Source of the DNA: an uncultured Desulfuromonadales bacterium
GTDB lineage: Bacteria; Desulfobacterota; Desulfuromonadia; Geobacterales; Pseudopelobacteraceae
Direction of reading: 5' to 3'
Assembly: GCA_903868145.1 (NCBI GenBank)
Contig: CAIPTY010000004.1
Span: 1-32,529 of the forward strand
DNA: 32,529 bases
In this document: one piece after another, positions 1 through 32,529 of the stretch
Position numbering within the stretch: the stretch's first letter is position 1
Layout: the number at the start of each line of letters is the position of its first letter
The notes under the pieces: model-generated
What the model was told of the DNA's origin: nothing
The model's input: only the letters and a program-made list of their open reading frames with translations
Databases searched by the model: none
Position numbers and translations under genes: made by a program

Positions 1-251
1 CGATCCGTTTAAGCGAACACGACGGCATGGGCAGGGTTTCCATCAGTGATAATGGCGGCGGGATACCCCCTGAGGTTCTGGACAAGATATTCGAGCCGTA
101 TTTTTCAACCAAGGAGATGGGTACCGGCATCGGCCTGTACATGTCGAAGATGATAATAGAGCGGAGCATGAGCGGCACCATCGAGGCGCACAACATCCAG
201 GGCGGTGCCGAATTTGTCGTCGTGACACCCCTGAACGAAAAGCAGGCGTAA
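1..251 (+). CDS. Histidine kinase, C-terminal fragment (HATPase_c domain)
   Basis: This is the 3' end of a sensor histidine kinase whose beginning lies outside the window. The frame is open from base 3 and ends in TAA at 249-251. The visible part is the second half of the ATP-binding domain: the G1 box SDNGGGIP, the F box IFEPYFSTKE, the G2 box GTGIGLYMSK, and the final strands ending GGAEFVVVTPLNEKQA. No receiver domain follows, so the protein ends with its kinase domain and must pass phosphate to a separate regulator. Sensor and dimerisation domains are not visible, so its signal is unknown. It is followed by about 90 bp and then another kinase gene on the same strand, so it is probably the first visible member of the signalling cluster that runs to 8570. 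Confidence 0.9.
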   Translation, partial: IRLSEHDGMGRVSISDNGGGIPPEVLDKIFEPYFSTKEMGTGIGLYMSKMIIERSMSGTIEAHNIQGGAEFVVVTPLNEKQA

Positions 252-343
252 ACCTGAAAACGGCGGTTCAACACCACACAGATACAGAGAACATTGAGAA
301 ATCAAAGGCTTAAATAAAAATAACATCCAGAAAGGAGACTGCC

Positions 344-1504
344 ATGGTTATAAACATCAACAATCGACCGGACCAGCTGTATCTCAAAACCCTTACCGTA
401 CTGTACGTTGAGGATGATCCCGAAACCCGCGAGCAGTTTTGCGAATTTTTGAGTCGCCCCGTCGGCAAACTTATTACGGCGGCAGACGGCAATGAGGGGT
501 GGGAAATGTTTCACCGGCATTCTCCCGACATCGTTGTCACGGACATCCTGATGCCGCGCAAGGACGGCCTGACCATGGCCGAAGAGATCCGTCAGATTGC
601 TCCGACCGTGCCGATCATCGTCATCACCGCCTTCGAGCAGACCGACTATCTGATGCGGGCAATCAATATCGGCATCGACAAATATGTCACCAAACCGGTC
701 AACAGCTATCTCCTGTTCGAATGCCTGCTGGAGTGCGCCCACCGCCTGAGAGCGGAGGATCAGCTCAAGCTTCAGCATCAGCGGGAGATTCAGCAGGAAT
801 GGTCGAAACATAACGAAGCTGTAGCCATACTGGCCGGCGGCATAGCCCACGACTATAACAATCTGATGCAGGCCATACTGGGATATGCAGCGCTGGCCAA
901 AATGAAAGTCGAACCGGGCAGCGAAGCGAGCGATTATCTGCAACAGGTCGAAAAATGCTCCGATGATGCGTGTAAACTCAGCAGGATGCTCCAATTTCTG
1001 GGCACCGACTATCTCGAGGAAATGCAGACCGGGTCCGTAATGCACTGCATCGAGGATTCAATCCGGAGAACCCTGGCGGGCACATCCATCACGTTGATGT
1101 GTAAGTATCCCCAGGATCTCCCCGAGATCAAATTTCTTCACCATCACATGCAGCTCGTTTCATCAGGTATGGCAACCAACGCCCTTGAAGCCATGCCTGA
1201 CGGGGGTACCCTGCTTGTCTCCGCAGAGCAGATCATGGTAACCGAGGAGGATTTCATGGCGCTTGAGCCCGGTTCGTATATTCGTATCCAGATAGCAGAT
1301 ACCGGCACCGGCATGACACCTGAAGTTCTGTCCAAGGTTTTCTATCCCTATTACAGCACCAAACAGAAGGGGAGCCAGAAGGGAGTGGGCTTGAGCCTGA
1401 CTCTCTGCCGCACCGTCGTTATGAAGCATGGCGGAATCATCACCGCCGAATCCAACCCGGGAAGCGGCGCCACGTTCAATATCTGGCTCCCGGTATCCGT
1501 GTAG
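344..1504 (+). CDS. Receiver-histidine kinase protein (reversed hybrid, REC then HisKA/HATPase)
   Basis: The 386-residue cytoplasmic protein has a response-regulator receiver domain at about residues 15-135, with acidic pair E23-D24-D25, phospho-acceptor D67 in VVTDILMP and conserved K117 in YVTKP. A kinase core follows, with H-box histidine H169 in GGIAHDYNN, a long helical pair, and an ATPase domain with G1 DTGTGM (319-324) and G2 GVGLSL (347-352). The N box reads SSGMATNALEAM: the Mg-ligand Asn N279 is kept, but the first Asn of the usual NLxxNA is Gly. There is no membrane segment, so input probably arrives by phosphorylation of the N-terminal receiver. The start ATG is preceded by AAGGAG with a 7-nt spacer. 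Domain calls are firm; partner and output are unknown. Confidence 0.93.
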   Translation: MVININNRPDQLYLKTLTVLYVEDDPETREQFCEFLSRPVGKLITAADGNEGWEMFHRHSPDIVVTDILMPRKDGLTMAEEIRQIAPTVPIIVITAFEQTDYLMRAINIGIDKYVTKPVNSYLLFECLLECAHRLRAEDQLKLQHQREIQQEWSKHNEAVAILAGGIAHDYNNLMQAILGYAALAKMKVEPGSEASDYLQQVEKCSDDACKLSRMLQFLGTDYLEEMQTGSVMHCIEDSIRRTLAGTSITLMCKYPQDLPEIKFLHHHMQLVSSGMATNALEAMPDGGTLLVSAEQIMVTEEDFMALEPGSYIRIQIADTGTGMTPEVLSKVFYPYYSTKQKGSQKGVGLSLTLCRTVVMKHGGIITAESNPGSGATFNIWLPVSV

Positions 1505-1564
1505 ATGGATGCCATGGCACCCTGTCCCCGACTCACTGCACAGGGACAATAATTGGGGGATTCA

Positions 1565-3013
1565 ATGTTAGATACGAACGCAGCTGCCGAGCCGAAAACT
1601 GGTGGTATTGAAATCAAGCAGCCCGGTTACACGCTGTATCTGATAATTCCTGACACCTGTCTGGAGTGCCGCTGCAGCTACATCCCGAACGAAGAGGGAC
1701 TGATGATAACCCGGGAGGGGCTGACAGCCGCTTTACAGATGAACGGAGTCCTGGAAGGGATCGATCAGGAGGCGGTTGATGATTTCATAATCAACGCCAC
1801 CGCCGGCCGCCAGCAGCTCGGTGTGCTCCTGGCCTCGGGAACGCCGCCGGTGGACGGGATCGATGGGTTTTTCACCCTGACAAACGCCCCTGAGCCAGTG
1901 GTCGAGGAAGATGAGCCGGAATTCGGCGATATGAACATGTACAACGTTGTGCATTTCGTCAACGTTCTGGACGGCGACGAGATAGGCCGCATCACACCCG
2001 CCACGATGGGTGCGCCGGGGCGAGACCTCAAGGGTGAAGCGATACTGCAGCAGCCCGGCACATCCCTGAACTACACCATCGGTAAAAATATCCGTGTCGA
2101 AGAAAACGGCCTGCTCCTGATGGCCACGGAGACCGGTCGTTTCTGCCAGTTGAAGGGGGAGTTTTCCGTAGAGCAGGAATATGTGGTCAAAGGCAATGTG
2201 GGCTTCAACGTCGGCACGATCGATTTCAAAGGCTTCGTCACCGTGAGCGGCGACGTGCTGGACAACTTCGACGTCACGGCCACCAAGGGCCTGACAATCC
2301 GCGGGAACATCGGTGTATGCAGCATCGTCAGCGACGGCAATATAAGCTTCTGCGGCATGGATGGCCAGGAGAAGGGGAAAATTGTCTGCGGCGGGACGCT
2401 GCGGGCTCAGTTCATTCACGACACGGACATCGAGTGCGCCGGTGACGTGATCGTGGACGTTGAGATCCACAACTGCAACATACGGACGCTGGGACGTGTT
2501 GTCGTCAACAAGGATACCATCTCCGGCGGCTCGTGCATTGCGCAGGGAGGCATTGAGTCCAAAAAGCTCGGTTCCGCATCTTCACGGCGCACAAATCTGC
2601 TCGTGGGGGTCGATTACCGGGATTTTGAAGAGTTGAAACGCCTGCTGACGGAGCTGACCGGTTTGCAGCAGCAGATCAAAGAAGCCTGTTCGCTGGAGGA
2701 AATCACCGGGCTGCGTCTGCAGGCCGGCGCATTAAGCGACCAGATCGCGGCAATCCGCACAAAAACCGTTACGGCCGCAAATGCCAAGATCAACGTCAGG
2801 ACGCGGCTGTATGAAAACGTGAGAATGGAATTTGACGGTGTAACTGAAATCATCCAGGAACAGAAGGATGGTCCGATCAGTATCATCGAAAACAATTCAG
2901 AAGGCGGTCTCCGTTTTCTCTCCCTGAGCAACCTGGATGTCAAGGCCGCCGATCTGGAGCTGGCGATACTCCGGGAGGAGAGAAATTCGTCGAAGGCTCA
3001 AGAAGAAGATTAA
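1565..3013 (+). CDS. FapA/DUF342-domain protein
   Basis: The 482-residue protein belongs to the FapA (DUF342, 'flagellar assembly protein A') family. The N-terminal region (about 15-110) has the family pattern around EGLMITREGLTAAL. Residues about 200-335 form a series of short Gly-rich beta strands typical of the FapA beta-helix (VKGNVGF, GFVTVSGDV, GLTIRGNIG, GKIVCGGTL, GDVIVDVEI). A helical, probably coiled-coil stretch follows at about 352-400. There is no signal peptide or membrane segment. I prefer ATG 1565, which has GGGGA just upstream, over the in-frame TTG at 1553. The one family member I know to have been studied, in Vibrio, affects flagellation and polar localisation. Here there is no flagellar gene nearby, and the gene sits between kinases and a CheY, so a scaffold role in signalling is possible but only inferred. 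Confidence 0.88.
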   Translation: MLDTNAAAEPKTGGIEIKQPGYTLYLIIPDTCLECRCSYIPNEEGLMITREGLTAALQMNGVLEGIDQEAVDDFIINATAGRQQLGVLLASGTPPVDGIDGFFTLTNAPEPVVEEDEPEFGDMNMYNVVHFVNVLDGDEIGRITPATMGAPGRDLKGEAILQQPGTSLNYTIGKNIRVEENGLLLMATETGRFCQLKGEFSVEQEYVVKGNVGFNVGTIDFKGFVTVSGDVLDNFDVTATKGLTIRGNIGVCSIVSDGNISFCGMDGQEKGKIVCGGTLRAQFIHDTDIECAGDVIVDVEIHNCNIRTLGRVVVNKDTISGGSCIAQGGIESKKLGSASSRRTNLLVGVDYRDFEELKRLLTELTGLQQQIKEACSLEEITGLRLQAGALSDQIAAIRTKTVTAANAKINVRTRLYENVRMEFDGVTEIIQEQKDGPISIIENNSEGGLRFLSLSNLDVKAADLELAILREERNSSKAQEED

Positions 3014-3078
3014 ACCTGAACAGCTTTCCAGCTTATACATACGTCAAACATCCGCTTCACAATACAAGGGAGAAAAAA

Positions 3079-3456
3079 ATGTCACGTATCTTGGTAATCG
3101 ACGATCAGGAACACATTCGGAGCATCATTCGTGAGCTTCTCATCGGTGACAATCATCAGGTCGACCTGGCCGAGGACGGCGCGGTCGGAATGAAACTGGC
3201 CGCACGTAACAGCTACGATCTGATAATAACGGATATTGTCATGCCGGAAAAGGATGGCTTCGAGGTCATCAACGAGCTGAAACAATTAGCCCCCGGCATC
3301 GGCCTGATTGTCATGACCGGAGGCGGCGCAGGTCTAGATGTTGCAAACCTGATGAAAATGTCACAGTTCATGGGGGCTGACAGGGTGCTTTCCAAACCGC
3401 TCGATTTCAGGATACTGCAGAGAGCCGTGAAAGATGTTCTGGAGAAAAAATCGTGA
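3079..3456 (+). CDS. Single-domain response regulator (CheY-like)
   Basis: The 125-residue protein consists only of a receiver domain. Acidic residues D8 and D9 (VIDDQ) and phospho-acceptor D52 in ITDIVMP are present, as are T80 in VMTGG and K106 in VLSKPLD. With no output domain it should act by protein binding, as CheY does, or as a phosphate shuttle in a relay. A GGGAG ribosome-binding site stands about 7 nt before the ATG. Its last codons overlap the next gene by 4 bp (GTGA), implying translational coupling to the PAS hybrid kinase, the most likely phosphodonor. The CheX-like gene three genes downstream would be the expected phosphatase, but that protein lacks a key catalytic residue. Confidence 0.94.
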   Translation: MSRILVIDDQEHIRSIIRELLIGDNHQVDLAEDGAVGMKLAARNSYDLIITDIVMPEKDGFEVINELKQLAPGIGLIVMTGGGAGLDVANLMKMSQFMGADRVLSKPLDFRILQRAVKDVLEKKS

Positions 3457-5723
3457 AGAATAAGCTTGAAGAGATGGAATACGCCCAGAACATCGTGGAG
3501 ACAATGCGCGAGCCTCTGCTGGTACTGGATGACGACCTGCATGTCCTCTCTGCCAACGGCAGTTTTTATCGGACCTTCAGGGTAACACCCGAAGAAACCA
3601 TCGGAAATTTCATCTACGATCTGGGTAACCGGCAATGGGATATTCCGCAACTGCGGCGCTTGCTGGATGAAATTCTCCCTGAAAATACCGTGTTCAACGA
3701 TTACGAAGTTGATCATTTTTTTCAGAGGATCGGACACAAGATTATTCTGCTCAATGCCCGGCAGATTTTCCGGAAAGATGTCGGCTCACACATAATTCTG
3801 CTGGCCATGGAGGATATTACGGATCGCAGGCAGGCGGAACTGAGTCTCACTGAGCGCAACAAGGAGCTTATCTGTCTGTACAATGTCATCAGCCTGCTTG
3901 CGCTGCCGGATATCTCCCTGGACGAAATGTGTAAGAAAACCGCCCTGTTCCTTCAGGATGCCTTTCAGTTTCCCCAAAATACAGGAGTATCCATCAACAT
4001 GCAGGGACACTCCGCCCAAACGCCGCTTTTCCGGGAAACCCCCTGGTTGCTGTCAGCCGAAATAGTGGTACAGGGGAAACCGGTCGGACAGATTATGGCA
4101 TGCCTCCTTGAGGAACATCAGGCACGCCACGCAGAGCAGTTTTTACCGGAGGAGCTGGCGTTACTGTGCGCAATCGGCGGGAAGCTTGGTCTCTATTTTG
4201 AACGCAGGGACTCCAAAGCTCAACTGTACAAGCTGACGCATGCCATCGAGCAGAGTTCGGTTGCCATCGAAATTACCGATCTTCACGGTACGATCGAATA
4301 TGCCAACTCGAAGCTGTGCGAGATCACCGGCTACTCGATTGATGAATTGATTGGTCAGAATCCCCGAATTCTTAAATCAGATATTACCCCTACCGAAACC
4401 TACAAACAGCTCTGGTCAGCGCTCACCTCCGGAAAAACGTGGCACGGCGAGTTCTGCAACATCCGAAAAGACGGTAGCACATACTGGGAGCGTGCGGTGA
4501 TCTCGCCGTTTTCTGATTCAACCGATGGTTCATTCACCCATTACATGGCGGTAAAAGAGGACATCACCGAACAAAAAATGATTCGCGAGCAACTGATTCA
4601 TGCACAAAAGGTTGAATCAATCGGTGAGTTGGCCGGTGGTCTGGCCCATGATCTCAACAACATTCTCAGCGTGGTCAATGGCTATGCCACCCTGCTGCAG
4701 AACGAAATCGACCCGGACCTGAAGTCTTACAGCCATACGGAAAAGATTCTGGCCGCCTCTCAACAGGCAGGCGCCCTTACCCACAGCCTGCTGGCATACA
4801 GCCGAAAACAGCCGATGCATCAGATAAAACAGGATCTCAATGCCCTCATGCGCTCGGTTGGAGGGTTCATAAAACGGGTAATCCGCGAAAACATAAGCTT
4901 CACCATAGCGTTACAGGATGAAGCGCTTGGCGTCAGCGTTGACAAGAATCATATCGAGCAGGTCATGATAAACCTGGCCACCAACGCGCGGGACGCCATG
5001 CCGGACGGCGGCGAGCTCACAATCGCGACCTCATCAGTGCTTTTCAATAAGAAGAATCCCTCCCGCCATCCCCATGGAAAACCGGGCAGTTACGCAGTCA
5101 TAACGGTAACCGATACCGGTCTCGGAATGGACGAAACAACCCGTCAGCGGATTTTTGATCCCTTCTTTACCACCAAAGAGGTCGGCAAGGGAACCGGCCT
5201 GGGTATGTCGATGGTAATTGGCATCATAACCCAGCATGGAGGTTTTATCGAGGTGGACAGCACGCCGGGCAGCGGGACGGTTTTTCGCCTCTATCTGCCG
5301 CTGATCGACATGTGCGGGTGCATCTCCGAGCCTGCAAGACCGGCTGCCGGTGTGCTGGCAAAAAAAGAGTCCGGAACGATTCTGGTTGTGGAGGACGATG
5401 TACTGACCCGGACCAGTATGGAAGAGATTCTGAAGCGGGTCGGTTATACCGTCATTGTCGCCGGAGACGGTGTGGAGGCCGTTGAAAAGTTTGCCGCACA
5501 TAAGGATGAAATCCAGCTGGTAATTTCAGATGTTGTCATGCCCAGGAAAAGCGGCAAGGCGCTCCATGACGAGATACAGACGATGTGCGGCACGACGCGA
5601 TTCATCTTTGTGAGCGGCCATTCCATGGCCGACCTTCACGATGAATCCATCGAGGACGTGCGACTGCTGATGAAGCCGATCGACCCCCGGAAGCTGTTAA
5701 GCACCATCAAGGAGATTATGTGA
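3453..5723 (+). CDS. Hybrid sensor histidine kinase, PAS-(GAF-like)-PAS-HisKA-HATPase-REC
   Basis: The 756-residue soluble hybrid kinase starts at GTG, overlapping the stop of the preceding receiver gene. In order it shows a first PAS domain (about 10-125, ending in the PAC-like EDITDRRQAE), a divergent GAF-like region (about 135-250), and a second well-conserved PAS/PAC (about 260-375, EITDLHGTIEYANSKLCEITGY to VKEDITEQK). The kinase core has H399 in GGLAHDLNN, N box N507/N511 (INLATNARDAMPDGG), G1 DTGLGM and G2 GTGLGMSM. A C-terminal receiver follows, with acceptor D693 in ISDVVMP and K741. No membrane segment is evident, so the stimulus is cytoplasmic; I see no residues that identify a cofactor. 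The C-terminal receiver suggests a relay step, but no Hpt domain is in the window. Confidence 0.95.
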   Translation: MKNKLEEMEYAQNIVETMREPLLVLDDDLHVLSANGSFYRTFRVTPEETIGNFIYDLGNRQWDIPQLRRLLDEILPENTVFNDYEVDHFFQRIGHKIILLNARQIFRKDVGSHIILLAMEDITDRRQAELSLTERNKELICLYNVISLLALPDISLDEMCKKTALFLQDAFQFPQNTGVSINMQGHSAQTPLFRETPWLLSAEIVVQGKPVGQIMACLLEEHQARHAEQFLPEELALLCAIGGKLGLYFERRDSKAQLYKLTHAIEQSSVAIEITDLHGTIEYANSKLCEITGYSIDELIGQNPRILKSDITPTETYKQLWSALTSGKTWHGEFCNIRKDGSTYWERAVISPFSDSTDGSFTHYMAVKEDITEQKMIREQLIHAQKVESIGELAGGLAHDLNNILSVVNGYATLLQNEIDPDLKSYSHTEKILAASQQAGALTHSLLAYSRKQPMHQIKQDLNALMRSVGGFIKRVIRENISFTIALQDEALGVSVDKNHIEQVMINLATNARDAMPDGGELTIATSSVLFNKKNPSRHPHGKPGSYAVITVTDTGLGMDETTRQRIFDPFFTTKEVGKGTGLGMSMVIGIITQHGGFIEVDSTPGSGTVFRLYLPLIDMCGCISEPARPAAGVLAKKESGTILVVEDDVLTRTSMEEILKRVGYTVIVAGDGVEAVEKFAAHKDEIQLVISDVVMPRKSGKALHDEIQTMCGTTRFIFVSGHSMADLHDESIEDVRLLMKPIDPRKLLSTIKEIM

Positions 5724-5768
5724 CGTCCGCATCGGGAAAATTTTAATTCAAATACGAAGGAGATCAAA

Positions 5769-6278
5769 ATGGCTATCAAACAAGCAGTTATGAAACAACT
5801 GAATATGTCGGAGGAGGAGCTGGCGGATTTTCTGGTTGAAGACATGCGCCAGATTTTTTTCAAAATGGTCGGACTTGATAACAGCCTGAATTCCCCCATG
5901 ATTATTGATCCGATCAACGCCTATAACGACAGCGTCACCGCCATGGTCGGCCTTGGCGGAACCTTCAGCGGCCTTGTAAGCCTGCATCTGCCTAACGCCA
6001 TAGCTCTGGAGTTCACATCCAGCATGCTTCACTCCACCGTCACGGAAATCGATGAGGATGTATACGACGCCATGGGAGAGCTCGCGGTCATGATTGCGGG
6101 TTCGCTCAAGGTTCACCTGAGCAACCGGGGCATTGACGTTTTCCTCTCTACCCCCTCTGTTTTCACCGGCAGGGAGTACAGCTTCAGCACCAAGATCCAG
6201 GATGAATCGATGGCCGTGCTCTGTGATATCAGGGAACAGTGGTTCATGGTCAACCTGACGCTTGTGCAGCAGCAGTAG
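5769..6278 (+). CDS. CheX-like phosphatase-family protein, catalytic Asn replaced
   Basis: The 169-residue protein matches the CheX domain family: a long N-terminal segment, a beta strand with GTFSGLVSLHLP, the core helix DAMGELAVMIAGSLK, and the C-terminal strands. CheX and its relatives CheC and FliY dephosphorylate CheY-P using an ExxN motif on the core helix. Here the motif reads E104-L-A-V107, so the Asn that positions the attacking water is Val. It could therefore be a phospho-CheY-binding protein without phosphatase activity, though activity has not been tested. AAGGAG precedes the ATG. It lies between the hybrid kinase and the heme-type kinase, with no chemotaxis operon around it. Confidence 0.85.
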   Translation: MAIKQAVMKQLNMSEEELADFLVEDMRQIFFKMVGLDNSLNSPMIIDPINAYNDSVTAMVGLGGTFSGLVSLHLPNAIALEFTSSMLHSTVTEIDEDVYDAMGELAVMIAGSLKVHLSNRGIDVFLSTPSVFTGREYSFSTKIQDESMAVLCDIREQWFMVNLTLVQQQ

Positions 6279-6309
6279 GATCAACTGAAGCCTGAGAAGG
6301 ATGTCCGTC

Positions 6310-7833
6310 ATGCCCGATACACAAGCCACAGCGCCAGTTGCGCGTTTTAACCCCGTTGGACTGCCGCTGTACGTTCTGATAACGATCTGGTCGCTCCTGA
6401 TTGGCGGGTTTGCAGGATGGGACGTTATTGATGCTTATAATGCGGAATATTCCAGCGCGGTAGCGGTGGCTCTGAACAGTTATTCCAAGGATGTTCTCCT
6501 GCGGAACTGGGCTGCCGAGCATGGCGGAGTCTACGTGCCGGTAACCCCGAAGACCCCCCCCAATCCATACCTTGACCAGATACCCGACCGGGATATACGT
6601 CTCCCCTCAGGGAAGCTTCTCACACTTATGAATCCCGCCTACATAACCCGCCAGATACATGAGATGGGCGCGGCTCAGTACGGTCTACGCGGCCACTTGA
6701 CCAGCCTGAAACTCGTACGCCCCGCCAATGCCCCCGACCCGTGGGAAGAGAAGGCGTTGCTGCTCTTTGAAAAGGGTAAAAAGGAGTATCTCTCTTTGGA
6801 GTCGCTCGACGGCAAAACGTTTCTGCGCTATATGCGTCCCGTTAAGGTGGAAGAGGCATGCCTCACATGCCACCGGGGGCAGGGATACAAGACCGGTGAC
6901 GTGCGCGGCGGCCTGAGCGTTGCGGTCCCCTGGACGCCTTACAAGAACAAGCTGCAGACCTATATCCCGCTGGCTCTCGGTGCGCACGGGGTGATCTGGC
7001 TTGTGGGGACTGTAAGCATCGTACGATACCGCCGCCGTCTCCAAAACAGCCTGCGGGAAAATGAACAGCTTGTGGAAGAGCTGCAGCAGGCCAGGGATCT
7101 GGCCGATTCGCAAAATATCGCCAAGAGCGAATTTTTGGCGAGCATGAGCCACGAAATCCGCACACCCATGAACGGTGTCATCGGTTTTGCAAGCCTCCTG
7201 GAGGAGACGGATCTGAATAATGAACAGCGCCAGTTTGTCAACCTGATCTCCCAAAGCGGAGAGAACCTTTTGACGCTGATTAACGATATTCTCGATTTTT
7301 CAAAGATTTGTGCCGGAAAACTTACTGTGGAGGTTATTGATTTTGATCTGCGGAAAACCCTGAAGGGTACGGTCGATTTGCTGTCACTGCGAGCGGCGGA
7401 AAAAGAAATCGCACTGACCTGCCGGATTGATCCGAATGTGCCGTCAGACCTGATGGGTGATCCCGGAAGAATCAGCCAGATCATAACCAATCTGATTGGC
7501 AACGCCATCAAGTTTACCCAGAGAGGTACCGTTGTCGTCCGTGCCGGACTGCAATCCGATCAGGGTAGCGACGTGATTATCCGTTTTTCCGTCCGTGACA
7601 CCGGCATCGGTATACCGGAAGAGCGGAAGGCCGCCATCTTCGAACCCTTTACACAGGCAGATTCATCCACTACCCGCACCTACGGCGGAACCGGCCTGGG
7701 ACTGGCCATCTGCAGGCAGTTGACGGAACTGATGGGGGGAGAGATCGGAGTGGAGAGCGTGGAAGGAAAAGGTTCAACCTTCTGGTTTACCGTTCGCTTC
7801 GGGAAGCACAACCGCACCATTCTGGAGAGATAG
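6310..7833 (+). CDS. Membrane histidine kinase with periplasmic DUF3365/Tll0287-type CxxCH sensor domain
   Basis: From ATG 6310 the product is 507 residues. This start is preferred because AGAAGG ends 9 nt before it; the in-frame ATG at 6301 directly abuts that site. Numbering from 6301, transmembrane helices lie at about 21-41 and 221-241 and bracket a periplasmic domain of about 180 residues. It ends with CLTCH (187-191) followed by [20 protein letters not shown], the DUF3365/Tll0287-like pattern. CxxCH in an exported domain is a covalent heme c site, so a redox, gas or small-ligand sensor is a reasonable inference. A coiled linker leads to HisKA with H284 in [13 protein letters not shown] box [13 protein letters not shown]1 RDTGIGIP, and G2 GGTGLGLAI. 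No receiver is attached; the nearby lone CheY or reversed hybrid may be its target. Confidence 0.92.
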
Positions 7834-7835
7834 AC

Positions 7836-8570
7836 GTGTCAAACGGATCGCTGTCTGACATGAACACCCATTACACCCTGGCTCCCAGACATGATGGGGG
7901 GGCAGACCTGGACGAAATTATAGGCCTGCTGAACGTATACCAGACGCTCTCCAGGCCGGTGGATGTGATGAACTATTTCCATGAATTGCCGATCACCTCG
8001 GTATCGTCGCTCACACGGTTTGACTATGGCAAATATGAGATAGCGGTTTCAGAGCTGCATCTGATGGTCATCATGGAACAGTTGGAGACGATAGTCCGCC
8101 TGGAAGGGTGCACTGTCCTGGCGAAGTGTTCGGATATACAGCTCCAGAAACGAACCCTGATAATTTACGGGTTCCGCTATATCGACCTGCATGCCGTGCG
8201 TCGCCAGGCCTTCCGGCTCAACCTTGACGCCAACCTGATTGTGGATTTCAGAAATGAGCAGGGAAAGGTCGCCGCGCAGATGGTCGATATCTCCATCACC
8301 GGCTGTCAGATCAGGATCAAGCAGGACAATGTGGCGAACGGAATTTTCGCCGTGCTGGAGATTCAGATCTTTGACCAGCAGCAGAACAAGGATATGTCGC
8401 GCAGCATTGCCGCCCGGGTTGTCAAAACATTTTACAGCGAAGATGTCAGTTACTGCTGCCTCGAATTTATCGGCCCGCCGTCCGACCAGGATCTGCTGGC
8501 CCGGTATCTCAATCAGAAACAGACTTCCCTGATACGGGACTTCCGTGATAAAAACGTGCTGTTGTCATAG
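7836..8570 (+). CDS. PilZ-domain (c-di-GMP-binding) protein
   Basis: The 244-residue protein has an N-terminal half of unknown fold (about 25-115) that may correspond to a YcgR-N-like domain, followed by a PilZ domain at about 120-235. The two c-di-GMP signature segments are visible: R123xxxR127 in RRQAFRLNL and D151xS153xxG156 in DISITGCQI. It should therefore bind c-di-GMP and alter a partner, classically motility, polysaccharide or adhesion machinery. GTG 7836 is the chosen start: the preceding kinase stops 2 nt earlier and GGAGAG lies 6 nt upstream. The gene is the last of the signalling run and overlaps tail-to-tail by 6 bp with trmL on the other strand. A link between the kinases and c-di-GMP output is inferred from position only. 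Confidence 0.88.
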
Positions 8571-9047
8571 TTCACTGCAGCGCCCGCGCAGACAGCCGAC
8601 CTGACGCAGCGCCTCATAGAGCACGATACCCGCTGACGTTGACAGATTGAGACTGCGCACCTTTCCGGCCGGCATCGGGATGGTGATGGACGTGTCGGGA
8701 TTGGCCCTCAGCAGTTCCTCCGGCAGACCTTTGGTCTCCTTGCCGAAAATGATGAAATCACCCGGCTTGAAGCTGACATCCAGATAGCTGCGCCCAGCCT
8801 TGGTGCTGAGATAGAAGAATCTCTCTCCCGGAAAACCACTTTTCAGATCATCGAGACAATCCCAGTACCGAAGATCCACATGCTCCCAGTAATCCAGCCC
8901 GGCACGCCTGAGATAGCGGTCATCTGTGGAGAACCCCAGTTTTCCGACCAGATGAAGACGGGCGCCGGTGGCGGCGCAGAGCCGCGCGATGTTGCCGGTA
9001 TTGGGCGGGATTTCCGGTTCTATGAGAACGATATTGAAGGGTTGCAT
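8565..9047 (-). CDS. trmL: tRNA (cytidine(34)-2'-O)-methyltransferase TrmL, SPOUT family
   Basis: The 160-residue protein has the full length of the TrmL/YibK family. It uses S-adenosylmethionine to 2'-O-methylate the wobble nucleotide of certain tRNA-Leu species in the cytoplasm. The three SPOUT motifs are clear: NTGNIAR (16-22), FGKETKGLP (101-109) and the knotted C-terminal RSLNLSTSAGIVLYE (131-145), which forms the AdoMet pocket. It is transcribed divergently from serA and converges on the PilZ gene, with stop codons interlocked (TGA read from 8567-8565 on the minus strand; TAG at 8568-8570 on the plus strand). No strong ribosome-binding site is visible before its ATG. A short Cys/Arg-containing C-terminal tail follows the last motif. 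Confidence 0.95.
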   Translation of the reverse strand: MQPFNIVLIEPEIPPNTGNIARLCAATGARLHLVGKLGFSTDDRYLRRAGLDYWEHVDLRYWDCLDDLKSGFPGERFFYLSTKAGRSYLDVSFKPGDFIIFGKETKGLPEELLRANPDTSITIPMPAGKVRSLNLSTSAGIVLYEALRQVGCLRGRCSEL

Positions 9048-9084
9048 GGGTTTGGATGTATACCATTAAATCCAGCGGCCATGC

Positions 9085-9113
9085 TTGCATTTTTTTCGAG
9101 GCGGGTCTATTAT
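9085..9113 (+). promoter_or_regulatory. Probable sigma-70 promoter for serA-lgt
   Basis: TTGCAT (9085-9090), a 17-bp spacer, then TATTAT (9108-9113) closely match the -35 and -10 consensus. The expected start of transcription is near 9120, giving a leader of about 60 nt before serA, which has its own AAGGAG site at 9171. Prediction is from sequence only. Confidence 0.6.
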
Positions 9114-9180
9114 CCCAAACCGATTCAATGAGCAACTGAACATTTTGCACACATATTACGAACCCCCATAAGGAGCTGCA

Positions 9181-10815
9181 ATGAAGATTATCGTAACGGA
9201 TGAAGTTTCGGCGGAGGGGCTTGCCCTGTTGAGCCAGGAGCCGCGTATCCAGCTGGATATCAGACTCGGGTTGAAGAAAGAGGAGCTGCTGGCGGCAATT
9301 GGCGACTACGACGTGATCATTACCCGCAGCGGCACGACGGTTGACAAGGCGGTTCTGGATGCGGGCAAGCGCCTGAAGATGGTGGCGCGGGCCGGTGTGG
9401 GCATCGACAATGTGGATGTGGACTATGCCAGCTCCAAAGGGGTCATCGTCGTCAACGCCCCGTTCGGCAACACCAACAGCGCCGCCGAGCATACCATGGC
9501 GCTGCTCCTCTCCTTCTGCCGCAATGTGACGGTGGCCAACAACAGCCTGAAAAGCGGCGAGTGGAAGCGCGCTCCCTTCACCGGCTACGAACTCAAGGGC
9601 AAAACCGCCGGTGTGATCGGCATCGGCAAGGTCGGCGGCCGGGTGGTCACGCGGCTGAAGGCCTTTGAGTGCGAGGTTCTGGCCTGCGATCCCTACATCG
9701 GAGCCAAACGCGCCCACGACCTGGGTGTCAAGCTGGTTACCCACGATGAGATCTACAAGCACTGCGACATCATCACCGTGCATACGCCCCTTACGGATGA
9801 GACCCGGGGGATGATCGGACCGCGTGAATTCGGGCTGATGAAAACCGGCGTGATCGTCCTGAATGTGGCCCGTGGCGGCATTATCGACGAACAGGCCATG
9901 CTGGACAATCTCAACTCCGGCAAGCTGATCGGCGGCGCTTTCGATGTCTGGAGCCAGGAACCGCCCGTGACGGATACCCTCAAGCATCTGATCGGCCACA
10001 AGGGTCTGGTGGTGACGCCGCATCTGGGCGCCAACACCTTTGAGGCCCAGATCAATGTCGCCATCGATGTATCAAAAGAGATCATCAGCTATCTGGATGA
10101 CCAGCCGCTGGAGAACGCGGTCAACATCCCGCGTTTCGATCTGGCGCTGATGGACCAGATGCGTCCGTTCCTGAATCTGATGAGCGTGATCTGCGATTTC
10201 GGCATCCAGCTGCTGGACAGCAACCCGGAGAAACTGATCTTCTCATATACGGGAAACATCTCCCACTACGACTGCACGCCGCTCACAGTCTGCGGCCTGT
10301 CGGCAATGCTGAACCGCATGGTCGATCAGGATGTCAATATGGTCAATGCATCCCTGATCGCAGAACAGATGGGCATTGTTGTGGAGGAAACCAAATCCAC
10401 GAACGTCGACGCTTTCTCCAACGTCCTGACCCTGATCGCCGAGGGCAACGGCAAGCGTCGCCTGATCTCCGGCACCCTTTTCGAGGGCTCGCCACGCATT
10501 GTCAAGCTGCGCGACTACACCATGGATTTCGCCCCCGAAGAACACATGCTGCTTCTGAACTACGGTGACCGCCCCGGCATGATCGGCAAGATCGGCACCA
10601 TCATGGGACAGCACGAGATCAACATCGCCTCAATGAATCTTGGGCGAAGCGAGAAAAAAGGGGAGGCGATGGTTATTCTCTCTCTTGATTCAGCCGTGCC
10701 AGTGCCTGTTCTCGACGAGATCCGGCTCGCCACGGAGGCTACGTTCATAAAAGCCCTGCACATGAGAGTCGGCAGTTGCACACGCGGCTGCGGCGCCTGT
10801 GCTCCCACACCCTGA
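9181..10815 (+). CDS. serA: D-3-phosphoglycerate dehydrogenase
   Basis: The 544-residue long-form SerA oxidises 3-phosphoglycerate with NAD+, the first step of serine synthesis. The catalytic/nucleotide-binding unit (about 1-315) carries the Rossmann loop GIGKVGG (147-153), acidic D170 for the NAD ribose, and catalytic R231 (NVARGG), E260 (SQEPP) and H281 (TPHLGAN). A regulatory insertion domain follows (about 320-450), then a C-terminal ACT domain (about 458-530, MLLNYGDRPGMIGKIG) that in other members binds serine for feedback inhibition. After the ACT domain the protein ends in a tail with C533xxxC537xxC540, which I do not recognise as part of the standard family. ATG 9181 has AAGGAG 5 nt upstream. 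The 3' end overlaps the likely lgt start. Confidence 0.97.
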   Translation: MKIIVTDEVSAEGLALLSQEPRIQLDIRLGLKKEELLAAIGDYDVIITRSGTTVDKAVLDAGKRLKMVARAGVGIDNVDVDYASSKGVIVVNAPFGNTNSAAEHTMALLLSFCRNVTVANNSLKSGEWKRAPFTGYELKGKTAGVIGIGKVGGRVVTRLKAFECEVLACDPYIGAKRAHDLGVKLVTHDEIYKHCDIITVHTPLTDETRGMIGPREFGLMKTGVIVLNVARGGIIDEQAMLDNLNSGKLIGGAFDVWSQEPPVTDTLKHLIGHKGLVVTPHLGANTFEAQINVAIDVSKEIISYLDDQPLENAVNIPRFDLALMDQMRPFLNLMSVICDFGIQLLDSNPEKLIFSYTGNISHYDCTPLTVCGLSAMLNRMVDQDVNMVNASLIAEQMGIVVEETKSTNVDAFSNVLTLIAEGNGKRRLISGTLFEGSPRIVKLRDYTMDFAPEEHMLLLNYGDRPGMIGKIGTIMGQHEINIASMNLGRSEKKGEAMVILSLDSAVPVPVLDEIRLATEATFIKALHMRVGSCTRGCGACAPTP

Positions 10816-11620
10816 CGCAATGCAGCTTCCCGCGATCGACCCCGTATTCCTGAGCATCGGCCCGCTCCAGTTCCGCTGGTACGGGCTGATGTATATTCTG
10901 GCATTTGCTGCTACCTACTTCATACTTCGCTCGGAAACCCGCCGAAAAAAACTTGCCCTGACACTCGACGATGTGGCTGACCTGCTGTTTGCGGGAGCCA
11001 TGGGGGTGGTGCTGGGCGGCAGGTTCGGCTATATCGTGTTCTACAACCTGGGATTTTATCTGGAGCATCCACTCAGGATCTTTGCCGTCTGGGAGGGCGG
11101 CATGTCCTTCCACGGCGGCTTTCTGGGCGTGATTCTGGCCTTTGTTCTCTATGCCCGCCGCAAGCAGATACCTTTTTTCACCCTCATCGACATGGCAGCC
11201 CTCTGTGCGCCGGTCGGGCTGGGGTTGGGCAGGATCGGGAACTTTATCAACGGAGAATTGTACGGGCGCAGGACGGACGTCCCCTGGGGAATCGTTTTTC
11301 CCGGCGGCGGCTCCATGGCGCGCCACCCTTCCCAGCTCTACGAAGCGCTGCTGGAAGGATTACTCCTGTTTCTGATCGTGCGCTGTGCATCCCGCCGCTC
11401 CGATGCCACCGGCGTCGCCGGCTGGACCTTTGTGGCCGGGTACGGCCTGTTCCGTTTCATCGTAGAGTTTTTCAGGGAACCGGACGCCCAGATGGGAACC
11501 TTCCTGGGCGGGTATTTCTCCATGGGACAGTTGCTGAGTCTGCCCATGTTCCTGCTGGGCAGCGTAATGGTGTTCAGGCTCTGGCGTGGGAAAGAGATAA
11601 AATCTATAAAAAGCATTTGA
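10799..11620 (+). CDS. lgt: Prolipoprotein diacylglyceryl transferase
   Basis: Lgt is an inner-membrane enzyme that transfers diacylglycerol from phosphatidylglycerol to the lipobox Cys of prolipoproteins. The product is about 273 residues with several hydrophobic helices. It carries the essential His in MSFHGGFLG (H105), and the Lgt signature GRIGNFINGELYG (144-156) including R145, N148 and E153. The GTG at 10799 lies 17 nt inside serA; an ATG at 10820, five bases after the serA stop, would shorten the product by 7 residues. Neither has a convincing ribosome-binding site, so translational coupling to serA is likely whichever is used. The nearby lipoprotein at 16784 would be one of its substrates. 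Confidence 0.95.
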   Translation: MLPHPDAMQLPAIDPVFLSIGPLQFRWYGLMYILAFAATYFILRSETRRKKLALTLDDVADLLFAGAMGVVLGGRFGYIVFYNLGFYLEHPLRIFAVWEGGMSFHGGFLGVILAFVLYARRKQIPFFTLIDMAALCAPVGLGLGRIGNFINGELYGRRTDVPWGIVFPGGGSMARHPSQLYEALLEGLLLFLIVRCASRRSDATGVAGWTFVAGYGLFRFIVEFFREPDAQMGTFLGGYFSMGQLLSLPMFLLGSVMVFRLWRGKEIKSIKSI

Positions 11621-11688
11621 AACACAGAACTGCCGTTTCAGGTAGTAGGGGCGGATGAAGCGGAGTACATCCACCGATACACAACGCT

Positions 11689-11716
11689 TGCACATTATGC
11701 TGTCATTGATTACAAT
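11689..11716 (+). promoter_or_regulatory. Toxin-antitoxin promoter
   Basis: TTGCAC (11689-11694), a 16-bp spacer and TACAAT (11711-11716) form a good sigma-70 promoter immediately before the antitoxin gene. The -10 hexamer lies in the centre of the palindrome at 11696-11734, so a repressor bound there would block RNA polymerase directly. Confidence 0.65.
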
Positions 11717-11734
11717 GCAATCAATGACAGCATA
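11696..11734. promoter_or_regulatory. Perfect 16-bp inverted repeat, probable FitA/FitAB operator
   Basis: The left arm (11696-11711) reads TATGCTGTCATTGATT. After a 7-bp centre the right arm (11719-11734) is its exact reverse complement, giving 16 paired bases with no mismatch. The palindrome spans the -10 box, ends just before the AAGGAGGG ribosome-binding site and is 15 bp from the antitoxin ATG. Toxin-antitoxin complexes of the FitAB/VapBC type are known to repress their own operon by binding such inverted repeats through the ribbon-helix-helix antitoxin, so autoregulation is the natural reading. It has no T-tract and is not a terminator. Confidence 0.8.
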
Positions 11735-11749
11735 CAAGGAGGGTATCCA

Positions 11750-12001
11750 ATGGCATCCCTTACCATTCGCAACCTCGATATCAATCTGAAAACCCAACTT
11801 CGTCTGCGAGCTGCCAAACACGGCTGTTCCATGGAGGCGGAGGTGCGTTCCATCCTCTCTCAGACGCTTTCTCAGACCACCAGCGACGTAAACCTGGCAG
11901 ACCGTATCCACAGGCGCTTCGCGACACTTGATGCCGAATCCCTGCCTATCCCGTCACGACAATCCGTACGTACTCCGCCCGGTTTTGGTGAAACTTTGTG
12001 A
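11750..12001 (+). CDS. FitA/VapB-type antitoxin, ribbon-helix-helix DNA-binding protein
   Basis: The 83-residue protein opens with the beta strand ASLTIRNLDINLKTQLRLR and helices carrying AAKHGCSMEAEVRSILSQTL, the ribbon-helix-helix fold of FitA-like antitoxins. The C-terminal half (about 45-83), rich in polar residues and Pro, is the part expected to wrap the toxin and fill its active site. It has a strong AAGGAGGG ribosome-binding site and its own promoter and operator. The stop overlaps the toxin start by 4 bp (GTGA), keeping production of the two coupled. The fold is clear; I do not assign a specific vapB or fitA number. Confidence 0.9.
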   Translation: MASLTIRNLDINLKTQLRLRAAKHGCSMEAEVRSILSQTLSQTTSDVNLADRIHRRFATLDAESLPIPSRQSVRTPPGFGETL

Positions 12002-12429
12002 AGACCATCCTGCTTGATACCAATGTCGTTTCTGAACTGATGCGTCCACAACCGGACCAGACTGTGCTGAATTGGTTTGCCGGACAAACCGGCGCGGTCT
12101 TCTGCATTAGTTCTATTACCGTGGCCGAGATACTGCTGGGCATTGCACTGATGCCTGTGGGCAAAAGGAGAGATAATCTGGCAGCGGCTGTAGAAGCTAT
12201 GTTGAGAGAGGATTTTGGCGGAAGATGCCTTGCTTTTGAAGAAGCGTGTGCGGCAAAATTTGCTGCTGTCGTCTCCGGCAGACGCAGGGCCGGTTTCCAG
12301 ATGACAACCGAGGATGCCCAGATTGCTGCCATCGCACTGTCACAGGGATGTTCCCTTGCGACTCGCAACATCAAGGACTTTATCCACATAGACGGGCTTG
12401 AACTTCAGAATCCCTGGAGTACGACATGA
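11998..12429 (+). CDS. PIN-domain toxin ribonuclease, FitB/VapC family
   Basis: The 143-residue protein is a full-length PIN domain. The acidic Mg-binding residues are in place: D7 in LLDTNVVSE, E44 in TVAEILLGI, D106 in MTTEDAQIAA, and D127 in ATRNIKDF. MLREDFGGRCLAFEEACAAKFA is typical of the FitB branch. Such toxins cleave RNA (VapC members often cut initiator tRNA or rRNA) until neutralised by the cognate antitoxin; the actual target here is unknown. GTG 11998 overlaps the antitoxin stop. No catalytic residue is missing, so the toxin looks active. The pair sits alone between lgt and the DUF4384 gene, consistent with an inserted two-gene module. Confidence 0.93.
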   Translation: MKTILLDTNVVSELMRPQPDQTVLNWFAGQTGAVFCISSITVAEILLGIALMPVGKRRDNLAAAVEAMLREDFGGRCLAFEEACAAKFAAVVSGRRRAGFQMTTEDAQIAAIALSQGCSLATRNIKDFIHIDGLELQNPWSTT

Positions 12430-12468
12430 ATTCGCATAAGCCGCGGCGGCAAATAACCCCGCTCACTC

Positions 12469-12497
12469 TTGTAAACATCCAGAACATTGTGAATTAT
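12469..12497 (+). promoter_or_regulatory. Possible promoter for the DUF4384 gene
   Basis: TTGTAA (12469-12474) and AATTAT (12492-12497) are spaced 17 bp apart in the 88-bp gap after the toxin gene. The -10 match is weak, so this is only a candidate. The gene itself has GAGGA 7 nt before its ATG. Confidence 0.3.
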
Positions 12498-12517
12498 TCT
12501 TCGACGAGGATACGCCC

Positions 12518-14008
12518 ATGAAAAAAATTATGATCGTCATCAGCATGGTGGCACTGGTTCTCGCCGCTGCCCTCCCCTCCCCTTCACTGGCCTTTTTCGG
12601 CTCGTCAGGTGACGGTTACGACAGCCTGACCGATCTGGCTGATGCCATGGCAAAGGAGATGAAATCCGACCTGACCGGAACCCGGCTCTTTCTGGAACGT
12701 GAGGAAATCCGCGACGAACAGGACGGCTCAAGCTCACCTTTTTCCGCTTTGCTGGCAAATGAATTCGAGCGCGCCCTGAGCCGGGCCGGTTTTGTGTTCG
12801 AGGGGCAGTTGCCCGAGAAGGCCCGTGGCGCTGAAGAACAGCGTGCAGCGGCCATGAAATCTGACATGTCTGATCTTGCGGATTACAAGATCGTCGTCAG
12901 CTATCGCAAGGTTGCCGATAAAATACAGGTATATGTCAAACTCAGGGACAACAAGAAGGATATGACCTACCGCAGCCTCAAGCAAAACTATGAAATACCC
13001 GTCAACAAGCTGCCGGCCGAGACATTTGCCGACACGCTGGATAACCGGCTTTCAAAACTGGCCAGCAGATTTGCAGGCGGGGTGCAGCGTCAGCAGCAGC
13101 TGACCGTTTTTGTTACGCCGGTGCTGGAGTCACGCAAAAAATACTCCAGCCCCTTTGCCGAATACGTCACCCGCAGACTCAAGTCGCTTCTGTCCGACCG
13201 GAATTCCATCAAGATCATAGAGGAAAGCCGAGATATGCAGAAACTGATGACCGACCACGTGGTTAAAAAGCCGACGCTGGATATGGTGATGAGTGAAGAG
13301 TACGCCGGTGCGGAAAGCGTGCTGGAGGGGAGCTACCTGCGGGGCACACAGAAAACCATCAATCTGGCCGTGACGCTCAAGGGGCTGAATGGAAAGATAC
13401 TTGTCCGGGCTGAGGAGGATATTCCGTACGCGCTGATACAGTACAGTCTGGAGAATGACGCTGCCGAAGCGCTCTCACGGATCACCGATATCGAACACGA
13501 ATCACCAAACCGGATCATCAGGATCAGTACGATCAAAGGGGGCGACTATCAGGTTTTCCGCGAAGGAGAAATCGTTCGATTTACGCTGCAGGTAACAAAA
13601 CCGCTCTTTGTCTACGTCTACAACATAAATACCAACGCCGAGGTCAGTCTGCTCTACCCCAAGGCAGGGGAAGCGGAATATGCCAAAAAACCGGGGGTCA
13701 TATATTCTATCCCGGACAGCAGCGACAGTTGGGAGATAAAGGTTGAACCACCCTTCGGCACTGATGCCGTCAAGGTGTTTGCCAGCGATCGCAGGCTGCC
13801 GCTCCCTGCTCTGAACAACCAGATTGCCTCCCGCAGTTTCAAGGGAGGCACCCGCAGCCTTGTGCGAACCGAAAAGACTCAGGGCGAACTGGCCACCCAG
13901 AAAATGATAAACGGACATGATCTGGTGGACTGGTACAAGGGAATTGCCGCCAGTGCAGGCGTGCCGCTCTACGAATCAACCGTCTACGTGGAGACGCGGC
14001 CACGCTAG
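12518..14008 (+). CDS. Exported DUF4384-domain protein of unknown function
   Basis: The 496-residue protein starts with a Sec signal peptide (Lys-rich start, hydrophobic core to about 20, likely cleavage after SPSLA at 25). There is no lipobox. Two stretches, about 34-185 and 186-325, each begin with a Leu-rich helix and then a strand, a long helix with conserved LxxxLxxxL spacing and a strand (FSALLANEFERALSRAGFVF; FAEYVTRRLKSLLSDRNSIKI). This resembles tandem FlgO/CsgG-type modules, but the similarity is my inference. Residues about 340-440 match DUF4384: YQVFREGEIVRFTLQV, then FVYVYNINTNAEVSLLYP. Related proteins are often found with envelope or secretion systems and with Ser/Thr kinases, neither of which is adjacent. 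It converges on the HD-GYP gene with 9 bp between the stops. Confidence 0.8.
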   Translation: MKKIMIVISMVALVLAAALPSPSLAFFGSSGDGYDSLTDLADAMAKEMKSDLTGTRLFLEREEIRDEQDGSSSPFSALLANEFERALSRAGFVFEGQLPEKARGAEEQRAAAMKSDMSDLADYKIVVSYRKVADKIQVYVKLRDNKKDMTYRSLKQNYEIPVNKLPAETFADTLDNRLSKLASRFAGGVQRQQQLTVFVTPVLESRKKYSSPFAEYVTRRLKSLLSDRNSIKIIEESRDMQKLMTDHVVKKPTLDMVMSEEYAGAESVLEGSYLRGTQKTINLAVTLKGLNGKILVRAEEDIPYALIQYSLENDAAEALSRITDIEHESPNRIIRISTIKGGDYQVFREGEIVRFTLQVTKPLFVYVYNINTNAEVSLLYPKAGEAEYAKKPGVIYSIPDSSDSWEIKVEPPFGTDAVKVFASDRRLPLPALNNQIASRSFKGGTRSLVRTEKTQGELATQKMINGHDLVDWYKGIAASAGVPLYESTVYVETRPR

Positions 14009-14017
14009 ACGTGCCGG

Positions 14018-15097
14018 TCACTTGGCCTTGTACGCTGTGACAAAGGCCTCCACAACGAGGGGATCAAACTGTTTTCCCATGTTCCCCTGCAATTCCGCAA
14101 AGGCTTCCTTGCGGGACAGTGCGCGGCGGTACGGACGGTCGGAGGTCATTGCGTCGAAAGCGTCGGCCACGGAAATGATCCGTGCTATCAGCGGAATTTC
14201 ATCAGCCTTGAGACCATCGGGGTAGCCCAGACCGTTGTACTGCTCGTGGTGGTTGCGGACACCCGGGACAATGTCGCGCAGCCCCTTGATATGGCTCAGT
14301 ATTTCTGAACCGTACTGAGCATGCATGCTCATGATTTCAAACTCTTTATCATCGAGGCGCCCCGGTTTATGGAGCACGTCGTCCACCACGCCGATTTTTC
14401 CCACATCATGCAGGATCGATGAAAGCCAGAGGGTTTCCATTTCTTTTTCCCCCAGATCCAATTCACCCGCTATTGCCATGCAGTAATTGCTAACCCGGTT
14501 GGTGTGCCCGCCGGTGTAATAGTCGCGTTTTTCCAGAGCCTCTGCCAGCGCCAGACTGACACCGTAGAAGGTGTCCCGCATCATCTCGTACATCCGTGAA
14601 TTTTCGATTGCCGGTCCGACCTGGTGGGCCAGGGAGACAAGCAGGTTCCGATCCTGCTCGGTGAAGAGCCCGTCGTGCTTGTTGACAGCCTGGAGCACGC
14701 CGACAATCTGGCTGCCCACCCGTACAGGCACGGAGAGCAGCGTCATGGTCTGATATTCGCTGATACTGTCGGCATTACGGGAAAAACGTTCGTCTGTATA
14801 TGCATTGTCGACAATAGCCGCCTCGCCGGTTCGCACAACCCACCCGGCGATACCTTCGCCACTCTTCAGGCGTACCTCCTTGAGCTTATCCCCTTTTTCA
14901 CCGGTAGCTACTTCAAAAAAAAGCTCTCCGCTCTCCGCATCCACCAGCAGAAGACTGCCCGCATCCGCATCCACCAGCCGCGTAGCCGCCTCAATTGCCC
15001 GTTGACGAACCAATGAGGTATCCAGTGAAGAATTTATGATTGCGGAGAATTCCATCAGGGTGTTCAGTTTTTCAATAAGAATATCTGTATCAGCCAT
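14018..15097 (-). CDS. GAF + HD-GYP domain phosphodiesterase
   Basis: From the preferred ATG at 15097 (GGAGG 9 nt upstream; an earlier in-frame ATG at 15136 lacks one) the product is 359 residues. An N-terminal GAF domain (about 18-170) precedes an HD-GYP domain (about 175-359). The metal-binding and catalytic residues are visible: H198 in GGHTNR, H230-D231 in SILHDVGKIG, H283-H284-E285 in NHHEQYNGLGYPDGL, and D312 in SVADAFDAM. HD-GYP enzymes hydrolyse c-di-GMP, and in some Geobacter members related cyclic dinucleotides. There is no receiver or membrane domain, so the GAF domain is the likely control input; its ligand is not evident. It faces the DUF4384 gene and is divergent from the SRPBCC-pfkA pair. 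Confidence 0.93.
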   Translation of the reverse strand: MADTDILIEKLNTLMEFSAIINSSLDTSLVRQRAIEAATRLVDADAGSLLLVDAESGELFFEVATGEKGDKLKEVRLKSGEGIAGWVVRTGEAAIVDNAYTDERFSRNADSISEYQTMTLLSVPVRVGSQIVGVLQAVNKHDGLFTEQDRNLLVSLAHQVGPAIENSRMYEMMRDTFYGVSLALAEALEKRDYYTGGHTNRVSNYCMAIAGELDLGEKEMETLWLSSILHDVGKIGVVDDVLHKPGRLDDKEFEIMSMHAQYGSEILSHIKGLRDIVPGVRNHHEQYNGLGYPDGLKADEIPLIARIISVADAFDAMTSDRPYRRALSRKEAFAELQGNMGKQFDPLVVEAFVTAYKAK

Positions 15098-15178
15098 GAA
15101 AACTGCCTCCGTACCGGCTTGGGAGTGAAGTGGCAAAAGGTGTGCGTATCCGCCTGCAACGGATGTTGTTCGAGCAGG

Positions 15179-15206
15179 ATAATACCATCGGATATGATTG
15201 TTACAA
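15179..15206 (-). promoter_or_regulatory. Candidate promoter for the HD-GYP gene
   Basis: Read on the minus strand, TTGTAA (15206-15201) and TATTAT (15184-15179) are separated by 16 bp. The -10 is close to consensus and lies about 80 bp before the ATG at 15097. Predicted from sequence only. Confidence 0.45.
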
Positions 15207-15214
15207 GCTTAATC

Positions 15215-15244
15215 TTGCGAAAACAGGGCGGTTCATGCTATGTA
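15215..15244 (+). promoter_or_regulatory. Candidate promoter for the SRPBCC-pfkA pair
   Basis: TTGCGA (15215-15220) and TATGTA (15239-15244) are 18 bp apart, 44 bp before the SRPBCC start codon. The match is moderate. Together with the minus-strand candidate just upstream it would make this gap a divergent promoter region. Confidence 0.35.
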
Positions 15245-15287
15245 AGGTTCAGAAAAACTGAGCCCTGCAATCGCCCATGGATGTCAC

Positions 15288-15770
15288 ATGAAGCCCTATA
15301 CGCTGGAACGCACCATAGTTCTTCCAACCGACCTGGAAACCGCCTGGGATTTTTTTTCTGATCCGGGAAACCTGCCGAAGATAACTCCGCCGGCCATGGA
15401 TTTCCGCATCACCTCGGAACCACAGGATGTTACCTACGCCGGACAGATCATTACCTATACCCTGAGGCCGATGCTGGGAATGACCGTGGCCTGGACGACC
15501 GAGATCACCCATGTTTCAAAGCCCGGTTTCTTTGTTGACGAGCAGCGATTCGGCCCCTATCGTTTCTGGCATCATCAGCATTTTTTCCGTCAGGTTGATG
15601 GCGGGGTCGAGGTGCGTGATCTTGTTCATTATCTGCTGCCGCATATCCAGTTTTCCGGTCTGCTTAACCGGCTGATTATCAAACCACGCCTGAAACGGAT
15701 ATTTGATTACCGTATCCAGGCCCTTCAGAAAATTTTCCCGCACAACGAAACTATTCGAGGTGATACATGA
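15288..15770 (+). CDS. SRPBCC-fold (START-like) ligand-binding protein
   Basis: The 160-residue protein has the pattern of the SRPBCC superfamily: an opening strand YTLERTIVLPTDLETAWDFFSDPGNLPKI, a beta sheet with RFGPYRFWHHQHFFRQVDGGVEVRDLVHY, and a long C-terminal helix over the cavity (about 128-155). It resembles the widespread COG4276-type single-domain proteins. Members bind a hydrophobic ligand, but the ligand and function here are unknown. There is no signal peptide, so it is cytoplasmic. Its stop overlaps the pfkA start by 4 bp (ATGA), so the two are almost certainly co-translated; whether the protein affects glycolysis is not known. Confidence 0.8.
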   Translation: MKPYTLERTIVLPTDLETAWDFFSDPGNLPKITPPAMDFRITSEPQDVTYAGQIITYTLRPMLGMTVAWTTEITHVSKPGFFVDEQRFGPYRFWHHQHFFRQVDGGVEVRDLVHYLLPHIQFSGLLNRLIIKPRLKRIFDYRIQALQKIFPHNETIRGDT

Positions 15771-16729
15771 AACGTCTCGCAATTCTGACCAGCGGAGGCG
15801 ACTGCTCGGGCATGAACGCCGCCATCCGTGCCGCCGCGCGAACCGCCGCCGCAAATGATGTTGAAATGATCGGCTACCGCAAGGGATTTGCCGGTCTGCT
15901 TAAGAACGATTTTCTGGTGCTGGATACCCGGGCCGTGTCAGGGGTTCTCCAGCGTGGCGGCACCTTTCTGCAGTCGGCCCGTTCTCAGGAATTTCGCACG
16001 GAAGAGGGACGCAAACGTGCGCTGGACAATCTGCTTCATGACAAGGTTGAGGGCTTGATCATCATCGGTGGTGACGGATCGCTGAACGGCGCCCTGGCGC
16101 TGGACAGGCTCGGTTTTCCGGTTATCGGTATCCCTGCCAGCATCGACAATGACATCCCCTATACGGATATGGCGCTGGGGGTTGATACGGCGCTCAACAA
16201 CATCATCTATGCGGTCGACTGCATCAAGGACACCGCAAGTTCACACGACCGGGCCTTCATCGTCGAGGTCATGGGTCGCAACTCAGGGTATCTGGCATCC
16301 ACCTCGGCCATAGCAACAGGCGCCGAATTTGCCATCGTGCCGGAGGTGGAACTTGATCTGACGGAGATGTGCCATCAACTGCGCCGCCGCTATGAAGAAG
16401 GTCGCACCAATGCGCTGATCATCATGGCTGAAGGCGTCGGCCACGCACAGGCGATTGCCGACAGCATCAAGGACGCCATCGGGTTCGAGACCAGGGTAAC
16501 CGTACTGGGCCATTACCAGCGGGGCGGCGCTCCTTCGGTTTTTGACCGCCTGCTGGGCAGCCGCTACGGTCGTCGGGCCGTTGATCTCCTCCTGTCGGGA
16601 ACCAAGGGGGTCATGGTGGGACTTGCCGCATCTTCACTGACATCAACGCTTCTGGAGATGGTTGTCAATGGCGGCCAGAAGAAGCTGAGCGAAGACCTGA
16701 CCCGCATGGCCGACATCCTCGGAATCTGA
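15767..16729 (+). CDS. pfkA: ATP-dependent 6-phosphofructokinase
   Basis: The 320-residue protein matches bacterial PfkA in length and residue numbering. It phosphorylates fructose 6-phosphate to fructose 1,6-bisphosphate. G11 in TSGGD, R72 in QSARSQEF, GGDGS (101-105) and the catalytic loop PASIDND (123-129, with D127 and D129) align without gaps to the classical enzyme. Gly after GGD, rather than Asp, indicates ATP rather than pyrophosphate as donor. The loop has Ala-Ser where the common form is Gly-Thr (PGTIDND), a small variation. The gene overlaps the SRPBCC gene by 4 bp. Confidence 0.96.
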   Translation: MKRLAILTSGGDCSGMNAAIRAAARTAAANDVEMIGYRKGFAGLLKNDFLVLDTRAVSGVLQRGGTFLQSARSQEFRTEEGRKRALDNLLHDKVEGLIIIGGDGSLNGALALDRLGFPVIGIPASIDNDIPYTDMALGVDTALNNIIYAVDCIKDTASSHDRAFIVEVMGRNSGYLASTSAIATGAEFAIVPEVELDLTEMCHQLRRRYEEGRTNALIIMAEGVGHAQAIADSIKDAIGFETRVTVLGHYQRGGAPSVFDRLLGSRYGRRAVDLLLSGTKGVMVGLAASSLTSTLLEMVVNGGQKKLSEDLTRMADILGI

Positions 16730-16783
16730 TTCCTCTGCGCGAAGCGCGTGAAGCTTCTGAACCGATTGAAAGGGGAAACAGAG

Positions 16784-17410
16784 ATGACAACAGCCTCACC
16801 ACTATCCCGGTCAGTACTGGCAGGGTGCCTCCTTGCCCTCTCTCTTCTGAGCGGATGTGCAACCGTTGACCAGAATATCGCCCTCACCTATACACACGTT
16901 GATCGTTCGTTCGGAAGCCATAGCGGGAATATCGTGGTGACACGTGCTGAATCTTTGGCTCAAAAAAGAAACGATCGGGGGGAATGGCTCCTCGGCTCTC
17001 TCAATACTGCCCAGGGAGTTCATCAGGCAAACATTCTGACCAACCGTATTCCCGGCGAATGGATAACTGAAGCACTGCTCCTGGAATTGAAAAAATCAGG
17101 TTTCAATGCCGCCTACAGATCAGCTCTTCCCGACCGCGTTCCGGTGGGTGTCGCGATCACCGACATCAAAGCATTTCTGAATGTCAACAAGGGTGCCGTC
17201 AGCGACGACACACGCCATGAGATACAGTTCAATGCTCACGTATTCATAGACGGCAGCCGGGTCAAAATTTTCACCGTGGCATCACGAGACAACAGAACAT
17301 TCGGGCTTTCCGTCTCCCGGGAGGATATGGAGCGGATCATGCTTCAATCGCTGCAGGAGGCCATGCAGCAGATTGTCCCGGATATCATCTCCCTGATTGA
17401 GAAAAAGTGA
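16784..17410 (+). CDS. Small lipoprotein of unknown function (YajG-like)
   Basis: From ATG 16784, preceded by GGGGA, the product is 208 residues. I reject the longer GTG start at 16748 because it would put 12 extra polar residues before the signal peptide. The N-terminus is a lipoprotein signal: SRSVLAGCLLALSLLSGC, with C25 as the lipidated residue in LLSGC. The mature domain contains alternating strands and helices with VGVAITDIKAFLNVNK and a C-terminal amphipathic helix, reminiscent of YajG-type lipoproteins, but I cannot assign a role. It depends on Lgt for maturation. Its stop overlaps the tilS start (GTGA), an unusual coupling of an envelope protein to a tRNA enzyme. Confidence 0.82.
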   Translation: MTTASPLSRSVLAGCLLALSLLSGCATVDQNIALTYTHVDRSFGSHSGNIVVTRAESLAQKRNDRGEWLLGSLNTAQGVHQANILTNRIPGEWITEALLLELKKSGFNAAYRSALPDRVPVGVAITDIKAFLNVNKGAVSDDTRHEIQFNAHVFIDGSRVKIFTVASRDNRTFGLSVSREDMERIMLQSLQEAMQQIVPDIISLIEKK

Positions 17411-18804
17411 CGTTCCCCTCTCTCTTCGCTCGCGTCGCATCCACCATCCATGAACGCAAACTCCTCAAGCCGGGAGATACCGTCATTGTTGCCCTTTCGG
17501 GCGGAGCCGACTCCTGCGCCCTGCTCGATCTGCTGGCTGCCCTGCCCGATTTCAGGTTACGGCTGACTGCCGCACACCTCAATCACTGCCTGCGCGGCAC
17601 GGATTCTGACGCTGACGAGACCTTCTGCCGTTTAGTGGCCAAACGATACAACATCCCGTTTGAATCACGCAGGACGGATGTGGCGGAATACGCGGCGAAG
17701 CATCGACTTTCCCTGGAAGACGCGGGACGACAGGCGCGCGGCGCCTTTTTCCGTGAACTAATGGAAGGCCGGAATGCGGATGCCCTGGCTCTGGGGCACC
17801 ATCGTGATGATCAGGCTGAAACTTTTCTGATGAGCCTGTTGCGTGGAGCCGGTGGACAGGGCCTTTCGGGCATGTCATTTTCCAATGGACGCTGCCACAT
17901 CAGGCCATTACTGGACATTACCCGCTCCGAAATCGAAGCCTGGCTGCGCGGGCACAATTTACCCTGGCGGGAGGATGCCAGTAACCGCGACACAACCTTT
18001 CTGCGTAACCGGATCCGCCATGAACTCCTGCCGGTACTTGAAACCTTCAACCCGGCCATCAGGGAACGGCTCGCCGCAACCGCCGACATACTCCGTGAAG
18101 ACAACCACCTGCTGTCAACAATGGCACAGGGGGAGTACGATCGCCTGGCACACGGTCAGGGCGTTTCGGTTGACTTTGAGGTGAGCAGCCTGAAAGTTCT
18201 CCATCCGGCGCTGCTCAACCGTGTCATCCGCATCGCCCTCTCCCGCATTACCGGCAACCTGTTGAATATCTCACGCCTGCACATTGCCCATATTGCTGCG
18301 CTGCTGGCAGACGGCTCCCCCAATCGTTCCCTTGATCTGCCGGGAAGTCTGACTGCACGCCGGGAATACGATCACATCTCCTTCGTCAGCGCCGTTCCGA
18401 TGCCGGAAACGCCGCCGCACGTGATCATACACGCTCCCGGAACCTTCCAGCTGTGGGACGGCATGTCGCTGCACGTGTCTTCGGCTGATTATCCGGAGCA
18501 CCTTGACAGAACACCACCCGAGACAGCCTATTTGGATCTGGACAGCGCACCTTTTCCGTGGCACGTCAGAACATTCATGCCCGGTGATCGCATGCTGCCT
18601 CTGGGTATGCCCGGCAGCAAAAAAGTGAAAGAAATCTTTATCGATCAGAAAATTTCTGCGAGGCAGCGCCAAAGGGTACCGCTTGTCTTCAGCGGTGAAA
18701 CACTGACCTGGGTCTGCGGCCTCCGTTTTTCGGCCTGTGCCGCAATCTCCCCTGCTTCCTCACGGATCGCGCGGGCAGTTCTGAAACGCCCGGATGAGTC
18801 CTGA
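17407..18804 (+). CDS. tilS: tRNA(Ile)-lysidine synthase
   Basis: The 465-residue TilS converts C34 of the minor tRNA-Ile (CAU anticodon) to lysidine using ATP and lysine, switching it to read AUA; the reaction is essential in most bacteria. The N-type PP-loop ATPase motif is SGGADS (31-36), followed by AAHLNHCLRG and LALGHHRDDQAETFLMSLLRG, all standard TilS signatures. The middle linker domain and the C-terminal TilS domain (about 380-465, WHVRTFMPGDRMLPLGMPGSKKVKEIF) are complete, so it is full length. The start is GTG 17407 inside the preceding stop. It lies upstream of ftsH, the common bacterial arrangement. Confidence 0.96.
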   Translation: MTFPSLFARVASTIHERKLLKPGDTVIVALSGGADSCALLDLLAALPDFRLRLTAAHLNHCLRGTDSDADETFCRLVAKRYNIPFESRRTDVAEYAAKHRLSLEDAGRQARGAFFRELMEGRNADALALGHHRDDQAETFLMSLLRGAGGQGLSGMSFSNGRCHIRPLLDITRSEIEAWLRGHNLPWREDASNRDTTFLRNRIRHELLPVLETFNPAIRERLAATADILREDNHLLSTMAQGEYDRLAHGQGVSVDFEVSSLKVLHPALLNRVIRIALSRITGNLLNISRLHIAHIAALLADGSPNRSLDLPGSLTARREYDHISFVSAVPMPETPPHVIIHAPGTFQLWDGMSLHVSSADYPEHLDRTPPETAYLDLDSAPFPWHVRTFMPGDRMLPLGMPGSKKVKEIFIDQKISARQRQRVPLVFSGETLTWVCGLRFSACAAISPASSRIARAVLKRPDES

Positions 18805-18842
18805 CCGTCTGAACCCGACCGAGCCGATCAGTCGGGCTTCAA

Positions 18843-18871
18843 TTGACTTGTATATCCACCTCCTTTATGGT
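18843..18871 (+). promoter_or_regulatory. Probable sigma-70 promoter for ftsH and the downstream block
   Basis: TTGACT (18843-18848), a 17-bp spacer and TATGGT (18866-18871) lie about 53 bp before the ftsH start in the AT-rich 119-bp gap after tilS. A six-base-pair hairpin at 18814-18836 lies just upstream but lacks a T-tract. Confidence 0.5.
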
Positions 18872-18923
18872 ATTTGTTTAAAGTTTTAAAACGTGTAAGT
18901 CGCATAATCCAACGGGGGTCACC

Positions 18924-20798
18924 GTGAATCAGTTTTACAAAAATCTCTCTCTCTGGCTGGTTATCAGCCTGATGATGATCCTGCTGTTCAACATGTTCAA
19001 CAAACCGAAACCAACGGCAGACAAAATCTCTTACAGTGATTTTATCTCCCAGATCGAGGCGGGCAAGATAACCTCCGTCACCATTCAGGGCAACGACGTC
19101 TTCGGCAAGTATGACGGCAAGGACGGTAAGGATTTCCGAACCTACAAGCCGAACTCCGACGCCGACCTGACCCAGATGCTGCTTGACAAGAAGGTGGCCA
19201 TCCAGGCCAAGCCGGATGAAGAAAAGTTCTCCTGGTTTTCAATCTTCATCTCATGGTTTCCCCTGATCCTGCTGGTGGGGGTCTGGATCTTCTTCATGCG
19301 CCAGATGCAGGTCGGCGGCGGCAAGGCCATGTCGTTCGGCAAAAGCCGGGCCAAACTACTGACCGAGAATCAGGTCAAGATCACCTTTGAGGATGTGGCC
19401 GGGATTGAAGAGGCAAAGGAAGAATTGAACGAGATCATTTCGTTTCTCAAGGATCCAAAAAAATTCACCAAGCTGGGGGGCAGAATACCAAAGGGTGTGT
19501 TGCTGATGGGGCCTCCGGGCACCGGCAAGACGCTCCTGGCCCGGGCGATTGCAGGTGAGGCAGGTGTGCCGTTCTTTTCCATCTCCGGTTCCGATTTCGT
19601 TGAAATGTTCGTGGGTGTCGGTGCCAGCCGGGTACGCGACCTGTTCCTGCAGGGCAAGAAGAGCGCTCCCTGCATCATTTTTATCGATGAGATCGACGCC
19701 GTAGGTCGTCACCGTGGCGCCGGTCTGGGGGGCGGACATGACGAACGCGAGCAGACCCTGAACCAACTGCTGGTGGAGATGGATGGTTTTGAATCCAACG
19801 AAGGCGTCATCCTGATCGCCGCTACCAACCGTCCCGACGTCCTTGATCCCGCTCTGCTCCGTCCCGGCCGATTCGATCGCCAGGTTGTTGTGCCCCGCCC
19901 TGACGTCAAGGGGCGCGAGATGATTCTCAACGTTCATGCCAAAAAGGTTCCGCTCTCACCGGATGTGGATCTGGCCGTGATCGCCCGCGGCACCCCCGGA
20001 TTCTCGGGGGCCGATCTGGCCAACGTGGTCAACGAAGCCGCCCTGCTGGCGGCACGCGTGGATAAAACCGTCGTGGAGTCGATTGATTTCGACAGCGCCA
20101 AGGACAAGGTGCTGATGGGTGTGGAGCGGCGCAGTATGGTCATTTCCGATGTGGAAAAGAAGAGCACCGCCTACCATGAAGCCGGGCATACGCTGGTGGC
20201 TCGAACCATCCCCGGCACCGACCCGGTTCACAAGGTTTCCATCATCCCCCGCGGCCGCGCCCTGGGCGTCACCATGCAGCTTCCCATAGAGGACAAGCAC
20301 AGCTATTCCCGCGAATCCCTGCTGGCACGCATCGCCGTGCTGATGGGAGGGCGTGCGGCCGAAGAGATTATTTTCAGTACATTTACCACCGGCGCCGGCA
20401 ACGACATTGAACAGGCCACGGAAATGGCCCGCAAGATGGTCTGTGAATGGGGCATGAGCGACAGAATGGGACCTCTCTCCTTTGGCAAGAAAGACGAGCA
20501 GATTTTCCTTGGTCGCGAAATGTCCACCCACAAGAACTACAGCGAGGCAACCGCAGTCGAAATCGATACCGAGATCAGGCGCATTGTCGATGACAGTTAC
20601 GAACGGGCGGTCACCATCCTCCGGGACAACATCCAGAATCTGCACAATCTGTCCGAGAGCCTGATCGAGAAAGAGAATCTGACCGGCGCTGAGGTTGACG
20701 AGATAATTGCCACCGGCACGCCGCTTCACAACCCTGATCCTGTCGCGCAGCCTGTCGCTGTTGAACCGGAGCGACCGCATACCGATATTCAGGCCTGA
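18924..20798 (+). CDS. ftsH: ATP-dependent zinc metalloprotease FtsH
   Basis: FtsH is a membrane-anchored hexameric AAA+ protease that degrades misfolded membrane proteins and short-lived regulators. The 624-residue protein has transmembrane helices at about 8-24 and 105-125 around a small periplasmic domain. The AAA domain carries Walker A GPPGTGKT (196-203), Walker B IIFIDEID (251-258) and the second region of homology ending RPGRFDRQ. The M41 peptidase zinc site HEAGH is at 418-422. The start is GTG 18924, after a GGGGG ribosome-binding stretch. The C-terminal tail after about 600 is short and acidic/proline-rich. All active-site elements are present. Confidence 0.98.
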
Positions 20799-20799
20799 C

Positions 20800-22044
20800 A
20801 TGGGCAGGTTTCCTGCAAGACTGCTTCATATCGCCACCCCGGCCGAAGCGAAACGGGAACTGGAAACCATCGGCGTCGATCCCGCCGGTATCGGCATGAT
20901 GGCGCCGAAAATGCTGAGCCGTTGTGTCAAGCTCTCAGGTTTGCTGTGCAGTCAGGCCAATATTTTAAAGCAGGAGATGCTGTCGCTGGGTGGCGATGCC
21001 GCTGTGGCGCGCGGTACGGTTTCCTGCAGCGTCTCACACACCGACGTCATCCTGATGGGAACCGACAAGCAGCTTGACAAACTCTGCTCACGGCTCGCAC
21101 CCCAGCCCTTCTCCCTTCCCGCTGTCGCCGCAGAGCTGAAGGAAATTCTCCACCATGCCGCTTCACCACCATCCATCTGGAGAACAGCTCGCCGGACACT
21201 CTCCCTGCATCGTCCTCTGATAATGGGGATACTGAACGTCACGCCCGATTCATTCTCTGACGGCAATCAGTTTTTCCTCCCGCACAAAGCCATTGACCGT
21301 GCCCGGCAGATGGTTGACGAAGGAGCGGACATTATTGACATCGGCGGTGAGAGTACCCGTCCCGGGGCACCGCCTGTCTCCGCAGATAAAGAGCACAGGC
21401 GGATTATCCCGGTTATTGAAGCACTTGCGGGCATACTCCCGTGCGCTATTTCCGTCGACACCTGGAAAAGCTCCGTCGCACAATCAGCGCTGGATGCAGG
21501 AGCTGAAATCATAAATGATATCAGTGGATTGCAGTTTGACCCGCAGATGGCGGAGGTGATTGCCCGATCTGGAGCAGCCGCTGTTCTGATGCATACCAGC
21601 GGATCGCCTGAAACCATGCAGGGGAAGACCGGGTATGGCGATCTGATCGGCGAGATCGTCGGGGCATTGGACCGTTCGTGTCGCCAGGCCACTGAAGCTG
21701 GAGTGGAACGTGACCGTATCGCCATCGATCCCGGTATCGGATTCGGGAAGGATGTCGAGCAAAACCTGGAGATTTTGCGCCGTCTGAACGAGTTTTCCAG
21801 CCTCGGATTCCCTCTGCTTGTCGGCACTTCCCGCAAATCTTTTATCGGCAGGATGCTGAACCGTGACCCGGAAGATCGCCTCATGGGCACCAGTGCGACC
21901 GTCACACTGGCGGTTGCCAATGGTGCCCATATTGTACGGGTTCACGATGTCAGGGAAATGCGCGATACAGCCGACATGGCGCATGCTATCACGTCAGTTC
22001 CCGCCTACCGGCAATGCAAATCCGGGAGTTTCACTCCATCATGA
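20800..22044 (+). CDS. folP: Dihydropteroate synthase with an N-terminal extension
   Basis: From ATG 20800, 1 bp after the ftsH stop, the product is 414 residues, against about 270-290 for a typical DHPS. The C-terminal part (about 135-410) is a complete TIM barrel with IMGILNVTPDSFSDGN (141-156), GADIIDIGGESTRPG (175-189), INDISG, IDPGIGFGK and GTSRKSFIG. It condenses 6-hydroxymethyl-dihydropterin diphosphate with p-aminobenzoate in folate synthesis. Residues about 1-130 form an extra domain with an alpha/beta pattern (KRELETIGVDPAGIGMMAPK; VSCSVSHTDVILMGTDKQL) that I have seen in other deltaproteobacterial DHPS proteins but cannot assign. The in-frame ATG at 20707 lies deep inside ftsH and is rejected. 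The stop overlaps cdaA (ATGA). Confidence 0.95.
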   Translation: MGRFPARLLHIATPAEAKRELETIGVDPAGIGMMAPKMLSRCVKLSGLLCSQANILKQEMLSLGGDAAVARGTVSCSVSHTDVILMGTDKQLDKLCSRLAPQPFSLPAVAAELKEILHHAASPPSIWRTARRTLSLHRPLIMGILNVTPDSFSDGNQFFLPHKAIDRARQMVDEGADIIDIGGESTRPGAPPVSADKEHRRIIPVIEALAGILPCAISVDTWKSSVAQSALDAGAEIINDISGLQFDPQMAEVIARSGAAAVLMHTSGSPETMQGKTGYGDLIGEIVGALDRSCRQATEAGVERDRIAIDPGIGFGKDVEQNLEILRRLNEFSSLGFPLLVGTSRKSFIGRMLNRDPEDRLMGTSATVTLAVANGAHIVRVHDVREMRDTADMAHAITSVPAYRQCKSGSFTPS

Positions 22045-22790
22045 TCCCGACAGCATTGATGGAATTGTCCGACACACTCTGCATGACTGTACTGGTCGTA
22101 TTGTGTTCGTGGATAATCCGGCGGGACGTTGCTCTGCGACTGCTGGGATTCATGTCCTTTCTGTCCCTGCTGTCGTTTCTCACGCGCATGGCAGGGGCAT
22201 CATCACTTGTCCGGATTATTGACATTCTGGTCGCTTCCACCCCTGTCATCCTGGCGGTTATTTTTCAGAGCGACCTGAGACGCACGCTCCTCTCCATCGG
22301 TAAGCGGCTACCGGCACAGACAGAACTTGACGGCGATATGGAAACCGTTGAGGAGCTGCTCAAGGCTCTCAGGGATCTGGCGTCAAAGCGGATCGGAGCC
22401 CTGATTGTTATCGTGCGGCAGATTCCGCTTGATCACATCATCCATGTCGGTACCCAGATTGATGCCAAGGTGACCAGTGAATTGCTTAATTCGATTTTCC
22501 TTCCCTACTCTCCGATCCATGACGGAGCCGTCATTATTGAAAAGGGGAAATTGACCAAAGCCGGCTGTCTGCTGCCTCTCTCACAAAACCCCGATATTGC
22601 AAAAAGTTTCGGTACGCGACATCGGGCCGCTCTGGGCTTGTCCGAGCTTTCTGACAGTTACGTTGTCGTTGTCTCGGAAGAAACCGGCAAGATTTCACTC
22701 GTTCATGATGCGAAAATTACGTATGATGTTGAACATGCCGAACTACGCAGGATGCTCAAAAAAGCTCTGGGAATCAGGCGACTGTCCTGA
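22041..22790 (+). CDS. cdaA: Membrane diadenylate cyclase CdaA (c-di-AMP synthase)
   Basis: The 249-residue protein condenses two ATP to c-di-AMP, a second messenger for osmotic and cell-wall control. Hydrophobic segments at about 12-27, 30-50 and 59-77 anchor it in the inner membrane. The DAC domain (about 95-235) carries the catalytic IHDGAVII (D161-G162-A163), the GTRHRAALGLSE motif (191-202) and VVSEETG (211-217). ATG 22041 overlaps the folP stop by 4 bp and is preferred; an earlier ATG at 22014 would add 9 residues. The usual partner gene cdaR/ybbR does not follow: glmM begins 21 bp downstream. CdaA with GlmM is a known regulatory pair in other bacteria. Confidence 0.93.
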   Translation: MIPTALMELSDTLCMTVLVVLCSWIIRRDVALRLLGFMSFLSLLSFLTRMAGASSLVRIIDILVASTPVILAVIFQSDLRRTLLSIGKRLPAQTELDGDMETVEELLKALRDLASKRIGALIVIVRQIPLDHIIHVGTQIDAKVTSELLNSIFLPYSPIHDGAVIIEKGKLTKAGCLLPLSQNPDIAKSFGTRHRAALGLSELSDSYVVVVSEETGKISLVHDAKITYDVEHAELRRMLKKALGIRRLS

Positions 22791-22811
22791 ACCGATATAA
22801 CGGGAGGTAGT

Positions 22812-24170
22812 ATGAAAAAACTGTTCGGAACCGACGGGGTGCGCGGCGTTGCAAATGTCTACCCCATGACAACGGAAATGGCCATGCAGCTCGGTCGTGC
22901 TGCTGCATACATCTTCAAGGGTACCAGCCGCAGACGTCACCGTATCGTTATCGGCAAGGATACCCGTCTTTCGGGCTATATGCTTGAAAACGCTCTGGTC
23001 GCCGGGATCTGTTCCATGGGTGTGGACGTTCTGCTGGTCGGCCCGTTGCCGACACCCGGCATAGCCAACATCACCTCATCCATGCGTGCTGACGCCGGAG
23101 TTGTGATTTCCGCATCGCACAACGCCTTCCAGGATAACGGCATAAAGTTCTTCTCGGCAGACGGCTTCAAACTGCCGGACAATCTGGAGCTCAAGATCGA
23201 GAAACTGATCGAAACAAACAAGATCGATGCCCTGCGCCCCACCGCCACCGAGGTCGGCAAGGCGTTCCGCATCGATGATGCAGCCGGGCGCTACATCGTC
23301 TTTCTTAAAAACACCTTCCCGCAAGAAATGGATCTCTCCGGCCTCACGATTGTACTCGACTGTGCCAACGGCGCTGCCTACAAGGTCGCACCGGCCGTTT
23401 TCGAGGAATTGGGGGCCGAGGTAATACCTCTGGGGGTCAAACCGAACGGCACGAATATCAATGCCGGCTGCGGTTCCATGCATCCCTCCGTCATCAGCGA
23501 TGCGGTCAAGCAGCACCGCGCTGATATCGGCATCGCGCTGGATGGAGACGCCGATCGGGTTATCGTCTGCGACGAGTTCGGCAATGAAGTTGATGGCGAC
23601 CACATCATGGCAATCTGCGCCACTGATATGATCAGCCGCAAACTGCTCAGGAAAAAAACACTTGTTGCAACAGTCATGAGCAACATGGGGCTGGATATCG
23701 CACTGCGCAAGGCGGATGGAAAGATTATCAAGACCGATGTGGGAGATAGGTACGTGGTTGAAGCGATGCGTAAGGGTGGGTACAACCTGGGTGGTGAGCA
23801 GTCCGGCCATATGATTTTTCTGGACTACAACACAACTGGCGACGGTATCCTTTCCGCCCTGCAACTGCTGGCCGTCATGCGGCGCAAGGAAAAGCCCTTA
23901 TCCGAACTGGCTGAGATAATGATACCGCTGCCCCAGGTACTGTGTAATGTCAGGGTGCGTGAAAAACGAGACATTACGACCATCCCCGATGTGGCAGCAG
24001 CAATCAGGGATGTGGAATCTAAACTGGGCAACGAGGGACGGGTTCTGATCCGCTACTCCGGCACTGAACCGCTCTTGCGGGTCATGATCGAAGGTCAGGA
24101 CAAATACGAGATCACAACCTGGGCCAATGAGATCTGTGATCTGGTCAAGAAGCATATCGGAGAGAAGTAA
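22812..24170 (+). CDS. glmM: Phosphoglucosamine mutase
   Basis: GlmM interconverts glucosamine 6-phosphate and glucosamine 1-phosphate on the way to UDP-GlcNAc for peptidoglycan and LPS. The 452-residue protein is full length. The phosphoserine loop is ISASHN with S102, matching the usual position. The metal-binding loop is LDGDADR, the sugar-binding loop GGEQSGH, and the phosphate-binding C-terminal loop [18 protein letters not shown] lies 5 nt before the ATG. The stop TAA shares its last base with the pdxJ ATG. Confidence 0.97.
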
Positions 24171-24889
24171 TGGCAAAACTGGGACTCAATGTTGACCATA
24201 TCGCCACTGTGCGACAGGCACGCGGCGGTATCGAACCGGACCCGGTGACCGCTGCGGCTCTGGGGGAACTGGCGGGGGCCGAGGGGATCACCATTCATCT
24301 GCGGGAGGATCGTCGTCATATCCAGGATCGCGACCTGGAGATCATGAGGCAGACCATCAAGACCAGACTGAATCTGGAGATGGCCGCTACTCAGGAGATG
24401 GTGCGCGTCGCTTTGAAGATTAAGCCGGAGCAGGTGACTCTGGTACCGGAAAAGCGACAGGAACTGACCACCGAGGGGGGCCTGGATGTCATCCTGAATG
24501 CAAAACTGATTTCGGATACGGTCAAGCGCCTGCGGGATGGCGGCATAATCGTCAGTCTTTTTGTTGACCCTAATCAGGAACAGATCAAGGCTGCGAGCAA
24601 GAGCGGAGCGGATTATATTGAAATTCACACGGGAAGATACGCTGAAGCACCTGATTGGAAAGCGCGGGAATACGAGCTTGAGACGATCGACACAGCCATC
24701 AAGCTGGCCCGCAAAGTCAGCATGGGGGTAAACGCAGGCCACGGTTTGAATTATGTCAACATCAAGGCATTGGCTGCCATCGGTGGCATCGAGGAGTTCA
24801 ACATCGGCCACTCGATCATCTCGCGGGCCCTCCTGACAGGACTCGACCGTGCGGTCAGGGACATGGTGGAGTTGATAAAGTACGCATGA
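24170..24889 (+). CDS. pdxJ: Pyridoxine 5'-phosphate synthase
   Basis: PdxJ condenses 1-deoxy-xylulose 5-phosphate with 3-amino-2-oxopropyl phosphate to form pyridoxine 5'-phosphate, the ring-closing step of de novo vitamin B6 synthesis. The 239-residue TIM barrel opens with LGLNVDHIATVRQARGG, then GITIHLREDRRHI, LVPEKRQELTTEGG, VSLFVDPNQEQI and the C-terminal GIEEFNIGHSIISRAL, which are all family signatures. The GVNAGHGLNY phosphate-binding segment is intact. Its stop overlaps the acpS start by 4 bp. Confidence 0.97.
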   Translation: MAKLGLNVDHIATVRQARGGIEPDPVTAAALGELAGAEGITIHLREDRRHIQDRDLEIMRQTIKTRLNLEMAATQEMVRVALKIKPEQVTLVPEKRQELTTEGGLDVILNAKLISDTVKRLRDGGIIVSLFVDPNQEQIKAASKSGADYIEIHTGRYAEAPDWKAREYELETIDTAIKLARKVSMGVNAGHGLNYVNIKALAAIGGIEEFNIGHSIISRALLTGLDRAVRDMVELIKYA

Positions 24890-25266
24890 TCTGCGGCATC
24901 GGCACGGACATAGTCGCCATCGAACGGTTCCAGCGTTTTATTAATGAAAACAATACTGCCCTGCTGCAAAGGCTGTTCACCGGACATGAGCGGGAGTTCT
25001 GTTCTGCCAGAAAAGACAGCGCCTCCTGCTTTTCCGCACGTTTTGCCGCCAAGGAGGCTTTTTTAAAAGCCCTGGGAACAGGTTTACGAGACGGCATCTC
25101 CTGGCTGGATATGGAAATCATCAGCAACCATCTCGGAAAACCTGAATTTGTGATAACCGGGAAGGCCGCTGAAATATGCACATCCCGGAGACTGAATCCG
25201 CCATTTTTATCCCTGTCACATGACGGTGGTTTTGCAATCGCTACAGTAGTTCTGGAGGCCTCTTGA
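24886..25266 (+). CDS. acpS: Holo-[acyl-carrier-protein] synthase
   Basis: AcpS moves the 4'-phosphopantetheine group from CoA to apo-ACP, activating it for fatty-acid synthesis. The 126-residue protein has the family's usual length with the metal ligands D8 in GIGTDIVAIERF and E57 in RFAAKEAFLKALG. The C-terminal LSLSHDGGFAIATVV strand is present. The ATG overlaps the pdxJ stop (ATGA), and the end overlaps the TTG start of nnr. The pdxJ-acpS pairing is common in bacteria. Confidence 0.97.
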   Translation: MICGIGTDIVAIERFQRFINENNTALLQRLFTGHEREFCSARKDSASCFSARFAAKEAFLKALGTGLRDGISWLDMEIISNHLGKPEFVITGKAAEICTSRRLNPPFLSLSHDGGFAIATVVLEAS

Positions 25267-26810
25267 GGGTTGTTACCGCCCATACGATGCGGGAAATTGA
25301 CCGGCGTGCCATCGATGATTTCGGGATTTCAAGCCTGAGCTTGATGGAACAGGCCGGTCGCGGATGCGTGGATGCCATTCTCTCTGAATTTGGCAGGAAG
25401 GGGCGCGCGGTAATTATTGCCGGAAAAGGTAACAACGGAGGTGATGGCTTTGTCATCGCCCGCCTCCTCGCTGCAGATGGCTGGGACGCCGAAGTATGTG
25501 TCATGGCCGAGCACCAGCAGATTTCCGGTGATGCAGCCCACAACCTGAAAATGCTTCCGGACGGAATCGTTCGCTTCTGCCCACGCCAGGGACAGTTGGC
25601 ATCAGCGTTCCTAAAGGCTGATGTCATTGTGGATGCCCTGCTGGGAACCGGTTTGGACAGCGATGTCGACGGCGTGTACCGGGAGGCGGTCGATATGATG
25701 AACGCATCGGGGCGACCAGTGCTTTCGGTGGATATTCCCTCTGGCATTCACGGCACCACCGGCAGGGTTTTGGGGGATGCCGTCAGGGCTTCCATAACTG
25801 TCACATTCGCATTTGCAAAGTTGGGACATCTGCTGTACCCCGGCGCGGAACATACCGGGCGACTGGTCATCGCGGATATCGGAATACCTGAGCTTTTAAT
25901 GACATCAGCCAACGGCTATGATTTTCTGAACGAAGATTACATTCGACCGATGCTGAAGCGCAGGAATCGTCGGGTGCACAAGGGTGATTGCGGCCACTGT
26001 TTTTTGATTGCCGGTTCCTCCGGAAAAACCGGTGCTGCTGCGCTTTCTGCCAACAGCGCCGTACGCGCAGGCGCCGGACTTGTGACACTCGGTGTTCCCG
26101 AGAGCATCCACCAGATAATCGAGATAAAGACAACCGAGGCCATGACAACGGCGCTTCCGGACTCCGGTGGCGGCTATCTGGCCGATGCTGCCTTCCCCGT
26201 GATCGAAAAACTTATGGTAAAAAAGGATGCTGTGGCAATCGGACCTGGATTGGGTCGTCAGCCGGGCACAGTTTCTCTTGTGCACACGATTGTTGAAAAT
26301 GTTTCTCTCCCTCTGGTTATCGATGCAGACGGCCTGTTTGCACTGGCTGAGGACATCAGTGTGCTGAGGCGGAAAAAGTCTGCAGACGTCGTGCTTACCC
26401 CCCACCCGGGAGAGATGGCGCGGCTATTGGGCACATCGATACCGGATGTGGACGCTATCCGCATTTCCATAGCACAGGAATTTGCACGCAATTATGGTGT
26501 CTACCTCGTTTTGAAGGGGGCCCGCACCATCATCGCCTCTCCGGCCGGTTTCGCGGCAATCAACGGCAGCGGAAATCCCGGGATGGCCACCGGGGGCATG
26601 GGAGATGTACTGACCGGTATTCTTGTTTCACTCATTGGACAGGGATACTCTGTCTGGGATGCCTGTCTGCTTGGCGTATTCCTCCATGGCTACGCGGCCG
26701 ACCTGGTTGCAATGGAAAAAGGGGAAATCGGGATGTGCGCCACAGATGTTCAGGAAAAACTGCCGTTCGCCTTCAGCAGGCTGTTTAACAAAATCAGCTC
26801 TCCGCTCTAA
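25263..26810 (+). CDS. nnr: Bifunctional NAD(P)HX epimerase / ADP-dependent NAD(P)HX dehydratase
   Basis: The 515-residue fusion repairs hydrated NADH and NADPH. The N-terminal epimerase domain (about 1-215, YjeF-N type) has GKGNNGGDGFVIARLL (54-69) and VDALLGTG (123-130). The C-terminal dehydratase domain (about 225-515) has IGPGLGR, DADGLFAL, LTPHPGEMARLLG (378-390) and the nucleotide-binding GSGNPGMATGGMGDVL (435-450). The start is TTG 25263, overlapping the acpS stop by 4 bp; the pattern of 4-bp overlaps along this operon supports it. The next in-frame ATG (codon 9) would remove conserved N-terminal residues. Confidence 0.96.
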   Translation: MRVVTAHTMREIDRRAIDDFGISSLSLMEQAGRGCVDAILSEFGRKGRAVIIAGKGNNGGDGFVIARLLAADGWDAEVCVMAEHQQISGDAAHNLKMLPDGIVRFCPRQGQLASAFLKADVIVDALLGTGLDSDVDGVYREAVDMMNASGRPVLSVDIPSGIHGTTGRVLGDAVRASITVTFAFAKLGHLLYPGAEHTGRLVIADIGIPELLMTSANGYDFLNEDYIRPMLKRRNRRVHKGDCGHCFLIAGSSGKTGAAALSANSAVRAGAGLVTLGVPESIHQIIEIKTTEAMTTALPDSGGGYLADAAFPVIEKLMVKKDAVAIGPGLGRQPGTVSLVHTIVENVSLPLVIDADGLFALAEDISVLRRKKSADVVLTPHPGEMARLLGTSIPDVDAIRISIAQEFARNYGVYLVLKGARTIIASPAGFAAINGSGNPGMATGGMGDVLTGILVSLIGQGYSVWDACLLGVFLHGYAADLVAMEKGEIGMCATDVQEKLPFAFSRLFNKISSPL

Positions 26811-26842
26811 ACGGTGGGGACGTGGTACACGAGGAGAAAACC

Positions 26843-27295
26843 ATGCAGACCGTATCCGATATCATGACCAGAGACATTGTTACCGTGTCGAAATCAACTA
26901 CAGTGCGCGAACTGGCACAGATCTTCGATTCACGTCATTTTGGCAGCCTGCCGGTTGTGGATGAGGATGGAAATCTGACCGGTATTGTAACCGCTTCAGA
27001 CCTTATCGAGCAGGGGCGAAGCCTGCACATCCCGACCGTTATCTCCCTGTTCGACTGGGTTATTCCCCTGGAGGGAGAGCGCAGCCTGGAAAAAGATCTG
27101 AAGAAGATGACCGCCCAGACTGCCGGAGAGATCTGCTCATCAGACGTGGTAACGGTGGCGCCAACCGATCCGGTCAGCGCGGCGGCCGACATCATGAGCG
27201 CGCATAAACTGCATGCCTTGCCGGTCGTCAGGGGGGGCAAAGTGGTGGGCATGGTTTCCCGCATCGATATCATACGAAATATCATCAAGGCATAG
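26843..27295 (+). CDS. Tandem CBS-domain protein
   Basis: From ATG 26843 (GGAG about 7 nt upstream; I reject the in-frame GTG at 26822) the product is 150 residues made of two CBS domains, about 5-60 and 92-150. Each shows the DIMTRDIVTV / EICSSDVVTV opening and the (S/A)LPVV...G(I/M)V(T/S)xxDI(I) close. Paired CBS modules bind adenine nucleotides and related ligands; a stand-alone pair usually senses energy state or regulates a partner. The partner is not visible. It is co-transcribed with nnr and tsaE by spacing. Confidence 0.92.
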   Translation: MQTVSDIMTRDIVTVSKSTTVRELAQIFDSRHFGSLPVVDEDGNLTGIVTASDLIEQGRSLHIPTVISLFDWVIPLEGERSLEKDLKKMTAQTAGEICSSDVVTVAPTDPVSAAADIMSAHKLHALPVVRGGKVVGMVSRIDIIRNIIKA

Positions 27296-27301
27296 TAGCC
27301 G

Positions 27302-27775
27302 GTGGTTTTCAACTCGTGTTCCCCGATTGAAACCGAAGAGATTGGCCGCAATCTCGGTCTGCTCCTGAATCATGGCTCTTTCATCGCACTTTCCGGTAAG
27401 TTGGGCGGCGGTAAAACCTGTTTTGTGCGCGGTCTGGCTACAGGCCTTTGTCCAGAAAGCGCGCACCTGGTGGCAAGCCCCACCTATGCCATCATGAACG
27501 AATATCCCGGCGCCATCCCGTTCTATCACTTCGATCTGTATCGTCTGTCAGGTTGTCAGGAAATCGCGGAACTCGGTTTCGACGAATATTTTAACCGTGA
27601 TGCCGTCTGTGTTGTCGAGTGGGCTGATCGGCTGGGAGATACGATGCCGGAAGATCGTTTGAATATCTGTTTTGAATATTCCGGAGACTCCCGGAGATTA
27701 ATTACCCTGGATGCAGTCGGATCCGATTCTCGACTGCTGCTCCAACAGTTGAAAAACCGATTGAAATCTGCATAA
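27302..27775 (+). CDS. tsaE: tRNA t6A37 threonylcarbamoyladenosine synthesis ATPase
   Basis: TsaE is the ATPase that drives the TsaB-TsaD complex in making the t6A37 modification of ANN-decoding tRNAs. The 157-residue protein has Walker A GKLGGGKT (32-39), the family loop SPTYAIMNEY, FYHFDLYRL, and the Walker B-like VCVVEWADRLG. The start is GTG 27302, 6 bp after the CBS gene stop. The nucleotide loop has GGGKTC where GAGKTT is common; this is a conservative change and not a loss of function. The gene ends the co-directional block before the lysC promoter. Confidence 0.93.
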   Translation: MVFNSCSPIETEEIGRNLGLLLNHGSFIALSGKLGGGKTCFVRGLATGLCPESAHLVASPTYAIMNEYPGAIPFYHFDLYRLSGCQEIAELGFDEYFNRDAVCVVEWADRLGDTMPEDRLNICFEYSGDSRRLITLDAVGSDSRLLLQQLKNRLKSA

Positions 27776-27780
27776 TTTCT

Positions 27781-27810
27781 TTGACTGCTACACTACATTT
27801 TTGCTATAGA
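27781..27810 (+). promoter_or_regulatory. Probable sigma-70 promoter for lysC
   Basis: TTGACT (27781-27786), an 18-bp spacer and TATAGA (27805-27810) stand in the 84-bp gap between tsaE and lysC. The leader would be about 45 nt, too short for a lysine riboswitch. Confidence 0.6.
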
Positions 27811-27859
27811 ACAGAATCTTTTTTTCAGTATGTTCACAAACCCTATCAAGGAGAGCTGT

Positions 27860-29074
27860 ATGGCACTGGTAGTCCAGAAATACGGCGGCACATCAGTCGG
27901 CACGACTGATCGCATCAAAAATGTCGCCAGGCGCATCATCAAAACGTACGATGCCGGTAACGATCTGATTGTCGTCGTTTCGGCCATGTCCGGCGAAACC
28001 AATAAACTGGTGGCGCTGGCTAACGAAATCTGTGAAATTCCCGATGGCCGCGAATACGACGTGGTTGTGGCTACCGGAGAACAGGTCACCATCGGGCTGC
28101 TCGCCATGTGCCTCAAGTCCCTCGGCTACAAGGCAAAATCCTACCAGGGGTGGCAGGTTCCGATACTGACCGACTCCACAGCCACCAAAGCGCGGATCGA
28201 GAGCATCGATGATACAAACATCCGCGCCGACATCAAGGACGGCACGATAGTCATCCTGGCCGGATTCCAGGGAATTGACGCAGGCGGCAGTGTCACCACT
28301 CTAGGCAGGGGTGGCTCTGACACTTCAGCCGTGGCCATTGCAGCCGCACTTAAAGCTGATGTGTGCGAAATCTACACCGATGTGGATGGCGTCTACACCA
28401 CCGATCCCAATATCTGCAAAGAGGCACGCAAGATTGAGAGAATTTCCTACGACGAGATGCTGGAGCTCGCCAGCCTTGGCGCAAAGGTGCTGCAGATTCG
28501 CTCGGTTGAATTTGCAAAAAAATATAACGTGGACGTTCATGTCCGCTCAAGTCTCAATGAAAACACCGGTACCATGGTTACCAGGGAGGATACGGATATG
28601 GAAGGGATTCTCGTTTCAGGAGTTGCGTACGATAAAAATGAGGCCAAAATTGCGGTTATGGGTGTGCCCGACAAGCCTGGCATTGCGGCCAAAATTCTCA
28701 CCCCGCTCTCCGATGCCGCCATCTCGGTTGACATGATCGTCCAGAATGTCAGTGACGGCGGTCTGACCGATATAACCTTCACCGTGACCAAGGCGGATCT
28801 GAAACAGGCTCTCCTGATCACTAACGAAGTGGCCAGGGACATTCAGGCCCGTCAGGTTGTAGCGGATGAGAATATCAGCAAGATATCCATCGTCGGACTC
28901 GGAATGCGCAGTCATGCCGGAGTGGCAACCCAGATGTTCACTGCGCTTTCCAAAAACAACATCAATATTCAGATGATTTCCACCTCGGAGATCAAGATTT
29001 CGGTTGTCATCGATGAAAAATACACCGAGCTCGCGGTACGCGTCCTGCACGAGACCTTCGGACTTGGCGGCTGA
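27860..29074 (+). CDS. lysC: Aspartate kinase (aspartokinase)
   Basis: The enzyme phosphorylates aspartate, the first step to lysine, threonine, methionine and diaminopimelate. From ATG 27860, with AAGGAG about 7 nt upstream, the product is 405 residues; the earlier in-frame ATG at 27830 lies before that site and is rejected. The kinase domain shows KYGGTSVG (7-14), VVSAMSGETN, ATGEQVTIGLLA, GRGGSDTSAVAIAA and EIYTDVDGVYTTDP. Two ACT domains follow (about 265-335 and 345-405; VPDKPGIAAKIL and SHAGVATQMFTAL), where end-product inhibition by lysine and/or threonine is expected. It is an alpha-type single-function aspartokinase, with no homoserine dehydrogenase fused. Confidence 0.97.
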   Translation: MALVVQKYGGTSVGTTDRIKNVARRIIKTYDAGNDLIVVVSAMSGETNKLVALANEICEIPDGREYDVVVATGEQVTIGLLAMCLKSLGYKAKSYQGWQVPILTDSTATKARIESIDDTNIRADIKDGTIVILAGFQGIDAGGSVTTLGRGGSDTSAVAIAAALKADVCEIYTDVDGVYTTDPNICKEARKIERISYDEMLELASLGAKVLQIRSVEFAKKYNVDVHVRSSLNENTGTMVTREDTDMEGILVSGVAYDKNEAKIAVMGVPDKPGIAAKILTPLSDAAISVDMIVQNVSDGGLTDITFTVTKADLKQALLITNEVARDIQARQVVADENISKISIVGLGMRSHAGVATQMFTALSKNNINIQMISTSEIKISVVIDEKYTELAVRVLHETFGLGG

Positions 29075-29104
29075 CATCTAAAACCTTGCAGTTACCGAAC
29101 ACAC

Positions 29105-29141
29105 AAGGGAGTGAATTAAGCAGGTTTCACTCCCTTTTTTT
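29105..29141 (+). terminator. Intrinsic (rho-independent) terminator after lysC
   Basis: An 11-bp perfect stem pairs 29105-29115 (AAGGGAGTGAA) with 29126-29136 around a 10-nt loop, and a run of T residues follows at 29135-29141. It lies 30 bp after the lysC stop and separates that gene from the large adhesin gene. Confidence 0.93.
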
Positions 29142-29217
29142 ATTTTCTTACATGCTGATTCCTCTTTCCAGGTAGAGCGAAGATATGCTCGACAGGATCC
29201 GCCATGGAGTTTCCGCC

Positions 29218-32200
29218 GTGAATAGAGCTTTCCGTCTGATCTGGAGTGGTATCAGGGATTGCCGGGTTGTGGTAGCCGAGATCATCAGGGGTAGCGGCAG
29301 TTCATCACCTGTAGCCGTAGCCGCTTCTATTCTCAGTCTATCGACACTTCTCACGGCCACCGCCTCCCATGCCCTTCCCACCACTCCCCAGGTAATCAGC
29401 GGAACAGCAAACATCACCACCACCGGCACGTCCATGACCGTAACCAACTCGCCCAACGCCATCATCAACTGGCAGGGTTTTTCCATCGGTCAGGGAGAAA
29501 GCACCCGCTTTATCCAGCCTTCATCCACAAGCGCAGTCCTCAACCGCATAACCGGCGGCGACCCATCCCGCATACTCGGTCTGCTCCAATCAAACGGCAA
29601 GGTACTTTTGATAAACCCCAACGGCATCCTGTTCGGCCCCAACGCCAGAGTTGACGTCAACGGTCTTATAGCCTCCACCCTCAACATCACCAATCAGGAC
29701 TTTCTGGCCGGAAAGATGAAATTCAGCGCCGGGCCGATTGCGGGCGCCATAGATCATCAGGGTGCAATCACAACCCCCGGCGGCGGCCAGGTCTATCTGA
29801 TCGCCCCCGATGTCACCAACAGCGGCGTCATAACCGCACCCAACGGCGACATACTGCTGGCAGCGGGAAAAGAAGTACTGCTGGTTGACAAAGCCAACCC
29901 CGCCATGGCCACCGTAGTCAGCGCCCCGGAACATCAGGCCATAAACCTGGGCACCCTGGTAGCCGATGCCGGCCGGATAGGGGTATACGGCGGGATAGTT
30001 CGGCAGAAGGGGATCATCAGCGCCGACAGTTCAACCGTAGACGCACAGGGGCGTATCTTCTTCAAGGCCACCAGGGATATCACCCTCGAAAAGGGGAGCA
30101 TCACCACCGCCAACGGAAGCACAGGGGGTGAGATCACCATCCAGTCCCAGGACGGCACCACCCTGGTATCCGGCACAGTCAATGCCATCGGCAGTAGCGG
30201 CACAGGGGGCACGGCACATCTTCTGGGTCAATGTGTCGGTCTCATAGATCAGGGCAGCGTGGATGTATCAGGCACAACCGGGGGCGGAACCCTCCTCATC
30301 GGCGGCGATTATCAGGGCAGGAATACGGATATTCCAAACGCTCAGGCCACCTACGTCGGCAGAGAAACCACCATCAAGGCGGATGCCACTGACAACGGCA
30401 CCGGCGGCAGGGTGATTATCTGGTCTGACGACACCACCCGTGCATTCGGCAGCATCAGCGCCAAAGGAGGAGCAAACGGCGGCACAGGCGGCTTTGTAGA
30501 GACTTCGGGCAAACGGGCGCTGGATATTACCGGCATCAGGGTCGATGCCTCAGCCCAAAGTGGTACTAATGGCAAATGGCTGCTTGACCCCTCCGATGTA
30601 ACAATCAACCACGGTTCCACCGGAACCCTCACGGCAGGATTATTTGATCCCGCCACCACCTCCAGCATCGGGGACACCGAAATAAATGCCGCACTCAACG
30701 GCGGCACCGACGTCACCATCCAGACAACCGGCGGCAGTGGCGGCACGGGCATCATAACAGTGAACGGCACTGCCGACAGCGGCGGCGCAGTTGCCATCAC
30801 CAATACCACCGGCGGTACACGTAACCTTACCCTCACCACGGCAGGCACCATCAACATCAACTCAGGGGCCAGCATCGCCGGTTCAACCAACAATTCACTC
30901 AACGTTATCCTTGATGCTGCAGGAGGAAGTGCCCTCACCGGTGATTTCTGGGTCAATCCGAACAGCAACCTTACGATCCGCAACGGATTGACCTTGAACA
31001 ATGGCAGGGTCTATCTGGGAGACGGCGTCACAAATGCTGCCAGCAACATTGAATGGGACGGCACTCAGACCATAGGGGGAAACGGAGAGATCATCCTTAA
31101 CACATCTGGTGGCGCTAACCTGATTACAAACCACCCTACGGGAGTCTGGACGTTGACCATAGACAGCGGTGTGACTGTGCGTACAGCCATGCCGGGCTGG
31201 TTTGTTGTTGGCAACTATGGCTCGACACCGGACAACATAATTAACAAAGGTACTTTGCTGGCGGATGTCACCGGTTCAACGCTCTTCATCTCAGCGCCGG
31301 GGACGCTTACAAACAACGGCACGCTGAGGGCAACTTACGGACTCTTGCAGTTCAGCAATCTGAGCAACACCGGTATCATCCAGATCGACGCAGGCGGCAG
31401 CATCGGCACGTACGACACCGCGTTCACCAATAGCGCGAGCGGCATAATCAGGGGAAGCGGAAGCTTTTTCATCGGTGACTTTCCCAGCAATGGCATACTC
31501 ACTAACAACGGCACCATCAGTCCGGGCGATGCCACGACCACGGGTACACTCAACATAGCAGGAAACCTGGTCAACAACGGCACGATCACAGCGAAGATCG
31601 GCGGAACGGCAGCAGGGCAATACGATGTACTGAATGTATCGCGCGACGTCACCCTCGGCGGAATACTCAATGCCAGTACTATAAATGGGTATTCTCCGGC
31701 AAACCTTGATTTCGTACCCTTCCTGACGACGACCGGCACATCCACCGGCACATTCGCGTCGCTGAGTGTACCGGCAGGGTTTTCCGCCGGTTACAACCTT
31801 GCGGCAAGCGAAGCATCGCGGATGGTCTATTCTGCCGGAGCAAAGATATTTACCAACGCTTCAGGCGGATTAACATGGGAGACCCCCGGCAACTGGAGTG
31901 GCTCAATACTGCCCGGAACGACCGACGACGTCCTGCTCAGCTCCGGGTACGCAGTCAACCACGGCATCGGCAACGACACAATAGGCACTCTCACCATAAA
32001 CAGCAGCAACTCCCTGAACGTGTCTGGCGGGTCGCTCAGCGTGACCAGCGCCACTACAGTGGGTGGCACATTGACCACATCCGGAGGTACGCTGAATCTG
32101 AACGGCGCAATTGCCAACAGCGGAACCCTTGCTGTATCGGCAGGCACCCTAAACCTGGGGGGCAGCATCACCACCTCCGGCCTCGGCAATCTGGTCGGCA

Positions 32201-32529
32201 CGGGTGGCGCGACGCGCCTTACCGGGACACTGCTGAACACGGGAAGTACGCTGACCTTGAACAACACGACCGGAAATCTCGACATCGTCGGCACGGTAAC
32301 CGGCGGTACGCTGGCGGTAGCCAGCGGCAGCACATCCAAGTATCTCAGCACCAACGGCACGTTTGATGGTGTAACCCTGGCTGGCAATCTTCAGGTCAAT
32401 CCGAACAGCAACCTTACGATCCGCAACGGATTGACCTTGAACAATGGCAGGGTCTATCTGGGAGACGGCGTCACAAATGCTGCCAGCAACATTGAATGGG
32501 ACGGCACTCAGACCATAGGGGGAAACGGA
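29218..32529 (+). CDS. Filamentous hemagglutinin-type two-partner-secretion exoprotein (TpsA), 5' part
   Basis: The frame is open from 29218 to the window edge (1104 codons, no stop), so the gene is truncated here. The start is GTG 29218, with GGAG 8 nt upstream, giving MNRAFRLIW, the start pattern of the extended signal peptide region (ESPR) of type V secretion. An in-frame ATG at 29185 has no such site. The hydrophobic core runs to ATASHA, with cleavage expected at about residue 52. The TPS domain follows (about 53-170), with NWQGFSIGQGE, RILGLLQSNGKVLLINP and NPNGILFGPNARVDVNG (133-149). Further on are GGFVETSGK (424-432) and WLLDPSDVTI (454-463), common in HxuA/FHA-like passengers, then Gly/Thr/Asn-rich beta-helix strands with repeated NNGTL/NNGTI turns. 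Export needs a TpsB pore, not in this window. It is probably an adhesin or surface filament; its ligand is unknown. Confidence 0.93.
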   Translation, partial: MNRAFRLIWSGIRDCRVVVAEIIRGSGSSSPVAVAASILSLSTLLTATASHALPTTPQVISGTANITTTGTSMTVTNSPNAIINWQGFSIGQGESTRFIQPSSTSAVLNRITGGDPSRILGLLQSNGKVLLINPNGILFGPNARVDVNGLIASTLNITNQDFLAGKMKFSAGPIAGAIDHQGAITTPGGGQVYLIAPDVTNSGVITAPNGDILLAAGKEVLLVDKANPAMATVVSAPEHQAINLGTLVADAGRIGVYGGIVRQKGIISADSSTVDAQGRIFFKATRDITLEKGSITTANGSTGGEITIQSQDGTTLVSGTVNAIGSSGTGGTAHLLGQCVGLIDQGSVDVSGTTGGGTLLIGGDYQGRNTDIPNAQATYVGRETTIKADATDNGTGGRVIIWSDDTTRAFGSISAKGGANGGTGGFVETSGKRALDITGIRVDASAQSGTNGKWLLDPSDVTINHGSTGTLTAGLFDPATTSSIGDTEINAALNGGTDVTIQTTGGSGGTGIITVNGTADSGGAVAITNTTGGTRNLTLTTAGTININSGASIAGSTNNSLNVILDAAGGSALTGDFWVNPNSNLTIRNGLTLNNGRVYLGDGVTNAASNIEWDGTQTIGGNGEIILNTSGGANLITNHPTGVWTLTIDSGVTVRTAMPGWFVVGNYGSTPDNIINKGTLLADVTGSTLFISAPGTLTNNGTLRATYGLLQFSNLSNTGIIQIDAGGSIGTYDTAFTNSASGIIRGSGSFFIGDFPSNGILTNNGTISPGDATTTGTLNIAGNLVNNGTITAKIGGTAAGQYDVLNVSRDVTLGGILNASTINGYSPANLDFVPFLTTTGTSTGTFASLSVPAGFSAGYNLAASEASRMVYSAGAKIFTNASGGLTWETPGNWSGSILPGTTDDVLLSSGYAVNHGIGNDTIGTLTINSSNSLNVSGGSLSVTSATTVGGTLTTSGGTLNLNGAIANSGTLAVSAGTLNLGGSITTSGLGNLVGTGGATRLTGTLLNTGSTLTLNNTTGNLDIVGTVTGGTLAVASGSTSKYLSTNGTFDGVTLAGNLQVNPNSNLTIRNGLTLNNGRVYLGDGVTNAASNIEWDGTQTIGGNG
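30951..31086 (+). repeat. Direct repeat, copy 1, inside the TpsA gene
   Basis: These 136 bp are identical to 32394-32529. They encode residues about 579-623 of the exoprotein (VNPNSNLTIRNGLTLNNG to QTIGGNG). The upstream boundary is sharp at DNA level: the base before the match differs between copies, though the protein remains similar for a few residues more. Confidence 0.97.
32394..32529 (+). repeat. Direct repeat, copy 2, inside the TpsA gene (cut by window end)
   Basis: This copy is identical to 30951-31086, with an offset of exactly 1443 bp (481 codons, frame kept). The match continues to the last base of the window, so the full repeat is longer than 136 bp and may be a tandem 481-residue passenger module. 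Confidence 0.97.

Follow-up and report, generated by a model that had tools for sequence, protein, structure and literature searches.

The giant exoprotein gene that runs off the end of the window (the whole 32,529-nucleotide stretch analyzed here, which is also the whole of contig G000:C4 in a genome of 3,798,100 bases and 103 contigs) appears to contain a tandem array of 481-codon units, in which one part of the unit (the A module) was homogenized long after the other part (the B module) had diverged. In its full form, this reading holds that contigs C4 and C1 of the genome are one locus, that A was homogenized inside a tandem TpsA array, that the repeat broke the assembly, and that the modules are segments of a beta-helical rod; we place the probability of this joint account at roughly 0.75. 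Feature coordinates are given in Table 1.

Table 1. Features of the exoprotein gene at the end of the window (window positions)
Feature	Position	Strand	Comment
tpsA exoprotein gene, 5′ part	29185..32529	+	ORF of 1115 codons, open at contig end
ESPR (extended signal peptide), residues 13-60	29221..29364	+	PF13018, 1.9e-06
TPS secretion domain, residues 59-279	29359..30021	+	PF05860, 6.4e-28; TIGR01901, 1.1e-23
First copy of the 136-bp repeat, opening unit 1 (A module)	30951..31086	+	
Unit 1, 481 codons, in frame	30952..32394	+	As translated; unit 2 starts with the codon at 32395
A module, 267 codons, predicted beta-helix	30952..31752	+	Putative homogenized tract, 30951-31751
Exact 102-bp match to positions 1 to 102 of G000:C1, closing the unit-2 A module	31650..31751	+	
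B module, 214 codons	31753..32394	+	86% DNA identity to unit-2 B on contig C1
Second copy of the 136-bp repeat, opening unit 2 and truncated by the contig end	32394..32529	+	

Judged from its sequence, the protein is a giant TpsA (two-partner secretion) exoprotein of the filamentous-hemagglutinin kind, because an ESPR and a TPS secretion domain stand at its N terminus. The TPS domain scored above both cutoffs, with 98.8 bits for PF05860 (cutoff, 33.5) and 82.9 bits for TIGR01901 (cutoff, 29.1). A TpsB partner is encoded on contig C1 (L005 3187-4797; ShlB, 3.9e-21; POTRA_2, 1.1e-15), and, provided that C4 and C1 are connected as argued below, export of the window TpsA through this pore is predicted.

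The first-pass annotation had described a perfect 136-bp repeat at a frame-preserving offset, and its values proved exact: the two copies agree at all 136 bp and lie 1443 bp (481 codons) apart in the same frame. It was equally right that the copies follow different sequence, as the bases immediately 5′ of them are unrelated (10/20 and 18/60 matching). Because of this unrelated sequence (18/60 bases), the left border of the identity can be equated with the module edge. The second copy does match up to the window end, and it stops at 32529 because contig C4 stops there. In a Pfam search, the 481-residue unit matched no family at its cutoff. TRF detected no array in window 29000-32529; the longest period that it tested was 500, so it is blind to a period of 1443 bp. 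A mobile element or short tandem array was rejected as the cause of the repeat, given no TRF array at periods of ≤500.

Reading beyond the window, as had been advised, led to the continuation of the gene on contig C1, with a diverged B module and a third A module. A search of the genome with window 30951-32529 retrieved three matches, namely, the window itself and two on C1. Positions 1 to 102 of C1 are identical to window 31650-31751, and from position 103 C1 tracks window 31752-32393 at 552/642 bases (86%); C1 carries the final 743 bp of another unit, comprising the end of an A module and a B module. The B-to-A junction of the window end is seen again, diverged, at C1 744/745. A third unit, aligned to the repeat start, runs from C1 745 and consists only of an A-like module (58% amino acid identity to that of unit 1). 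A tail of Cys-containing 19-residue repeats closes the exoprotein frame, which terminates at 2428, and the stop codon is followed by a FecR-domain gene and then by tpsB. With no Pfam or NCBIfam family found in 808 residues of the C1 exoprotein part, and with Cys-rich 19-residue repeats at its end, a toxin-tipped exoprotein was rejected. The tail itself is a 57-bp (19-residue) repeat array (L005 1696-2043) with the pattern CT..P..PGC; by analogy with HMW1 and HxuA, as treated in a review (PMC5422565), it could act as an anchor.

That the exact 136 bp and 102 bp at the edges of C4 and C1 both map to one A module speaks for a link between these contigs. In addition, the genome encodes five TPS N termini and five ShlB proteins, and the C4 tpsA and C1 tpsB genes are the only ones left unpaired once neighbors and the C36/C7 and C100/C35 pairs are removed. 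We infer that a single locus is split between C4 and C1, and its array would be at least A-B-A-B-A. The gene would then measure at least 589 + 481 + 481 + 560 = 2111 codons if there is exactly one second unit. The assembly covers unit 1 in full, unit 2 except for a 563-bp gap, and part of a third unit. Thus, the earlier proposal that the repeat belongs to a long tandem array stands as regards tandem units in a giant exoprotein gene, whereas "long" goes beyond what is assembled.

Units 1 and 2 can be compared at the 879 of 1443 columns visible in both. The visible A columns are identical throughout (238/238), while the B modules, which share 90% of their amino acids, differ by 90 mismatches in 642 columns (641 within the 879). 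With columns treated as independent, the hypergeometric probability that none of the 90 mismatches falls in the 238 A columns is 7e-14, on which basis chance was rejected as the source of the A identity. The B mismatches are distributed 13/13/64 over codon positions 1/2/3 (dS, 0.47; dN, 0.06), so the B modules have long been under purifying selection. Identity in A includes third positions, which argues for recent homogenization. In the second A copy, the central 563 bp (equivalent to window 31087-31649) did not turn up in any contig of the genome, and because this stretch is unseen we infer, rather than observe, identity over 801 bp of A; the right border would lie at the A/B boundary, and the identity would form a single tract of ~801 bp. 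Within B, a low-mismatch patch (window 31885-32148; 11/264) was matched by 0/5000 base shuffles and 0/5000 codon shuffles, and the units are therefore mosaic. Such block-wise identity fits the traces that conversion or crossing-over between units would leave.

We propose that the repeat marks where a 481-residue module begins, that this module recurs in tandem in the TpsA exoprotein, and that gene conversion or crossing-over within the array would have brought units 1 and 2 to identity over ~801 bp of A, well after the B modules parted. Conversion or exchange inside the array appears to fit better than one recent whole-unit duplication, because visible A is identical while B has a dS of 0.47; a single whole-unit duplication as the sole event was rejected on these same values (zero differences in the visible A columns). 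The first-pass annotation had offered recent duplication or gene conversion; the recency is borne out for A, and conversion appears the better fit of the two. A variant that keeps the recent whole-unit duplication, with an array N-(A-B1)n-A-B2-A3 containing further identical, collapsed A-B1 copies, is unlikely. Identical copies are not countable by assembly, and C4 and C1 leave room for additional A-B1 units, but duplication alone fails: the A before B2 ends in 102 bp equal to unit-1 A, yet B1 and B2 differ at a dS of 0.47. Conversion or exchange is thus needed even with extra A-B1 copies.

An exact repeat longer than the reads would also have broken the assembly at this point. We compared 45 of the 206 contig ends (55 taken, 10 reading N left out). 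Three pairs of ends share exactly 141 bp, the overlap expected from a de Bruijn assembly run at k = 141, which is usually the largest k in MEGAHIT. The end overlaps of C4 and C1 are 136 and 102 bp, unlike 141; thus, no simple fork in the graph accounts for the break, and too few reads probably crossed the repeat at the largest k. Other overlaps differing from 141 were shared by the C100 end with C36 (66 bp) and by the C35 start with C7 (99 bp), and the C2 end has a near match with C7. Pieces of tpsA also lie on C36, C7, C100, and C35, and contig ends interrupt three of this genome's five tpsA genes (C4/C1, C36/C7, and C100/C35). The shortest contig is 1503 bp among the 31 with length seen, so contigs below ~1500 bp were probably left out. 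That a diverged middle is missing from the contig set therefore proves little, and a diverged A middle may have been lost with such a contig.

It is quite unlikely that the perfect identity was partly made by the assembler, either by merging similar A modules or by extending contig ends with reads from the wrong copy. Pointing that way, the repeat copies meet contig edges, the edge lengths of 136 and 102 differ from the 141 at other ends, and the tpsA loci of this genome are often broken at contig ends (3/5). Against it, the arrangement of the unit was found independently on C1, with diverged B and A and the same junction, and the 136-bp and 102-bp edges would need reads joining them to unit-specific sequence. 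Because the arrangement recurs on C1, tandem units do exist, whether or not the identity is truly exact; the earlier concern that the second copy is an assembly artifact is weakened to that extent. A mixture of strains with different arrays, with C4 and C1 drawn from different variants, is very improbable: the contig set seems to resemble a metagenome bin (none under 1503 bp among 31 seen), but the listed contamination is 0.92%, and the balance of five TPS N termini and five tpsB genes is what one strain should show.

For the A module, AlphaFold2 gave a confident beta-solenoid (pLDDT, 86.6; pTM, 0.87), and for the whole unit it gave a moderate model (pLDDT, 75.7; pTM, 0.59) with residues 278-324 under 50. 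The A module is thus a predicted beta-helix, and the beta-helical body that defines a TpsA protein is, by prediction only, present in it. Foldseek returned no match at E ≤ 0.001 for the A-module and whole-unit models (best E, 0.05 and 0.0013), and a PDB sequence search with the unit retrieved no chain at E ≤ 1. When the A module was compared with 163 chains by VIA-align, TpsA secretion domains ranked near the top. The top match was a gut-metagenome beta-helix (7jvi; Z, 16.9), and the TpsA matches included HMW1 (Z, 16.3; rmsd, 4.8; 234 aligned), the EtpA secretion domain (Z, 16.1; rmsd, 4.8; 238 aligned), and HxuA (Z, 14.8; rmsd, 4.3; 225 aligned). The common fold of the A module and TpsA domains says nothing of function. 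By analogy with such proteins, the modules may serve as beta-helical segments extending a rod-like exoprotein that is exported via the TpsB pore, with each unit adding perhaps ~8 nm if EtpA proportions apply (481 × 25/1469).

The N-terminal part of the protein is widespread, occurring in 26 of 57 genomes (its own included) and at 78 named loci, and its best named match (70%) is an uncultured Geobacteraceae record; the source is probably a relative of Geobacter. The unit is rare: it was retrieved from 1 of 56 other genomes in one search (G043; 37% amino acid identity) and from 3 of 75 other genomes in a second (G093, G065, and G078; 40 to 46%), and it was absent from the three other same-genus genomes searched. 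Against a named genome collection, the unit protein gave 92 pattern matches, of which 0 were confirmed, and a plasmid search with the unit retrieved two Variovorax records at 16% coverage. An A-like stretch lies directly 5′ of a B-like stretch in G093, G065, and G078:C455, and A-B is for this reason an older pair. In these same three, no near-identical tandem copy was seen; the frame reaches a contig edge in several relatives.

Long internal repeats are present in some of the other tpsA genes examined (e.g., 994 bp at 85% in G021), and the G011 tpsA gene is among those with short internal repeats only. A 4174-codon tpsA gene of G016 (L122, G016:C23) contains two exact 127-bp repeat pairs at ORF positions 10553-11167; 127 is a common assembler k, and these repeats may be an assembly trace. 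Elsewhere in the window's own genome, two other tpsA genes have C-terminal parts on C35 (L149, 1-1214) and C7 (L129, 329-1530) that are 92% identical over 1.2 kb and contain repeats of their own, and L149 1323-2884 (C35), near the end of another tpsA gene, is strongly repetitive, with many overlapping self-matches at 70 to 79%. In a single-contig relative (L114, G004:C1), two tpsA genes stand side by side, with 2119 and 2241 codons; each matches the window N-terminal part at 68%.

A TpsA exoprotein built of tandem modules is an already known way of making rod-like proteins. EtpA, an adhesin of enterotoxigenic Escherichia coli, has three 228-residue repeats and a partial one of 219 residues, which together make up a continuous beta-helix within a ~25-nm rod (PMC11463764). 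Like EtpA as described there, the window exoprotein is a TpsA protein in which tandem modules come after an N-terminal TPS domain, its beta-helix being predicted. Unlike the 228-residue EtpA repeats, the module here has 481 residues in two parts (A and B), and, in contrast to EtpA, no ligand is known for it. CdrA of Pseudomonas aeruginosa is also a TpsA protein. Its repeats, which are MBG_2 domains (PMC9704523), differ in number between strains, and for the "Periscope Proteins" high DNA identity between repeats has been proposed as a driver of recombination and repeat-number change (PMC8201768, PMC9704523). The window gene resembles CdrA and the "Periscope Proteins," in the form in which these papers present them, in that near-identical modules follow one another in a protein of the surface or matrix (PMC8201768, PMC9704523), and it is unlike CdrA in that its unit matches no Pfam family at cutoff. 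"Periscope Proteins" are delimited by tandem repeats of >50 residues with high identity between repeats (PMC9704523); the 481-residue units fall within these limits, with visible A DNA identical at 238/238 and B at 90% amino acid identity, the third A reaching only 58%. The A module is predicted to fold alone, and its beta-helix would be continuous, versus the chain of globular domains in "Periscope Proteins." FHA (FhaB) of Bordetella, which belongs to the same secretion class, is a long beta-helix built from tandem repeats, and TpsA repeats are called imperfect in the same review (PMC5422565). Unlike repeats so described, half of the window unit is identical between two copies where visible. 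A literature search found no paper on two-partner secretion that combined internal repeats with gene conversion.

These results add a mosaic, internally homogenized tandem array in an environmental two-partner secretion exoprotein; such arrays have mostly been described from pathogens, and the window exoprotein lies outside these. They also call for caution, since short-read assemblies misstate the length of such proteins, as the three of five tpsA genes cut by contig ends here illustrate. High DNA identity between modules would make the gain and loss of units possible. A more tentative scenario, which we regard as doubtful, is that A acts as a recombination module: through identical A blocks, diverged B modules would be added to the array, dropped from it, or reordered. 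One population might then hold rods varying in length and B content, and the sister tpsA genes (C36/C7 and C100/C35) might also trade modules. If unit number varies within populations, this locus would offer a simple system in which rods vary in length outside a host.
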